Positions 1 through 63,909 of a stretch of DNA of 63,909 bases are shown here, piece after piece. The notes below the pieces were generated by a model. That model did not search any database. It had not been told where the DNA came from and was given only the letters and a program-made list of their open reading frames with translations. Source of the DNA: Pseudobutyrivibrio xylanivorans DSM 14809. GTDB lineage: Bacteria > Bacillota > Clostridia > Lachnospirales > Lachnospiraceae. Each line of letters opens with the position of its first letter. Position 1 is the first letter of the stretch. Made by a program: the position numbers and the translations under genes. Where the stretch lies: assembly GCF_900141825.1 (NCBI RefSeq), contig NZ_FQYQ01000018.1, positions 1 to 63,909 on the forward strand, read 5' to 3'.

Positions 1-209
1 ATGGTTCCTCGCAACTTCGATATGCATTAATAAATTGTTGCTTGCCATTGATTAGATTTGATATGACATTTGCAACCTACTATGCCAAAAAAAGAGCCGA
101 AGGAAAGCCTCATCGAGTAGCTATAACTCATGTCGCTAAAAAGCTTGTTAGAGTTATTTTTGCTTTAGAAAAGCAAGACATCGATTTTAATCCTTCAAAA
201 GTACGATAA
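1..209 (+). CDS. IS110-family transposase, C-terminal fragment (cut by window edge)
   Basis: The frame is open from base 3 to a TAA at 207-209 and encodes about 68 residues beginning GSSQLRYALIN, followed by TFATYYAKKRAEGKPH and HVAKKLVRVIFAL. The GS-x-x-LR start and the later YY-x-KKRAEGK and HVAKKLVR motifs match the C-terminal Transposase_20 part of IS110/IS1111 transposases, which carry the DEDD catalytic domain upstream, outside this window. The rest of the element, if present, lies to the left. Whether the full transposase is intact cannot be seen. Confidence 0.8.
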   Translation, partial: GSSQLRYALINCCLPLIRFDMTFATYYAKKRAEGKPHRVAITHVAKKLVRVIFALEKQDIDFNPSKVR

Positions 210-236
210 ATAAAGCCAATAACCTTCATGTATGTA

Positions 237-262
237 CCATCTGATATACAAAATTCAGATGG
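237..262. terminator. Hairpin downstream of the IS110 fragment, possible terminator
   Basis: An 8-bp perfect inverted repeat, CCATCTGA and TCAGATGG, is separated by 10 bases. A run of seven T lies at 279-285, about 17 bases past the stem on the plus strand, so it is not a canonical intrinsic terminator. It may belong to the end of the insertion sequence or serve the plus-strand transposase. No other terminator is visible below pflB. Confidence 0.35.
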
Positions 263-345
263 CTTACTAATTTTATGCTTTTTTTGAGATTCTAATAAAA
301 CATCATTTATCTATTGACTTCTTATAGTTTGTCACCTCTTATATC

Positions 346-2604
346 TTAAAGTGCCTCGTGGCAAGTACGTGCAATAACGTCAAGCTGCTGAGTCTTTGTT
401 AAGTCAATGAACTTAACAGCGTATCCAGATACACGGATTGTGAAGTTAGCGTACTCTGGCTTCTCTGGATGCTCCATAGCATCAATGAGCTTCTCCTTGC
501 CAAATACGTTTACGTTGAGGTGGTGTGCACCCTGATCGAAGTAACCGTCAAGTACGTTAACAAGGTTTGCAGTACGCTCTTCATCTGTGTGACCAAGAGC
601 ACCTGGGTTGATTGTCTGTGTGTTAGAGATTCCATCAAGTGCCTCTTCGTATGGAAGCTTAGCAACAGAGTTGAGGGAAGCGATAAGTCCGTTAACCTCA
701 GCACCGTATGATGGGTTAGCACCTGGTGAAAGTGGCTCGCCAGCTGGACGTCCATCTGGAAGAGCACCTGTAGCCTTACCATAAACTACGTTTGAAGTAA
801 TAGTAAGGATTGATGTTGTAGGCTCTGAATCTCTGTATGTATGGATGTGACGAAGCTTGCCCATGAATGTACGAAGAAGCCAGATAGCGATTTCGTCAGC
901 TCTGTCATCATCGTTACCGTAACGTGGGAAATCTCCCTCGATTTCAAAGTCCTTTGTAATTCCGTTCTCATCACGGATAGCCTTAACCTTTGCGTACTTG
1001 ATAGCTGAAAGTGAATCTACACAGTGTGAGAATCCAGCGATACCTGTAGCAAATGAACGACGTACATGTGTATCGATGAGGGCCATCTGGCAAGCCTCAT
1101 AGTAGTACTTGTCGTGCATGTAGTGAATCATGTTAAGTGTACCTACATAAAGGTGAGCAAGCCAATCCATCATCTGGTCGAACTTCTGCATAACCTCATC
1201 ATAGTCAAGGTACTCAGATGTGATAGCCTTGTACTCTGGTCCAACCTGGTCGCCAGACTTTTCATCAACACCACCGTTGATAGCGTAAAGAAGGCACTTA
1301 GCAAGGTTTGCACGAGCACCGAAGAACTGAAGCTCCTTACCTGTCTCTGTTGCAGATACACAGCAGCAGATTGAGTAATCATCGCCCCAGGTTACACGCA
1401 TTACATCATCATTCTCGTACTGGATAGAAGATGTAGTAACAGAAATCTTTGAAGCGTATTTCTTGAATGACTCAGGAAGACGGCTTGAGTACATAACTGT
1501 AAGGTTTGGCTCTGGTGAAGGTCCCATGTTCTCAAGTGTGTGAAGGAATCTGTAGCAAGTCTTTGTAACCTGGTGACGACCATCAAGACCGATACCACCA
1601 ACCTCGAGAGTAGCCCAAACTGGGTCACCTGAGAAGAGCTGGTTGTAAGACTCGATACGAGCAAACTTAACCATACGGCACTTCATTGTGAAGTGATCGA
1701 TGATTTCCTGTGCCTCAGACTCAGTGATGATTCCCTTTGCAAGGTCACGTGAGAAGTAGATATCAAGGAATGTAGATACACGACCTACTGACATAGCAGC
1801 ACCGTTCTGTGTCTTGATAGCTGCAAGGTAACCGAAGTATAACCACTGAACAGCTTCCTTAGCTGTACCAGCTGGCTTAGAAATATCGTAGCCGTAGATA
1901 GCAGCCATTTCCTTCATGCCCTTAAGAGCATTGATCTGATCTGTTATTTCCTCACGAAGCTGGAAATCGTAACGACGCATACCCTGACGAGCTGTAGCTG
2001 CGAAATCTGCCTGCTTCTTCTCGATAAGGTAATCAATACCGTAAAGAGCAACACGTCTGTAATCGCCTACGATACGTCCACGTCCGTATGTATCTGGAAG
2101 ACCTGTAAGAATTTTATTGTGACGGGCCATCTTCATCTCTGGTGTGTAGATGTCGAATACACCCTGATTATGTGTCTTGTGATATTTAGTAAAAATCTCG
2201 TGAAGCTTCTCGCTTGGCTCATAGCCGTACATTCTGCAAGACTGCTCAGCCATTGTGATACCACCGAATGGCATGAAAGCTCTCTTAAGAGGCTTGTCTG
2301 TCTGAAGACCAACAATCTGCTCGAGATCCTTTGTCTCTTCTGAAATGTAACCAGCGCCGTGAGAAGTAAGTGAAGATACAATATCTGTATCCATGTCGAG
2401 AACGCCACCCTTTGCACGTTCAGCTGCCTGAAGTTCCTGAAGCTTTCCCCAGAGAGTGTTAGTAGCCTCTGTTGGGTCTGCTAAGAAAGATTCATCTCCA
2501 TCATATGGAGTGTAGTTGTTCTGGATGAAATCGCGTACATCAACGTTGTCTTTCCAAACGCGACCTACGAATCCATCCCACTGTGAGAAATCGTGATTTG
2601 CCAT
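346..2604 (-). CDS. pflB: Formate C-acetyltransferase (pyruvate formate-lyase)
   Basis: A cytoplasmic glycyl-radical enzyme that converts pyruvate and CoA to acetyl-CoA and formate, central to mixed-acid and butyrate fermentation. The 752-residue protein has family length. The C-terminal radical loop is RVSGYAV with the radical glycine at residue 727. The catalytic cysteine pair aligns with residues 414-415 in [12 protein letters not shown], which has an extra Cys just before the pair. [10 protein letters not shown] and YAINGG follow as in Escherichia coli PflB. The start has a good Shine-Dalgarno (GGAAG on the minus strand). The activating enzyme pflA is not adjacent and not in the window. 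Confidence 0.97.
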
Positions 2605-2928
2605 GATTATTCTTCCTTTCTACTACAATAACATTAAATGCTTCACGCTAGTTGGGGTTGTGCTTACGCATATCATTGGACAGTTAGATGCGTCTAACAC
2701 GCTAGCTGAGAAATACTATAACATATGTTTGATAAGAAAATAACAATGTACTTCAATTAATACATTGCAGATATAATTTTTGTTCAATTAACCAAAAATA
2801 AGGAAATTTTTTGACCCCAGAGATGGAAACTTATTGATAATTTTATAAAAAAGGTAACGAAAAATTCATAAAAATAGAGTACAATAAATGCAGTCGTATG
2901 GGGTGAATTTTGTATTGGGAGAAATACT
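2605..2928. promoter_or_regulatory. Divergent intergenic region pflB / GGDEF gene
   Basis: 324 bases without a gene. It contains a perfect hairpin GTTAGA-TGCG-TCTAAC at 2683-2698 and a direct repeat CACGCTAG at 2644-2651 and 2698-2705, all in what would be the pflB leader or operator. A TATAGT hexamer on the minus strand near 2715-2725 is a weak -10 candidate for pflB. A TACAAT at about 2880 is a weak -10 candidate for the plus-strand gene. The rest is AT-rich with nothing further recognised. Confidence 0.4.
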
Positions 2929-4779
2929 ATGATTAACGGCAAGAAATTAGTGGTTCTTTGTGCGTATCGAGTTTACGATGCGCAGGTGTTTAGTTTTATT
3001 TCTGAGCTTAACAGACTTCTTAATGAAAAGGATTGTTGTCTGTTCGTTTACGCTCTGAATACAGAAATAGGAAACAGCGGTGATAATCAGGCGGAGACTG
3101 CAGTTTTCGATTTGATTCCTTATGATAAAGCGGATGCTGTAGTCATAATGGATGAGAAGATAAAGTGTCGCGAGCTGGTTCAGAGTATTATTGCAAAGGC
3201 AGAAGCTCATGATGTTCCGTCTGTCGTTATTGATGGAAAATATGATGGCGTATCCTTTGTAAACTATGATTACGAGAAGGGGTTCGAGGCGGTAGTTCGC
3301 CACGTCATAGAGGATCATCACGTAACCCGTCCTCATTTCATGGCAGGAAAAATAACAAGCGAGTTTTCAAATGCCAGAATAGAAGTCTTTAAAAAGGTAA
3401 TTGCAGAAAACGGAATCGCCTTTGATGACAGCATGCTTAGCTATGGAGATTTCTGGTCTATGCCAGCGCGCCTTGCAGCTCAGGAAATTATAAGATCTGG
3501 AAATCTGCCAGAGGCAGTAATTTGTGCTAATGATATTATGGCGATAAATGTCTGTGATGTTTTTCAGGAGGCAGGTCTTAAGATACCCGAGGACATTATT
3601 GTCACAGGCTTTGACGGAATAGAGGAGGCCTTCTGGTCTGTACCTGGAATCACGACAGCAGCCTGCAACAGTAAAGAGCTTGCTACAGCCATTATGGATG
3701 TTGTTCGCCAGTTGTTTAAAGGCCAAAGAAATATTGAAAAGTGGATTGAGCCATCATTTATTGCAAATGAATCCTGCGGATGTCCAAGATGTAAGCTGGA
3801 TTTGTTATCAGTTGTTGATGGTTTGAATAATAGATTTTATCATCATCAGGATGATATCCATATTATGCAGAACATTGCTTCCCGTACAATGGGAGCTCAG
3901 TCAATAGAGGAATGCATTCATTATTTAAAGAATCCGATGACTGCTCACACCTGTTGTGTTATTGAGGAGTCTTGCTTTGATATGGAAAACAATTTCTTCG
4001 AGGAAGAAAAGGCAAGTGGAAAGAAATGTGTTTTCTTAGATTCATATTCTGAAGGGGACAGGATTGTGCTTTATAATCCTGAGACAATCATTCCTCATTT
4101 AGATGGTATTTTGGAAAAGGGATATCCCTTGGTTTTCAATTCGCTTGAATACATGGGAAAATCTTTAGGATTTATTTGCTATACCTATCCTCGATTTGAT
4201 ATTATTGACTACGCGAAAATGCCGGCTATTACCAACAGTATTGGAATGGGAATTGGCGGTTATGTTTCAATGAAATACCAAAAATATCTCCGTGATAAAA
4301 TCAGGAGAATGTATCAGAACGATTCACTTACAGGTCTCTACAACCGAATGGCTTTCAAGGGGCATTTTGAGGAATTGAAGGAGAATCCTATTAATAACGG
4401 ACAGCCACTTACAGTTATTATGGCTGATTTGAATGGACTTAAATCCATCAATGACACATGCGGTCACAGTGCAGGCGACCATGCTATAGCTACAGTTGCA
4501 AAAGCGCTTACTGACGCATGCCCACCTAGTGCTATCAGCGTCAGATTTGGTGGTGATGAGATGTTTAGCTTCGTTCTTGGTGAATGTGATACAGATGAAA
4601 TCATCTCTGATATAGAGGATGTATTAAATGATGAAAGTGCGAGACTGGAATACAAAATTTCTGCCAGTCTCGGAATATATGAAACAGTCTTCCATGAAAA
4701 GATAGACTTGGAAGAGGTTATTGGTCGTGCGGATGAGCAGATGTACAGCGTAAAACGCGCGGTCAAAGAAGGGCGGTAA
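2929..4779 (+). CDS. LacI-type ligand-binding sensor fused to a diguanylate cyclase (GGDEF)
   Basis: A 616-residue protein. Residues 1-285 resemble the periplasmic-binding-protein fold of LacI-family repressors (KKLVVLCAYR start, GFDGIEEAFW near 230) but lack a DNA-binding helix-turn-helix. A central part of about 160 residues is not recognised. Residues 455-612 form a GGDEF domain with DSLTGLYNR and the active-site loop GGDEM at 541-545, so cyclase activity is plausible. The RxxD product-inhibition site five residues upstream is absent. No signal peptide or membrane segment is evident, so the sensor is probably cytoplasmic. The RBS GGGAG precedes the ATG. Inference: it links a small ligand, possibly a sugar, to cyclic di-GMP. 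Confidence 0.85.
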   Translation: MINGKKLVVLCAYRVYDAQVFSFISELNRLLNEKDCCLFVYALNTEIGNSGDNQAETAVFDLIPYDKADAVVIMDEKIKCRELVQSIIAKAEAHDVPSVVIDGKYDGVSFVNYDYEKGFEAVVRHVIEDHHVTRPHFMAGKITSEFSNARIEVFKKVIAENGIAFDDSMLSYGDFWSMPARLAAQEIIRSGNLPEAVICANDIMAINVCDVFQEAGLKIPEDIIVTGFDGIEEAFWSVPGITTAACNSKELATAIMDVVRQLFKGQRNIEKWIEPSFIANESCGCPRCKLDLLSVVDGLNNRFYHHQDDIHIMQNIASRTMGAQSIEECIHYLKNPMTAHTCCVIEESCFDMENNFFEEEKASGKKCVFLDSYSEGDRIVLYNPETIIPHLDGILEKGYPLVFNSLEYMGKSLGFICYTYPRFDIIDYAKMPAITNSIGMGIGGYVSMKYQKYLRDKIRRMYQNDSLTGLYNRMAFKGHFEELKENPINNGQPLTVIMADLNGLKSINDTCGHSAGDHAIATVAKALTDACPPSAISVRFGGDEMFSFVLGECDTDEIISDIEDVLNDESARLEYKISASLGIYETVFHEKIDLEEVIGRADEQMYSVKRAVKEGR

Positions 4780-4783
4780 TTTA

Positions 4784-5665
4784 GTGAGCACTAACACAGG
4801 AAAACAAACTACAAACAAAAAGGGGCCAAGTCAGACTGCACCATTAGGATTCAAGGGAAAGAACCAAGCATTTCTTGATGCCGAATATCTAAGTGCCAGA
4901 TTTAAAAAGACCTCGATTGAGGATGTTATATCTGTGGGAGTGGTCATTACTAATCCGGAACATGAGGAGCTGGACAGATTCTATTCTACAGTTCAGCTTA
5001 CAAGAGGTCACAAGCTCCCACCTCTTATCACGGAGCTTACAGGACTTACAAATGAAGAGCTTGAATTTGCACCTAGCTATGAAGATGTTATGACAGAGCT
5101 TATCAATCTAATTAAGAAATGGCAGGTTGGTAAGATTTGCGTCTGGGGCGGCGATAAGAATAATTTCCAGAGGGATTTTGAATCACGTAATCTGGAGAAG
5201 CCACTTAAGAGAAGTGTAGCAAAATTCATCAGCACCTTTGAAAATATTCAAAAGGATGTGAGCCTTGATATCACAGGCGGATTGGATGCTAATCTATCTC
5301 TTGCAGATATGAAGACAATTTGTGGTCTTGGTGGTCACGTTGCTCACAACGCTTTAAACGACGCAGAGGATATGCTTGAGTGTATCAGAATCATCGAAAA
5401 GGACGAGATGAAGTATGATGGCGTGGAGGCTGCTGAGTATAAGAGATTCAGAGGTGAGTATGTTAAAAACAGAAGCTTCGATGATCCAGAGGTAGATGAG
5501 GATTACATTATTGATTCTCCACTTGGATTACAGTTCTTAGAGGAGCTTAAGGACAGAGGCTTTGCAGATGACCCTAAGACTAAGGCTTTCATGGATGACT
5601 TAGGATTTATCCTTGGTAAAGGAAATGTATATATGGGTACGTTCTCTGAGATGATTAATGAATAA
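4784..5665 (+). CDS. DEDDh-family 3'-5' exonuclease-like protein
   Basis: A 293-residue protein starting at a GTG four bases after the GGDEF gene, so the two are probably cotranscribed. The exonuclease core shows LDAEYLS (the D-x-E motif), a second acidic residue in VWGGDKNNF, and HNALNDAEDM (the H-x(4)-D motif). These are the metal-binding residues of RNase T/DnaQ-type exonucleases. The first 30 residues are polar and the C-terminal 80 residues are an acidic extension of unknown role. The substrate, DNA or RNA, cannot be told. A strong terminator follows. Confidence 0.75.
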   Translation: MSTNTGKQTTNKKGPSQTAPLGFKGKNQAFLDAEYLSARFKKTSIEDVISVGVVITNPEHEELDRFYSTVQLTRGHKLPPLITELTGLTNEELEFAPSYEDVMTELINLIKKWQVGKICVWGGDKNNFQRDFESRNLEKPLKRSVAKFISTFENIQKDVSLDITGGLDANLSLADMKTICGLGGHVAHNALNDAEDMLECIRIIEKDEMKYDGVEAAEYKRFRGEYVKNRSFDDPEVDEDYIIDSPLGLQFLEELKDRGFADDPKTKAFMDDLGFILGKGNVYMGTFSEMINE

Positions 5666-5689
5666 TGAGGTATTACCGATTTTCGGTTT

Positions 5690-5737
5690 AGAGGTTAAAA
5701 TGTAGAATCCGCGCCTGCATTTTAACCTCTTTTTTTT
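5690..5737 (+). terminator. Rho-independent terminator after the exonuclease gene
   Basis: A perfect 13-bp stem, AGAGGTTAAAATG (5690-5702) with CATTTTAACCTCT (5718-5730), a 15-base loop and a run of seven T. Confidence 0.93.
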
Positions 5738-5790
5738 ACAGGTGAACTAAGGTATATTTATATAGATTTGAAAGCGTTTAGGAGGTGCTT

Positions 5791-6363
5791 ATGGCAAAGC
5801 AAAAATGGAAACCAGGAAATATGGTTTACCCACTTCCAGCGGTTATGGTTACCTGCCGTGGAAAAGATGGAAAAGACAATATTTTGACTGTTGCCTGGAC
5901 AGGTACAGTTTGTACTAATCCGCCTATGGCATATATTTCAGTTAGACCTAGCAGACATTCCTATCCAATGATTATGGAGACGGGAGAATTTGCTATAAAT
6001 CTCACCACAGAAGAGCTTTCATTTGCTACTGATTTTTGTGGTGTTAAATCGGGAAAAGATGTAGATAAGTTTGAAAAGTGCGGTCTTCACAAAGTAGAGG
6101 CTGATGAGATAAATGTTTCTCTTATTGAGGAATCTCCAGTTAACATTGAGTGCAGAGTTCGTGAGGTACATGAATACGGCTCTCATACAATGTTTGTTGC
6201 TGATGTTCTCTGTGTTCATGCCGATGAAAAATACATGAATGAGACAGGCAAATTTGAGCTGGAAAAGGCAGGCCTTTTGGCATATAGCCATGGCACTTAT
6301 TACGGATTAACCAAGCCTCAGGGCACATTTGGTTATTCAATAAAGAAAGAAGGAAAAAAATAA
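5791..6363 (+). CDS. Flavin reductase-like protein (FMN-binding split barrel)
   Basis: A 190-residue protein with the flavin reductase/flavoredoxin fold: PLPAVMVTCRGKDGK, ILTVAWTGTVCTNPP and ISVRPSRHSYP near the N terminus, where FMN phosphate and isoalloxazine contacts lie in the family, and LAYSHGTYYGL near the end. The ATG at 5791 has AGGAGG six bases upstream. A GTG at 5785 in the same frame overlaps that RBS and is less likely. It overlaps the aminopeptidase gene by one base (TAATG), suggesting translational coupling. The electron partner is unknown. Confidence 0.85.
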   Translation: MAKQKWKPGNMVYPLPAVMVTCRGKDGKDNILTVAWTGTVCTNPPMAYISVRPSRHSYPMIMETGEFAINLTTEELSFATDFCGVKSGKDVDKFEKCGLHKVEADEINVSLIEESPVNIECRVREVHEYGSHTMFVADVLCVHADEKYMNETGKFELEKAGLLAYSHGTYYGLTKPQGTFGYSIKKEGKK

Positions 6364-7670
6364 TGAATAAGACAGTTAAGGGTTTATTTGATTTTATAGA
6401 GAAGAGTCCTTCTCAGTTTCATGTTGTAGCTAATCAGCGGCAGGTATTCTTAGATGCAGGTTTTGAGGAGCTTACAGAGGCCAGCAGCTGGGATTTAAAG
6501 CTTGGTGGCAATTACTTCGTTACAAGAAATGGTTCATCTATTCTTGCATTCAGAATGCCTAAGAAGGAATACAAGAGCTTCATGATTATGGCATCTCACA
6601 CTGATTCACCAACATTCAGAATCAAGGAAATGCCAGAGATGAAGGAAGGCCACTACGTAAAGCTTAACACAGAGCGTTACGGCGGAATGCTTATGGCTCC
6701 TTGGTTTGACAGACCTCTTTCCATTGCAGGTCGTGCCATCGTTCGCACAGACGCAGGCAAAATCGAAACAAAGCTTGTAAATCTTGACCGTGATCTTTGC
6801 ATGCTTCCATCCCTTGCTATCCACATGAATCGTGAGGCAAATGATGGATATAAATACAATGCCCAGAAGGATTTACTTCCACTTATTTCCATGGATGAAA
6901 AGTTCAATCTTAAGGATATGGTGGCAGAGTCACTTGGGGTAAAGGCAGAGGACATAGTTGGTTCTGATTTATTCTTATATAACAGAGACGCAGGTCGTGT
7001 ATGGGGCGCTAAGGATGAATTTATTTCTATCGGACGTCTTGATGATTTACAGTGTTCTTACAGCTCAATGATGGGTATCGTAAATGCGAAGAACAGTGAT
7101 TCAGCAGTAGAGCTTCATGTAACATTTGATAACGAGGAAGTAGGAAGCGGCACAAAGCAGGGTGCAGATTCTACATTCCTTTATGATACTTTGGTTCGTA
7201 TAAACGAAGCGATGAACGGAAATAATTCAAAGCTTCTTGAGACTATTGCAAATTCATTTATGGTTTCAGCGGACAATGCTCACGCTCTTCATCCAAACTA
7301 TGCGGAAAAGAGCGATCCTACTAATAAGGTATACATGAACGAGGGTGTTGTTATTAAGTTCAATGCTAATCAGAAGTACATGACTGATGGATTGGCATTT
7401 GGAATTTTTACAGAGATTTGCAAGAAGGCTAAGGTGCCATTCCAGACCTTTGTAAATCGTTCTGATGTGGCAGGTGGTTCTACACTTGGAAACATATCAA
7501 ATGCACACGTGTCTATTAACGGCGTGGACATCGGCCTGGCTCAGCTTGCTATGCATTCTCCATTTGAGACAGCAGGTGTGAAAGATACCGAATATTTACT
7601 CAAAATCGCAATTAAATTTTACGAAACTGTTATTGAAAGTACAGCCGTAGACAGTTATACTTTGAAGTGA
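6363..7670 (+). CDS. M18 family aminopeptidase
   Basis: A 435-residue zinc aminopeptidase that removes N-terminal, often acidic, residues from peptides in the cytoplasm. Metal-ligand motifs of the M18 family are visible: ASHTDSP (His and Asp), FDNEEVGSGTKQGADS (catalytic Glu pair) and DVAGGSTLGNIS with a late LAMHSPFE giving the last His ligand. The length agrees with ApeB/M18 proteins (about 430). Its start overlaps the preceding stop by one base. Confidence 0.93.
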   Translation: MNKTVKGLFDFIEKSPSQFHVVANQRQVFLDAGFEELTEASSWDLKLGGNYFVTRNGSSILAFRMPKKEYKSFMIMASHTDSPTFRIKEMPEMKEGHYVKLNTERYGGMLMAPWFDRPLSIAGRAIVRTDAGKIETKLVNLDRDLCMLPSLAIHMNREANDGYKYNAQKDLLPLISMDEKFNLKDMVAESLGVKAEDIVGSDLFLYNRDAGRVWGAKDEFISIGRLDDLQCSYSSMMGIVNAKNSDSAVELHVTFDNEEVGSGTKQGADSTFLYDTLVRINEAMNGNNSKLLETIANSFMVSADNAHALHPNYAEKSDPTNKVYMNEGVVIKFNANQKYMTDGLAFGIFTEICKKAKVPFQTFVNRSDVAGGSTLGNISNAHVSINGVDIGLAQLAMHSPFETAGVKDTEYLLKIAIKFYETVIESTAVDSYTLK

Positions 7671-7730
7671 TTTTTTGCTTTAGCGTGATAAAGAACGCTA
7701 AATAATTATCACTGGGAGGATTTTGGGAGT

Positions 7731-8519
7731 ATGGAATTTAGACCATGCATTGATATTCATGATGGTAAGGTAAAGCAGATTGTTGGTTCCACAATTGCGG
7801 ATTTGTGGAAGGAGAACGGACACCCAGAGGAGAACTTCGTTGCTGATAAAGATGCAGTTTATTATGCTAATCTTTACAAGCATGATGGACTTAAGGGTGG
7901 ACACATTATTAACCTTAACAAAAAGGGGACTAAGGAATACGAGGCATCAAAGGAAGCGGCACTAAAAGCCCTGCAAGCTTATCCAGGTGGATTACAATAC
8001 GGTGGTGGAGTAGATGATAAAAATGCCTTGGATTTTATCCAGGCAGGAGCAAGCCACGTTATTGTAACATCATTTGTATTTAATGGTGGTCGCATTGATT
8101 ATGACGCATTAAAGCATCTATCTAAGGTAGTAGGTCGAGAGCATCTTGTTCTTGATTTATCCTGCACAAGAGTAGATGACAAGTTCTACATTGTTACCGA
8201 CAGATGGCAGAAGAGAACAGACGAAATTATTACTTATAATTTCCTTGATAAATTAGCTTTCTACTGTGATGAATTTTTAGTTCATGCAGCAGATGTAGAG
8301 GGCAGACAAAATGGTATAGACAGAGATTTAGTTGGATTGCTTTCATCCTACAAAAAGGTTCCGGTTACATATGCCGGAGGTGTTTCCGATTACGGCGACA
8401 TCGAGCTAATCAGCTATCTTTCTGATAATAATATGGATTTCACTGTAGGTTCTGCTTTGGACTTGTTTGGTGGACATCTATCATATGACAGAATAGTTAA
8501 GAGAATTGTAAGCCGATAG
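7731..8519 (+). CDS. hisA: ProFAR isomerase, eukaryotic type
   Basis: A 262-residue TIM-barrel enzyme of histidine synthesis that isomerises ProFAR to PRFAR. The sequence follows the plant/fungal HIS6-type HisA rather than the common bacterial form: FRPCIDIHDGKVKQIVGST, LKGGHIINL, AYPGGLQYGGGV, ASHVIVTSFVFN, IVTDRWQKRTDE, DEFLVHAADVEG and VPVTYAGGV. Plant HISN3 has nearly the same blocks. The RBS GGGAGG lies about 11 bases upstream. It stands apart from other his genes; the HisC-like gene is 35 kb away. Substrate and reaction are inferred from the family. Confidence 0.88.
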   Translation: MEFRPCIDIHDGKVKQIVGSTIADLWKENGHPEENFVADKDAVYYANLYKHDGLKGGHIINLNKKGTKEYEASKEAALKALQAYPGGLQYGGGVDDKNALDFIQAGASHVIVTSFVFNGGRIDYDALKHLSKVVGREHLVLDLSCTRVDDKFYIVTDRWQKRTDEIITYNFLDKLAFYCDEFLVHAADVEGRQNGIDRDLVGLLSSYKKVPVTYAGGVSDYGDIELISYLSDNNMDFTVGSALDLFGGHLSYDRIVKRIVSR

Positions 8520-8549
8520 TTTTTTAATCGGTCACTTAAGGAGGTAAAC

Positions 8550-9764
8550 ATGTTCAAGGTAAACACTAATTTTCAGAAACTTCCAGGCAGCTACTTATTT
8601 TCAACAATTGCAAAAAAGGTAGCTGCTTACAGCGAGGCAAATCCAAATGCCGATATCATCAGACTTGGTATTGGTGATGTTACACAGCCAATTGCACCAG
8701 CAATGATTAAGGCTCTTCACGATTCAGTTGATGAGATGGGAAGCGCTTCTACATTCCATGGTTACGCTCCAGATTTAGGATATCCATTCCTTCGTGAGAC
8801 AATCGCAAAGAATGATTACCAGGCAAGAGGTTGCGATATTTCAGCAGATGAAATCTTCGTATCAGATGGAGCTAAGTCTGATTCAGCAGATATTCAGGAG
8901 CTTTTTGCAGCAGATGTTAAGATTGCAGTATGCGACCCTGTTTATCCAGTATACGTTGATTCAAATGTTATGGCAGGTCGTCTTGGTACTTATGATGAGA
9001 AGCTTGGCAAGTGGTCAGATCTTATCTACATGCCAACTACTGCAGAGAATAAATTCGTTCCAGAGTTCCCAAAGGAAGTTCCAGATGTAATTTATCTTTG
9101 CCTTCCAAACAACCCTACAGGTACAACTCTTACAAAGAGCCAGCTTCAGCTTTGGGTTGATTATGCAAATAAGAACGGAAGCCTTATCATCTTTGATGCA
9201 GCTTACGAGGCGTATATTTCAGAGGCAGATGTTCCTCATTCAATCTATGAGTGTGCAGGCGCTAAGACATGTGCAATCGAGATTCACTCATTCTCTAAGA
9301 ATGCAGGCTTCACAGGCGTTCGTCTTGGCTACACAGTAGTACCTAAGGATCTTGTATTTGACGGTGCTTCACTTAACGCTATGTGGGCTCGTCGTCACGG
9401 CACAAAATTCAACGGTGCGCCTTACATTATCCAGCGCGCTGGTGAGGCTGTTTACTCAGCAGAGGGACAGGCTCAGATTAAGGAGCAGGTTGGCTATTAT
9501 ATGAACAATGCTAAGACAATCTACACAGGTCTTAAAGATGCAGGCTTCGAGGTTTACGGTGGTGTTAACGCACCTTACATCTGGCTCAAGACTCCTGACA
9601 ACATGACATCTTGGGACTTCTTCGATTATCTTCTTGAGAAGGTTCAGATTGTTGGTACACCAGGTGCTGGATTTGGCCCTTCAGGAGAGGGATACTTTAG
9701 ATTGACAGCTTTTGGTTCTGCAGAGAACACTGTTAGGGCTATTGAAAGAATCAAGAGTTTATAA
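8550..9764 (+). CDS. dapL: LL-diaminopimelate aminotransferase
   Basis: A 404-residue class I PLP aminotransferase. It makes LL-diaminopimelate directly from tetrahydrodipicolinate with glutamate as amino donor, for lysine and peptidoglycan. The N terminus (VNTNFQKLPGSYLFSTIAK) and IRLGIGDVTQPI are characteristic of DapL. FHGYAPDLGY, CLPNNPTGT and the PLP-lysine block SFSKNAGFTGVRLGY are all present. RBS AAGGAGG. It lies 30 bases after hisA and is followed by a terminator, so hisA and dapL may form one transcript. Confidence 0.95.
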   Translation: MFKVNTNFQKLPGSYLFSTIAKKVAAYSEANPNADIIRLGIGDVTQPIAPAMIKALHDSVDEMGSASTFHGYAPDLGYPFLRETIAKNDYQARGCDISADEIFVSDGAKSDSADIQELFAADVKIAVCDPVYPVYVDSNVMAGRLGTYDEKLGKWSDLIYMPTTAENKFVPEFPKEVPDVIYLCLPNNPTGTTLTKSQLQLWVDYANKNGSLIIFDAAYEAYISEADVPHSIYECAGAKTCAIEIHSFSKNAGFTGVRLGYTVVPKDLVFDGASLNAMWARRHGTKFNGAPYIIQRAGEAVYSAEGQAQIKEQVGYYMNNAKTIYTGLKDAGFEVYGGVNAPYIWLKTPDNMTSWDFFDYLLEKVQIVGTPGAGFGPSGEGYFRLTAFGSAENTVRAIERIKSL

Positions 9765-9785
9765 TTTAATAAGTAGAGATTTATT

Positions 9786-9820
9786 GCACCCCTTTTGGCA
9801 ATGCCATTTGGGGTGTTTTT
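9786..9820 (+). terminator. Rho-independent terminator after dapL
   Basis: GCACCCC (9786-9792) pairs with GGGGTGT (9810-9816); the inner TGGCA/TGCCA pairs after a small internal loop, and five T follow. Confidence 0.85.
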
Positions 9821-9838
9821 GTGCCATGAACATAAAAA

Positions 9839-9924
9839 TTGACAACATGAATAAAAGAAGCGGTACAATGTTACAAATTGTGTAAATTATTACAATATTA
9901 TGAACTAAAATCATATGCTATAAT
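9839..9924 (+). promoter_or_regulatory. Promoter region of the acyl ligase/carrier protein operon
   Basis: An extended -10 element TGCTATAAT ends at 9924. Further upstream is TTGACA (9839-9844) with TACAAT (9864-9869) at a long 19-base spacing. Between them TTACA-AATTG-TGTAA (9871-9885) is an inverted repeat that could be an operator. The protein that would bind it is not identifiable. Confidence 0.5.
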
Positions 9925-9997
9925 GAACGGTAATTATTGTGGTAAATACACCAATGATGGATTTTAATACAATTTATAGAAGGAATGTGTAATAAAT

Positions 9998-11416
9998 ATG
10001 TTAGATTATTTAAATTTGCTAGAAAAACACAGCGACGCTAACGTTGTAAAGATGTTGGATGGCGTCAATGTAGACAGTTGGACATATGCGGACTATCTTC
10101 GTGATATGAAAAGATGTGCATATCAGTTAGAAGCACAGCTTGGAAATATTGAAGGAAAGCATATATGTCTTTTAGCTAACACTGATTATCAGTATATGGT
10201 TCTTGTTGGCGCAATTGTTTTTTCTCGTGCAGTTGTTATTCCTCTTAACAATTATGAGATTATGGATAATCTCCAGTATGCAATTAGTCAGGCTGAGGCT
10301 GATGCGTTAATTCTTCCAGACGCTGAAGAAAAAAGAGCATTTAAAGATTTGACATTAATTAGTCAGGAAAAGCTGTTTGCTACTATTTCAGAAGCATCAG
10401 ACGAAAAAGAATTAGTTGATTTCAAGGATGAAGAAGCTGACAATTTAGCGCTTATTTTGTTCACATCGGGAACAACAAGCCTTTCAAAGGGCGTAGCTTT
10501 ATCTGTTAGAAATCTTTATGGCAATATAAGAAGGATATTCCCAGGGGCATACTTAGAGGGGAAGGAAGATACTGTTAATGCGCATGCATACACTAATTTC
10601 CCTATGTACCATTTGGGAGGAATTATAGCTTGGCTTAGCTGGACAGCTAATGGCAGCACAATTTGTATTAGTAGAGATGCTAAGCATGTACTTTCAGATT
10701 TAGAGAATATTTCAATTGATTTTGCAGCAGTTACACCTGCATTGCTTAAGATGTGGGTTAATTGCATTAAGCGTGGTCGCAAGGATCGTATAGGTAATCC
10801 AAGACATATCATATCTGGTGGAGCTTTAATCGAGCCACCACTTATCAAATTCTTCATGGATAATGGCATCACTGTTGGTCAGTATTATGGAATGACTGAA
10901 ACTGGTACTGCGGTTACTGCTAATTTTGATATGGACAATCACATCGATTCAATCGGCAGACCTGCAGATGGCGCAGAAGTATTTTGTATTGACGGAGAAA
11001 TATGCGTTAGATCTTGGAGTAACATGCTGGGATATTACAAAAATCCTGAAGAGACAAAAGAGTGTATGAAAGATGGAGTAGTTTACACTGGTGATTTAGG
11101 TCGTGTTGATGATGATGGTTACGTCTACCTCACAGGAAGAAAGAAGAATTTGATTATCCTTTCTGGCGGTGAAAATGTTAGCCCAGAAGAAATCGAAACT
11201 AAGGTATATGAGAATTCATTAGTAAAAGAGTGTAAAGTCTTTGAGAAGAAAGACAGAATTGCTATTGAAATCTATGCACCTGAGCAGGATGAGCAGAGCA
11301 TTAAGGATTACATAAGTAACCTCAATCAGACTTTGCCTGCATATAAAAAGATTTACTTTGTAGAGTTTAGAGATACAGAATTCGACAAGACAGCAACTGG
11401 AAAGATTAAACGTTAG
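9998..11416 (+). CDS. AMP-binding acyl/aryl ligase (adenylate-forming enzyme)
   Basis: A 472-residue enzyme of the acyl-adenylate superfamily that activates a carboxylic acid with ATP, here probably for loading on the carrier protein encoded next. Motifs: LILFTSGTTSLSKGV (P-loop, residues near 150), YYGMTETGT, YTGDLGRVDDDGYVYLTGRKKN, and the C-terminal catalytic lysine in TATGKIKR, which ends the protein. Its stop lies 25 bases before the acyl carrier gene. The substrate cannot be predicted from sequence alone; DltA-like aminoacyl ligases, fatty acyl ligases and aryl ligases share these motifs. Confidence 0.88.
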   Translation: MLDYLNLLEKHSDANVVKMLDGVNVDSWTYADYLRDMKRCAYQLEAQLGNIEGKHICLLANTDYQYMVLVGAIVFSRAVVIPLNNYEIMDNLQYAISQAEADALILPDAEEKRAFKDLTLISQEKLFATISEASDEKELVDFKDEEADNLALILFTSGTTSLSKGVALSVRNLYGNIRRIFPGAYLEGKEDTVNAHAYTNFPMYHLGGIIAWLSWTANGSTICISRDAKHVLSDLENISIDFAAVTPALLKMWVNCIKRGRKDRIGNPRHIISGGALIEPPLIKFFMDNGITVGQYYGMTETGTAVTANFDMDNHIDSIGRPADGAEVFCIDGEICVRSWSNMLGYYKNPEETKECMKDGVVYTGDLGRVDDDGYVYLTGRKKNLIILSGGENVSPEEIETKVYENSLVKECKVFEKKDRIAIEIYAPEQDEQSIKDYISNLNQTLPAYKKIYFVEFRDTEFDKTATGKIKR

Positions 11417-11441
11417 GTACAACAAAGGAGGGATTTTGTAA

Positions 11442-11678
11442 ATGAATGAAATTTTTGAAAACATTAAGAGCATAATAATAGATATTGCAGACATCCCAGA
11501 GGATGAGATTGAATTAGATAGCGAAATGCTTGATGATTTATGTCTTTCGTCAATTGAGATAATGTCAATTATCGGAGATATTGAAGTTAAATATGATGTT
11601 AAATTTGCTTCAGATGATTTATTAAAAATCAGAAGTATTAGAGATCTCATCTCTATTATTGAAGAGAAAAAGAATTAG
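11442..11678 (+). CDS. Acyl/peptidyl carrier protein
   Basis: A 78-residue acidic four-helix carrier protein. The phosphopantetheine serine lies in LCLSSIEIMS, the D-S-L-like motif at about residues 32-36, with Asp replaced by Leu-Ser context. A strong RBS, AAGGAGG, precedes it. It follows the adenylate-forming enzyme and the pair is closed by a terminator, so ligase and carrier form a two-gene unit like dltA/dltC but without dltB or dltD. Partner assignment is inferred. Confidence 0.87.
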   Translation: MNEIFENIKSIIIDIADIPEDEIELDSEMLDDLCLSSIEIMSIIGDIEVKYDVKFASDDLLKIRSIRDLISIIEEKKN

Positions 11679-11704
11679 TTAGAATAATTATCTTTGACTA
11701 AACC

Positions 11705-11737
11705 AGAGCTAAGGAATTAACTTTCCTTAGCTCTTTT
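11705..11737 (+). terminator. Rho-independent terminator after the carrier protein gene
   Basis: An 11-bp stem, AGAGCTAAGGA (11705-11715) with TCCTTAGCTCT (11724-11734), followed by four T. A near-identical hairpin closes the downstream glycan cassette at 18475-18508. Confidence 0.9.
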
Positions 11738-11852
11738 GTTATACAACGAAATAAATACAAATGTCCAATAAATGGGAATATAACAACAACTTGAATAAAA
11801 AAATATGAATAGCGTTATAAAACATGTGGGTTATTACGGTTATGCGGTTTTA

Positions 11853-11868
11853 TATAATGTGTTATAAT
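11853..11868 (+). promoter_or_regulatory. Candidate promoter of the glycan cassette
   Basis: Two overlapping -10-like TATAAT hexamers lie at 11853-11858 and 11863-11868. The second is an extended -10 (TGTTATAAT). A convincing -35 is not visible. The GTG start of the acyltransferase is about 65 bases downstream. Confidence 0.45.
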
Positions 11869-11932
11869 CGTTATCGCTTGTATTTTGAATTATTTGACAA
11901 TGCAACGATTTAGAGATAAATGAGGATAAACT

Positions 11933-13099
11933 GTGAAAATATTCAGAAATATAAATTTTCCAATCACAACATCAATTGGAATGTTTGATTTATTAAAAGG
12001 AATAGCAATGTTGCTGATTGTGTTTGGACATAATAGATCGATTTTTCCAACAATGAAGCTTGATATTATCACAAGATATACAAACGAAGGTGCTTTTAGA
12101 TATATACCATATGTATATGAGGCGTCTATTTTTGGAAGGCTATGTTTTGCGGTGATAGGAGCTGTAGTTGTTTCTTTGATGCCAGCACTATTGATTTTGT
12201 CAGGTTACACTGTTAGGAAAAGATCTGTTTCAAAATGCTTTTCATTGGAGTATAAGGAGCTATTAAAGCCTTATCTCTGGGCTACAATTGCCACAGTAGT
12301 TTTTAATTTTATTTTTCATTTTTGTTTTTTCAGATATATTCCAGGAGCATTACAGGAGAGTGCGAAGGTACTCGGTGGAATGGTGCTTGGGTTTTCTCAG
12401 AATGTTCAATTAGGAAAGATTACTTTATTTGCTAATGGTCCCATATGGTTTGTTTTAGCACTATTCTGGGCGTTGGTTATTTTCAATATCCTATTAAACA
12501 TGATGGATGAAGAAAAAATAAAATATTACGCGCTAGGCTTATCGTTCATAGGATGGCTGCTTAGCTATGTGAAATATACACCATTCTGCCTGTCGCAGGG
12601 GTTGATTGGTGTTTTGTATGTTTATATGGGCTACTATACTAGAAAATCAGGAATCCTTACATCAGAGCACAGTGACAAGTTAATTGTAAAATACACCTTA
12701 TTTGTAATCATACCTAACATAATTCTTACGTTCTTTGGCATGCTTACAGAAATGGCCGATAATGTATATTCTTTAGGACCTGTTACTTATATAGAAAATG
12801 GTTTGCTAGGAATAGGTGTGTTATATGTTTTTCTGAGAATCAATAAAACAAATAATGGAAAAATAACAAACGCACTTAGATATTTAGGAAGATATTCATT
12901 TTATTTTATGTGTATACATACAGTAGAGATGATAGCGTTTCCATGGTACTTAGTAGCTGGGAAATTTGTAAAATATCAGCTCTTAGGTTTTGTGTCTGTT
13001 TATATTGTTCGAATTATACTCATTTTTCTTATGCTAAAAGTGTTGATTCGAATTATAGAATTATATAACAGAATAAAGATTAGAAAGACTATAGGATAG
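11933..13099 (+). CDS. Acyltransferase 3 family membrane protein
   Basis: A 388-residue integral membrane protein with about ten hydrophobic segments. The first segment is GMFDLLKGIAMLLIVFGHN, containing the conserved His of acyltransferase-3 proteins, which O-acetylate or O-acylate surface polysaccharides. It starts at GTG with GAGGA seven bases upstream. It is the first gene of the cassette that continues with glycosyltransferases and an ABC exporter. It could use acetyl-CoA or acyl groups from the neighbouring carrier protein; the sequence does not decide. Confidence 0.85.
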   Translation: MKIFRNINFPITTSIGMFDLLKGIAMLLIVFGHNRSIFPTMKLDIITRYTNEGAFRYIPYVYEASIFGRLCFAVIGAVVVSLMPALLILSGYTVRKRSVSKCFSLEYKELLKPYLWATIATVVFNFIFHFCFFRYIPGALQESAKVLGGMVLGFSQNVQLGKITLFANGPIWFVLALFWALVIFNILLNMMDEEKIKYYALGLSFIGWLLSYVKYTPFCLSQGLIGVLYVYMGYYTRKSGILTSEHSDKLIVKYTLFVIIPNIILTFFGMLTEMADNVYSLGPVTYIENGLLGIGVLYVFLRINKTNNGKITNALRYLGRYSFYFMCIHTVEMIAFPWYLVAGKFVKYQLLGFVSVYIVRIILIFLMLKVLIRIIELYNRIKIRKTIG

Positions 13100-13141
13100 A
13101 ATTAGTTAGCTCTAGGGATTGAATTATAGAAGGAATTATCA

Positions 13142-14287
13142 ATGAAAAAGAAAATTCTTATAATGAATGATTTAGCATTTGGCGGTGGCGTGGAAAAACT
13201 CATGTATGATTTAGTTTGGGCTTGGCATGAAAAGTATGAGATCACTGTCATGACTTATAAATATGATGAATCATTTTATGAGCATTATCCATCGGATGTT
13301 AAATATTTATCAGAAAGTGTTCCAAAGGAATATAAATCTAATTTTCTTGTTCATGTCTTTAGTAGTATCAATCGTAGACTCTATGAGCACACGTTTATGG
13401 CTAGAATAAAAAGAATGAACTTTGATGTTTTGCTTTGCATGAAAGAAGGTGGAACTCTTTTAAGTGCAGCAAAATACGATATTCCTTTGAAATATGCTTG
13501 GAATCATACAGATTATAATAACCATTACTATTCGGAGTATATTTTTGGTAGTAAAGAAAATGAAGTTGCAGCGATGCAGCAGTTTAGGAATATCATATGC
13601 GTATCAAAGGACATTAAAAAAGGTGTATGTGATGTGATAGGAGACCCAGGAAATCTCATTGTTAAGTACAATCCAATCAATATTGAGAATGTTTTAAAAA
13701 AGGCTAAAGAGCCTGTAGTTGATGTTGATTCCTTGGAATTGCCAAAAGACGAACAACCACTGAGATTTGTCAGTGTTGGACGAATTAACGACCAAAAGGG
13801 GTACACTCTTTTGATTGAGGCCTGCAAAGCACTTGAAGATGATGGCTATAAATTCGAGGTTATTGTCGTTGGTGGAAGAGAGCCTTGGGGTAATGAATAT
13901 GAGAGGATTCAGGAAGAACTGAGAAGAACTGGAGTTACAAGCTGCAAGTTTATAGGTGCACGTCAAAACTCGTATAAATATATTGCAATTGCTGACTGGT
14001 TTATATCTAGTTCTATTTATGAGGGATATTCTCTTGTAAGTCAGGAGGCAGCAATTCTGGATGTCCCAATGATTCTTACTGATTGCTCAGGAGTCAGAGA
14101 ATTACTTGGCGATAGTGAGTATGGAATCGTTGCTCCAATTCATGTGGTTGGAATTTATAAAGCAATGAAACGAGTAATGGATGATGCTGGTCTTCACGAG
14201 TATTACAAGAAAAAGATTATGGAACGAAAGAAAATCATTACTTACCAGGATCGAATTAACGAAATAGAAAAATTATTTGAAGGATAA
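13142..14287 (+). CDS. GT4-type glycosyltransferase (copy 1)
   Basis: A 381-residue cytoplasmic GT-B glycosyltransferase. The N-terminal glycine-rich loop is NDLAFGGGVEKLMYDLV. The C-terminal donor-binding half contains RFVSVGRINDQKGYTLLIEA and SSIYEGYSLVSQEA, the E-x(7)-E region of GT4 retaining enzymes. RBS AAGGAATT precedes the ATG. It is strikingly similar along its whole length to the gene at 15155-16294, with the ABC permease between the two. The likely role is adding a sugar to the exported glycan. Confidence 0.9.
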   Translation: MKKKILIMNDLAFGGGVEKLMYDLVWAWHEKYEITVMTYKYDESFYEHYPSDVKYLSESVPKEYKSNFLVHVFSSINRRLYEHTFMARIKRMNFDVLLCMKEGGTLLSAAKYDIPLKYAWNHTDYNNHYYSEYIFGSKENEVAAMQQFRNIICVSKDIKKGVCDVIGDPGNLIVKYNPINIENVLKKAKEPVVDVDSLELPKDEQPLRFVSVGRINDQKGYTLLIEACKALEDDGYKFEVIVVGGREPWGNEYERIQEELRRTGVTSCKFIGARQNSYKYIAIADWFISSSIYEGYSLVSQEAAILDVPMILTDCSGVRELLGDSEYGIVAPIHVVGIYKAMKRVMDDAGLHEYYKKKIMERKKIITYQDRINEIEKLFEG

Positions 14288-14288
14288 T

Positions 14289-15131
14289 ATGAGTAAAAAC
14301 TGGACAACGGTTATTGAACCAAAGGTTCCGCTATTTAAGGTACCAATTAAGGAAATAATTAAATATAGAGAATTAGTGTGGACCTTAGTAAAAAGAAATT
14401 ATGAGGTCCAGTATAAGCAGACGATACTAGGACCGCTTTGGCTGATTTTTAGCCTGATTATTAATTCAGGTATTTTTTCATTTGTATTTGGCTATGTGGG
14501 ACAATTTTCATCTGACGGAACACCTTATTTTCTTTTTTATATGACAGGAAGTGTGGTTTGGGATTTCTTTATTAGTTGTTTTGGAAGTAATACAGGAGTG
14601 TTGCTAGAAAACAGTTACCTCTTTGGAAAGGTTTATTTTCCAAGACTTATAATGCCGATTGCGAACATTCTTTTTAATGCGATAAGAGTTGGAATCAAGT
14701 TTTTAGTGACCTTGTGTGCTTGGTTATTCTTTTATTTGGCAGGAGACGCTCAGATGATTGACCTGAAGATTTTATGGGTTCTGCCAATAGCATTAGTAAT
14801 GTCGCTGATGGGAACAGCAATGGGACTAATTGTTTCATGTATAACTATTAAATATAGAGATTTTTCGCATATGGTGGGATTACTCACAACAGTGATGATG
14901 TATGTATCTCCTGTAGTTTATTCCACTTCTCAGTTACCTAAGTATGTTCAAGGATTGGTGTATATAAATCCTATTTCTTCATATGTAGAGGCATTTCGAC
15001 TTTGTATGTTAGGAAGCGGAGAAATAAATATGTTAGCACTTATTTATAGCACGATTTTTACTTTAGCATTAACGATAGTTGCAGTTGTGATGTTTAATCA
15101 GACTGAAAAGGATTTCATAGATATTATCTAA
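14289..15131 (+). CDS. ABC transporter permease, polysaccharide export (Wzm/TagG type)
   Basis: A 280-residue membrane protein with about six transmembrane segments. It begins with a cytoplasmic amphipathic stretch and KRNYEVQYKQTILGPLWL, the signature of ABC-2 polysaccharide exporters such as Wzm, RfbD and TagG. A TTG at 14277 is in frame, but the ATG at 14289 has GAAGGA just upstream and lies one base past the previous stop. It pairs with the ATPase at 17237-18466 and would move a lipid-linked glycan across the membrane. Confidence 0.92.
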   Translation: MSKNWTTVIEPKVPLFKVPIKEIIKYRELVWTLVKRNYEVQYKQTILGPLWLIFSLIINSGIFSFVFGYVGQFSSDGTPYFLFYMTGSVVWDFFISCFGSNTGVLLENSYLFGKVYFPRLIMPIANILFNAIRVGIKFLVTLCAWLFFYLAGDAQMIDLKILWVLPIALVMSLMGTAMGLIVSCITIKYRDFSHMVGLLTTVMMYVSPVVYSTSQLPKYVQGLVYINPISSYVEAFRLCMLGSGEINMLALIYSTIFTLALTIVAVVMFNQTEKDFIDII

Positions 15132-15154
15132 TGGAATTTATGTATAGGAGCACT

Positions 15155-16294
15155 ATGAAGAAAAAACTACTTGTTACAAACGATATACTTTTAGGCGGTG
15201 GCGGTGTCGAAAAGCTCATGTATGATTTGGTGTGGGCTTGGCATGAAAAGTACGATATTACCATCATGACGTTTGATTATGATAAGCGCTTTTACGAGTA
15301 CTATCCAAAAGATGTAAAATATTTAAGTTTATCTAAGGGAATTATAAAGCCTAATGCTGAGCGGGGGTTTTGGTTCTGGATAAGAAAACCGTATAGGGCC
15401 ATTGTAGAGTTAATGGTAAACGCTATGAGATTTGATGTCTTATTATGCATGAAGGATGGTTGGCCACTTTGGAGAGGTGTTAGATATAAGATTCCAGTAA
15501 AATTCGCGTGGCATCACACTGATTATAATAATTATCATTCCTCAAATTATATTTTTGGAAATGAAGAAAACGAAGTTAAGGCAATGCAGCAGTATGACAA
15601 TATAATTTGTGTTGCACAGAATGTGAAAAAAGGTATCTGTGATGTGATTGGAGACCCTGGAAATCTTGTTGTTAAATATAATCCAATTAATGTGGATATT
15701 GTATTGAAGAAATCCAAGGAACAAGTAACAGATATTGAATCAATGAAGCTTCCTGAAAAAGATCGTCCAGTTAGATTTGTGTCTGTAGGTAGACTTAATA
15801 TGCAAAAAGGCTACACACTTCTTATTGAAGCAGCTAAAAAGCTTGAAGATGAAGGCTACAAATTTGAGATTATAGTGGTTGGCGCCAAAGAAAAGTGGGG
15901 AGACGAGTATGAAAAAATACAAATTGCACTGAAAGAGACTGGCGTAAAGAGCTGCAAGTTTATAGGTGGAAGAAGTAATCCTTATAAATATATGGCTATT
16001 GCAGATTGGTTTATTTCAAGTTCTATTTTTGAAGGATATTCGTTGGTAAGTCAGGAAGCAGCAATTCTTGATATTCCAATGCTTTTAACAGATTGCTCTG
16101 GTGTTAGAGAACTGTTGGGAGATAGCGAATACGGCATTGTTATGCCAATAGATGTGGATGGAATTTACAACAATATGAGAAGGGTTTTGGAAAATCCCGA
16201 ACTTCGCAGTTACTACAAAAACAAGATTTCAGAAAGAAAAGAAATCATTGATTTTTATAAGAGAGCAGCTGAAATAGAGAAACTATTTTCTTGA
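15155..16294 (+). CDS. GT4-type glycosyltransferase (copy 2)
   Basis: A 379-residue paralogue of the gene at 13142-14287. Shared blocks include GGGVEKLMYDLVWAWHEKY, DVIGDPGNL, KYNPIN and DWFISSSI. The ATG at 15155 is chosen because TAGGAG precedes it and the product then aligns with copy 1 (both start MKKK). An ATG at 15131 overlapping the permease stop is the alternative and would add eight residues. The catalytic region SSIFEGYSLVSQEA is intact. It probably adds a second, related sugar. Confidence 0.9.
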   Translation: MKKKLLVTNDILLGGGGVEKLMYDLVWAWHEKYDITIMTFDYDKRFYEYYPKDVKYLSLSKGIIKPNAERGFWFWIRKPYRAIVELMVNAMRFDVLLCMKDGWPLWRGVRYKIPVKFAWHHTDYNNYHSSNYIFGNEENEVKAMQQYDNIICVAQNVKKGICDVIGDPGNLVVKYNPINVDIVLKKSKEQVTDIESMKLPEKDRPVRFVSVGRLNMQKGYTLLIEAAKKLEDEGYKFEIIVVGAKEKWGDEYEKIQIALKETGVKSCKFIGGRSNPYKYMAIADWFISSSIFEGYSLVSQEAAILDIPMLLTDCSGVRELLGDSEYGIVMPIDVDGIYNNMRRVLENPELRSYYKNKISERKEIIDFYKRAAEIEKLFS

Positions 16295-16314
16295 GTTATT
16301 TATAGGTTGAGTTG

Positions 16315-17247
16315 ATGGAATATAGTGTAATAATACCGATTTATAACACAGAAGCATATTTGAAAGAATGCCTTAATTCTGTTGCACATCAAAGTTTTAA
16401 GGATTATGAAATTATCCTGGTGGATGATGGAAGCAAAGATCACTCAGGAATTATTTGTGATGCATTTGCAAAAGAATATGAAGGGTTATGTACGGTTATT
16501 CATAAGGAAAACGGTGGTCTTTCTTCTGCAAGGAATGCAGGTCTTGACGTTGCAAAGGGCAAATGGATTGTCTTTGTGGATAGCGATGACATGATTTCTG
16601 ATAAGTTCTTTGAGAAGCTTGAAGATGCTAAATCCGAGTATGATGCTCAACTGTACTCGTATAATATTAGAAGAATTGACATAAATGGAAATATAGGTGA
16701 AAAGATTATTTATACAAATGAAAATACCGGACATCGTTTTATTAATGCCCAAGACTTAAGTTGTTATATTAGTACCAGGCTGAGTGTTTATAAAGATGGC
16801 TGGGAAGCATGGGGAAGAATATATAAAAAAAGCATTATTGATGAATACAAAATAAGATTCGTGGATACTAAAAAAGTTTTTGCAGAAGATTTGTGCTTTA
16901 CTCTTGAGTATATGCTTCATGTGAGAGCAGTGTTTCAGCTGTGCGATATGCTTTATTTTTATAGAATTACACCAGGTTCACTTGTTAACCGGATATCTCA
17001 GGAGACCATGTTATTAAAACTTTATAACTTGGGTGAATACATTTATGAAAAATGTAAATTATACAACAAGCCATTGAACAAAGATTTCAAGAGCTTCTTT
17101 GAGAGTCTAATAGGATTTCATATTGAATATAAGCTTAAGAATCTTAGTGATAAGGATTTAGATAAACAGCTGGATTCTATTAGAAATACCAAGTATGGTA
17201 AAAAATGGGCTAATGTTCATATTAGAGGAAACAATTTTGACAAATAA
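16315..17247 (+). CDS. GT2 family glycosyltransferase
   Basis: A 310-residue inverting GT-A enzyme. The N terminus is YSVIIPIYNTEAYLKECLNS, followed by ILVDDGSKD (nucleotide-binding Asp pair), NGGLSSARNAG and VFVDSDD (the DxD metal site). The C-terminal 200 residues are family-variable. The ATG at 16315 is used; a TTG directly before it is the alternative. The end overlaps the ATPase start by a few bases. Confidence 0.93.
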   Translation: MEYSVIIPIYNTEAYLKECLNSVAHQSFKDYEIILVDDGSKDHSGIICDAFAKEYEGLCTVIHKENGGLSSARNAGLDVAKGKWIVFVDSDDMISDKFFEKLEDAKSEYDAQLYSYNIRRIDINGNIGEKIIYTNENTGHRFINAQDLSCYISTRLSVYKDGWEAWGRIYKKSIIDEYKIRFVDTKKVFAEDLCFTLEYMLHVRAVFQLCDMLYFYRITPGSLVNRISQETMLLKLYNLGEYIYEKCKLYNKPLNKDFKSFFESLIGFHIEYKLKNLSDKDLDKQLDSIRNTKYGKKWANVHIRGNNFDK

Positions 17248-18466
17248 TGATGTAGTTTTAAAAATTGAAAACGTAGGTAAAGATTATATTCTGGGAACTG
17301 TTACCGGAGAGACCTTAAAAGATGCTTTGCGGCAAAGAAGGAAAAATAAAAAAGGTGCTGATGACGAATTGCAGGTTCATAATAAGGTTTTTACTGCCTT
17401 GGATGATGTTTCCCTGGAGATTCGTCGCGGTGAATGTGTAGGTTTAATTGGTTCAAATGGTGCAGGAAAATCTACACTATTAAAGCTGATATCCCGTATT
17501 ACTTCACCTTCAAGAGGGCGTATTTATATTGATGGCAAGGTATCAAGTATGCTTGAGGTTGGTACGGGATTTCATCCAGAATTGACTGGACGTGAGAATA
17601 TTTATCTTAATGGTTCAATCCTGGGGATGCGTCGTCAGGAAATTGATGCAAAGCTTGATTCCATTATAGAGTTCTCAGAGTGTCAGGAATTCATAGACAC
17701 TCCTGTAAAGAGATATTCATCAGGAATGTACGTAAAGCTGGCATTTTCAGTGGCTGCGCATCTTGACTCAGATATTATGATAATGGATGAAGTATTGGCT
17801 GTTGGAGATATTAAGTTCCAGCATAAATGTCTTGATAAAATGCGTGAAATCGCAAAGACTGAGGGGAGGACAATTCTATATGTTAGTCACAACATGGAGA
17901 CTGTTCACAATCTATGCGATAGATGTATTGTTCTTCAGCATGGCAAACTTGCTTTCGATGGATCTGTAGAGGAGGCTGTAAAAAAGTATAATGGCGTTGA
18001 TGTTAAAACTGAAACCACTTCAGATTATGCAGGATACATGAGACCAGGCTGGTTGCAGAGAGATGATGTGAGATTGACATGGGCCGAGTATCCTGACAAG
18101 GATAATAACGTATTTACGGATGATAAAATGCGTATATTAATTAAGTACAAAAACATAAAAGAAGTACAGAAAGCTGGAATTAGAGTTGAGTTTATGTCAG
18201 ATACTGATCATCCATTTGCAACACAGGTTTTTGATAATGTAGTTAATGGAATGCCTGGAGATGAAGGTGAATTTGAAGTAGTTGTAGATTTATCCAAAAT
18301 TCAGCCAGGCACATATCAAACTTTCTATACTGTGTATGTGCTTAACCCTTATGACGATGGTGTTGATTTGGATTGTGTAAGAGGACTTGATGTAACCATC
18401 GAAAGAGAGCATATCCAAGGAGAGCTTAAATGGAGAGCAAATTCTTGGGGAAGCATTAAATTATAA
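17237..18466 (+). CDS. ABC transporter ATPase, polysaccharide export (Wzt type, with glycan-binding C-terminal domain)
   Basis: The nucleotide-binding domain has Walker A GSNGAGKST, the signature RYSSGM and Walker B IMIMDEVLAVGD, plus EVGTGFHPELTGRENI, typical of O-antigen/teichoic acid ATPases. After about residue 250 comes an extra domain of about 150 residues rich in beta strands that matches Wzt C-terminal domains, which in known systems recognise the glycan end. The TTG at 17237 has GAGGA seven bases upstream and gives 409 residues. An ATG at 17195 in the same frame would overlap the preceding gene by 53 bases and has no RBS. A terminator follows. Confidence 0.9.
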   Translation: MTNNDVVLKIENVGKDYILGTVTGETLKDALRQRRKNKKGADDELQVHNKVFTALDDVSLEIRRGECVGLIGSNGAGKSTLLKLISRITSPSRGRIYIDGKVSSMLEVGTGFHPELTGRENIYLNGSILGMRRQEIDAKLDSIIEFSECQEFIDTPVKRYSSGMYVKLAFSVAAHLDSDIMIMDEVLAVGDIKFQHKCLDKMREIAKTEGRTILYVSHNMETVHNLCDRCIVLQHGKLAFDGSVEEAVKKYNGVDVKTETTSDYAGYMRPGWLQRDDVRLTWAEYPDKDNNVFTDDKMRILIKYKNIKEVQKAGIRVEFMSDTDHPFATQVFDNVVNGMPGDEGEFEVVVDLSKIQPGTYQTFYTVYVLNPYDDGVDLDCVRGLDVTIEREHIQGELKWRANSWGSIKL

Positions 18467-18474
18467 TGTTTTTT

Positions 18475-18508
18475 AGAGCTAAGGAATAAAATTTCCTTGG
18501 CTCTTTTT
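18475..18508 (+). terminator. Rho-independent terminator closing the glycan cassette
   Basis: AGAGCTAAGGAA (18475-18486) pairs with TTCCTTGGCTCT (18493-18504), with one wobble, followed by a T run. It is almost the same sequence as the terminator at 11705-11737. Confidence 0.92.
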
Positions 18509-18581
18509 GCTTGAGAGGAGAATAAGCCTTTGATAAGATAATTTTATTAAAGAAAAAATGAATTCATTTTCAAGGGGAAAT

Positions 18582-19649
18582 ATGGTTTCTACAAAGTATG
18601 AGTTTATAGTAAATGATATAAAGAAACAGATTAATCTAGGGGCTTATTCTGTTAATGAGAAGATTCCCTCTGAGAATCAGCTGGCTCTAAAGTATGATGT
18701 GACTCGTCAGACGGTGAGGCATGCACTATCGGTTCTTGTTAGTGAAGGATACCTTTATTCAAAACAGGGAAGTGGTACCTTTGTGGCACCGCAATTGAAA
18801 AAGCGTGGCAACAGTAAAAATATTGCTGTTGTTACAACTTATATGTCCGATTATATTTTTCCTAGGGTTATTCAAGGAATCAATAAAGTGCTGTCAGAAA
18901 GAGGATATAGTATTCTCTTGAAAACCACCAACAATTCCCGCAAGGGAGAGGCGTGGTGTATGGAGGAGCTTCTGTCAAAGAATATCGATGGAATGATTAT
19001 TGAGCCAAGCCAAAGCGCTATTAGCTGTCAACATCAGGTACTTTATGAACAGATGGATTCCATGGGAATTCCTTACGTATTTATACAGGGATGTTATGAG
19101 GCTATGCTGGACAGGCCACACGTTATGCTTGATGATGTAGAGGGCGGAAGGCTTATTACAGAACATTTGATAAAGCTGGGCCATAAGAATATTGCAGGAA
19201 TTTTTAAGGCTGATGATATGCAGGGAATATTTCGCCATAAGGGATATGTTAAGGCTCTCACCGAGGCAGGGATTCCTTACAATCCGGATTTAGTGGTTTG
19301 GTATCACACGAAGGATAGAACAATGCGCCCATTAGAGGGAATGATACATATTCTGGAGAGTGGTATCAGCTGTCATGCTGTGGTTTGCTATAATGATGAA
19401 ATTGCAGCAGATGTTATAAAGGGGCTGACTGGTATTGGTCGACAGGTGCCGCATGATATTTCAGTTACTGGTTTTGATAATTCTCTTCTTGCCAAAGGCA
19501 GGGGGATTACCACTGTATCTCATCCACAGGAGGATATGGGGCGTATGGCAGCTGAGACTTTGATTGGACTTATAGAAGGAAATGTAAGCAGAAAAGAGGC
19601 TCACATTTTGCTGACACCGGAGCTTGTGGAAAGAAAAAGTACTTTATAG
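18582..19649 (+). CDS. araR: AraR-type arabinose repressor (GntR HTH + LacI ligand domain)
   Basis: A 355-residue regulator. Residues 1-70 are a GntR winged helix (INLGAYSVNEKIPSENQLA, VTRQTVRHALSVLVSEGYLY, GSGTFVAP). The remainder is a LacI-like sugar-binding domain (NIAVVTTYMSDYIFPRVIQG, DVEGGRLITEHLI, ISVTGFDNSLLA). This order is that of Bacillus subtilis AraR, which is released from DNA by L-arabinose. The ATG at 18582 has AAGGGG upstream and matches the family start; an ATG at 18558 is the alternative. It precedes araA, and AraR-like half-sites lie between them. Confidence 0.9.
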   Translation: MVSTKYEFIVNDIKKQINLGAYSVNEKIPSENQLALKYDVTRQTVRHALSVLVSEGYLYSKQGSGTFVAPQLKKRGNSKNIAVVTTYMSDYIFPRVIQGINKVLSERGYSILLKTTNNSRKGEAWCMEELLSKNIDGMIIEPSQSAISCQHQVLYEQMDSMGIPYVFIQGCYEAMLDRPHVMLDDVEGGRLITEHLIKLGHKNIAGIFKADDMQGIFRHKGYVKALTEAGIPYNPDLVVWYHTKDRTMRPLEGMIHILESGISCHAVVCYNDEIAADVIKGLTGIGRQVPHDISVTGFDNSLLAKGRGITTVSHPQEDMGRMAAETLIGLIEGNVSRKEAHILLTPELVERKSTL

Positions 19650-19667
19650 GCTTCTCTTTGAGGCGTG

Positions 19668-19766
19668 CTTGTACACTTGAAAACTAACTTGTACACTGTT
19701 TATACTAATTGAATTTACTGAGAATGTGGATAAAGAGAATACAACTTGTAAGCAAAGGTGTACAAG
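19668..19766. promoter_or_regulatory. AraR-like operator half-sites
   Basis: The 9-mer CTTGTACAC occurs at 19668-19676 and 19688-19696, exactly 20 bases apart, and in inverted form GTGTACAAG at 19758-19766. The Bacillus AraR operator contains the half-site ACTTGTAC, so these are probably AraR sites controlling the arabinose operon. The third site lies inside the terminator hairpin described separately. Confidence 0.7.
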
Positions 19767-19780
19767 TTGTATTCTTTTTT
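19736..19780 (+). terminator. Terminator hairpin after araR
   Basis: A perfect 15-bp stem, AGAATACAACTTGTA (19736-19750) with TACAAGTTGTATTCT (19761-19775), a 10-base loop and a T run. The stem itself carries AraR-like ACTTGTA/TACAAGT halves, so it may combine terminator and operator functions. Confidence 0.8.
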
Positions 19781-19789
19781 GTAGAACAT

Positions 19790-19875
19790 ATATTAAGGAG
19801 GGACCCTTTAGGGAAGATGCCTTAATATCCAGAACTGCCCATTGCCTTTAGGCAATTTTTAATGGCAGTTCTTCC
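19790..19875 (+). ncRNA. Two-stem intergenic RNA element, copy A (upstream of araA)
   Basis: Stem P1 is ATATTAAGG (19790-19798) with CCTTAATAT (19820-19828), enclosing a loop with CCC-TTTA-GGG and GGGAAGAT. Stem P2 is AGAACTGCC (19831-19839) with GGCAGTTCT (19864-19872), enclosing ATTGCC-TTTA-GGCAAT. The same design recurs at 32507-32590 and, more divergent, at 29968-30049, with compensatory changes in P1 and in the inner hairpin. No known RNA family is recognised. It has no T tail here, so it is not an ordinary terminator. Confidence 0.7.
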
Positions 19876-19906
19876 ATCGGTATAATAAGTATTGGAGGAT
19901 AATTTT

Positions 19907-21406
19907 ATGAAAACACAGCTTAACTACAAGTTCTGGTTCTGCACAGGTTCGCAGGATCTCTACGGTGATGAGTGCTTATCACACGTAGCAGCACACTCAA
20001 AGGAAATCGTTGAGTGTCTTAACAAATCAGGAGTACTTCCATTTGAAGTAGTATGGAAGCCAACAATGATTACAAATGAGGTAATCAGACGTACATTTAA
20101 CGAGGCCAACAATGACCCAACATGTGCTGGTGTAATCACATGGATGCACACATTCTCTCCAGCAAAGTCTTGGATACTTGGTCATCAGGAGCTTAGAAAG
20201 CCACTTTGCCATCTTCACACACAGTACAATCGTGAGATTCCATACGAGACAATGGATATGGATTTCATGAATGAGAATCAGGCTGCTCACGGAGATAGAG
20301 AGTATGCTCATATCCTTTCAAGAATGGGCGTTGAGAGAAAGACAATAGTTGGATATTGGCAGGATGCAGAGGTACAGGAGAAGCTTGCATCTTGGATGCG
20401 TACAGCAATCGGTGTTGTAGAATCCAGCCATATTCGTGTTATGAGAATTGCTGACAACATGCGTAACGTTGCAGTTACAGAAGGTGATAAGGTAGAGGCT
20501 CAGCTTAAGTTTGGCTGGGAAGTAGATGCTTATCCAGTAAATGAAATCGCAGAGGCAGTTGCAGCAGTTTCTCAGTCAGATATAAATGCACTTGTAGATG
20601 AGTATTATGGTAAATACGATATTTGTCTCGAGGGACGTAATCCTGAGGAGTTCAGAAGACATGTAGCTGTTCAGGCTCAGATTGAGCTTGGCTTTGAGAG
20701 ATTCCTTGAGGAAAAGAACTATCAGGCAATCGTAACTCACTTCGGTGACCTTGGCGCATTACAGCAGCTTCCTGGTCTTGCTATACAGAGACTTATGGAG
20801 AAGGGCTATGGTTTCGGTGCAGAGGGTGACTGGAAAGTTGCAGCTATGGTTCGTCTTATGAAGATAATGACTACAGGCATGAAGGATGCTAAGGGTACTT
20901 CAATGCTTGAGGATTACACATACAATCTTGTAAAGGGCAAGGAAGGCATCATTCAGGCTCACATGCTTGAAATTTGCCCAACTATTTCAGACGGCCCAAT
21001 TCAGATCAAGTGCCAGCCACTTTCAATGGGAAATCGTGAGGATCCAGCACGTCTTGTATTCCAGTCAAAGGAAGGCAAGGGTATTGCTACATCACTTATC
21101 GATTTAGGAAATCGTTTCCGTCTCATCATTCAGGATGTTGATTGTAAGAAGGTTGAGAAGCCACTTCCAAAGCTTCCTACAGCTATCAACTTCTGGACAC
21201 CACAGCCAGATTTCTATACAGGCACAGAAGCATGGCTTCTTGCAGGTGGTGCACATCACACAGCATTTACATATGATCTTACTGCTGAGCAGATGGGAGA
21301 CTGGGCCGCAGCTATGGGAATTGAGGCAGTTTACATTGATGCTGATACAAAGATTCGTGACTTTAAGCGCGACCTTGCACTTGGAAGTCTCGTATATGGA
21401 AAGTAA
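19907..21406 (+). CDS. araA: L-arabinose isomerase
   Basis: A 499-residue manganese enzyme that converts L-arabinose to L-ribulose. The N terminus is FWFCTGSQDLYG, the hallmark of AraA. VITWMHTFSPAKSWI, HTQYNREIPYETMDMDFMN, the metal-ligand region THFGDLGALQQLPGLA, and EAWLLAGGAHHTAFTYDL near the end agree with the family, as does the length. The ATG at 19907 has TTGGAGGAT upstream; a TTG at 19892 lies in that RBS and is rejected. It is the first gene of araA-tal-kinase-araD. Confidence 0.97.
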   Translation: MKTQLNYKFWFCTGSQDLYGDECLSHVAAHSKEIVECLNKSGVLPFEVVWKPTMITNEVIRRTFNEANNDPTCAGVITWMHTFSPAKSWILGHQELRKPLCHLHTQYNREIPYETMDMDFMNENQAAHGDREYAHILSRMGVERKTIVGYWQDAEVQEKLASWMRTAIGVVESSHIRVMRIADNMRNVAVTEGDKVEAQLKFGWEVDAYPVNEIAEAVAAVSQSDINALVDEYYGKYDICLEGRNPEEFRRHVAVQAQIELGFERFLEEKNYQAIVTHFGDLGALQQLPGLAIQRLMEKGYGFGAEGDWKVAAMVRLMKIMTTGMKDAKGTSMLEDYTYNLVKGKEGIIQAHMLEICPTISDGPIQIKCQPLSMGNREDPARLVFQSKEGKGIATSLIDLGNRFRLIIQDVDCKKVEKPLPKLPTAINFWTPQPDFYTGTEAWLLAGGAHHTAFTYDLTAEQMGDWAAAMGIEAVYIDADTKIRDFKRDLALGSLVYGK

Positions 21407-21436
21407 AAATCTTGCCATTAGTTAGTCATTAATTTG

Positions 21437-21484
21437 ATTGTGGAGCTTTTAACGTAGTAATAGAATTACTAGCATAACCACAAT
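21437..21484 (+). repeat. Nested inverted repeats between araA and the transaldolase gene
   Basis: ATTGTGG (21437-21443) can pair with CCACAAT (21478-21484), enclosing a smaller hairpin AGTAAT-AGA-ATTACT. There is no T tract, so this looks like an RNA processing or stabilising stem inside the operon rather than a terminator. Confidence 0.45.
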
Positions 21485-21538
21485 TGATTAAAAATATGGC
21501 TCAAGTATTTGAGCAGGTAAAAAGAAGGAGAAAAAGAA

Positions 21539-22195
21539 ATGAAGTTATTCGTTGACACTGGAAAAATTGAGGACATTAAGAAGGCAAATGATCTTGGAGT
21601 AATCTGCGGAGTAACAACAAACCCATCACTTATCGCTAAAGAGGGTGGACGTGCTCAGGAAGATATCCTTAAGGAAATCGCTTCAATCGTTGATGGACCT
21701 ATCTCAGGAGAGGTTAAGGCTACTACAGTTGATGCTGAAGGTATGATTAAGGAGGGTCGTGAGATTGCTGCTATGCATCCAAACATGGTTGTAAAGATTC
21801 CTATGACAGCAGAAGGTCTTAAGGCAGTAAAGGTTCTTTCAGCTGAGGGCATCAAGACAAATGTTACACTTATCTTCTCAGCAAACCAGGCAATCCTTGC
21901 TGCAAATGCTGGAGCAACATATGTATCACCATTCCTTGGCAGACTTGATGACATTAACATGGCAGGTATTGATCTTATCCGTGATATCGCAGAGATCTTT
22001 GATATCTATGGATACGAGACAGAGATTATTGCTGCATCAGTTCGTAACCCAATTCACGTTACAGACTGCGCACTTGCAGGTGCTCACATTGCAACAGTAC
22101 CATACTCTGTAATCGAGACAATGATTAATCATCCACTTACAACTGCAGGTATTGAGAAGTTCCAGAAGGATTACATTGCAGTTTTCGGAGAGTAA
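21539..22195 (+). CDS. fsa: Transaldolase / fructose-6-phosphate aldolase family protein
   Basis: A 218-residue class I aldolase of the small transaldolase (TalC/FSA) family. [21 protein letters not shown], the Schiff-base lysine region [30 protein letters not shown] and AASVRNP are diagnostic. In this operon a transaldolase role in the non-oxidative pentose phosphate pathway makes sense, because arabinose enters as xylulose 5-phosphate. Aldolase versus transaldolase activity depends on one active-site residue that I cannot place with certainty. RBS AAGGAG. Confidence 0.92.
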
Positions 22196-22223
22196 AAAAT
22201 TAAATTATTGGGGGAAATAATTT

Positions 22224-23819
22224 ATGAATATTAATGAGATTATCGCAGAGGGCAAGAAAACTGCTCTCGGTATTGAGTTCGGATCAACACGTATTAAGGC
22301 GGTTTTAGTTGACGAGGACAATAAGGTTCTTGCTCAGGGTGACCATGAGTGGGAGAACCACCTAGATAACGGCATCTGGACATATCCACTTGAAGAGGTA
22401 TGGGAAGGTGTTCAGGATTGCTATGCTAAGCTTAAAAAGGATGTTAGCGATAAGTATGATGTTAAGCTTAAAAAGCTGGGTGCAATCGGATTCTCAGCTA
22501 TGATGCATGGTTATCTTGCATTTGATAAAGATGATAATCTTTTAGTTCCATTTAGAACCTGGAGAAATACAATCACAGGCGAGGCTGCTACAGAGCTTTC
22601 TAGGGAGCTCAATTTCAACATGCCACAGCGCTGGAGCATTTCACACTACTATCAGTGTATTTTAAATAAGGAGCCACATGTACCAAATGTAGCTTATTTC
22701 ATGACACTTGCAGTGTACGTGCACTACAAGATGACAGGCCGCAAGGTGGCTGGTGTTGGCGAAGCATCAGGTATGTTCCCAATCGACTCAACAACATGCC
22801 AGTATGACAAGGCTATGCTTGAGAAGTTCAACAAGCTTGCTGCAGCACACGGTGTTAGCACAAAGGTTGAGGATCTTCTTCCAGAGGTTCTTGTAGCAGG
22901 TGATGATGCTGGTACTCTTACAGCAGAAGGTGCAAAGCTTCTTGATCCTACAGGAGAGCTTGAGCCAGGATGCCCACTTGCTCCACCAGAAGGTGATGCA
23001 GGTACAGGTATGGTTGCTACAAACGCTGTTTCTGTTGGTACAGGTAATGTATCAGCTGGTACATCAGTATTCTCTATGGTTGTATTGGAAAAGGCTCTTT
23101 CAAAGCCATACGAGGAAATCGATATGGTAACAACACCTACAGGTGAGGCAGTAGCTATGGTTCACTGCAACAACTGTACATCAGATCTTAACTCTTGGAT
23201 TGGTATCTTCAAGGAGTTCGCTGATGCATTTGGTGTAGATATTTCAATGAATGATATTTACGGTACTCTTTATCGCAAGGCTCTTACAGAGGATGCTAAC
23301 TGCGGCGGAGTATTATCATACAACTACTTCGGTGGCGAGCCAGTAGTTGGTGTGAACGAAGGCCGTCCAATGGTTGTTCGTCAGCCAGATGCTAAGTTTA
23401 CACTTGCAAACTTTATGCGTTCAAATCTTTATGGAGCTCTCGGTGTTCTTAAGATTGGTAATGACATTCTCTTAAAGCAGGAGAAGGTTAACATCAAATC
23501 TATTACAGGACATGGTGGATTCTTCAAGACAAAAGGCGTTGGACAGTCAGTACTTGCAGCAGCACTTAATGCACCTATCACTGTTATGGCAACAGCTGGT
23601 GAAGGTGGTGCCTGGGGTATGGCAGTACTTGCAAATTACTGCATCCGTGATGACAAATCACAGAAGCTTCAGAGCTACCTTGATGAGAAGGTATTCGCAG
23701 GACAGGAGTCTACTACAATGGAGCCAGATCCAGAGATGGTAAAGGGTTACGACGAGTGGATTGCAGAATATCGTAAAGGACTTAAAGCTGAGTCGGCAGC
23801 TGTAGAAAATTGGAGATAA
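22224..23819 (+). CDS. FGGY-family sugar kinase, probable L-ribulokinase
   Basis: A 531-residue FGGY carbohydrate kinase. The phosphate loop is [17 protein letters not shown], then [12 protein letters not shown], an adenine-binding [17 protein letters not shown] and [15 protein letters not shown]. It lies between the transaldolase and araD. The pathway needs a ribulokinase and no AraB-type gene is present, so it probably phosphorylates L-ribulose. A distinct clostridial ribulokinase (AraK of Clostridium acetobutylicum) is known to replace AraB. Xylulokinase activity is the alternative. Confidence 0.85.
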
Positions 23820-23823
23820 TGAT

Positions 23824-24519
23824 ATGTTAGAAGAACTTAAAAAACAGGTATACGAGGCTAACATGGAGCTTCCTAAGCGTGGCCTAGTTACATACACTTG
23901 GGGAAATGTTTCAGGTATCGACAGAGAATCTGGAATCTTTGCAATTAAGCCATCAGGCGTTGAGTACGAAGATTTAAAGCCAGAGGATATGGTTCTTGTA
24001 AATCTTGATGGTGAAGTTGTTGAGGGCAAATATAGACCAAGCTCTGATACAGCTACTCACTGCGAGTTATACAAGAAATACGAGAATATCGGTGGAGTTG
24101 TCCACACTCATTCTACTTATGCAGTAGCATGGGCACAGGCTGGCAGAGATATTCCACTTTATGGAACAACACATGCAGATTATTTCTGCGGAACAATTCC
24201 ATGCACAAGAAATCTTACAGAAAAGGAAATCGATGAGGCATACGAGGTAAACACTGGCAAGGTAATCATCGAGACCTTTGAGGACAGAGGAATTAATACA
24301 AAGTACGTGCCAGGAGTTATCTGCAAGAACCACGGCCCATTTACATGGGGCAAGGATGCAGACCAGGCCGTATACAACGCAGTTGTACTTGAAGAGGTTG
24401 CTAAGATGGCTCTCTTCACAGAGCAGGTTAATCCACAGGTTAAGCCAGCTCCAGATTGCATCCGCGACAAGCACTTCAACCGTAAGCACGGCGCAAATGC
24501 ATACTACGGACAGAATTAA
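23824..24519 (+). CDS. araD: L-ribulose-5-phosphate 4-epimerase
   Basis: A 231-residue zinc enzyme of the class II aldolase fold, converting L-ribulose 5-phosphate to D-xylulose 5-phosphate. [36 protein letters not shown], the zinc-ligand motif [16 protein letters not shown] and [13 protein letters not shown] match AraD closely. It starts four bases after the kinase stop and ends the operon before a strong terminator. Confidence 0.97.
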
Positions 24520-24600
24520 GACTTTTTTCTCATTTTATACTCAGTTTCTTCACAAATAGAAATACGTGAAGTTATATAATGGTACCACTAATAATAGATT

Positions 24601-24639
24601 AAGCCATTCGTTACCGAACGGGGTAGCGGGTGGCTTTTT
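24601..24639 (+). terminator. Rho-independent terminator of the arabinose operon
   Basis: A 15-bp stem with three wobbles, AAGCCATTCGTTACC (24601-24615) with GGTAGCGGGTGGCTT (24622-24636), a 6-base loop and a T run. Confidence 0.9.
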
Positions 24640-24699
24640 CGTATGTTGGCAATAAAAAGGAGATGGCTGATAAGCCACCTCCTGTAACTTCATTAAGAT

Positions 24700-25416
24700 T
24701 TATTTCTGTGAAAAATAGCTATCGATACCAGCTACAATTCCTTCGGCGATTTTTTGCTGATAATCTTCCTCTGCAAGCCTTTCATCATCCTGTTGATTAT
24801 TCAGGTTTCCAACATTTACAATTGCATTTGGAACTGTGCACCAGTTGATTCCCATTAATTTATCTGATTCGAGAACTTTATAGCTTTCAGCACCAGTTTT
24901 GTCTGCAAGACTGCCAAGTAAAGTATCCGCAAGCAAACGGCTGTTACTATAGTTTGTTAAGCTATAAGGATTATCTTTAGTCTGGCAAATAACGGTAATT
25001 CCTTTTGAAGCATCATTAGGGTTACTTGCATGGATGCTGATATAAAGGTCTGCCTTAAGAGTATTTGCAATCATGGCTCTGTCTGAATTAGACATATCCA
25101 CATCATTAGATTTGCGTGTAAGCTCGACTTTGTAGTTGTCACCAAGCAGCTCATTGACCTTTAAAGCTATTTGCAAATTAACGTCATACTCTTTGTTTCC
25201 AGTAGTAACACCTGTTGCACCAACCATATCTTCGGAAACTCGCTTCCAGGCCCCTGGTCCGATTGATTCCTTTTGATTATTTTCAATAGCCTGACACCCG
25301 GGGTCAATTACGATAATGCGCTGTTTGGCCTGTGCAGTGATGGCGGACAGACTAAATGCCACAAAGAGGAGAATTACCAGAGCTATTGAGTTAATTTTCT
25401 TGAGATTTTTAATCAT
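24700..25416 (-). CDS. Amidase_3-like secreted protein lacking key catalytic residues
   Basis: A 238-residue protein with an N-terminal signal peptide or anchor (INSIALVILLFVAFSLSAITAQA) and an N-acetylmuramoyl-L-alanine amidase (Amidase_3) fold. In active members the first zinc ligand is His in the DPGH motif; here it is Cys41 (IVIDPGCQ). The catalytic Glu in the late V-E-M-G motif is Asn201 here (AIVNVGN). The Glu in NKEYDVNLQ and the His in SIHASN are retained. It may bind muropeptide or zinc without hydrolysis. The ATG at 25416 has AAGGGAG upstream; the longer frame to 25449 lacks this support. Confidence 0.82.
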   Translation of the reverse strand: MIKNLKKINSIALVILLFVAFSLSAITAQAKQRIIVIDPGCQAIENNQKESIGPGAWKRVSEDMVGATGVTTGNKEYDVNLQIALKVNELLGDNYKVELTRKSNDVDMSNSDRAMIANTLKADLYISIHASNPNDASKGITVICQTKDNPYSLTNYSNSRLLADTLLGSLADKTGAESYKVLESDKLMGINWCTVPNAIVNVGNLNNQQDDERLAEEDYQQKIAEGIVAGIDSYFSQK

Positions 25417-25547
25417 GGAAAACACTCCCTTTCTACATAAATCTATCACCTAAGTGTATTATCGGTCTTTTATGTGAAAAATGTATGTCATTTTGGAAGT
25501 TTTTTACATATTATTCATATTAAACGTTTAAGTTTTTAGTTGCTTTT

Positions 25548-26702
25548 TCACAAATAATAGTTTTGGAAGCCCATATTAATTAATCGATTGGTTTCGTAGT
25601 ATCTCATCGAGACTGTGCTACCATCAAACATTGTTCGATTTTTGGCCCCTAAGACAACGGAAATAACAGATTTTTCATTTTGTTTTGCTACGCACACAAG
25701 ACATTGACCAGCTCTGTTTGCAGTTCCAGTTTTTCCTCCTATTACATATGGATTGTAATATCCGCTTGCGGGATTGATTAATGAATCTGTGTTTTCAAGA
25801 ACTCTGACAGTAGGGCAGAGATTAGTGGCTGGTAACACTGCTTTAGTAACATTGAAATACTTATTAAATAGAGGATGCTGAATTCCGTTGGCAGCAATTA
25901 AATACAGACTGTAAGCGTTGGTATACATTTTTTTATCTGGATAGCCTGATGGGTTAGTGAAATTTGTATCGACGCAGCCTAGCTGAGCAGCCCTTGCATT
26001 CATCATAGCCACAAAATTTGGAACAGAGCCAGCAACCAATTCAGCCAAAACATTACATGAGTGGCAATCTGAGCTGACCATCATGGCTGTCAGCAGCTGA
26101 TCTACGTTAAAAACTTCTCCCGTCTGGATACGAGGTGTGACATGGCTTGCATCACTAGGCATGCCTTTGATTGATTCGGCAGAAACCATTACAGGAGTTT
26201 CTAGTGCAATCTGTCCAGACTCAATGGCTTCAATGGTAAGCAGTGCGGTCATCATTTTTGTGGTGCTGGCTGGCTCTAATCTGTCAGTGGCTCCCTGAGA
26301 GTAGAGTGGTTTACCGTTGCTAAGGTTCATGACCAAAGCGGCTTTTGCATCCATTGATGTTAGCTTATAAGCTGTAGTATTTGGTTGCATGGAAAGTGCC
26401 TGTTGAGAAATATAAAAAGGTGTACCCCCTATATCTACTCGCCAATAGCCATTGCTGGTTAGTCCTGTTACAAGCACAGGATTATTGGCTGTCAATGTAG
26501 TTACATATGTAGATGGATCTGCGTCAGCAAACACTTCTGTACCGTTGCAGGACAAAAGTGTACCATTTGCCTCTGAAATAGAGTAAGATGCAGCTCTTGC
26601 ATATATTGAATTTCCGGGAATGAACCCCATCAATAGTGTGATAACAAACGCTGATAGAAGAAGATTTAAGACAATCCTCCTAGAATAAAAAGACTTATAC
26701 AT
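25548..26702 (-). CDS. D-alanyl-D-alanine carboxypeptidase (DacA/PBP5 family)
   Basis: A 384-residue serine peptidase that trims the terminal D-Ala from peptidoglycan stems. It has an N-terminal signal/anchor segment, then an SH3-like stretch (residues about 45-110). The penicillin-binding domain has ASTTKM (SxxK), SSDCHSCN (SxN) and KTGTANRAG (KTG). Residue order and spacing are those of low-mass PBPs. The RBS on the minus strand is GGGGAGGG with a 6-base spacer. It lies 131 bases upstream of the amidase-like gene on the same strand, so both may be one cell-wall unit. Confidence 0.92.
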   Translation of the reverse strand: MYKSFYSRRIVLNLLLSAFVITLLMGFIPGNSIYARAASYSISEANGTLLSCNGTEVFADADPSTYVTTLTANNPVLVTGLTSNGYWRVDIGGTPFYISQQALSMQPNTTAYKLTSMDAKAALVMNLSNGKPLYSQGATDRLEPASTTKMMTALLTIEAIESGQIALETPVMVSAESIKGMPSDASHVTPRIQTGEVFNVDQLLTAMMVSSDCHSCNVLAELVAGSVPNFVAMMNARAAQLGCVDTNFTNPSGYPDKKMYTNAYSLYLIAANGIQHPLFNKYFNVTKAVLPATNLCPTVRVLENTDSLINPASGYYNPYVIGGKTGTANRAGQCLVCVAKQNEKSVISVVLGAKNRTMFDGSTVSMRYYETNRLINMGFQNYYL

Positions 26703-26791
26703 TAATTACCCTCCCCAAATATAAATATACTATAATTATTTTAACAGATGTTGATATTAGACCTCAATCAATAATAATTTCAAAAAAGGTG

Positions 26792-26820
26792 TTGACAAAC
26801 AAAATTTAATTGCGTACAAT
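26792..26820 (+). promoter_or_regulatory. Promoter of the glutathione peroxidase gene
   Basis: TTGACA (26792-26797), a 17-base spacer and TACAAT (26815-26820) form a near-consensus housekeeping promoter. Confidence 0.85.
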
Positions 26821-26848
26821 TCAACTATAAAATCAATTGCACACAATT
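26808..26848. promoter_or_regulatory. Pair of MarR/OhrR-like operators on the peroxidase promoter
   Basis: AATTG-CGTA-CAATT (26808-26821) overlaps the -10 element. AATTG-CACA-CAATT (26835-26848) lies 27 bases further on, in the transcribed leader. Both are 14-bp palindromes with the same arms. Such sites suit a MarR-family thiol sensor. No MarR gene is in the window. Confidence 0.65.
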
Positions 26849-26893
26849 AATCTAAACGAAAAATATATTTTTAAAAGAATGGAGGATTACACA

Positions 26894-27436
26894 ATGGGAT
26901 TCTATGATTTATCAGTTGAGCAGACAAATGGCGAAATGCTTTCAATGAAAGAGTTTGAGGGCAAGGTTGTTATGGTGGTTAATACAGCTACAGGCTGTGG
27001 CTTCACACCTCACTACAAGGATATCGAGCGTATCTATGAGACCTATCATGATAAGGGTTTCGAGGTAGTTGATGTTCCTTGTAATCAGTTTGCAGGTCAG
27101 ACACCTGGAAATGATGAGGAGATTCACGAGTTCTGCCAGCTTAACTACAATACACAGTTCCCACAGATGAAGAAGACTGATGTTAATGGCGAGAATGCTA
27201 CTGAGTTATTCAAATATCTTAAGTCTCAGAAGGGCTTTGAGGGCTTCGGTAAGGGACCTGCAGCTCTTGCTATGGGAGTAATGCTTAAGAAGATTGATAA
27301 GGACTATAAGAACAACCCAGAAATCAAGTGGAACTTCACTAAATTCATCATCGATCGTCAGGGTAATGTTGTAGCACGTTTTGAGCCTACAGCAGACATG
27401 AAGAAGGTAGAGGAATGTGTAGCTTCTCTTATTTAA
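26894..27436 (+). CDS. Glutathione peroxidase family protein
   Basis: A 180-residue thioredoxin-fold peroxidase that reduces hydroperoxides. The peroxidatic residue is Cys in NTATGCGFTPHY (codon TGT, so not selenocysteine). VPCNQFAGQTPGNDEEI and KWNFTKFIIDRQG carry the conserved Gln, Trp and Asn of the catalytic tetrad. The ATG at 26894 has GGAGG upstream; the frame extends to 26837, but that stretch overlaps the operator. Bacterial members of this type often use thioredoxin. Confidence 0.93.
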   Translation: MGFYDLSVEQTNGEMLSMKEFEGKVVMVVNTATGCGFTPHYKDIERIYETYHDKGFEVVDVPCNQFAGQTPGNDEEIHEFCQLNYNTQFPQMKKTDVNGENATELFKYLKSQKGFEGFGKGPAALAMGVMLKKIDKDYKNNPEIKWNFTKFIIDRQGNVVARFEPTADMKKVEECVASLI

Positions 27437-27510
27437 TATAGGGGTGGTCATTTAAGGGCAAAATCGTTACAATTAATTCGTTGGGGATTATGACGAAATG
27501 GAGAATTGTA

Positions 27511-29619
27511 ATGAATTTTGAATATGTTTTTGACAAGTTAAATAATTATAAAGCTAATCTTTACAGGGAGTGGCTCTTAACAAATGGCCTTGGTGGCTAT
27601 GCTGGAAGCACCATTATTGGTGCGCACATGCGTACCCATCAGGGCTATTTGATTGCCAGCCTTCGTCCACCGGTGGACAGATACCTTGTATTTTCTAAGA
27701 CTAACGAGAGATTAGTGTGCGGTAGCAGAATCTACGATTTGACTACGGCCCAGCATAAAGGCCCATACACAAGCGAATTCAATCAGGGCAATATGCATTT
27801 GAAATATTTCAAATATGACGGCACCATCACTTATGTTTACGAGGCAGGTGGCATGCGCCTCACCAAAACCATTTCATTAGTGTATGGTAAGAATCAGTGT
27901 GTTATCGCATATACGTTAGAGAATAATGGTCCAGCCGCTGGGGTGGTTATCACACCTCTAATGAATTTTAGAGAGCATGGCCAGCACATGACAGTCGACG
28001 ATTTACGTTGGGAGCTTCCAGAGGAAGTATTCCAGGAGGTAAGGGATGAGGCCAGCGGAAATGTTGGCTTCTTCTACAAGCCAGTTGGTCATTCGAATAT
28101 ACGTATTTCTCTTCTGAGTGCAGGCTGCGAGATGGTCAAGCGCAACAACATCTATGATGAAAACATGGAGCTTCAGTTCGAACTGGATAACGAGGCTGAT
28201 GGTCTTGATTGTCACCTTAAGCCATACGATTTCGTTATGGAGGTTGAAGCAGGAGGAGTGTCAAAATGCTCCTTTGTTTGTACTGTTGATATAAGAGAAA
28301 ACGTTGGCAAGAAGCGAGGCGCCTTTGAAAAGCTTCCAGCTATTGGAAAAGATACAGCTTTCATTGAGATAGAAAAAGCTAAAAAGCGTGTTGCTGATTT
28401 AATTGAAAAAGCGGAGTTCTCTGATGAGGATGAGCTTGCCCAGCTTCTTACAGTTGCAGCAGATCAGTTTATCGTAGACAGAAAATCAACAGGTGAAAAG
28501 ACAATCATGGCAGGGTATCCTTGGTTCACAGACTGGGGCCGTGATACTATGATTGCTTTCACAGGTCTTTGCCTTGAAACAGGAAGGTTTGAAGAGGCAA
28601 AGTCGATTCTTAAGTCATTTTCAAAATACATTAAGAACGGTTTGGTTCCTAATATGTTCCCAGATGATGGAAAGGATCCGCTCTACAACACAGCAGATGC
28701 TTCTCTTTGGTATTTCTACGCAGTTTACAATTATCTGAAATACGTAGATACGGATGATGCATGGAAGTTTGTGGAAGAGGAAATCTATCCAGGACTTCAG
28801 GAAATTATGGGAGCCTATCGCAAGGGAACATTGTTCTCAATAGGAATGGATGATGATGCTCTTATGCGTGCAGGTTCTGGTCTTGATCAGGTAACCTGGA
28901 TGGATGTGCGCATTAATGATGAGGTTGTCACACCTCGTCACGGCAAGCCTGTTGAGATTAATGCGCTTTGGTACAATGCGTTGATGACTATGGATGAGAT
29001 TTCTAGAGGAATCGCTCGTCGTACCCATAACAAACCAGAGAATTATCTTGCCTACGCAGGCGGCTGTAGTCAGCTTGCTATGTGGGTAAAGGAAGCATTT
29101 AACGAGGAATTCTGGTATGAAGAGGGCGGTTATCTATATGATGTAGTAAGTGATGATTTCAAGGATGCCAGTCTTCGACCAAATCAAATTTTTGCAGTCA
29201 GCCTTCCATTTACAATGCTTGACCCTGAAAAGGAAAAGTCGGTTGTTCGAGTGGTCAAGGAGAGACTTTATGTTGGTGTAGGACTTCGTTCTCTTGATGT
29301 GGACGACCCACAGTATATTGGAATTTATAAGGGAGCCCTAGAAAAGCGCGACCATGCTTATCATCAGGGTACAGCCTGGGGATTTTTACTTGGTGCATTT
29401 ATAGAAAGCTATTTAAAGGTTGGCGGCGGTAGCCCACAATCTATCGAGGAAGCAAAAGCATTTTTTGAGCCAGTAGAGAAGCACCTTGTGAACAATTGCA
29501 TCGGTTCTATCAGCGAGATTTTTGATGGAGATGAACCACACTATGGCCGCGGTTGCTATGCACAGGCCTGGTCTGTAGGTGAGGTGCTCAGAGCTTATGC
29601 ATTATTAAAGTCTGAATAA
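27511..29619 (+). CDS. Glycogen debranching enzyme (amylo-alpha-1,6-glucosidase, GH133 type)
   Basis: A 702-residue cytoplasmic enzyme. The N-terminal GDE domain (YREWLLTNGLGGYAGSTIIG, MRTHQGYLIASL) is followed by an (alpha/alpha)6 catalytic domain beginning about residue 330 (GYPWFTDWGRDTMIAF), with PDDGKDPLYNTADASLW, RPNQIFAVSLP, and HAYHQGTAWGFLLG near the end. Together these indicate hydrolysis of alpha-1,6 branches in glycogen or related glucans. The ATG at 27511 has GGAG upstream; an in-frame TTG at 27481 is less likely. No other glycogen gene is adjacent. Confidence 0.93.
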   Translation: MNFEYVFDKLNNYKANLYREWLLTNGLGGYAGSTIIGAHMRTHQGYLIASLRPPVDRYLVFSKTNERLVCGSRIYDLTTAQHKGPYTSEFNQGNMHLKYFKYDGTITYVYEAGGMRLTKTISLVYGKNQCVIAYTLENNGPAAGVVITPLMNFREHGQHMTVDDLRWELPEEVFQEVRDEASGNVGFFYKPVGHSNIRISLLSAGCEMVKRNNIYDENMELQFELDNEADGLDCHLKPYDFVMEVEAGGVSKCSFVCTVDIRENVGKKRGAFEKLPAIGKDTAFIEIEKAKKRVADLIEKAEFSDEDELAQLLTVAADQFIVDRKSTGEKTIMAGYPWFTDWGRDTMIAFTGLCLETGRFEEAKSILKSFSKYIKNGLVPNMFPDDGKDPLYNTADASLWYFYAVYNYLKYVDTDDAWKFVEEEIYPGLQEIMGAYRKGTLFSIGMDDDALMRAGSGLDQVTWMDVRINDEVVTPRHGKPVEINALWYNALMTMDEISRGIARRTHNKPENYLAYAGGCSQLAMWVKEAFNEEFWYEEGGYLYDVVSDDFKDASLRPNQIFAVSLPFTMLDPEKEKSVVRVVKERLYVGVGLRSLDVDDPQYIGIYKGALEKRDHAYHQGTAWGFLLGAFIESYLKVGGGSPQSIEEAKAFFEPVEKHLVNNCIGSISEIFDGDEPHYGRGCYAQAWSVGEVLRAYALLKSE

Positions 29620-29701
29620 GGTTAGAATAAACTTACTACCTTTTTTATAGAAACTATGTTAAATTATAGCTGTTAAAAATGATTATATGGAGGACAAAAA
29701 T

Positions 29702-29968
29702 ATGTTACCAGAGCAGTCAATTGAATTTAGATATGATACTCAGCTTCTTATTGAGGGAGAGGACCTTGATGAGGATGCAATCAACGATTACATCACAGAG
29801 AACTTCAAGGGAGATTGTCTTCTTGCAGTAGGTGATGAGGAGCTTATTAAGATTCACTATCATACAAACGAGCCATGGAAGGTATTAGAGTATTGCCGTA
29901 GTCTTGGCGAAATTTACGATATCGTAGTAGAAGATATGGATAGACAGGCAAGAGGATTACAGGGTTAG
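29702..29968 (+). CDS. Small stand-alone protein resembling the C-terminal domain of FakA/YloV
   Basis: An 88-residue acidic protein. The blocks YDTQLLIEGED, DCLLAVGDEELIKIHYHTNEPWKVLEYCRSLGEI and VVEDMDRQARG resemble the C-terminal part of the fatty-acid kinase FakA/YloV (V-H-V-H-T-x-x-P-G-x-V-L-x-Y, then I-E-N-M-x-x-Q). The kinase DhaL domain is absent. The ATG at 29702 has GGAGG eight bases upstream; an ATG at 29687 would lie on that RBS. Function unknown; it may be a partner or regulator in fatty-acid binding. Confidence 0.75.
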   Translation: MLPEQSIEFRYDTQLLIEGEDLDEDAINDYITENFKGDCLLAVGDEELIKIHYHTNEPWKVLEYCRSLGEIYDIVVEDMDRQARGLQG

Positions 29969-30049
29969 GAGATAGGGGGGCCCCGCCAGGGGGAGAACCT
30001 GTCTCCCACAGCAGGCCCATTGCCGAAGGCAATTTGCATGGGCCTTGCT
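29968..30049 (+). ncRNA. Two-stem intergenic RNA element, copy C (upstream of guanine deaminase)
   Basis: P1 is GGAGATAG (29968-29975) with CTGTCTCC (29999-30006), enclosing a G/C-rich loop with CCCC-GCCA-GGGG. P2 is AGCAGGCCCA (30010-30019) with TGGGCCTTGCT (30039-30049, one bulge), enclosing TTGCC-GAA-GGCAA. It shares the architecture and the CCCATTGC...GCAAT core of copies A and B, but the stems have different sequence. No purine riboswitch core is visible. Confidence 0.55.
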
Positions 30050-30067
30050 TTCCCGAAAGGAATTTAG

Positions 30068-31357
30068 ATGAATAATAGTTTTATTTTGCGTGGAGGCATT
30101 GCTTTCTCCGAAGACAAAAATCGAATAACAACATATTACAGAGGATACATCGTCTGCGTTGATGGAATCTGTATGGGAGCTTTCCCTTCATTGCCAGATG
30201 AATATAAAGATCTTCCACTTTATGATTATGGTGAGAGACTCATCATTCCGGGCATGACAGATTTACATGTTCATGCACCTCAGTACACATTCCGTGGAAT
30301 TGGTATGGATGAAGAGCTTTTAGAGTGGCTTTCTACATATACATTCCCTGAGGAAGCGAAGTACGCTGATATGGAGTATGCACGTCGAGCCTACAAGTAT
30401 TTCACAGAGGATTTGCGACGTTGCTTCTCTACAAGAGCTGTAGTATTTGGTACACTTCACACTGATGCCACACTTGAGCTTATGGATCAGCTTGATAAGA
30501 CTGGCCTTATTACCTATGTTGGTAAGGTCAACATGGACAGAAACGGCGGAGAGAATTTACAGGAGGAGAGCGCAGAAGCATCTCTTGAGGCTACAAAAGA
30601 ATGGCTTGAAAGATGCAAAGGTAGATACGTAAATACGTATCCAATTCTTACTCCAAGATTTATTCCTTCATGTTCAGACGAGCTTATGATGAGTATTGGT
30701 GTTCTTTCAAGAGAAAATGGCTTGAGAATCCAGTCGCATCTTTCAGAGAACCTTTCTGAGATAGCATGGGTGAAGGAACTTGTTCCAGAATCTACCAGCT
30801 ATGCAAATGCATACGAGATATTCGACACAATGGGCACACCTGATTGTCCTACAATCATGGCGCACTGTGTTCACTCTGACGAAGAAGAGATGTCTATATT
30901 AAAGAAGCATGGAGCATATATTGCTCACTGCGCAGATTCAAACATGAATCTTACATCAGGCATTGCACCAATCAGAAAGTTTATGGATGCAGGAATTAAC
31001 ATTGGTCTTGGTACTGATGTTGCAGCAGGCTCATCAATGAACATGGTGAAGACTATGCTAATCACTCTTCAGGCTTCTAAGATGTACTATCGTTTGGTAG
31101 ATCAGAATGTTAAGCCACTTACATTTGAAGAGGTATTTTATCTTGCAACAGAAGGTGGCGGAAGTTACTTTGGCAAGATTGGTTCATTTAAGCCAGGCTT
31201 TGATTTTGATGCTGTTGTTGTTGATGATAGCAAGATGTATTCAATGCGAGATATGTCGATTCGCGAGCGTGTTGAGAGAATGTGCTACAACGATGCAGAT
31301 GCGATAATAAAAGATAAATTTGTTAAAGGCCGCAAGGTATATACAAGGATAGAATAG
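30068..31357 (+). CDS. guaD: Guanine deaminase
   Basis: A 429-residue zinc amidohydrolase that deaminates guanine to xanthine in purine salvage and catabolism. IIPGMTDLHVHAPQY holds the first zinc His pair. PRFIPSCSDELM is typical of guanine deaminases, HLSEN holds the third ligand, HCVHSDEEE the proton relay and GLGTDVAAGSS the metal-binding Asp. RBS AAAGGA. It is preceded by a structured element and followed by a terminator. Confidence 0.92.
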   Translation: MNNSFILRGGIAFSEDKNRITTYYRGYIVCVDGICMGAFPSLPDEYKDLPLYDYGERLIIPGMTDLHVHAPQYTFRGIGMDEELLEWLSTYTFPEEAKYADMEYARRAYKYFTEDLRRCFSTRAVVFGTLHTDATLELMDQLDKTGLITYVGKVNMDRNGGENLQEESAEASLEATKEWLERCKGRYVNTYPILTPRFIPSCSDELMMSIGVLSRENGLRIQSHLSENLSEIAWVKELVPESTSYANAYEIFDTMGTPDCPTIMAHCVHSDEEEMSILKKHGAYIAHCADSNMNLTSGIAPIRKFMDAGINIGLGTDVAAGSSMNMVKTMLITLQASKMYYRLVDQNVKPLTFEEVFYLATEGGGSYFGKIGSFKPGFDFDAVVVDDSKMYSMRDMSIRERVERMCYNDADAIIKDKFVKGRKVYTRIE

Positions 31358-31363
31358 TGAAAG

Positions 31364-31393
31364 ACAGAGTAGTGCGTACTGCTCTGTTTTTTT
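31364..31393 (+). terminator. Rho-independent terminator after guanine deaminase
   Basis: ACAGAGTAGT (31364-31373) pairs with ACTGCTCTGT (31378-31387), one wobble, loop GCGT, then seven T. Confidence 0.92.
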
Positions 31394-31572
31394 ATTTCCA
31401 TGAGAATTAAAAAGATAACAGATTAATCACAGTTCTAACAAAAACATCTACTATAATCCTTTAATGTAGAACAATATACCCTGTGCTATACAATATTCAT
31501 AATTTGTATCTTATATTTTTGTGTAAAAAGTCTAGAATAGAGGACATATGAATAAGATAAGGAGGTGTTTTC

Positions 31573-32259
31573 TTGAATTTAGCAGAAGAGCTTATTGAAG
31601 AGCTAAATTGTGAAGCCGTTTTTACCCTCCACATAGGTAGTTATGAAATTCCGGTTATGGAGTCAGTTGTAGTTACCTGGATTGTAATGGGCATTCTTAT
31701 TCCGTTAGCTATATTCTTAACGACGGGATTAAAGACACAAAATATCAGCAAGAAGCAGGCTTTCGCTGAGTTTATCTACGAAAAGCTGCACAGTATCGTA
31801 GGCGGAATGCTAGGCGAGGAAGCTAAGCAGTACACGGTCTACCTTTCAACAGTCCTTTTGTATATTGGTTTATCAAATATAATCGGATTGATTGGATTTA
31901 AGTCACCAACTAAGGACTTGAATGTTACATTAGCATTAGCACTTATGAGTATCATTCTTGTAGAAGGCGCAGGTATTTACCAGCACGGGGTTAGAAAGTG
32001 GCTCCACAACTTTACAGAGCCAGTTGCCATCGTAACTCCATTCAACATTTTGGATGTATTCACAAGGCCATTGTCATTGTGCATGCGACTTTTTGGAAAT
32101 GTACTTGGCGCATTCGTAATCATGGAATTACTTAAGATTGTATGTCCACCAGTTATTCCAGCAATCTTCTCCGTATACTTCGATTTATTCGACGGATTAT
32201 TGCAGGCATACGTCTTCGTATTTTTAACATCGTTATATATTAAAGAGGCAGTAGAATAA
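31573..32259 (+). CDS. atpB: F1Fo ATP synthase subunit a
   Basis: A 228-residue membrane stator subunit forming the ion half-channels. The essential arginine lies in LCMRLFGNVLGAFVI, on the helix facing the c-ring. LQAYVFVFLTSLYIKEA ends the protein. It begins at TTG with a very strong AAGGAGGTG upstream. No atpI precedes it. It is first in the order atpB, atpE, atpF, atpH-A fusion, atpG, atpD, atpC. Confidence 0.95.
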   Translation: MNLAEELIEELNCEAVFTLHIGSYEIPVMESVVVTWIVMGILIPLAIFLTTGLKTQNISKKQAFAEFIYEKLHSIVGGMLGEEAKQYTVYLSTVLLYIGLSNIIGLIGFKSPTKDLNVTLALALMSIILVEGAGIYQHGVRKWLHNFTEPVAIVTPFNILDVFTRPLSLCMRLFGNVLGAFVIMELLKIVCPPVIPAIFSVYFDLFDGLLQAYVFVFLTSLYIKEAVE

Positions 32260-32267
32260 ACTTCTAG

Positions 32268-32504
<237 letters not shown>

Positions 32505-32506
32505 AT

Positions 32507-32590
32507 GTATCAAGGAGGGGCCCTTTAGGGAAGATTCCTTGATATCCAGAACTGCCCATTGCTGAAAGCAATTATAAATGGCAGTTCTTC
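32507..32590 (+). ncRNA. Two-stem intergenic RNA element, copy B (between atpE and atpF)
   Basis: P1 is GTATCAAGG (32507-32515) with CCTTGATAT (32537-32545). Compared with copy A, a T-A pair has become C-G, a compensatory change. The loop CCC-TTTA-GGG-AAGAT is identical. P2 is AGAACTGCC (32548-32556) with GGCAGTTCT (32580-32588); its inner hairpin is ATTGCT-GAA-AGCAAT, again compensated. It sits in the 130-base gap after the c-subunit gene, where transcription must continue to atpF. Confidence 0.7.
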
Positions 32591-32634
32591 CTTGAAAAAA
32601 TGTAGATAAATAAAAAATTTAAGAGGATATAAAA

Positions 32635-33117
32635 ATGATTAACGTTTCATTTTGGAATATACTCTGGACTGTTGTGAATCTTCTGATTCTTTGTCTTGCA
32701 TTTAAGAAGTTCTTCTTCAAGCCAATCGATAACATCATCGAGAAGCGTCAGGAAGAAGCTAAAGAAATCTACGACAAGGCTGAGGAGACAAACCGACAGG
32801 CTGAGGAGTACGCAAAGCAATATGAGGATAAGCTTGCCAACGTTGAGTCTGAGAAGAAGCAGATTATTCTTGAAGCAAGAAAGAACGCAGATAATCATTA
32901 TCAGAAGATTATTGCAGAGGCTCAGGAAGATGCCAAGACTATCCAGGAGAACGCTATTGCTGAGGCTACAATCGAGAAGAACAAGATTATTTCCAGTGCA
33001 AAGAAGGAAATTGCTGATATGGTTGTAGAAGCTACAGCAAAGGTTATCGGAGGAAGAACAGGGGCTGATATTGACAGCCAGTTGTTTGATGATTTTATTG
33101 ATAAAGCAGGTGAATAA
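32635..33117 (+). CDS. atpF: F1Fo ATP synthase subunit b
   Basis: A 160-residue peripheral stalk subunit. It has one N-terminal membrane helix (ILWTVVNLLILCLAFKKF), then a long charged helix suited to a right-handed coiled coil dimer (residues about 30-150). FFFKPIDNIIEKRQEE after the membrane helix is typical. RBS GAGGA. The stop is followed by the delta-alpha fusion after two bases. Confidence 0.95.
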   Translation: MINVSFWNILWTVVNLLILCLAFKKFFFKPIDNIIEKRQEEAKEIYDKAEETNRQAEEYAKQYEDKLANVESEKKQIILEARKNADNHYQKIIAEAQEDAKTIQENAIAEATIEKNKIISSAKKEIADMVVEATAKVIGGRTGADIDSQLFDDFIDKAGE

Positions 33118-33119
33118 CA

Positions 33120-35129
33120 GTGACAGATAAGTCTTTTAATTACATTAGTGATTTACATAGTATCAAAAATGCGGGATCTCATCTGCAGAACGCTGCATCT
33201 ATCATCGATATGATACCAGCAATTGGTGAGGAGCTCGCGGATCCTACTGTGCCTGACACTAAAAAGCACATGGTAGTTGACAAAATCTTCCCACGTGAAA
33301 TTCGTGAATTTTTAAAGCTACTTTGTGATAATGGTGATTTTGACTCATTTGGTGAAATCGTTGCTGACTACAAGGCTTTCCTTGAAAATCAGGGAGAGAA
33401 CATTGAGTATGCAACACTTAGATATGTTACAGCACCTACAGATGAGCAGCTTGCAGGAATTAGAAAGTTCCTTGCAAAGGAATATGGCAGTGAGGATATC
33501 CTTATTAAGAAGGAAGAAGATCCTTCACTTAAGAGCGGCTTCGTTCTTACAGTTGGCTCAAGGGAGTACGACTGGAGTGAGCAGAGCCGTATTGAGCAGC
33601 TTTCTCAGAGAATTAATGAGGCTGTTCAGAAGAGTACAGTAGATGAAAATATCCTTTCTATCTTAAGATCTAGTATTGATGATTTCGAGGTTAAGGATAA
33701 GGAAGTCGGAATCGTAAAGTGGGTTGGTGACGGTATTGTTAACGTTAATGGTATCGACCACGCATTTTATGGTGAGATTGTTATCTTTGATTGTGGTGTC
33801 AAAGGAATGGTTCAGGACATCCGCCGCGATGAAATTGGTATCATCCTTTTTGATCGCGATGTAGATATAAAGGAAGGTTCGAAGGTAGTACGTACTGGCA
33901 AGATGGCTGGTATTCCTGTTGGCGAAGGCTTCCTTGGCAGAATCGTAGATGCACTTGGTACTCCTATCGATGGAAAGGGTGAGATTGATGCTGATGGATT
34001 CAGACCAGTAGAGTGCCCAGCACCAAGTATCGTAGATAGAAAATCAGTTAGCCAACCAATGGAGACAGGTCTTCTTTCAATCGATTCAATGTTCCCAATC
34101 GGTCGTGGTCAGCGTGAGCTTATCATCGGCGATAGACAGACAGGTAAGACATCAATTGCTACAGATACAATTATCAACCAGAAGGGCAAGGATGTTGTCT
34201 GCGTTTACGTTGCAATCGGACAGAAGGCATCTACAATTGCAAAGCTTGTTAATACATTAAAGGAGCACGGTGCTATGGATTACACTATCATCGTTAGTGC
34301 CACAGCAGCAGATCCAGCTCCACTTCAGTATATTGCACCATATGCAGGTACAGCTCTTGCAGAATATTTCATGTATTCAGGCAAGGACGTACTTATTGTA
34401 TATGATGATTTATCAAAGCACGCAGTTGCATACCGTGCTATTTCACTTTTGCTTGAGCGTTCTCCAGGACGTGAGGCATATCCAGGTGATGTATTCTACT
34501 TACACTCAAGATTATTAGAGCGTTCAGCAAGAATCATCCCAGAGGCAGGAGGCGGTTCTATCACAGCCCTTCCTATTATTGAGACACAGGCAGGTGATTT
34601 GTCAGCATATATCCCTACCAACGTAATCTCAATTACTGATGGTCAGATTTTCCTTGAGTCACAGCTGTTTAATGCAGGCCAGAGACCAGCGGTTAACGTA
34701 GGTCTTTCTGTATCCCGTGTTGGTGGTGCAGCTCAGACTAAGGCTATGAAGAAGGCCGCAGGTTCAATTCGTATCGACTTAGCTCAGTACCGTGAAATGG
34801 AAGTCTTCACACAGTTCTCATCAGATCTTGATGATGCGACAAAGAGACAGCTTGCTCACGGACGTGCTCTTATGGAGCTCTTAAAGCAGCCACTTAACAG
34901 ACCTTTCTCAATGGCAGAACAGGTTATTATTCTTGTGGCAGCAAATGCACATATTTTTAGTGATTTAGATGTTACAGCAATTAAGAAGTTCAGATTAGAT
35001 ATGCTTGCATTCTTCCACGAGGAGCACAGCGATATTATCAATCAGCTTAATCAGACTAAGAATATGACAGATGAGTTAAAGGAAAGTATCATCGAGGCAG
35101 CTACTGAGTTTAAAAACAATCAGGAGTAA
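33120..35129 (+). CDS. F1Fo ATP synthase delta-alpha fusion protein
   Basis: One uninterrupted ORF of 669 residues. Residues 1 to about 170 are a delta/OSCP subunit: a helical N-terminal domain, then ATLRYVTAPTDEQLAGIR and DPSLKSGFVLTVGSREYD as in delta C-terminal domains. From about residue 174 a complete alpha subunit follows (ILRSSIDDFEVKDKEVG, WVGDGI, Walker A GDRQTGKT at 337-344, LSVSRVGGAAQTKAMK). Alpha has its full length of about 496 residues. I see no in-frame internal start with an RBS at the junction. Separate atpH and atpA genes are absent. It starts at GTG two bases after atpF. Confidence 0.95.
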   Translation: MTDKSFNYISDLHSIKNAGSHLQNAASIIDMIPAIGEELADPTVPDTKKHMVVDKIFPREIREFLKLLCDNGDFDSFGEIVADYKAFLENQGENIEYATLRYVTAPTDEQLAGIRKFLAKEYGSEDILIKKEEDPSLKSGFVLTVGSREYDWSEQSRIEQLSQRINEAVQKSTVDENILSILRSSIDDFEVKDKEVGIVKWVGDGIVNVNGIDHAFYGEIVIFDCGVKGMVQDIRRDEIGIILFDRDVDIKEGSKVVRTGKMAGIPVGEGFLGRIVDALGTPIDGKGEIDADGFRPVECPAPSIVDRKSVSQPMETGLLSIDSMFPIGRGQRELIIGDRQTGKTSIATDTIINQKGKDVVCVYVAIGQKASTIAKLVNTLKEHGAMDYTIIVSATAADPAPLQYIAPYAGTALAEYFMYSGKDVLIVYDDLSKHAVAYRAISLLLERSPGREAYPGDVFYLHSRLLERSARIIPEAGGGSITALPIIETQAGDLSAYIPTNVISITDGQIFLESQLFNAGQRPAVNVGLSVSRVGGAAQTKAMKKAAGSIRIDLAQYREMEVFTQFSSDLDDATKRQLAHGRALMELLKQPLNRPFSMAEQVIILVAANAHIFSDLDVTAIKKFRLDMLAFFHEEHSDIINQLNQTKNMTDELKESIIEAATEFKNNQE

Positions 35130-35132
35130 GCT

Positions 35133-36143
35133 ATGGCAAGTACAAAAGAAATCCAGAATAGAATAAATAGTATTCAGGATACGATGAAGATTACCAATGC
35201 CATGTACATGATGTCCTCAATGAAGCTTAGAAAGGCAAAGCAGAAGCTTGCCGATACAGAGCCTTTCTTCGATGCAGTTCAGCGAGAGCTTGCAGAGAAC
35301 CTTGTTCATTTCCCAGATATCAGACATATATATTTTGATAATCGTGTGGAGGATGAGCAGGAGTGTTTAAAACACAGAGGCTTTATTGTTTTCACTGGTG
35401 ATAAGGGCATGGCTGGTGCTTATAACCATAACGCCATTAAGATGGCCCTTGATCGAATTTCTGATTTGCAAAAGGATGAGTACACATTGTTTGTTGTTGG
35501 TGAGGTGGGACGAAATTTCTTCCTTAACGGCGGCTACAATGTGGATGAGAATTTTAGATTTTCTTCAAATAATCCATCCATGCACAGAGCCAGAGTTATC
35601 TCAGAGTACATGATTGAAAAGTATAACAATGGCGAGCTGGACAGAATTGATGTTGTCTACACTAAGATGCTTAATTCTGTAACAGAGGAAACCTGTGTAG
35701 AACGTCTTCTTCCTCTTAGAACACAGAAGTTCATTAAGGAAAAGGCTAAAGAGATTGAGGAGGATATTGAGGGAACAGGTAAGGCAGCTCAGGAAATGAA
35801 ATCCGGAGTTAAGCATGTTCACTCAATTAACAGTTACGAGTACGAGGCTGTAACAAAGGGTGGCGATAAATGGATGCCATTCTTCCCATCACTTAAAGCT
35901 GTTTTGGAACAGCTGGTTCACAACAATTTTACAGGCTTCATTTATGGTGCCCTTGTAGAATGTTCAGCCAGTGAGGAAAATGCCAGAATGATGGCGATGC
36001 AGTCCGCTACAGATAATGCAGAGGCAATTCTTCGTGAATTATCTATTGAATACAACAGAGTGCGTCAGGCTGCTATTACCCAGGAAATTACTGAGGTAAT
36101 TAGCGGTGCTAAGGCACTCAAAAAGAAGAAAGCAAAAAAGTAA
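35133..36143 (+). CDS. atpG: F1Fo ATP synthase subunit gamma
   Basis: The central rotor subunit, 336 residues. The N-terminal helix (STKEIQNRINSIQDTMKITNAMYMMSSMKL) and the C-terminal helix (ARMMAMQSATDNAEAILRELSIEYNRVRQAAITQEITEV, residues about 285-325) that form the coiled coil are conserved. It is about 50 residues longer than the usual 285, mainly through a charged stretch (KFIKEKAKEIEEDIEGTGKA) and a lysine-rich C terminus. It follows the fusion gene by three bases. Confidence 0.95.
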   Translation: MASTKEIQNRINSIQDTMKITNAMYMMSSMKLRKAKQKLADTEPFFDAVQRELAENLVHFPDIRHIYFDNRVEDEQECLKHRGFIVFTGDKGMAGAYNHNAIKMALDRISDLQKDEYTLFVVGEVGRNFFLNGGYNVDENFRFSSNNPSMHRARVISEYMIEKYNNGELDRIDVVYTKMLNSVTEETCVERLLPLRTQKFIKEKAKEIEEDIEGTGKAAQEMKSGVKHVHSINSYEYEAVTKGGDKWMPFFPSLKAVLEQLVHNNFTGFIYGALVECSASEENARMMAMQSATDNAEAILRELSIEYNRVRQAAITQEITEVISGAKALKKKKAKK

Positions 36144-36153
36144 AGGTTTTTGA

Positions 36154-37596
<1,443 letters not shown>

Positions 37597-37599
37597 CCT

Positions 37600-38025
37600 A
37601 TGGCATCTTTATTTAATCTTAAAATAATTGCCTGCGATGGAATCTTCTACGACGGCCCATGTGAGATATTAGTATTTCCAGGCTCCGATGGTGAGTATGC
37701 TATTCTCAATCATCATGAGGTATTTACCGGCATTGTGGAGATTGGTAACATCCGCTTCACAACAGGTGATGGCGAGAAGAGAAATGCTATTATTTCCGAT
37801 GGACTAGTTACAGTTGAGCCTGATGGTTCAGTTGTAGTAGTAGCATATTCATGCGAGCGTCCAGAGGATATTGATACATTCCGTGCTCAGGAAGCTCTTG
37901 AGCGTGCTCAGGAACAGCTTCAGCAGAAGCAGAGCCGTATTGACTACCAGATTTCTGCAAATAATATGGCTCGTGCAATGGCGCGACTTAAAGGCGCTGG
38001 AGCGAATAATCTGTACAAAATATAA
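37600..38025 (+). CDS. atpC: F1Fo ATP synthase subunit epsilon
   Basis: A 141-residue regulatory and stalk subunit. The N-terminal beta sandwich (FNLKIIACDGIFYDGPCE, FPGSDGEYAILNHHEVF) is followed by the C-terminal helical hairpin (residues about 90-135) with an Arg-rich end that can inhibit hydrolysis in known enzymes. It begins three bases after the atpD stop. The operon terminator follows directly. Confidence 0.95.
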   Translation: MASLFNLKIIACDGIFYDGPCEILVFPGSDGEYAILNHHEVFTGIVEIGNIRFTTGDGEKRNAIISDGLVTVEPDGSVVVVAYSCERPEDIDTFRAQEALERAQEQLQQKQSRIDYQISANNMARAMARLKGAGANNLYKI

Positions 38026-38051
38026 CATTGAATATACCTAAAAAATACCTT

Positions 38052-38095
38052 AAAATGATAACTACTCGGAGTATGAGTAGTTATCATTTTTTTTT
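38052..38095 (+). terminator. Rho-independent terminator of the ATP synthase operon
   Basis: A perfect 16-bp stem, AAAATGATAACTACTC (38052-38067) with GAGTAGTTATCATTTT (38075-38090), a 7-base loop and a T run to 38095. Confidence 0.95.
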
Positions 38096-38108
38096 GGGAG
38101 GAAATGGT

Positions 38109-39053
38109 ATGATAATGCAAGAGGAGTATAGTTTCAATTCAGCCGATGGTCACTCGGTGATTCATTGTAGAAAGTGGATTCCAAAGGGGGAGCCTGTTGC
38201 AGTATTGCAGTTGGTGCATGGAATGCTTGAATACATTGAAAGATATGATGAGTTTGCTACATTTTTAGCTGAGAAGGGTTATGTGGTTGTAGGTCATGAT
38301 CATATTGGTCATGGACATTCTGTCGCTAGTGATGACGAGCTTGGCGTTATGACTGGCGTTCATCCATCAGATGATATGGTGGAGGATATTTATACCCACT
38401 ATTCAATTACAAGAAAAGCTTATCCAGCTTTAAAATACTTTATTTTAGGTCACTCTATGGGCTCTTACATGGTAAGAAAGTTCCTTTCTGTAAAGTCAGC
38501 ATACATCGAGGCTATGAGTGGAGCTATCATCATGGGTACTGGTCAGGAGACTGCTGCTACATGTAATGGTGGTTTGGCTGTTATTAAGCTTATTTCTTTA
38601 TTCAGAGGAAAGAATTATAGAAGTACTTTGGTTAGGGATATGAGTTATAGTGCGCCTTATAAAAAGTACGATTGTCTTGGTAAGGATTATGGCAATTCAT
38701 GGCTTACCAAGAATGTTGAAGAGGTAGAGAGATACTACCATGATAAATATTGTACATTCCTGTTTACAGTCAATGCTTATAAGGGACTGGCTGAGGCAGT
38801 TAAATATGATGGCACAGCAGAGTGCGTTGCAAAGATGCGTTCAAGCATGCCATTATTAGTGGTTTCAGGTGATTCTGATCCAGTTGGAAATCTTGGAGTC
38901 GGCACAACAGCAGTATATGAAGCATTCAGAAAAGGTGGTATCAAAGACACCACACTGAAGCTATACAAAGGTGATAGACACGAGATTCTTCACGAGATGG
39001 ATAGAGAGCAGGTATTTGCAGATCTCTACCAGTGGATGGAAGCACATAGATAA
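38109..39053 (+). CDS. Alpha/beta hydrolase (lysophospholipase or monoacylglycerol lipase-like)
   Basis: A 314-residue serine hydrolase. VLQLVHGMLEYIERYDEFATFL (oxyanion region), GHDHIGHGHS and the nucleophile elbow ILGHSMGSYM are those of the serine aminopeptidase S33/monoglyceride lipase group. The acid is in VSGDSDPVG and the His in GDRHEILHE. The ATG at 38109 has GGGAGG seven bases upstream; the frame opens at 38028 but that would run through the ATP synthase terminator. The substrate is not predictable. Confidence 0.88.
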   Translation: MIMQEEYSFNSADGHSVIHCRKWIPKGEPVAVLQLVHGMLEYIERYDEFATFLAEKGYVVVGHDHIGHGHSVASDDELGVMTGVHPSDDMVEDIYTHYSITRKAYPALKYFILGHSMGSYMVRKFLSVKSAYIEAMSGAIIMGTGQETAATCNGGLAVIKLISLFRGKNYRSTLVRDMSYSAPYKKYDCLGKDYGNSWLTKNVEEVERYYHDKYCTFLFTVNAYKGLAEAVKYDGTAECVAKMRSSMPLLVVSGDSDPVGNLGVGTTAVYEAFRKGGIKDTTLKLYKGDRHEILHEMDREQVFADLYQWMEAHR

Positions 39054-39070
39054 TATTTTCTGGAGACGAT

Positions 39071-40114
39071 ATGGATTCACTGGAGCATTTAATTACAAGG
39101 TCAATCAAAACATATTACAAAAATAGGCTTTATGCTCCTATTATATTTCTGGTTATCCTTATGGCATTGGCGGTTATTTTCCCGGTAAAACACATGCTTT
39201 TACCAAGGACATATTCTGCCGATAATGTCAGCCTGTACCAGCTCTACAACAATAAAGAGACCTACGGCAAATTCAAGCTGTCTAATCTTTATTTTACAGG
39301 TTACACCAGTAAGTGGCTGGACAGAACCAGAGGATACTATTACTACACTATGCTGGGTTCGGAGTGTGTTATAGTTCTTTTGGATCCTGACACCTGTGAG
39401 CAGGGAGCACCTACTATAGAACAGCTGACAGTCAGAGGTCAGATTCTTTACGAATCCGAGGCTGCCAGATCACTTCTTTCAAATTTGGCTAGAGACCTTA
39501 ACTGGAGCGAAGATGGCATTTTGTCCACAGTTTCCAGCTATACTATTTCTGAGCCGGATGCCACAGGCTTTGTATCAAAGGCCTTTGAATTTTTTTATGT
39601 TTTAACAGGTGCGTATAGTGCCTTATCGATTATTATATATTGCGTTTTTATAGCTTTTCCTGTAGTATCTATTCCGGTCCAAAAGACCAGAGCTTACGGA
39701 AAGCCTGCCGAGATTTTGGCAGAGGCAGAGGAAGAGCTTGCCACACTTCCACAGTTGGCCACAGAGGATATGTTCATTACGGAGCATTACTTTATTGAGA
39801 CCAGCAGCTATGGCGTGGCTATTGTTCCGATTGATGCCATTATTTGGATTTACAAATATTCCACTATGCATAAGTTTTTATGGCATCATTTCTCAATCAC
39901 CTACACTCTTTATATTACTGCGGCTAAGCGTCACTACATTAAGTGTCCTAAGAATATTAAGAGTGATATCGACGGTATCATGGATTACCTTGCAGAGGCC
40001 AATCACGACATTCTGGTGGGATTCTCAGAGGAGAATCGTCTTAAGGTGGAAGAGATTCAGGACGATTTCGAAATTATTAGAAAGATATCTGGCTTTTTAT
40101 CTAAGAGGGTATAG
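39071..40114 (+). CDS. Membrane protein of unknown function
   Basis: A 347-residue protein with two clear membrane segments, about residues 22-42 (APIIFLVILMALAVIFPV) and 192-213 (ALSIIIYCVFIAFPVV). The 150 residues between them would lie on one side and the C-terminal 130 residues on the other. I recognise no catalytic motif; it resembles uncharacterised Lachnospiraceae proteins of this design. It lies 17 bases after the hydrolase and 3 bases before a methyltransferase, so the three are probably cotranscribed. Confidence 0.75.
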   Translation: MDSLEHLITRSIKTYYKNRLYAPIIFLVILMALAVIFPVKHMLLPRTYSADNVSLYQLYNNKETYGKFKLSNLYFTGYTSKWLDRTRGYYYYTMLGSECVIVLLDPDTCEQGAPTIEQLTVRGQILYESEAARSLLSNLARDLNWSEDGILSTVSSYTISEPDATGFVSKAFEFFYVLTGAYSALSIIIYCVFIAFPVVSIPVQKTRAYGKPAEILAEAEEELATLPQLATEDMFITEHYFIETSSYGVAIVPIDAIIWIYKYSTMHKFLWHHFSITYTLYITAAKRHYIKCPKNIKSDIDGIMDYLAEANHDILVGFSEENRLKVEEIQDDFEIIRKISGFLSKRV

Positions 40115-40117
40115 AAG

Positions 40118-40861
40118 ATGGAAGCTTATACAGGCTTTGCCAGTGTGTATGACAGGTACATGGACAATGTGCCTTACGATACATGGGCAGAAAATATAAA
40201 GACTTTATTTAATAAATTTAATATGCCAATGGAAATAGTTTGTGACCTTGGCTGTGGCACTGGTCAGATTACCAGACGTCTCAAGGCCGCAGGCTATGAC
40301 ATGATTGGTATAGATGTTTCTTATGATATGCTTATGGAGGCAATGGCAGCAGAGGATTCCGAAGGAATCCTTTATCTATGTCAGGACATGCGTGAGTTCG
40401 AGCTGTATGGTACGGTAGGTGCAGTTGTCAGCCTTTGTGACAGTATGAATTATCTTCGTAATTACGAAGAGCTTCTTACAGTTTGCAAGCTTGCAAATAA
40501 TTATCTTGATCCTAAGGGATTGTTTATTTTTGATGTTAAGACAGAGCATTTTTATCAGCAGCTGGGGACCAGCACTATTGCTGAGAATCGTGAAGAGGGT
40601 AGCTTTATCTGGGAAAATGATTATGATTCTTCTACCCGTGATAATGCTTACTATCTTACGATTTATGAAGAGAATGAAGATGGGACTTTCGACAGATATG
40701 AGGAAGAACATCTTCAGCATGCATTTACAATTGAGGAGATCAAAGCAGCCATCAAAGAAAGTGGCTTAGAGCTTTTAGATATTTTAGATGTAGCCACTAT
40801 GTCTGCACCGGCAGAGGATAGTGACAGGTTGTATTTTATAGCAAGAGAGGTAACAAAATAA
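40118..40861 (+). CDS. Class I SAM-dependent methyltransferase
   Basis: A 247-residue cytoplasmic protein. The SAM-binding motif I is VCDLGCGTGQITRRL, with MIGIDVSYDMLMEA as motif II and VVSLCDSMNYL as motif IV. The N terminus (YTGFASVYDRYMDNVPYDTWA) is typical of a common Firmicute group with unknown substrate. It overlaps hslO by one base. Confidence 0.88.
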   Translation: MEAYTGFASVYDRYMDNVPYDTWAENIKTLFNKFNMPMEIVCDLGCGTGQITRRLKAAGYDMIGIDVSYDMLMEAMAAEDSEGILYLCQDMREFELYGTVGAVVSLCDSMNYLRNYEELLTVCKLANNYLDPKGLFIFDVKTEHFYQQLGTSTIAENREEGSFIWENDYDSSTRDNAYYLTIYEENEDGTFDRYEEEHLQHAFTIEEIKAAIKESGLELLDILDVATMSAPAEDSDRLYFIAREVTK

Positions 40862-41730
40862 TGAGTGATTATATAGTTAGAGCAACAGCTGCAAATGATG
40901 CAATCCGCGCATTTGCAATTACAAGTAAAGATATTGTTGAAGAGGCACGCGAGCGTCATAACACTTCTCCTATCGTTACAGCAGCACTTGGCCGTATGCT
41001 TTCTGCTGGCTCAATGATGGGTGTTATGCTTAAGGGCGAAGATGATTTAGTTACTCTTCAGATTCAGGGGTCTGGTCCAATGAAGGGCATCACTGTTACT
41101 GCTAACAGCAAGGGTGAGGTAAAGGGATTCCCTAATGTATCTGTAGTAGACCTTCCACCAAAGAATGGAAAGCTTGATGTAGGTGGAGCTATCGACCTTG
41201 GTATCATGCGAGTTATTAAAGATATGGGTCTTAAAGAGCCTTATGTAGGTACAGTTGAGCTTCAGACAGGCGAAATCGCTGAGGATTTAACATATTACTA
41301 TGCAGTATCAGAGCAGATTCCATCTTCAGTAGGGCTTGGCGTTCTTATGAACAAGGATAATACTGTAAATTGTGCTGGTGGATTTATTATTCAGCTTATG
41401 CCATTTACTTCAGAGGAAGTTATTGCAAAGCTTGAGGAGAACCTTCAGACACTCCCATCTGTTACAGATATGCTCTCTAGCGGAAAGACACCAGAGCAGA
41501 TGCTTGAGACAGTACTTGTTGGTCTTGATATCGACTTCAAGGAGACTTACGAGGTATGCTACAAGTGCGATTGCTCAAGAGACAGAGTTATCAAGAGTCT
41601 TGCATCTCTTGGTAAAGAGGATATGGATGACATCATTTCAGACGGCAAGCCTGTTGAGGTAAGATGCCAGTTCTGCAATGAGGCATATGAGTTTGCTATT
41701 GATGAATTAAAGAGCTTTAGGAAAAATTAA
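40861..41730 (+). CDS. hslO: Redox-regulated chaperone Hsp33
   Basis: A 289-residue zinc-regulated holdase that protects unfolding proteins under oxidative stress. The N-terminal domain (YIVRATAANDAIRAFAITSKDIVEEAR, GRMLSAG, LQIQGSGPM) is conserved. The C-terminal switch has C-x-C in CYKCDCSRDRV and C-x-x-C in CQFCNEA, the four zinc thiolates. It starts within the stop of the methyltransferase gene. Confidence 0.95.
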   Translation: MSDYIVRATAANDAIRAFAITSKDIVEEARERHNTSPIVTAALGRMLSAGSMMGVMLKGEDDLVTLQIQGSGPMKGITVTANSKGEVKGFPNVSVVDLPPKNGKLDVGGAIDLGIMRVIKDMGLKEPYVGTVELQTGEIAEDLTYYYAVSEQIPSSVGLGVLMNKDNTVNCAGGFIIQLMPFTSEEVIAKLEENLQTLPSVTDMLSSGKTPEQMLETVLVGLDIDFKETYEVCYKCDCSRDRVIKSLASLGKEDMDDIISDGKPVEVRCQFCNEAYEFAIDELKSFRKN

Positions 41731-41742
41731 TGATAGATGGTG

Positions 41743-41815
41743 GTTTACAGGGAAAACTTTAGTTGTTTTTCAGTTGTATTTTCATGTAAACTATCACACG
41801 GAACAAGTGTAAACT
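41743..41815. promoter_or_regulatory. Repeated TGTAAAC motifs upstream of the L,D-transpeptidase
   Basis: GTTTACA at 41743-41749, then TGTAAACT at 41785-41792 and 41808-41815, 23 bases apart. They are near the 5' end of a cell-wall gene and may be regulator sites. The spacing does not fit the WalR box. Confidence 0.35.
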
Positions 41816-41838
41816 TTTTACATAAAGGAATTAAGATA

Positions 41839-43545
41839 ATGAGTGGAGTAAAGAAAAAGGCAAAAGCCCAAAGAAAAGCTCATAAATTTTATTTAGATAA
41901 AAGAACAATGCTTCGCATAGAGATAATAGCGGGCATTGTTTTATTTGTGTATCTGGCTGGCAGTATTTTCTTTGGAAGCCATTTCTATATCAGAAGTAGG
42001 GTAAATGGAGTTGGTGCATCATTTAGAACTGCAGAAGGTGCTTACGAAAAGATTCTTTCTAATGCGGATAAATACACCATCACATTTGAAAATGAAGAAG
42101 GCGAAGTGGTTAACGAAGTTAGTGCAGCTGATCTTGGCGTTGATGTTAATTATCAGGTAGACGAGGTACAGGCTCTTCTCGACCAGCAGACAGGTTTTAA
42201 CTGGGTTGGACGTCTTTTAATTCCAGCAGAGAATTATACTAAGACAGGCAACGCCTACGACGAGGCAAAGGTTAAGCAGGTTGCTTCAAGTCTTGATTTT
42301 AGTCACCAGAAGTCTACTAAGGAATCTGAGGATGCTTACATCAAATATGATGGCAACGAATTTGTTATCGTTGATGAGATTTATGGAGACAGAATCGACG
42401 CAGAAGGCGTAGAGGAAGCTATTATATATGCAGTTGAGAATCTTCAGACAAAGATTAATATCTCTGATGGAACATGCTACCATAAGCCAGCTGTTAAGGC
42501 AGAAGATAAAAATATTAATGCAGCAAAAGACCTTCTTAACAAATACATGAATGTTAATATTCATTATGATTTGGGTGAGGGTATCTCAGAGGAAATTCCT
42601 AAGGAAGTTAAGTCTGGATTCTTCAAATGGGATAATGATTTCAAAGTTGAATTTGATAGAGAAGCCATTGGCGAATACGTTAATTCCATGGGTGACAAAT
42701 ATAATACTTATGGAAAGAAAAAGCAGTTTGTCACTACAGAGGGTGAAGAAATAGAGGTTCCAGCAGGTTCATTTGGTTGGAGAATTGCGTATGATGGTGA
42801 GATTGATGCTATCATCGCAGATTTTAAAGCTGGCCAGGATGTGACAAGAGATTTCACATACCTCTATCGTGGAACCAGCCATGGTGAAAAGGATTATGGT
42901 AATTCATATGTTGAAGTAAATCTTACAACTCAGCATGTGTATGTATACAAAGATGGAGCGATGGTTCTTGATACAAGCTGTGTATCAGGTAATATTTCTA
43001 AGGGACATGGTACACACACAGGTGTATATCCAATCGCTTACAAGCAGAAGGATGCTACCCTTAGAGGAGATAATTATGAGTCTCATGTAAATTACTGGAT
43101 GCCATTTAACATGGGCGAAGGTCTTCATGATGCTACTTGGAGATCTAAGTTCGGAGGCACACTTTACAAGACCAGTGGTAGCCACGGTTGTGTGAATCTT
43201 CCACTTTCACAGGCGGAGAAGATTTACGATATCGTTGAGGCTGGTTGGCCAGTAATCGTATTCTATACAGGTGATACTGAAGAGGAGAATTTCAGACTTC
43301 AGAATCCACAGATTGATGTTATGAATCTTATCGCAGATATTGAGACAGTTACCCTTGAGTCTGAGGCAAAGATTGCTCTTGCAAGACAGAAATATGATTC
43401 ACTTTCAGAGGAACAGAAGCCTCTTGTTACGAATTATGAGGATCTTGTAAATGCTGAGCTCGTTCTTCAGACTTTAAAGGCACAGGCAGCGGAGTTGGCA
43501 CCTACAGAGGGAGAAGTTGTAGATGGAAATGCAATCATGGACTAG
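41839..43545 (+). CDS. L,D-transpeptidase (YkuD) with putative peptidoglycan-binding region
   Basis: A 568-residue membrane-anchored cell-wall enzyme making 3-3 or lipoprotein-type crosslinks. A lysine-rich cytoplasmic start is followed by one membrane segment (IEIIAGIVLFVYLAGSIFF). Two repeated substrate-binding-like domains span about 60-340. The YkuD domain has HGTHTGVYPI and the catalytic SGSHGCVNL with Cys451. A coiled, acidic C-terminal tail follows. The ATG at 41839 has AAAGGA upstream; the ORF extends 34 codons further, without an RBS. Confidence 0.92.
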   Translation: MSGVKKKAKAQRKAHKFYLDKRTMLRIEIIAGIVLFVYLAGSIFFGSHFYIRSRVNGVGASFRTAEGAYEKILSNADKYTITFENEEGEVVNEVSAADLGVDVNYQVDEVQALLDQQTGFNWVGRLLIPAENYTKTGNAYDEAKVKQVASSLDFSHQKSTKESEDAYIKYDGNEFVIVDEIYGDRIDAEGVEEAIIYAVENLQTKINISDGTCYHKPAVKAEDKNINAAKDLLNKYMNVNIHYDLGEGISEEIPKEVKSGFFKWDNDFKVEFDREAIGEYVNSMGDKYNTYGKKKQFVTTEGEEIEVPAGSFGWRIAYDGEIDAIIADFKAGQDVTRDFTYLYRGTSHGEKDYGNSYVEVNLTTQHVYVYKDGAMVLDTSCVSGNISKGHGTHTGVYPIAYKQKDATLRGDNYESHVNYWMPFNMGEGLHDATWRSKFGGTLYKTSGSHGCVNLPLSQAEKIYDIVEAGWPVIVFYTGDTEEENFRLQNPQIDVMNLIADIETVTLESEAKIALARQKYDSLSEEQKPLVTNYEDLVNAELVLQTLKAQAAELAPTEGEVVDGNAIMD

Positions 43546-44593
43546 AAACGTTAGAAAAGTAATACCTTACACACCAGGTGAGCAGCCAAAAGTCAAAAAT
43601 ATTATTAAGTTAAATACAAATGAGAATCCATACCCACCAAGTCCTTTGGTGGGTAAAGCTATTTCTGAAGTTAGTATGGATTCTCTTAGAAAATACCCAG
43701 ATCCAGCATGTGTTAATCTGGTTCAGGCAATTGCAGATTATCATAAGAAGGATTCTTCAAGGGTATTTGTAGGAGTTGGCTCAGATGACGTATTAGCAAT
43801 GAGCTTCCTTACATTTTTTAATTCGGACAAGCCAGTTTTATTCCCAGATATTACATATTCTTTCTATGATGTTTGGGCTGATTTATTCAGGATTCCTTAT
43901 GTTCAAAAGCCACTTGATGATTCATTTAAGATTAAAGCATCAGATTATGAGGAAGAGTGCGGCGGTATTGTAATTCCAAATCCTAACGCACCAACAGGTG
44001 TGGCTGAGCCAGTAGAATTTTTTGAAAAGATAGTTGCGGCTCATCCAGAATGCGTAGTTATTATCGATGAGGCCTATGTGGACTTTGGTTCAAAATCTTG
44101 CATCGATTTAACTGATAAATATGATAATGTGCTTGTAGTTCGCACATTCTCAAAATCAAGAGCTATGGCTGGTAATCGTATCGGTTATGCCATTGGCTCA
44201 CCTGAATTGATTAAGTATTTGTCTGACTGCAAATTCTCTTTCAATTCATACACTATGGATACCATCACTTTGGCAGCAGGCGTTGCATCTATTGCTGATG
44301 ATGAGTATTTCAAAGAGAAGATTGATGCTGTTATTGCCACAAGAGAGTGGACTAAAGAGCAGCTTTCTTCATTGGGATTTACCTTCCCAGATTCAATGAG
44401 CAATTTTATTTTTGCAAAGCATGAATCCGTAAATGCGGTATTCATTTTTGAAGAGCTTAAGAAGAGGGGCATCTTTGTCCGTCACTTCTCAAAGCCAGAG
44501 CGCATTGCAGACTACCTTCGTATCAGCATTGGTACAGATGAGGAGATGCAGAGGCTTATAAAAAATATTAAGGAAATTTTAGGAGTAAAGTAA
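43523..44593 (+). CDS. hisC: Histidinol-phosphate aminotransferase-like enzyme
   Basis: A 356-residue PLP enzyme of fold type I. It has KLNTNENPYPPSP, SDDVLAMSFLTFF, IPNPNAPTG, VVIIDEAYVDF and the PLP lysine block VRTFSKSRAMAGNRIGYAIG, all typical of HisC. It would transaminate imidazole acetol phosphate; activity on aromatic amino acids is also common in this group. Its start overlaps the end of the L,D-transpeptidase gene by 23 bases, suggesting coupled translation of unrelated genes. Confidence 0.9.
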   Translation: MEMQSWTRNVRKVIPYTPGEQPKVKNIIKLNTNENPYPPSPLVGKAISEVSMDSLRKYPDPACVNLVQAIADYHKKDSSRVFVGVGSDDVLAMSFLTFFNSDKPVLFPDITYSFYDVWADLFRIPYVQKPLDDSFKIKASDYEEECGGIVIPNPNAPTGVAEPVEFFEKIVAAHPECVVIIDEAYVDFGSKSCIDLTDKYDNVLVVRTFSKSRAMAGNRIGYAIGSPELIKYLSDCKFSFNSYTMDTITLAAGVASIADDEYFKEKIDAVIATREWTKEQLSSLGFTFPDSMSNFIFAKHESVNAVFIFEELKKRGIFVRHFSKPERIADYLRISIGTDEEMQRLIKNIKEILGVK

Positions 44594-45084
44594 TGATTAG
44601 ATATTTAATTGTATTTTTTGTTTCAATGGTACCACTTGTAGAGCTTAGAGGAGCTATTCCATGGGCATATGGATATAAGGCTTTAGATCCAAACTTTAAT
44701 CTTTTAGCATCATATATCATAATTGCAATCGGAAATATGCTTCCAATGCCAATTATTTATTTATTTGCACGTAAGGTTCTTGAGTGGGGTAAGGATAAGC
44801 CAGTTATCGGTGGTTTCTTTACCTTCTGCCTTGAAAAGGGAGAGAAGGGGGGGAAGAAGCTTCAGGAGAAGGCAGGTCGTGGCCTTTTCGTAGCACTTCT
44901 TCTTTTCGTAGGTATTCCAGTTCCAGGAACAGGAGCTTGGACAGGTACACTTGCAGCATCTATTCTTGATATGGATTTCAAGTCAACAATTCTTGCTGTT
45001 GTAGGTGGAATTGCACTTGCAGGTTGTATCGTAGGTTTAGTTTGTACATTAGGTCTTGGTGCTTATATAGGAGTGGCAGCTTAG
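44593..45084 (+). CDS. Putative small multidrug export protein (COG2426)
   Basis: A 163-residue membrane protein with four to five hydrophobic segments. The N terminus (YLIVFFVSMVPLVELRGAIPWAYGY) and LFVGIPVPGTGAWTGTLAAS are conserved in the COG2426 family. The family name is historical and transport has not been shown for most members. It overlaps hisC by one base. Confidence 0.8.
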   Translation: MIRYLIVFFVSMVPLVELRGAIPWAYGYKALDPNFNLLASYIIIAIGNMLPMPIIYLFARKVLEWGKDKPVIGGFFTFCLEKGEKGGKKLQEKAGRGLFVALLLFVGIPVPGTGAWTGTLAASILDMDFKSTILAVVGGIALAGCIVGLVCTLGLGAYIGVAA

Positions 45085-45085
45085 T

Positions 45086-45262
45086 ATGGATACAGCAAAT
45101 ATGTTAATAAACGTAGTTGCAATTTTATCAGGTTTGTTTCTCTACATTGGTATCACTAATACCAAGTGGGGAAAGGAGCATGAAGGATATCAATATGCTA
45201 TCATGCTTGGAACAATTCTCTGTGCGGTTTTAATAGGAGGATTTATCAGATGGCTGGTGTAA
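45086..45262 (+). CDS. Small two-helix membrane protein
   Basis: A 58-residue ORF with two hydrophobic helices, MLINVVAILSGLFLYIGI and YAIMLGTILCAVLIGGFI, joined by a charged loop (TKWGKEHEGYQ). It begins one base after the preceding stop and overlaps the next gene by 13 bases, which is tight operon packing. A GGAG lies about 12 bases upstream. Function unknown. Confidence 0.65.
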   Translation: MDTANMLINVVAILSGLFLYIGITNTKWGKEHEGYQYAIMLGTILCAVLIGGFIRWLV

Positions 45263-45441
45263 AAAGTTCTACAGCATGTGAATACTGCAATAACTTCGTC
45301 TGGGACGAAGAGGATGAGCAGTATTATTGCGAAATGGATATGGATGAAGATGATTACGTTCGTCTTGTTTCAGGTCATTATAAAGAATGTCCTTACTTTG
45401 TAGACGGGGATGAATACAAAGTTGTTAGACATCAGAACTAA
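45250..45441 (+). CDS. Small acidic Cys-rich protein (DUF6472-like)
   Basis: A 63-residue protein. CEYCNNFVWDEEDEQYYCEMDMDEDD and YKECPYF give four cysteines spaced like a small metal-binding site. An AGGAGG lies upstream of the ATG, inside the preceding gene. Similar small proteins occur in many Lachnospiraceae, with unknown role. Confidence 0.8.
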   Translation: MAGVKSSTACEYCNNFVWDEEDEQYYCEMDMDEDDYVRLVSGHYKECPYFVDGDEYKVVRHQN

Positions 45442-45487
45442 GAAATATGTTAGAATTAAGTTAATATAATGGAGGAGGGGTAAGTTT

Positions 45488-47107
45488 ATGAAATTTAAAC
45501 GTTTGGTAAAGGCGTGTGCGGCCGTAATGCTTTCAGCTTCATTAATGCTTTCGACACCGCTCACAGCTAGTGCAGCAGGCATTCAGGGCATTGATGTTTC
45601 CAAATATCAGGGAGGCATTAATTGGGCGGCAGTTGCACAGTCAGGTATTACTTACACATTTATTAAGGTGGGTAGTACAAACACCGGAATAGACCCATAT
45701 TTCGCAGCAAACGTTAAGGGAGCGCAGGCAGCAGGTATACGTACAGGTGTATACATCTATTCGTATGCAACAACAGTTGAGGCTGCCATTCAGGAGGCAC
45801 AGCTTGTAGTACAGTGGATTGAGGGATACAACATCAATTTCCCTGTAGCCTTCGATATTGAGGATAAGACTCAGAAGGGATTGGATGCTAACACATGTAC
45901 AGCCATGGCAAATGCATTTGCCAGTGTTATTAACCAGGCTGGATACACACCAATCCTTTATACATACACTAATTTCTATAAGACACATTTTACATCAGCA
46001 CTTGCATGTGATAAGTGGATTGCTCAGTATGCTGATCACAACGATATTGCAGGATGGCAGATTTGGCAGTACTCTTCAGGAGGAGCAGTACCTGGTGTGA
46101 ATGGACGTGTCGATATGAACGTAGCTGTTAAAGATTACACAGCTTTCATTCCACAGGTTGGTTTACTTGACCTTGGACAGGGCAATGTATTCTTCTACAA
46201 CAACTTCCGTAAGCAGTACGGTTGGGTAGATTTGGCAGGAGTAAAATATCACACAGATCCAGCAACTGGTCTTGTAACCACAGGCTGGTTTGCAGATGAA
46301 ACTGGAGCATATTACTTCCTTCCAGGTGCAGCAAATGCTGTTACAGGTTTAAATACCATCGACAATGGCATTTACTACTTCAACGAGGCTGCACAGCTTC
46401 AGACAGGTTGGATTGACCTTGGTGGAAATACATTCCTCTTTAATCCAGCTGAAAACGGAAAGCTTTACACAGGCTGGTGGAATGATGCAGAAGGCGTTCG
46501 TTACCTTGATGCTACAGATGGTCACATGGTAAAAGGTCTTAATGCCATTGATAAGGATGTATACTACTTCAACGACAAGGGATTCCTTCAGGTTGGATGG
46601 GTTACACTTGATAAGATTACATACATGTTCAATCCATTGGATGGCGGTAAGCTATATAAGGGATGGTGGAACGATGCTACAGGTGTCTACTACTTAGACC
46701 CTACAGATGCACATCGTGTAACAGGACTTGCAGCTATCGATGGAGCAGTATACTACTTCAACGAGCAGGGCCAGATGCAGGTTGGCATAATTAAGGTTAA
46801 CGGATTGACATACTTCTTCGGAGCTGATGGTAAGATGCAGACAGGTATGCAGACTATCGGAGATGGAATCTTCTACTTCGGTGAAGATGGCGCCATGGTT
46901 ACAGGTGCTTTCGCAACAAAGGATGGCATCTACTATGCTGGCAAGGATGGCAAGCTCGTATTCAACCAGGTTGTCACACTTGACAAGAAGCCATACCTCT
47001 TCGGAGCTGATGGCAAGCTCGTAGTTAACCAGCTTGTACAAATCGGTGACATGTACTATCAGACAGATGCAGCTGGCATCGTAATTGCACAGGCTCCAGC
47101 AAAATAA
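45488..47107 (+). CDS. Secreted GH25 lysozyme with cell-wall-binding repeats
   Basis: A 539-residue exported muramidase. The signal peptide spans about residues 1-30 (LVKACAAVMLSASLMLSTPLTASAA). The GH25 domain (GIQGIDVSKYQGGINWAAV, FDIEDKTQ with the catalytic acids, WQIWQYSSGG) ends near residue 215. The C-terminal half holds about ten choline-binding-like repeats with YYF, TGW and GLNAID units (residues about 245-535), which probably anchor it to the wall. RBS GGAGGAGG. It is followed by a terminator. Confidence 0.93.
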   Translation: MKFKRLVKACAAVMLSASLMLSTPLTASAAGIQGIDVSKYQGGINWAAVAQSGITYTFIKVGSTNTGIDPYFAANVKGAQAAGIRTGVYIYSYATTVEAAIQEAQLVVQWIEGYNINFPVAFDIEDKTQKGLDANTCTAMANAFASVINQAGYTPILYTYTNFYKTHFTSALACDKWIAQYADHNDIAGWQIWQYSSGGAVPGVNGRVDMNVAVKDYTAFIPQVGLLDLGQGNVFFYNNFRKQYGWVDLAGVKYHTDPATGLVTTGWFADETGAYYFLPGAANAVTGLNTIDNGIYYFNEAAQLQTGWIDLGGNTFLFNPAENGKLYTGWWNDAEGVRYLDATDGHMVKGLNAIDKDVYYFNDKGFLQVGWVTLDKITYMFNPLDGGKLYKGWWNDATGVYYLDPTDAHRVTGLAAIDGAVYYFNEQGQMQVGIIKVNGLTYFFGADGKMQTGMQTIGDGIFYFGEDGAMVTGAFATKDGIYYAGKDGKLVFNQVVTLDKKPYLFGADGKLVVNQLVQIGDMYYQTDAAGIVIAQAPAK

Positions 47108-47122
47108 GTTATAGAATGATTT

Positions 47123-47155
47123 AGAGGTTTAGCCAGATTGGCTAAACCTCTTTTT
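47123..47155 (+). terminator. Rho-independent terminator after the GH25 gene
   Basis: AGAGGTTTAGCC (47123-47134) pairs with GGCTAAACCTCT (47140-47151), loop of five, then five T. Confidence 0.93.
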
Positions 47156-47200
47156 ATAGTTTGCTTAAATAGATGATTCTTTAGTGTTATATGGCTTCCT

Positions 47201-47537
47201 AAGCATATAATTACTGATATTTTTTAAAAATATATGCTTGAATAAGGGATTCAATGATGATTTTGGACTTGCTAAGCATATAATTATTAACTTTTTTCAA
47301 AAAATATATGCTTGAATAAGCGATTCAATGATGATTTTGGACTTGCTAAGCATATAATTATTAACATTTTTCAAAAAATATATGCTTGAATAAGCGATTC
47401 AATGATGATTTTGGACTTGCTAAGCATATAATTATTAACATTTTTCAAAAATTATATGCTTGAATAAGCTATTCAATGATGATTTTGGGCTTCTCAAGCA
47501 TATAATTTCTAACTTATTTAAAAAATTATATGCTTGA
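47201..47537. repeat. Tandem array of 74-bp repeats, each with a palindrome
   Basis: Units start at 47201, 47274, 47348, 47422 and 47496 (periods 73, 74, 74, 74); the fifth is partial. Each contains about 40 bases flanked by AAGCATATAATT and its inverse AATTATATGCTT or a close variant (9-13 bp arms), then a 34-base stretch with TGATGATTTTGGACTT. The in-between stretches are nearly identical, so this is not CRISPR. It lies between convergent terminators in a 486-base gap without a gene. Confidence 0.9.
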
Positions 47538-47542
47538 CCAGT

Positions 47543-47578
47543 AAAAAGAGGTTTAGACACGGCTGTGCCTAAACCTCT
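47543..47578 (-). terminator. Terminator of pyrBI (minus strand)
   Basis: AGAGGTTTAGACAC (47547-47560) pairs with GTGCCTAAACCTCT (47565-47578), with one mismatch. The A run at 47543-47547 becomes the T run on the minus strand. Confidence 0.85.
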
Positions 47579-47593
47579 AAATAAAATTTATCT

Positions 47594-48031
47594 TTATTTT
47601 TTTCCTGTGTATTTCTCTTCGCAGTACTTGCAGCGGTATACTTCGTTTTCTATATCTGTCAGTACAAAGATTTGATCGAGGCCCTGCTCTACGGTGCTGA
47701 TGCATCGAGGGTTCTTGCAAGAAATTACGTTTTTGATTTCTCTTGGAAGAGTGAGCTGGCGCTTTTCTACGATAACATCATCTTTAATGATATTGCAGGT
47801 GATGTTGTGGTCGATGAAGCCGAGGATGTCTAAATCCACGCGTTCGATAGGACACTCGATTTTGATGATGTCCTTGCGGCCCATCTTGTTTGACTTGGCA
47901 TTCATAATCATGGCTACGGTGCAGTCACATCCAAGATTGCCAAGCTGAAGGTCGTTGTATATTGTCATGGATTCGCCGGCCTTGATATGATCAAGTACGA
48001 ATCCCTGATGAATTCCAGAAATATTAAGCAT
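47594..48031 (-). CDS. pyrI: Aspartate carbamoyltransferase regulatory chain
   Basis: A 145-residue protein binding CTP and ATP and holding the catalytic trimers together in known enzymes. The N-terminal nucleotide domain has GFVLDHIKAGE. The C-terminal zinc domain has CKNPRC and YRCKYC, the four cysteine ligands. It is 13 bases downstream of pyrB on the same strand. Confidence 0.95.
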   Translation of the reverse strand: MLNISGIHQGFVLDHIKAGESMTIYNDLQLGNLGCDCTVAMIMNAKSNKMGRKDIIKIECPIERVDLDILGFIDHNITCNIIKDDVIVEKRQLTLPREIKNVISCKNPRCISTVEQGLDQIFVLTDIENEVYRCKYCEEKYTGKK

Positions 48032-48044
48032 TTGTATTCCCTCC

Positions 48045-48959
48045 CTATACTAATTCAAGAAGCGTCAGTATCAGCGCCATTCTGATGAAAACGCCGTACT
48101 TAGCCTGGGTAAAGTACATAGCTCTTGGGTCGTCATCCACATCAACAGAGATTTCGTTAACTCTTGGAAGTGGATGGAGAACCATCATATCCTTCTTTGC
48201 CAGACGCATCTTTTCTGGTGTGAGAATGAAGAAATCCTTCAAGCGGATGTAATCCTCCTCGTTGAAGAATCTTTCTCGCTGAACACGTGTCATATAGAGG
48301 ATGTCCAGTTCGCCCATAACATCATCTAAGGAATCTACTTCCTTGTATTCGTATCCATTTTTATCGAGCACATCTTCACGGATGTATTCAGGAACACGAA
48401 GTTCCTCTGGTGAGATAAGAACGAATTTAATTCCCGGATAACGAACAAGTGCATTGATAAGAGAGTGCACTGTACGGCCGAATTTTAAGTCACCACAAAG
48501 TCCGATAGTAAGGTCTTTGATTTCGCCACGTAAAGAGCGAATGGTAAATAAATCTGTAAGTGTTTGTGTGGGATGTTGATGACCACCATCACCGGCATTA
48601 ATAACGGGAATAAGAGATCGCTGAGAAGCGACAAGTGGAGCGCCTTCCTTTGGATGACGCATAGCGCAGATGTCTGCGTAAGAAGAAATAACACGAATAG
48701 TATCAGAAACACTTTCGCCTTTTGCTGCTGATGAAGAATCAGCTGAAGAAAAACCAAGGACAGAACCACCAAGATTAAGCATGGCAGCTTCAAAAGAAAG
48801 TCTTGTACGGGTGCTTGGTTCATAGAAACAAGTAGCTAGCTTTTTGCCGTGGCACTTCTCGCTGTACGAGCTTGGATGAGTTTTGATATCATCCGCCAGG
48901 TCCATAAGCTGCTCTAGCTCCTCTCTGGTAAAGTCCAGAGGGCTCATTAGATGACGCAT
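48045..48959 (-). CDS. pyrB: Aspartate carbamoyltransferase catalytic chain
   Basis: A 304-residue enzyme that joins carbamoyl phosphate and aspartate, the committed pyrimidine step. [27 protein letters not shown], and [10 protein letters not shown] carry the carbamoyl phosphate and aspartate ligands. It pairs with pyrI, which suggests allosteric control by nucleotides. The RBS on the minus strand is GGGAGG. The start is divergent from priA; no pyrimidine attenuator is evident in the short leader. Confidence 0.96.
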
Positions 48960-49018
48960 ATGTATCCTCCCTGATAATGAATGATTGTTTTCAAATCAAT
49001 TTATTCTACCATATTGAA

Positions 49019-49054
49019 TTCAAAATAAAACCCTTTTATGCTAAAATATTTTTT
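49019..49054 (+). promoter_or_regulatory. Promoter of the priA operon
   Basis: TTCAAA (49019-49024), a 17-base spacer and TAAAAT (49042-49047), with an upstream TG. The expected transcription start, about seven bases past the -10, falls at or next to the priA ATG at 49055, so the mRNA may be leaderless. Confidence 0.55.
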
Positions 49055-51286
49055 ATGAAATACGCAGACGTTATTATTGACATCTCGCACGAGAGATTGG
49101 ATAAAACATTTGAATATATAGTTCCAGATGAGTTGGAAGAGCAGGTTGTAGAAGGGGTTCAGGTGGTTATTCCCTTCGGTCAGGGAAACCGTGCCATCAC
49201 AGGATATGTGGTAGGGCTTCATGACAAACCGGGTTTCGATGTCACTAAGCTGAAGCCTATTGCGAGAGTTGTAAAGGACAGTATCGCCATAGAGTCTCAG
49301 CTTATTTCTTTGGCTGCCTTTCTAAAACGTAATTACGGTAGTACCATGAATCAGGCGCTTAAGACTGTCATTCCTATTAAGAAAAAAGAGAATGAGAAGA
49401 TGAAGAAGGAAATCTCCCTCGCCATCTCTTTGGAACAAGCGAAGATAGAGCTGAATGAGCTCATGGCCAAGCCAAGACACGCTCTGGGCAAGGAGCGACT
49501 CTTAAGAGAGCTTTTGGAAGTAGACACTCTTGACTGGGAGCTTGCCACTAAAAAGCTGCAGGTACCTACGGCCAATATTCGCGATTTGGAGAAGAAGGGG
49601 ATTGTCCACATTGAATCGGTGAGAACCTTCCGTAATCCACATCTTAATAAAGATGCTAACAGAAAGCAGATTACACTTAATGAGGAGCAGGAGGCGGCAG
49701 CTGAGCAGATAAAGGCAGATATAGACACAGGACGTCACAAGACTTATCTTATCCACGGCGTCACAGGCTCAGGTAAGACAGAAGTCTATATGGATGTTAT
49801 GGAGCATGTGATTAATCTGGGCCAGCAGGTCATCGTGTTGATTCCTGAGATTGCTCTTACATATCAGACAGTTATGCGCTTTTACACTCGCTTTGGAGAT
49901 AAAGTCAGCATATTGAACAGCCGTATGTCTCCGGGAGAACGTTTCGACCAGTTTGAACGTGCCAAATCATGTGAGATTAGTATTATGGTAGGACCTCGCT
50001 CGGCACTTTTCACACCTTTTGCGAATCTTGGGCTTATCATCATAGACGAGGAGCACGAGCCTAGCTACAAATCTGAGGTTATTCCTAGATATCATGCAAG
50101 GGAGACTGCGGTTTACAGAGCAAAGCTTGCAGGCGCTACAGTAATCCTTGGTTCTGCCACACCAAGCCTTGAGGCATACAGCAGAGCTGAGGAAGGAGAG
50201 TATCAGCTTATCACTCTCCACAGTAGAGCCATGGGTCAGGATATGGCCACCTGCGAGATTGTAGATCTTCGCGCAGAGCTTCAGTCAGGCAATCGTTCCA
50301 TGATTAGCCGCAGGCTGAAAGAACTGATGGCTGACAGATTAAGCAAAAATCAGCAGATTATGCTGTTTTTAAATAGAAGAGGCCTGATGGGCTTCGTTTC
50401 TTGTAGGGCGTGTGGTCATGTGTTAAAATGTCCACATTGCGATGTGGCCCTGCATCTTCACAGTGGCGGTATCATGAAATGCCACTATTGTGGATTTACT
50501 ACAAAAGCAGCGAAGATTTGTCCTAGCTGCGGCAGTAAATACATCGGCAGCTTCAAGGCTGGTACACAGCGTCTGGAGGAGATTGTAAAGGAAGCATTTC
50601 CACAGGCCAGAGTACTTCGCATGGATGCTGATACCACCTCAGGCAAGAATGGTCATGAGGAGATTTTGGCAGCCTTTGCAGCCCACGAAGCAGACGTGCT
50701 TATTGGCACACAGATGATTGTTAAGGGGCATGATTTTGCCAATGTTACATTGGTAGGAATCATCGCAGCAGATATATCGCTGAACGAATCTGATTTCCAC
50801 AGCGGAGAGCGTACCTTCCAGCTTCTTACACAGGCTGTTGGGCGTGCTGGTCGTGGCGTTGAGCCTGGTATAGCTGTTATTCAGACATATCAGCCAGAGA
50901 ACTACGCAGTGGTTTCATCGGCAAATCAGGATTATGACAGCTTCTATTCTCAGGAGATTGCTTTCAGAAGATTATTGTCATACCCACCTTGCTCACACAT
51001 GCTTGGTATTCAGGTTAGTTGCGATAAACAAAAGGATGCGTACGGTCAGGCCGATGTTCTTGCGGACCTGATTAGACGAACCGACCCTGAAATTGTTATA
51101 ATGGGTCCGGAGGATGCCTACATCGGAAAGCTAAAGGATGTTTACCGCAGGGTAATCTATCTCAGGGCAGATGATTATGACAGACTCGTCCGCATAAAAG
51201 ATGCAATCGATAAATTTTTATTAGAACAAAAACAATATCGAAACACCAGCACATGGTTTGATTTCGATCCAATTAACACACTTTAG
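49055..51286 (+). CDS. priA: Primosomal protein N' (replication restart helicase)
   Basis: A 743-residue superfamily 2 DNA helicase that reloads the replisome at stalled forks. The start MKYADVIIDISHERLDKTFEY matches the family, so the ATG at 49055 is chosen over the ORF start at 48977. Walker A is HGVTGSGKTEVY, Walker B IIIDEEHE, and the zinc module is CRACGHVLKCPHCD, CHYC and CPSCG. No Shine-Dalgarno is visible. It heads the operon ending at thiN. Confidence 0.95.
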   Translation: MKYADVIIDISHERLDKTFEYIVPDELEEQVVEGVQVVIPFGQGNRAITGYVVGLHDKPGFDVTKLKPIARVVKDSIAIESQLISLAAFLKRNYGSTMNQALKTVIPIKKKENEKMKKEISLAISLEQAKIELNELMAKPRHALGKERLLRELLEVDTLDWELATKKLQVPTANIRDLEKKGIVHIESVRTFRNPHLNKDANRKQITLNEEQEAAAEQIKADIDTGRHKTYLIHGVTGSGKTEVYMDVMEHVINLGQQVIVLIPEIALTYQTVMRFYTRFGDKVSILNSRMSPGERFDQFERAKSCEISIMVGPRSALFTPFANLGLIIIDEEHEPSYKSEVIPRYHARETAVYRAKLAGATVILGSATPSLEAYSRAEEGEYQLITLHSRAMGQDMATCEIVDLRAELQSGNRSMISRRLKELMADRLSKNQQIMLFLNRRGLMGFVSCRACGHVLKCPHCDVALHLHSGGIMKCHYCGFTTKAAKICPSCGSKYIGSFKAGTQRLEEIVKEAFPQARVLRMDADTTSGKNGHEEILAAFAAHEADVLIGTQMIVKGHDFANVTLVGIIAADISLNESDFHSGERTFQLLTQAVGRAGRGVEPGIAVIQTYQPENYAVVSSANQDYDSFYSQEIAFRRLLSYPPCSHMLGIQVSCDKQKDAYGQADVLADLIRRTDPEIVIMGPEDAYIGKLKDVYRRVIYLRADDYDRLVRIKDAIDKFLLEQKQYRNTSTWFDFDPINTL

Positions 51287-51299
51287 AAAGAGGTATAAA

Positions 51300-51794
51300 A
51301 TGGCAGTTTTAGATATTAGAGAATATGGTAAGGACGATGTCCTTTTAAAGACATGTAAGCCTGTAAAGGAGCTTACACCAAAGCTTAAGACATTAATCGA
51401 GGATATGTATGACACAATGTATGATGCAGATGGTGTAGGTCTTGCAGCACCTCAGGTAGGCGTACTTCGTCGTATCTGCGTTATCGATATCGGTGAGGGG
51501 CCTGTTACTCTTATCAATCCAGTAGTGCTTGAGACATCAGGCGAGCAGACAGGTAACGAGGGATGCCTTTCAGTTCCAGGAAAGACAGGCGTTGTTACAC
51601 GTCCTAACTATGCAAAGGTTAAGGCTCTTAACGAAGATATGGAAGAAATCATCGTAGAGGGTGAGGAGCTTATGGCTCGCGCACTTCTTCACGAGATTGA
51701 TCACCTTGATGGCCATATCTACACAGAGAAGGTAGAGGGAGAGCTTTACGATGTAGAAGATTTATTAGAAGAAGTAGAAGAGGACGAAGAGTAA
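51300..51794 (+). CDS. def: Peptide deformylase
   Basis: A 164-residue iron metallopeptidase that removes the N-formyl group from nascent proteins. Motifs GVGLAAPQVG, EGCLSVPG and HEIDHLDG give the Cys and two His metal ligands. The ATG at 51300 has AGAGG upstream; an ATG at 51258 lies inside priA. It directly abuts fmt. Confidence 0.96.
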   Translation: MAVLDIREYGKDDVLLKTCKPVKELTPKLKTLIEDMYDTMYDADGVGLAAPQVGVLRRICVIDIGEGPVTLINPVVLETSGEQTGNEGCLSVPGKTGVVTRPNYAKVKALNEDMEEIIVEGEELMARALLHEIDHLDGHIYTEKVEGELYDVEDLLEEVEEDEE

Positions 51795-52730
51795 ATGAAA
51801 GTTGTTTTCATGGGTACACCGGATTTTGCGGTGGAGACTTTAAAAGCAATATATGAGGCTGGTCACGAGGTTATCCTTGTAGTATCTCAGCCAGACAAGC
51901 CAAAGGGACGTAGTGGAAAGCTTCAGCCTACTCCTGTTAAGGAGTTTGCCATGGAGCACGACATCCCGGTTTATCAGCCAGTGAAAATCAGAGCAGAGGA
52001 GTCTGTTGAGTATCTTCGTAAATACGAAGCAGATGTTTTTGTGGTAGCTGCCTTTGGACAGATTTTACCAAAGGTAATTCTTGATATGCCACGCCTTGGC
52101 TGTGTAAATGTTCATGGTTCACTTCTTCCAAAGTACCGTGGCGCTGCACCTATACAGTGGGCTGTTATCAACGGCGAAAAGTTTTCTGGTAACACCACAA
52201 TGCTTATGGGACCAGGACTTGATGATGGTGATATGCTTCTCAAGTCTGAGATAGAATTGGCTGCAGACGAAACAGGTGGAAGCCTTTTCGATAAGCTTGC
52301 TATTGATGGTGGAAAGCTTGCAGTAAAGACTATCGAGGCACTTGACCGCGGAGAAATCACACCTATTCCTCAGGATGAATCACAGGCTACTCATGTAGGC
52401 ATGATTTCTAAGGATATGGGAAATATCGACTGGACAAAGCCTGCGGTAGAGATTGAGCGTCTTATCAGAGGACTTAATCCATGGCCATCAGCATTTACAT
52501 TTGTAGATGGGAAACAACTTAAGCTTTGGAAAGCTACTGTTGTTGAAAAGTCTGGTGAGCCAGGCACTATTATAGATGTAAATAAAAACGGATTTATCGT
52601 AGCCTGTGGAGATGAAGCACTTGAAATTAATGAGCTTCAGCTTGAAGGCAAAAAGCGTATGGCATCAGGAGATTTCCTCAGAGGTTATAGCTTAGAAGCA
52701 GGTAAGAGGTTTGTAAATGGCAGGGATTAA
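51795..52730 (+). CDS. fmt: Methionyl-tRNA formyltransferase
   Basis: A 311-residue enzyme that formylates initiator Met-tRNA using 10-formyl-THF. KVVFMGTPDFAVETL, KPKGRSGKLQPTPVK, and HGSLLPKYRGAAPIQWAVINGE with the catalytic Asn and His are present. It starts with no gap after def and overlaps rsmB by 14 bases. Confidence 0.96.
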   Translation: MKVVFMGTPDFAVETLKAIYEAGHEVILVVSQPDKPKGRSGKLQPTPVKEFAMEHDIPVYQPVKIRAEESVEYLRKYEADVFVVAAFGQILPKVILDMPRLGCVNVHGSLLPKYRGAAPIQWAVINGEKFSGNTTMLMGPGLDDGDMLLKSEIELAADETGGSLFDKLAIDGGKLAVKTIEALDRGEITPIPQDESQATHVGMISKDMGNIDWTKPAVEIERLIRGLNPWPSAFTFVDGKQLKLWKATVVEKSGEPGTIIDVNKNGFIVACGDEALEINELQLEGKKRMASGDFLRGYSLEAGKRFVNGRD

Positions 52731-53988
52731 TTTAAGAGAAATCGCCATGGAGACTGTCATTGAGATTCTTGAAAATGGTCAGTTTTCCCACATCTATCTA
52801 AAGGCAGTTTTAGATAAGTATGGGTACCTCGAGAAGAACGAGAGAGCCTTTTTGAATCGTCTTGTAAATGGTACAGTGGAGCGAAAGCTTCAGCTGGATT
52901 ACATTATCGACAGCTTCTCTAAAACAAAAGTTAAAAAGATGAAACCTCTCATTCGCACTATCATGCGTATGGGAGTTTATGAAATTTATTATATGGATGC
53001 AGTTCCAGATTCTGCTACCTGCAACGAATACGTTAAGCTTGCCAAAAAGCGTGGCTTCGCAGGATTATCTGGATTTGTTAATGGCGTTCTTAGAAATATC
53101 GCCAGAGAGAAATCCCACATGGAATTCAAAGAATTGTGGACAAAGTATTCCATGCCACAGTGGATTGTTGATAAGTGGATGGCAGATTATGGCAAAGAGC
53201 AGACAGAAGAAATACTTAAGGGCTTCCTTGAGCCAGAGGAACTTTGCATTAGGGTAAATCTTAATAAGATTTCACGAAAAGATTTAGCAGAGCGTCTTAA
53301 GAAGCAGGGTATTTCGGTTCGTATATGCGATACAGTTGAAAGTGCATGCTATATTTCAGATTATGATTCATTAGCAGCTATTCCAGAGTTCAGCGAAGGA
53401 TTGTTTTATGTGCAGGACTATTCTTCGCAGCTGGTTTCTTACATGGCAGGAGTTGCAGCAGGGCAGCAGGTCGTTGATGTATGTGCAGCACCAGGCGGAA
53501 AGGCACTTCACTGTGGAGAGCTTGTGAAAGATGGCACTGTCATAGCACGAGATCTTACAGAGCAGAAGGTAGCATTGATTCAGGAAAACATTAACAGAAC
53601 TGGTGCTACAAACGTGACAGCTCAGCAGTGGGATGCCACAGTTTTAGATGAAGACTCGATTCGTAGATACGATACCGTTATTGCGGATTTACCATGTTCT
53701 GGTCTTGGTATTATCAGAAAGAAGCCAGATATTAAATATAATCAGACAGAAGACTCTTTAGCAGAGCTTACAAAGCTTCAGGGTCAGATTCTTGATACAG
53801 TTTGTCAGTATGTGAAGGATGGCGGTACACTTTGCTACAGCACCTGCACTATCAATAAAGATGAAAATGAAAATCAGGTGGAGGCATTTCTTAAGGCTCA
53901 TCCTGAATTTGAGAAAAAGGAAATGCAGCAGCTTTTCCCTAACAAAGAACACGATGGATTTTTTATATGTGTAATGAAAAAGAATTAA
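52717..53988 (+). CDS. rsmB: 16S rRNA (cytosine967-C5)-methyltransferase
   Basis: A 423-residue enzyme. An N-terminal NusB-like RNA-binding domain (about 1-140) is followed by an RsmB/NOP catalytic domain. VVDVCAAPGGKALH is the SAM motif, ADLPCSGLGI holds one catalytic Cys and CYSTCTINKDENE the other. It overlaps rlmN by 22 bases. Confidence 0.95.
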   Translation: MAGINLREIAMETVIEILENGQFSHIYLKAVLDKYGYLEKNERAFLNRLVNGTVERKLQLDYIIDSFSKTKVKKMKPLIRTIMRMGVYEIYYMDAVPDSATCNEYVKLAKKRGFAGLSGFVNGVLRNIAREKSHMEFKELWTKYSMPQWIVDKWMADYGKEQTEEILKGFLEPEELCIRVNLNKISRKDLAERLKKQGISVRICDTVESACYISDYDSLAAIPEFSEGLFYVQDYSSQLVSYMAGVAAGQQVVDVCAAPGGKALHCGELVKDGTVIARDLTEQKVALIQENINRTGATNVTAQQWDATVLDEDSIRRYDTVIADLPCSGLGIIRKKPDIKYNQTEDSLAELTKLQGQILDTVCQYVKDGGTLCYSTCTINKDENENQVEAFLKAHPEFEKKEMQQLFPNKEHDGFFICVMKKN

Positions 53989-55031
53989 CCGATATTCGGT
54001 CATTAAATTTAACAGAGCTTACAGACTATGTAACAACAGAGCTTGGAGAGCCTAAGTTCAGAGCGAAGCAGCTCTATGAGTGGATGCATCAGCATCTTGC
54101 CCAGGACTATGACGAGATGAAGAACATTCCAAAGTCACTTAAAGAAAAGCTTCAGGCCAACTGCAATTATCATCCTCTTAAGAAGATTGATATGCAGGTT
54201 TCAAAAATCGATGGCACTCGTAAGTATCTCTTTGAGCTTTACGATGGTCAGATGGTAGAAAGTGTTTGGATGAGCTACAAGCACGGCAATTCTGTCTGCA
54301 TCAGTTCACAGGTAGGCTGTAAGATGGGATGCCGTTTTTGTGCATCTACTCTTGATGGATGGGTTAGAAATCTTACTCCATCAGAGATGCTTGGACAGAT
54401 TTATGCTATCCAAAAAGACACAGGAGAGCGTGTGTCAAACCTTGTAGTTATGGGTACAGGTGAGCCTATGGACAACTACGATAATATCGTTAAGTTTGTC
54501 CGTCTTCTTTCAGATGAAAATGGCTTAAATATTTCACAGCGAAATATTACAGTCAGCACCTGTGGTATTGTTCCACGTATTAAGCAGCTGGCAGAGGAAG
54601 ATTTGACAATCACTCTTGCCATTTCTCTTCACGCACCAAATCAGCAGAAGAGAGCAGAGCTTATGCCAGTAGCTAATAAATATGAGATTCATGAGCTTAT
54701 TGATGCCTGTGAGTACTACTTTAAAAAGACAGGTCGCCGCATCACTTTCGAGTATTCCCTTGTGGGTGGAGTCAATGACAGAGATGAGGATGCGGCAGAA
54801 TTAGGTCAGCTTATAGGACATCTTAATTGTCATGTAAATCTCATTCCGGTTAACCCTATTAAGGAGCGAGATTTCGTTAGTCCTTCAATGGATAGAGCCT
54901 ATGCATTCCAAAAAAAGATTGAAAAATATGTTAATAATGCTACTATTAGAAGGGAAATGGGCCGCGATATAGATGGGGCCTGTGGACAACTTAGAAAGAG
55001 GCATTCAGATGCCTTGAAAGGGAATAATTAA
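53967..55031 (+). CDS. rlmN: 23S rRNA/tRNA adenine C2-methyltransferase (radical SAM)
   Basis: A 354-residue radical SAM enzyme that methylates 23S rRNA A2503 and some tRNAs. The cluster-binding motif is CKMGCRFC. NLVVMGTGEPMDNYDNI and the late GACGQLR with a catalytic Cys are family hallmarks. It overlaps both neighbours, consistent with a compact operon. Confidence 0.96.
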   Translation: MCNEKELTDIRSLNLTELTDYVTTELGEPKFRAKQLYEWMHQHLAQDYDEMKNIPKSLKEKLQANCNYHPLKKIDMQVSKIDGTRKYLFELYDGQMVESVWMSYKHGNSVCISSQVGCKMGCRFCASTLDGWVRNLTPSEMLGQIYAIQKDTGERVSNLVVMGTGEPMDNYDNIVKFVRLLSDENGLNISQRNITVSTCGIVPRIKQLAEEDLTITLAISLHAPNQQKRAELMPVANKYEIHELIDACEYYFKKTGRRITFEYSLVGGVNDRDEDAAELGQLIGHLNCHVNLIPVNPIKERDFVSPSMDRAYAFQKKIEKYVNNATIRREMGRDIDGACGQLRKRHSDALKGNN

Positions 55032-55750
55032 TGATAAGTTACAAGATAACTGATGTTGGCATTAAGCGGAAAGTCAACCAGGACACCGTGTATGCTAATG
55101 ACAGTGGAATTGGCAATTTACCAAATCTATATATAGTTGCCGACGGCATGGGCGGAGAATTGGCAGGTGATTATGCCTCAGCAAAATGTGTCGAGATTGT
55201 TGTAGATGGTGTTAGAAATTCCAGAGAGTCAGAGCCTGTAAAAATTCTTGAGCAGGCAATTCAATCAGCAAATCAAATAATATATCAGGAGTCAAAAAGT
55301 GATTCGGCAAAGGCTGGAATGGGTACCACTTTGGTCTTGGCCACATTTATTGATGGCCATATTTATGTGGCAAATGTCGGTGACAGTCGTCTTTATGTAG
55401 CTACAGTTACCAAGCTTTTACAGATTACCAAGGATCATTCTGTGGTAGCAGAGCTTGTGCGTACAGGAGAGCTTGATGAGGATGATGCTCGCACCGATAA
55501 GCGCAAGAACATGATTACAAGAGCCATCGGTGCAGAAGAAAAAATCACCCCTGATTATTTTGATGTAATATTAAGGGGCGGAGAAAAAGTTTTACTTTGT
55601 TCCGATGGTCTTACAAATATGGTTGAAGATAGTGATATCTATTCAGTCATAACAGCAGCAGGTTCTCTGGAGTCTAGAGCAAAGGAGCTAATCCAGCGAG
55701 CTAACAGTAATGGTGGTAAAGATAATATTTCGGTTATTATTATAGAATAG
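55031..55750 (+). CDS. stp: PP2C-type Ser/Thr protein phosphatase
   Basis: A 239-residue metal-dependent phosphatase that reverses PrkC phosphorylation. VKRKVNQDT-like start (GIKRKVNQDTVY), VADGMGGELAGDYAS, MGTTLV, VANVGDSRLY and GGKDNISVI carry the metal-binding aspartates. It overlaps rlmN by one base and precedes the PASTA kinase, the usual Firmicute pair. Confidence 0.95.
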   Translation: MISYKITDVGIKRKVNQDTVYANDSGIGNLPNLYIVADGMGGELAGDYASAKCVEIVVDGVRNSRESEPVKILEQAIQSANQIIYQESKSDSAKAGMGTTLVLATFIDGHIYVANVGDSRLYVATVTKLLQITKDHSVVAELVRTGELDEDDARTDKRKNMITRAIGAEEKITPDYFDVILRGGEKVLLCSDGLTNMVEDSDIYSVITAAGSLESRAKELIQRANSNGGKDNISVIIIE

Positions 55751-55772
55751 ATATCTAGTAGAAGGAGAATAC

Positions 55773-57632
55773 ATGATTACACAAGGCGTATTTATAGCAG
55801 ATAGATATGAAATTATAGATAAGGTTGGCTCAGGCGGAATGTCTGATGTTTATCGCGCAAAGGATCATATCCTTGGACGTGAAGTTGCTATTAAGATTTT
55901 AAAACCAGAATTTTCCGAGGATGCAACATTTGTTGCTAAGTTTAGAACAGAAGCTCAGTCAGCAGCAGGTTTAGAGCATCCAAATATCGTTAATATATAT
56001 GATGTAGGTTCTGAGAACGGTATGTACTTCATCGTTATGGAGTATGTAGAAGGAATCACTCTTAAGACTTACATTGAGAAGAAGGGGCAACTTAATTTTA
56101 AAGAGGCAATCTCTATTGCAATCCAGGTTGGTCGTGGTATTGAGGCAGCTCATCAGAAGGGCATCATCCACCGTGACATTAAGCCACAGAATATTATCAT
56201 TTCTACAGAGGGTAAGGTTAAGGTTACAGATTTTGGTATTGCCCGTGCAGCCAGCTCAAACACTATTCATGCAGATGTTATGGGTTCTGTTCACTATTCG
56301 TCACCAGAGCAGGCTAGAAATGGTTTCGTAGATGGAAAGAGCGATATATATTCACTTGGTATCGTTATGTATGAGATGGTTACAGGTCGTGTTCCATTTG
56401 ATGGTGACAACACTGTAGCTATCGCTATTCAGCATCTTCAGGAGGAGATGGTTGCACCTAGCGCATATGCACCAGACCTTCCTATTTCGCTTGAGAAAAT
56501 TATCCTTAAGGCTACCATGAAAAAGGCAGACAGACGTTATGCCACTATTTCAGATATGCTTATGGATTTAAAGAAGGCTCTTGTTAGCCCTAACGAAGAT
56601 TTCGTTACTATTGTAGAGTCAGATTTTGGTCAGACACGTGTTATGCATAAGGTTACTCCAGAGCAGGAGGAGACTCTTACAAAGCGTGCTGCAGAGGCTC
56701 TTACTTTCAATGATGATTATGATGACGAGTACTATGATGATGAGTACTACGATGACGAATACTATGATGACGACGATTATGATGATGAAGAGGAAGATTC
56801 TAAGATGGATCGTATCCTTACAATCTCAGGTATTGTTGCAGCTATAGCAATCGTTACAATTCTTGTAGTTATCGCTGGCAATTTTGTAGGCCTTTTCAGT
56901 TTTGGTTCAAAGAAGGTCACAATGATTAATGTAGTAGGTACTCAGTACGAGGAAGCTCTTCAGCAGCTTGAGGATCTTGGTCTTACAGATAAGAATGTAG
57001 TTGTATCTTACGAAGATAACAATGATGTGTCAGATGGAATCATCACAGAGCAGTCTGTTCCAGAGGGCAAGGAATTCTCTCTCAGCGACACACTTCGTCT
57101 TACAGTTGAAGGTTCTGATGGATCATCGGATTCAGGAAAATCAGAGTCAAAGGAGTCAGAGTCTAGCTCATCTTCTGACGGAACAGTTTCAGTTCCTAGT
57201 GTTGTTGGTATGACACAGGCAGATGCTACACAGACACTTAGCAATTCGCAGATTGTAGTTACAAGCACTACTCAGGAGTTCTCAGAGGACGTTCCAACCG
57301 GTTCTGTTGTAAGTCAGTCTATCGAGGCAGGCGAAAAGGTAACACCTAACACAAGCATTACTCTTGTAATCAGCAAGGGCAAGGAAGATGTTACATATAG
57401 CTACAGCATTCCAAATCCATATGATGGCGAGTGCACATATGAAATTGTTGAGCTTGGTAAAACAGGAACAATACCAAAGAATGGTTCTATAAATATTTCA
57501 GAGGTTAAGGTTGATACTCTCACAGTTACACTTACTTACACACCTTTATATCTTTCAGGTGATGGAAGTATGAAGCCAAATCCAAACGCTACAGAGACAT
57601 CAACTCAGACTGTTAAGGGAACACCAAACTAA
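55773..57632 (+). CDS. prkC: PASTA-domain Ser/Thr protein kinase
   Basis: A 619-residue transmembrane kinase sensing peptidoglycan. The kinase domain (about 10-270) has the catalytic Lys41, HRDIKPQN at 133-140 and DFG at 153-155. Residues 313-343 are an unusual acidic tyrosine tract with repeats of EYYDD. A membrane helix spans about 348-372. Two PASTA domains lie at about 380-450 and 470-540, followed by a Ser-rich linker between them and a beta-rich C-terminal part. RBS AAGGAGA. Confidence 0.95.
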   Translation: MITQGVFIADRYEIIDKVGSGGMSDVYRAKDHILGREVAIKILKPEFSEDATFVAKFRTEAQSAAGLEHPNIVNIYDVGSENGMYFIVMEYVEGITLKTYIEKKGQLNFKEAISIAIQVGRGIEAAHQKGIIHRDIKPQNIIISTEGKVKVTDFGIARAASSNTIHADVMGSVHYSSPEQARNGFVDGKSDIYSLGIVMYEMVTGRVPFDGDNTVAIAIQHLQEEMVAPSAYAPDLPISLEKIILKATMKKADRRYATISDMLMDLKKALVSPNEDFVTIVESDFGQTRVMHKVTPEQEETLTKRAAEALTFNDDYDDEYYDDEYYDDEYYDDDDYDDEEEDSKMDRILTISGIVAAIAIVTILVVIAGNFVGLFSFGSKKVTMINVVGTQYEEALQQLEDLGLTDKNVVVSYEDNNDVSDGIITEQSVPEGKEFSLSDTLRLTVEGSDGSSDSGKSESKESESSSSSDGTVSVPSVVGMTQADATQTLSNSQIVVTSTTQEFSEDVPTGSVVSQSIEAGEKVTPNTSITLVISKGKEDVTYSYSIPNPYDGECTYEIVELGKTGTIPKNGSINISEVKVDTLTVTLTYTPLYLSGDGSMKPNPNATETSTQTVKGTPN

Positions 57633-57635
57633 TTT

Positions 57636-58520
57636 ATGACAGGAAAGATAATTAAAGGTATCGCTGGATTCTACTATGTTCAGGTAGAATCCGGTGTATA
57701 CGAGTGCAAGGCAAAGGGTGCCTTCAGAAAAGAGAAAATAAAGCCTCTTGTAGGGGACGACGTGGAAATCGACGTTATTTCAGAAGAGGAAATGACGGGC
57801 AATGTTATCAACATTCTCCCAAGAAAGTCTGAGCTTATCAGACCTGCCGTGGCGAATGTAGATCAGGCATTGCTCATTTTTGCTACTAAAAGCCCTGAGC
57901 CTAATCTCAATCTTTTAGATAGATTTTTATGCATGATGGAAGAGCAGGATCTTCCAATCATTATTTGTTTCAACAAGGACGATCTTGCTGATGAAGGTTT
58001 TCAACAGCAGATGCGAGACACATACGAGCCTGCAGGTTACAGGGTAATATTTACCTCTGCAAAGGAACAAGCAGGCATCGATGCTATTAAAGATATTTTA
58101 AAGGGAAAGACTTCCACTGTTGCGGGCCCATCTGGCGTTGGTAAGAGTTCTATCGTTAATATTCTTACTGAAGGTCAGGTTATGGAAACTGGCGAGGTTT
58201 CCGAGAAAATCGGCAGAGGAAAACATACCACAAGACATTCAGAGCTTTTATATCTTGGTGATGATACATACATAATGGACACGCCGGGATTTTCATCACT
58301 GTTTGTACCGAAGGTGGATCCAGTGGATTTATACAGGCTGTTTCCTGAGTTTATAGAGCCTGCTGAGAATTGTAGATTTACAGGCTGTGCTCATCATAAG
58401 GAGCCAGACTGCGGAGTTAAGGCGGCAGTAGAGTCAGGAGAGATTGCAGCCAGCCGATACGAAAACTATCTACAGATTTACTCTGAGATGGTTGAACAAC
58501 AAAATAATAAATATCGATAG
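57636..58520 (+). CDS. rsgA: Ribosome small subunit GTPase A
   Basis: A 294-residue circularly permuted GTPase assisting late 30S assembly. An OB-fold N terminus (RPAVANVDQALLIFA before the switch), the G4 CFNKDDL, then G1 GPSGVGKSS and G3 DTPGF in permuted order, and the zinc finger CRFTGCAHHKEPDC. It begins three bases after prkC with no clear RBS, so translation may be coupled. Confidence 0.95.
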   Translation: MTGKIIKGIAGFYYVQVESGVYECKAKGAFRKEKIKPLVGDDVEIDVISEEEMTGNVINILPRKSELIRPAVANVDQALLIFATKSPEPNLNLLDRFLCMMEEQDLPIIICFNKDDLADEGFQQQMRDTYEPAGYRVIFTSAKEQAGIDAIKDILKGKTSTVAGPSGVGKSSIVNILTEGQVMETGEVSEKIGRGKHTTRHSELLYLGDDTYIMDTPGFSSLFVPKVDPVDLYRLFPEFIEPAENCRFTGCAHHKEPDCGVKAAVESGEIAASRYENYLQIYSEMVEQQNNKYR

Positions 58521-58529
58521 GAGAAGACC

Positions 58530-59183
58530 ATGGAAAAATGTCTGGCACCATCAATTTTATCTGCGGATTTTGGAATAATTAAGGAGCAATTGGAACTTAT
58601 TGACGAAGCAGGCGCACAGTACGTTCATTTTGACGTAATGGATGGAGTATTTGTTCCTAGCATTAGCTTTGGAATTCCGGTTCTTCGTACTATACGTAAA
58701 TACACAGACAGACTTTTTGATGTGCATCTTATGATTGTAGATCCTGAACGTTACATTAAGGATTTTGTTGATGCTGGAGCGGATATTATTACAGTTCATG
58801 CCGAGGCATGCAAGCATCTTGATGCCACAATAGATTTAATCAAAAAATCAGGAGTGATGGCAGGTGTTGCCATCAACCCAGCTACTCCGCTCAGTGAGAT
58901 TCAGCATGTTCTTGAAAAGGTAGATATGGTCCTCATCATGACTGTTAATCCAGGCTTTGGTGGACAGAGTCTTATCCCCTACACCATTGATAAGGTGAGA
59001 GAGCTTTCTGTTATGGCACGTCAGAAAAAACTGAAAATAGACATCGAGGTGGACGGCGGAATTAACGACGACACAATTGAGGATGTATTAGAGGCTGGTG
59101 CCAATATTATAGTTGCAGGCTCAGCTGTATTTAATGGCGATATTAAGGCTAACGCTGAGAGATTATTGGAGAAAATGCAGTGA
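58530..59183 (+). CDS. rpe: Ribulose-phosphate 3-epimerase
   Basis: A 217-residue TIM barrel that interconverts ribulose 5-phosphate and xylulose 5-phosphate. LAPSILSADFG, HFDVMDGVFVP, MTVNPGFGGQS and IEVDGGIN carry the metal and phosphate ligands. It supplies pentose phosphates that also connect with the arabinose operon. RBS AGGAGAAG. Confidence 0.96.
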   Translation: MEKCLAPSILSADFGIIKEQLELIDEAGAQYVHFDVMDGVFVPSISFGIPVLRTIRKYTDRLFDVHLMIVDPERYIKDFVDAGADIITVHAEACKHLDATIDLIKKSGVMAGVAINPATPLSEIQHVLEKVDMVLIMTVNPGFGGQSLIPYTIDKVRELSVMARQKKLKIDIEVDGGINDDTIEDVLEAGANIIVAGSAVFNGDIKANAERLLEKMQ

Positions 59184-59842
59184 TAGTAGTTATAATTGCA
59201 GGCGGCAATATTGATGAAAAGTTTATAGGAGGATTCATTGAGGACTTAGATGAGTCCTCCTTATTTTTGATTGCATGCGACAAGGGTTATGAAGCATGCG
59301 AACGCATGGGTATTAAGCCTGATGTGTTGATAGGTGATTTTGATTCGGCATCTGGGGATGTTAGTGGCAGCGCAGAAAAGGCTGGTGTTCAGGTGATTAG
59401 ACTTAATCCTGTAAAGGATGATACTGACACTGAGGCGGCTTTGGATTTGGCGATAAAAAAGACTACAGAGGAGGATGAGATTTTCCTTCTTGGAGTCACA
59501 GGAACTCGTATTGATCATGTACTTGGAAATATCAGTCTTGTTGGAAAGGGATTACTTGCTGACAGGGAAGTTACCATGTTGGATTCCCACAACTCCATTC
59601 AAATGATAAAGCCTGGTGAAACCTATATTGTGGAAAAGGATTATCAGTTTGGAAAATATATATCTGTATTTCCTTATATGGGGCCAGTAAAAGGGCTTAA
59701 TATGACTGGCTTCAAATATCCCGTGAAAGATGGTGAGATTCATGGATTTAGTACACTTACTGTCAGTAATGAGCTTGCAGAGGATGAGGGAGTCATAACT
59801 ATAGAAGAGGGGACGCTAATTGTAATTGAGTCATTAGACTAA
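59180..59842 (+). CDS. thiN: Thiamine pyrophosphokinase
   Basis: A 220-residue enzyme that pyrophosphorylates thiamine. ACDKGYEAC, DVLIGDFDSAS, RLNPVKDDTDTEAAL and GVTGTRIDHVLGN are diagnostic. It starts at a GTG overlapping the rpe stop (GTGA). Confidence 0.92.
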   Translation: MIVVIIAGGNIDEKFIGGFIEDLDESSLFLIACDKGYEACERMGIKPDVLIGDFDSASGDVSGSAEKAGVQVIRLNPVKDDTDTEAALDLAIKKTTEEDEIFLLGVTGTRIDHVLGNISLVGKGLLADREVTMLDSHNSIQMIKPGETYIVEKDYQFGKYISVFPYMGPVKGLNMTGFKYPVKDGEIHGFSTLTVSNELAEDEGVITIEEGTLIVIESLD

Positions 59843-59864
59843 TACTTGGCTTGTGGTAGATGTC

Positions 59865-60599
59865 ATGGACGTTAAAGAAATTGTGAGAGGCTTATTTCAA
59901 AGAAAGATGGTTGTATTACTAGTTGCGATAGTTCTGCTTTTTGTGGTGCTTTTTAATTCGGGTATGTTTGGCGGTGAGGACACAAGAGTGCGTATCACCT
60001 GTGCTGGAGACAGTCTTACATACGGAAGTGGTGTTTTAAAAACAAGGGAAATTGATTCGTATCCATCTCAGCTTCAGGTAAAGTTAGGAACAAGTTATTT
60101 GGTATCAAATTACGGTCTTAGAAATGCCACTGCGTCTGCAAGTGGGGATTTACCTTATGTGGAATCAGAGCAGTATAAGGAGTCGCTAGAATCAAAGCCA
60201 GACATTGTTATTTTGATGCTTGGAACCAATGATACAAAGACATATAACTGGAATCCTGAAGAGTACAGAGAAGGTCTTCTTAATCTGGTTAAGAGTTACC
60301 AGAATCTTGAAGAGCAGCCTGTGGTTTATCTTATGCGCAGCCCATATTGTTTTCCTATAGAAAACAGGGAGCAGGCAGAGTATAGTGTTCAGAATGACAT
60401 CGTAAATGGTGAGCTTGGCGAGATTATTTCATCTGTAGCAGAAGAGGCAGGTATCAATGTCATTGATTTAAAAGCTGTAACTGTTGGTAAAGAATACCTC
60501 TACACTGATGGAATACATTTTACTGCTGAAGGCTATGATCTGATTTCAGATACTGTATACAAAGAGATAAAGAAAATAGTTAAGGAAGAAACTAAATAA
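59865..60599 (+). CDS. Membrane-anchored GDSL/SGNH hydrolase
   Basis: A 244-residue protein with one N-terminal membrane segment (MVVLLVAIVLLFVVLFNSGMF) and an SGNH-hydrolase domain outside. ITCAGDSLTYGSG holds the catalytic Ser, LMLGTNDTK block III, and DGIHFTAEGYDL the Asp-His pair. The substrate is unknown; acetylated wall glycans or lipids are usual for the family. The start is uncertain: the ATG at 59865 is chosen, with a GTG at 59853 in frame, and neither has a strong RBS. Confidence 0.83.
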   Translation: MDVKEIVRGLFQRKMVVLLVAIVLLFVVLFNSGMFGGEDTRVRITCAGDSLTYGSGVLKTREIDSYPSQLQVKLGTSYLVSNYGLRNATASASGDLPYVESEQYKESLESKPDIVILMLGTNDTKTYNWNPEEYREGLLNLVKSYQNLEEQPVVYLMRSPYCFPIENREQAEYSVQNDIVNGELGEIISSVAEEAGINVIDLKAVTVGKEYLYTDGIHFTAEGYDLISDTVYKEIKKIVKEETK

Positions 60600-60611
60600 G
60601 AAAAATTTATG

Positions 60612-60642
60612 AAACCCATTGACAGATAATGTTGATGGGTTT
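60612..60642 (+). terminator. Probable terminator after the GDSL gene
   Basis: AAACCCATTGAC (60612-60623) pairs with GTTGATGGGTTT (60631-60642), two wobbles, loop of seven. The T tail is weak. Confidence 0.55.
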
Positions 60643-60659
60643 ATATTTATATCAACATA

Positions 60660-60681
60660 TGAACAATCATTCAAATGTTCA
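60660..60681. promoter_or_regulatory. CadC/CzrA-like operator
   Basis: TGAA (60660-60663), six bases and TTCA (60670-60673), with TGAACA/TGTTCA also paired at 60660-60665 and 60676-60681. The TGAA-N6-TTCA layout is that of the CzrA/SmtB operators. It sits just upstream of the RBS of the metal-binding protein gene. The likely regulator is the CadC-type protein encoded at 62982. Confidence 0.65.
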
Positions 60682-60699
60682 GACGAGGAGGAAACATAA

Positions 60700-60918
60700 A
60701 TGAAGAAAACTTATAAGATTGAAGTTGATTGCGCTAACTGTGCAAATAAGATGGAGCAGGCTGCTAAGGATACAGCTGGGGTTGCAGATGCATCTGTAAA
60801 TTTTATGGCACTTAAGATGAGTGTAGAGTTCGAGGATGGGGCAGATGTAAAGGCTGTTATGGATGAGGTCCTTAAGAATTGTAAAAAGGTTGAGGACGAC
60901 TGTGAGATATATCTTTAA
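60700..60918 (+). CDS. Heavy-metal-associated (HMA) domain protein
   Basis: A 72-residue ferredoxin-like metal carrier. The metal site is VDCANCANKM with Cys11 and Cys14. The body has the usual beta-alpha-beta-beta-alpha-beta pattern. It is the size of CopZ or of the N-terminal domain of CadA. Because the neighbouring ATPase lacks its own HMA domain, this probably supplies it in trans. RBS GGAGGAAA. Confidence 0.92.
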   Translation: MKKTYKIEVDCANCANKMEQAAKDTAGVADASVNFMALKMSVEFEDGADVKAVMDEVLKNCKKVEDDCEIYL

Positions 60919-61039
60919 AGGCGGTAGCCTAGGTTCTCATGCTCCCGCAAGCCATCTCCCATCTCAGAACCTTTGACTAGATGTCAAAGAACCTGAGCGG
61001 GGCCCTCTTGCTCGCGCTTGCCAAGATTATGAGCCGCCT
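60919..61039 (+). ncRNA. Structured leader with alternative pairings, candidate metal switch
   Basis: AGGCGG (60919-60924) pairs with CCGCCT (61034-61039), closing a 121-base domain. AGGTTCT (60931-60937) can pair either with AGAACCT at 60966-60972 or with a second AGAACCT at 60988-60994. Between these lies TTTGAC/GTCAAA (60972-60977, 60983-60988). GCAAGC (60947-60952) and GCTTGC (61016-61021) could form a long-range pairing. It fills the gap before the P-type ATPase. It does not clearly match the NiCo (czcD) riboswitch that I recall. Confidence 0.55.
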
Positions 61040-61071
61040 ATGAAATTTTACATTCTACGAAGAGGTACGAT

Positions 61072-62937
61072 ATGACTAAGAAGCAGAAGAAGGTTTTATA
61101 TAGAATAATAATTGCAGCAGTATTGATGGTGGCTCTGTTGCTTCTTCCACTTGAGGAGGGTAGCATCATCAGATTTGTGCTGTTTTTGGTTCCATATTTT
61201 GTAATAGGATATGACATATTACAAAAGGCATTTAAGGGCATCAAAAATAAACAGGTATTTGATGAGAACTTCCTTATGGCAGTGGCAACTGTTGGTGCTA
61301 TGGCTCTTGGCGAATACACCGAGGGTGTTGCAGTTATGTTGTTCTATCAGATTGGAGAGCTGTTTCAGTCATATGCCATCGGAAAGAGCCGTAGGAATAT
61401 TTCAGCCCTTATGGATATCAGACCTGATTATGCTAACCTGAAGCAAAATGGTGAACTCGTTCAGGTTGATCCAGATGAGGTTGAAATCGGAAGTGAGATA
61501 GTGGTTCAGCCAGGTGAAAAGATACCTATTGATGGTGTTGTTATTGATGGTTCAGCCAGCCTCGACACAGCTGCTCTCACAGGCGAGAGCGTGCCTAGAA
61601 GTGCTAAGGTAGGAGATGATGTTATATCTGGCTGTATCAATATGTCAGGTGTGCTTACAATCCGTACTACAAAAGAATTTGGCGAATCTACAGCTTCTAA
61701 GATTTTGGATTTGGTGGAGAATGCTTCATCTAAGAAATCTAAGCCAGAGAATTTTATTTCAAGATTTGCCAGAGTTTATACACCAGTTGTATGTTACTCA
61801 GCATTGGCACTTGCTGTATTGCCACCAGTAATCAGACTTATTATTGGTATGGATCCACTTTGGACACAGTGGATTTACAGAGCTCTTACATTCCTTGTTA
61901 TTAGCTGTCCATGTGCACTTGTAATTAGTATTCCGCTTACATTCTTTGCAGGAATCGGTGGCGCCAGCCATGCAGGTGTTCTTGTTAAGGGTTCTAATTA
62001 TTTAGACTTATTATCACGTGCTAAATATGTTGTAATGGACAAGACAGGCACACTTACAGAAGGTGTATTTCAGGTTACAAAGATTGTGACATCAGATATT
62101 TCTGAAGCTGAGCTTTTAGAGAAGACAGCCATGGCAGAGGTATTCTCTAATCACCCTATTTCAAAGAGTCTTAAAGAGGCTTATGGCAAGCCAATAGATT
62201 CATCAAAGGTTGTTGATGTACAAGAAGTGGCAGGAGCAGGAATTAAGGCTAATGTGGATGGATTAGAGGTGGCAGCAGGTAATGAAAAGCTTATGTCATC
62301 CCTGGGTCTTTCTATTAATAGTGTAAATGAGCCAGGTACTGTGATTCATGTGGCTATTGCTGGCCAGTATAAGGGATACATACTTATCTCAGATAAGCTT
62401 AAATCTACTTCTAAGGAAGCTATCCAAGCATTGAAGAAGGCTGGAGTAAAAAAGACTGTTATGCTTACAGGAGACAGCAAACAGGTGGCAGATATTGTTG
62501 CAGCAGATTTAGGACTTGATCAGGTTTACTCAGAGCTTCTTCCAGCTGACAAGGTTACAAAGGTGGAAGAGCTGTTAGAATTAAAACAGTCAAAGGAACA
62601 GCTGATTTTCGTCGGAGACGGAATCAATGATGCACCAGTACTGTCCAGAGCAGATATTGGTGTTGCAATGGGCGCATTAGGCTCAGATGCAGCTATAGAG
62701 GCTGCAGATATCGTTCTTATGGATGATGACCCAAAGAAGATTGCAAAGGCTATTGGTATTGCCCGTAAGTGCATGAGAATAGTTTATGAGAATATATATT
62801 TTGCAATTGGAATCAAGGTGGGTTGCCTTATTCTTGGAGCTTTTGGTATAGCCAACATGTGGGCTGCAATTTTTGCAGACGTTGGAGTTATGGTTATTGC
62901 AGTTTTAAATGCAATTAGAGCATTAAGAGTGAAGTAA
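61072..62937 (+). CDS. cadA: P1B-type heavy-metal ATPase (Cd/Zn/Pb efflux), without N-terminal HMA domain
   Basis: A 621-residue membrane pump. The metal motif is SCPCALV (Cys279-Pro-Cys281) and the phosphorylation site DKTGTLT with Asp323. SALMDIRPDYA and TGES lie in the actuator domain, GDGINDAPVLSRADIGVAMG in the P-domain, and MWAAIFADVGVMVIAVLNA near the end is typical of zinc/cadmium pumps. The usual N-terminal HMA domain is missing and is encoded separately upstream. It is probably repressed by the downstream CadC-type protein. Confidence 0.93.
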   Translation: MTKKQKKVLYRIIIAAVLMVALLLLPLEEGSIIRFVLFLVPYFVIGYDILQKAFKGIKNKQVFDENFLMAVATVGAMALGEYTEGVAVMLFYQIGELFQSYAIGKSRRNISALMDIRPDYANLKQNGELVQVDPDEVEIGSEIVVQPGEKIPIDGVVIDGSASLDTAALTGESVPRSAKVGDDVISGCINMSGVLTIRTTKEFGESTASKILDLVENASSKKSKPENFISRFARVYTPVVCYSALALAVLPPVIRLIIGMDPLWTQWIYRALTFLVISCPCALVISIPLTFFAGIGGASHAGVLVKGSNYLDLLSRAKYVVMDKTGTLTEGVFQVTKIVTSDISEAELLEKTAMAEVFSNHPISKSLKEAYGKPIDSSKVVDVQEVAGAGIKANVDGLEVAAGNEKLMSSLGLSINSVNEPGTVIHVAIAGQYKGYILISDKLKSTSKEAIQALKKAGVKKTVMLTGDSKQVADIVAADLGLDQVYSELLPADKVTKVEELLELKQSKEQLIFVGDGINDAPVLSRADIGVAMGALGSDAAIEAADIVLMDDDPKKIAKAIGIARKCMRIVYENIYFAIGIKVGCLILGAFGIANMWAAIFADVGVMVIAVLNAIRALRVK

Positions 62938-62943
62938 ACTGTG

Positions 62944-62960
62944 TTATAGTAATACTATAA
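62944..62960. promoter_or_regulatory. Palindromic operator/promoter of the cadC-type gene
   Basis: TTATAGT (62944-62950) and ACTATAA (62954-62960) are a perfect 7-bp inverted repeat with a 3-base centre. It overlaps a possible -10 TATAAT (62957-62962), so it could allow autoregulation. Confidence 0.55.
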
Positions 62961-62981
62961 TATTTGAAATGGAGTACAGAT

Positions 62982-63338
62982 ATGGGAAAGCATGTAGAGT
63001 GTTGTGAAGAACATTGTGTTCATAAAAATTTAGTAGATAAGGTATTAACAGAACTACCAGATGAGGATGCTCTATATGATTTGGCAGAGCTTTTTAAGGT
63101 ATTTGGTGATAGCACAAGAGTGAGAATCCTTGTTGCTTTATTCGAAACGGAGCTCTGCGTATGCGATATTTCAGAGAGCCTTGGAATGACCCAGTCTGCA
63201 GTATCTCATCAGCTCCAGATTCTTCGTACTAATAAGCTTGTAAAGAGCCGACGCGAGGGTAAGCAGATATACTACAGCCTCGCCGACGAACACGTCGTAA
63301 CGATTATCGCACAGGGCTTGAGTCATATTCTGGAATAG
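62982..63338 (+). CDS. cadC: CadC-type ArsR family metal-responsive repressor
   Basis: A 118-residue winged-helix repressor released from DNA by metal. Cys7 and Cys12 in VECCEEHC plus Cys59 and Cys61 in ELCVCD match the alpha3N cadmium/lead site of Staphylococcus aureus CadC (Cys7, Cys11, Cys58, Cys60). Asp102, His104, His115 and Glu118 at the end match the spacing of its alpha5 zinc site (D-x-H-x10-H-x-x-E). The DNA-binding helix is TQSAVSHQLQIL. The ATG at 62982 has TGGAG upstream; a TTG at 62964 is less likely. Confidence 0.93.
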   Translation: MGKHVECCEEHCVHKNLVDKVLTELPDEDALYDLAELFKVFGDSTRVRILVALFETELCVCDISESLGMTQSAVSHQLQILRTNKLVKSRREGKQIYYSLADEHVVTIIAQGLSHILE

Positions 63339-63428
63339 CTTGTAGGTATCAATCTCAATACAAAAAGAAGTTGTCGGAATTTCAGAAACTTCAGGTTAAA
63401 ATCTAACAATTAAATTTGAAAAAAGTTG

Positions 63429-63457
63429 TTGACATTAACGCTATTCTCCTATATACT
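63429..63457 (+). promoter_or_regulatory. Promoter of the tRNA cluster
   Basis: TTGACA (63429-63434), exactly 17 bases, then TATACT (63452-63457), a near-consensus promoter about 50 bases before tRNA-Pro. Confidence 0.85.
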
Positions 63458-63505
63458 TCTTTTTGTTCGCGAGAGAGATACGCATGAAACGCGGACATCA
63501 CTTAT

Positions 63506-63580
63506 CGGGGTGTGGCTCAGTTTGGCTAGAGCACCTGGTTTGGGACCAGGGGGTCGCAGGTTCGAATCCTGTCACCCCGA
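63506..63580 (+). tRNA. tRNA-Pro (anticodon TGG)
   Basis: Acceptor arms CGGGGTG and CACCCCG with discriminator A. The anticodon stem CCTGG/CCAGG encloses TTTGGGA, giving TGG. The T arm has GTTCGAATCC. No CCA is encoded. Confidence 0.97.
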
Positions 63581-63601
63581 CTTCAAATTGAATATACATA
63601 T

Positions 63602-63672
63602 GCGGGTGTGGTTCAATGGTAGAACATCAGCCTTCCAAGCTGAATACGTGGGTTCGATTCCCATCACCCGCT
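63602..63672 (+). tRNA. tRNA-Gly (anticodon TCC)
   Basis: Acceptor arms GCGGGTG and CACCCGC. Anticodon stem TCAGC/GCTGA encloses CTTCCAA, giving TCC. Short D arm, T arm GTTCGATTCC. No encoded CCA. Confidence 0.97.
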
Positions 63673-63698
63673 CTTTACTTTCTAAGATTTATCAATAT

Positions 63699-63772
<74 letters not shown>

Positions 63773-63797
63773 TTTATACGGTTTATTTTATCAGTAT

Positions 63798-63872
63798 GGT
63801 GGGTGTGGCACAGCTGGTTAGCGCGTCGGATTGTGGTTCCGAAGGTCGAGGGTTCGAACCCCTCTACCCACC
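63798..63872 (+). tRNA. tRNA-His (anticodon GTG)
   Basis: Anticodon stem TCGGA/TCCGA encloses TTGTGGT, giving GTG. An extra 5' G at 63798 can pair with C at 63872, the usual G-1 of tRNA-His. Acceptor arms GTGGGTG and TACCCAC. Confidence 0.96.
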
Positions 63873-63899
63873 CTGTTGCGGTAGCAACTCAATACACGT

Positions 63900-63909
63900 T
63901 GGGCTATCG
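63900..63909 (+). tRNA. Possible start of tRNA-Gln, cut by window edge
   Basis: The last ten bases TGGGCTATCG are like the 5' end of Firmicute tRNA-Gln. Too little is present to identify it firmly. Confidence 0.4.

Follow-up and report, generated by a model that had tools for sequence, protein, structure and literature searches.

F1 of the F-type ATP synthases holds three alpha subunits and one delta subunit, the latter linking the motor head to the stator, which raises the question of how an enzyme is assembled when both are encoded as a single chain. Such a gene is present in Pseudobutyrivibrio xylanivorans DSM 14809, a gut or rumen bacterium, within a 63,909-nucleotide stretch of its genome (contig NZ_FQYQ01000018.1), the whole of which is referred to here as the window. 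An earlier note on this DNA had proposed that the product is either cleaved, carries three delta domains into each F1, or is made together with alpha alone, and with a genuine fusion at hand the stoichiometry puzzle is indeed real. For F-type enzymes it is treated as a rule, with a bearing on the H+/ATP ratio, that each has a single stalk and a single a subunit.

A delta-alpha fusion in an F-type operon

The gene is one open frame with a GTG start and no internal stop. Residues 15-164 are recognized as OSCP (Pfam PF00213, 71.5 bits against a cut-off of 22.3) and are followed by the alpha domains ATP-synt_ab_N (195-260), ATP-synt_ab (317-532) and ATP-synt_ab_C (539-664), while the atpA model TIGR00962 covers residues 176-667 with 746.5 bits against a curated cut-off of 484.45. 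The spacer between the complete delta and the complete alpha is about 11 residues, and the single 669-residue frame with a full-length alpha that the earlier note described is confirmed.

The surrounding operon has the gene order a-c-b-(delta-alpha)-gamma-beta-epsilon, with all the F-type domains together, and it departs from the F-type norm of separate delta and alpha chains in that one frame encodes both (Table 1). The gap between the stop codon of b and the start of the fused gene is 2 bases. No other delta or alpha gene was found within the window operon by open reading frames and Pfam, so that the earlier statement that separate atpH and atpA are missing holds for this operon; elsewhere in the genome (3.42 Mb in 57 contigs), contig C37 carries a second, canonical F-type operon (L009, G000:C37:41000-52000) with a separate delta of 188 aa and a separate alpha of 504 aa, the latter 55% identical to the fused alpha. 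Na+-type c subunits are marked by a Gln plus Glu-Thr/Ser ligands. Judged by eye against this motif, the C37 c subunit shows the Gln and Glu-Thr pattern of the Na+ enzymes and the window c subunit is without the Gln, for which reason the fused operon is probably of the H+ type. Pseudobutyrivibrio ruminis is reported, in a 2020 paper, to possess two ATP synthases (H+ and Na+). Upstream of the operon, a 93-aa open reading frame at 29687-29968 is apparently a fragment of a larger protein, which we take to resemble a DegV/DAK-type C-terminus.

Table 1. Positions in the window of the ATP synthase genes and of the parts of the fused chain.
Feature	Position	Strand	Evidence and remarks
atpB, subunit a	31573..32259	+	PF00119, 143.4 bits; TTG start as listed
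atpE, subunit c	32280..32504	+	PF00137, 71.2 bits
atpF, subunit b	32635..33117	+	160 aa; PF00430, 73.1 bits
delta-alpha fusion	33120..35129	+	669 aa; frame, Pfam, TIGR00962
delta N-terminal domain (NTD)	33120..33410	+	residues ~1-97; Pfam OSCP and relatives
delta C-terminal domain (CTD), b-binding	33411..33611	+	residues ~98-164; retained in fused relatives
spacer	33612..33644	+	residues ~165-175; no in-frame ATG/GTG/TTG
alpha	33645..35129	+	residues 176-669; N-terminal helix, GDRQTGKT, SVSRVGG; TIGR00962
atpG, gamma	35133..36143	+	PF00231, 286.1 bits
atpD, beta	36199..37596	+	PF00006, 256.5 bits
atpC, epsilon	37600..38025	+	PF02823 and PF00401

Conservation and range of the fusion

The search of related genomes that the earlier note had suggested finds the same fusion in all seven listed genomes of the genus (G000, G114, G216, G230, G239, G248 and G255), with frames of 671-677 aa without a stop, and a fused alpha in at least 60 of 317 genomes of the family. 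A further 73 genomes without a match are outside the listing from which the seven come, and as this listing is ordered by kinship none of them is expected to belong to the genus. The nearest named loci, from Pseudobutyrivibrio (L010 and L025), are 82-83% identical over residues 1-669, each in a single frame. A sequencing or assembly error that conceals a stop between two ordinary genes would agree with the separate genes in the same order that occur in 18 of the best 80 of at least 593 related stretches, but with the same open frame in all seven listed genomes of the genus and in dozens of relatives such an error near residue 170, which the earlier note had named as a danger, is rejected for practical purposes and its probability is close to nil.

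Two samples describe the range of forms. Among relatives from named records, the best 80 of at least 593 stretches encoding a relative, classed by the distance to the Walker motif, comprise 27 full fusions, 34 fusions without the delta NTD and 18 pairs of separate adjacent genes, with one further locus (L050) cut by a contig end. In the family sample of 317 genomes, at least 90% complete, 71 match a profile of the delta CTD-alpha junction at E ≤ 1e-31; a stop inside the match was taken to mean separate genes and the fused cases were classed by open-frame length, which gives 60 fused, 8 separate and 3 with frames too short to class. The 60 fused genomes divide into 21 full (the window's own included), 38 NTD-less and 1 with b-delta CTD-alpha, and about two dozen were read directly, G384, G409, G431, G328, G158 and G357 among them; these counts are lower bounds, since divergent cases, G047 for one, fall short of the threshold. 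Fusions also occur beyond the family, in 13 genomes with 8 other family codes (class sample of 196 genomes) and in 4 genomes with 2 family codes (order sample of 148). Some of the forms are present in named strains of Pseudobutyrivibrio, Butyrivibrio and Oribacterium. The delta-alpha fusion is a real architecture that is conserved and occurs widely, and the relatives form a series from separate delta and alpha through the full delta-alpha of the window to a delta CTD-alpha without the NTD.

A split delta with its NTD encoded elsewhere was considered for the NTD-less loci and rejected. In ten NTD-less loci and in further NTD-less operons, b either runs into the beginning of CTD-alpha or comes to its stop some 20 bases or less from it, so that an NTD gene would not fit between the two; no intervening NTD gene is present in the NTD-less loci read, and none of the 11 NTD-less genomes that have only one enzyme set holds another OSCP over the cut-off.

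Several loci show further variation. In G044 (contig 33, L096:3156-5492) b, the delta CTD and alpha share one 778-aa frame, and no further F-type b, delta or alpha passes the cut-offs in that genome; if real, the frame would put b and alpha at 1:1, though this is a single genome, the one member of its genus in the set analysed, and a minor misassembly where b ends could produce such a frame. In G047 (contig 64, L094:2484-3443) a second b-like gene of 319 aa, of which Pfam names the b part only, adjoins both a b gene of the ordinary kind and a delta-alpha without the NTD, and its product carries two similar C-terminal repeats that by eye resemble the delta CTD. A deep NTD-less group (L054, L080, L085, L101-L105 and L108) has c reading frames of 119-138 aa with an N-terminal extension resembling a signal peptide, and its subunit a, where shown, is 270-294 aa. 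Finally, the alpha gene of L119 (G535) begins, if the first start codon is used, with a 21-residue unit repeated in tandem about three times ahead of the delta CTD.

The junction between delta and alpha

If an internal translation start yielded alpha alone beside the fusion, a start codon would be expected at the junction, yet no in-frame ATG, GTG or TTG was found in residues 150-195 of the window frame, nor at the junctions of L010 and L013. Among the other near kin, there are two GTG in L025 and three starts in L011, all without a Shine-Dalgarno-like stretch, which was sought 3-10 bases upstream of each start. In favour of such a start, 22 of the 28 full junctions (the window being one of the 28 but not of the 22) and 28 of the 34 NTD-less ones, 50 of 62 fused junctions overall, do hold an in-frame ATG, GTG or TTG, and 10 of these 50 have a Shine-Dalgarno-like stretch while 40 do not. 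The positions of these starts, however, vary among the fused junctions, and a start with a Shine-Dalgarno-like stretch is present at 3/28 full and 7/34 NTD-less junctions against all 18/18 separate genes, for which the scanned stretch was set somewhat differently. The scan thus lends little support to an internal start, which we consider very unlikely.

The spacing across the junction is rather uniform in most fusions. The delta YDxS motif lies 46 residues from the alpha barrel in the window, and the medians are 50 in the 28 full and 49 in the 34 NTD-less fusions, with interquartile ranges of 48.75-51 and 48-50.75, respectively, and a whole range of 45-67; in the PDB entry 9jc1, discussed below, the distance is 48. 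This evidence bears on proteolytic maturation, in which the spacer would be cut, F1 would take up three alpha and one delta, and the surplus delta would be degraded. Cleavage would bring back the usual 3:1 ratio of alpha to delta, the sequence is compatible with it, and a gene whose product is cut in the spacer would look no different. Against it stand the narrow junction length in most fusions and the sequences around the junctions, which on inspection by eye show no common motif for cleavage. Moreover, in the NTD-less relatives a freed CTD would have no NTD to anchor it on F1, and cleavage should therefore cut the stator. Overall, maturation by cleavage seems unlikely, if less so than an internal start.

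Genomes with the fused chain as the only alpha and delta

Nineteen genomes with fusions, 96-100% complete, were chosen, mostly for a single junction match. Exactly one OSCP and one atpA (TIGR00962) over the cut-offs, both on the fused chain, are present in 15 of the 19, a proportion that in view of the choice of genomes is not a frequency. Eleven of the 15 are NTD-less (G044 included) and four full, and one, G469, is a single contig. In these genomes the fused chains must therefore either serve all three alpha positions or get cut.

The remaining four genomes (G140, G384, G409 and G431) carry a second, canonical set, and the window genome itself encodes a separate alpha and delta, so that a mixed assembly is possible there, with the C37-operon alpha occupying two of the three alpha positions. 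The identity of this alpha to the fused one is, however, only 55%, and as no second F1 alpha over the cut-off is present in 15 of the 19 chosen genomes, an alpha from a second gene is not the general answer; we regard such mixing as highly improbable. Production together with alpha alone, one of the ways out named in the earlier note, is weakened both by these genomes and by the absence of an in-frame ATG, GTG or TTG from the window junction.

Evolution of the delta N-terminal domain

A FastTree tree was built from 121 alpha cores, 120 of them distinct, in a sampling that favoured fused genes. On this tree the fused or separate state requires a minimum of 4 changes and the presence of the NTD 11; support is weak for many of the inner branches (43 of 117 starred, 32 open), yet 6 changes in the NTD-less label follow from the starred branches by themselves, so that the NTD state has changed repeatedly. 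The separate-gene group is nested inside fused ones, and given this and the sampling either fusion or fission may have been the direction of change. For the NTD, with weak inner branches and the same bias, we infer the direction of the change and take it as loss, a domain being more easily lost than regained.

In the full fusions the slopes of NTD and CTD divergence are 3.83 and 2.70 (ratio 1.42, 36 proteins), compared with 4.61 and 3.72 (ratio 1.24, 18 proteins) in separate delta subunits. A relaxed NTD in the full fusions was considered on these grounds, but the difference goes that way only weakly and was not taken as support. As the NTD does not appear to be clearly decaying, it probably retains a function, and this speaks against an unrestrained three-stalk arrangement in the enzyme of the window itself.

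A proposed assembly of the fused enzyme

In ordinary enzymes a single delta NTD sits on the threefold axis in contact with two alpha N-termini, while the delta CTD contacts the third alpha and delta binds b2 (PMC12229609). For the window enzyme the best explanation, and in our judgement the likely one, is that the gene product is a single uncleaved chain that serves as alpha and delta alike in an F1Fo which is probably of the H+ type. Every F1 would then hold three delta copies, each CTD placed on its own alpha N-terminal helix via the short spacer. One NTD would probably lie in the alpha3beta3 crown, as in ordinary enzymes, and since the NTD is kept and only one fits the axis, mostly one stalk would be expected, with the two other CTDs being spare or occasional docking sites for b2. 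The NTD-less relatives, on the other hand, have the layout of an engineered multi-stalk enzyme, and two or even three stalks are quite conceivable in them. Of the three ways out in the earlier note, the one with three delta domains in each F1 has the most support: 34 of the best 80 of at least 593 related loci are without just the domain that limits the stalks, and the natural spacing is near that of the engineered fusion (PMC12229609). The three copies themselves are a prediction.

A more far-reaching proposal is that multi-stalk ATP synthases exist in nature, in Lachnospiraceae and in other Clostridia. Fusion of delta to alpha would have given each alpha its own b2 docking site and repeated loss of the delta NTD would have freed the threefold axis, so that enzymes with two or three stalks, and two or three a subunits, could make ATP at low proton-motive force; the full fusion of the window would be an intermediate that can switch between one stalk, with the NTD docked, and more. 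This we offer tentatively, as possible but rather doubtful.

Comparison with known systems

In the mycobacterial b-delta fusion, as in the window, delta is fused to a stator neighbour, although there it is carried on b and here on a subunit present in three copies. The N-ATPases resemble the window enzyme in being F-type enzymes without a separate delta, but they have no delta at all and a longer b (PMC5706428), whereas the window group retains delta or its CTD on alpha. A delta-alpha fusion is not described in the parts of PMC5706428 drawn on here, the words "fused" and "fusion" are absent from an account of 62 butyrivibrio genomes (PMC4478896), and no natural delta-alpha fusion beyond those named in PMC12229609 appears in the titles and abstract openings among the matches listed from the open-licence literature.

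The closest counterpart is an engineered one. The best PDB match to the window junction is 9jc1_I, a chain of 580 aa named "delta subunit, alpha" (E = 3e-14), in which the spacer aligns with that of the window without an indel and which again ranks first in a PDB search with a 21-row profile. By its name and fit it is taken to be the construct of Ueno et al. (2025), who fused residues 105-178 of Bacillus PS3 delta to alpha (PMC12229609). In the resulting deltaDeltaN-alpha FoF1 the b2 stalks and the a subunits number as many as three each, with two stalks on average and an H+/ATP ratio of 5.8, and the authors conclude that the delta NTD restricts the stalks to one (PMC12229609). They also name natural fusions without the NTD, in Acidaminococcus fermentans and under UniProt G4Q3K6 and A0A1I2C5T3 (PMC12229609, discussion). 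The earlier note had known of no well-described delta-alpha fusion, which no longer stands: the trimmed variant has already been engineered by others, with a solved structure, and its natural occurrence has been briefly noted (PMC12229609). The full-length form and a series or tree of forms were not found in the parts of PMC12229609 used here, and within the open-licence literature searched there seems to be no precedent for this form and its range, for the graded set of forms, or for genomes in which the fused chain is the sole alpha.

As in the PS3 construct, the delta C-terminus in the window is joined to the alpha N-terminus with near-identical spacing, and the short-spacer delta CTD-alpha joint of the multi-stalk design is thereby present. 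The two differ in that the window fusion is natural and known from its gene, whereas that of PS3 is engineered and solved as a structure, and in that the NTD absent from the design is present in the window; it is absent in 34 of the best 80 loci, and these relatives resemble the PS3 design, in which delta 105-178 was retained. The fusions of A. fermentans, G4Q3K6 and A0A1I2C5T3 are, like that of the window, delta-alpha gene fusions in an atp operon, but as described in PMC12229609 they are without the NTD. The one-stalk rule can thus be broken by engineering (PMC12229609), and the related anaerobes offer a wide range of natural cases, from separate genes through the window's full fusion to the trimmed form, some of them in named strains, which makes it directly testable whether nature breaks the rule as well and how assembly stoichiometry shifts through gene fusion.
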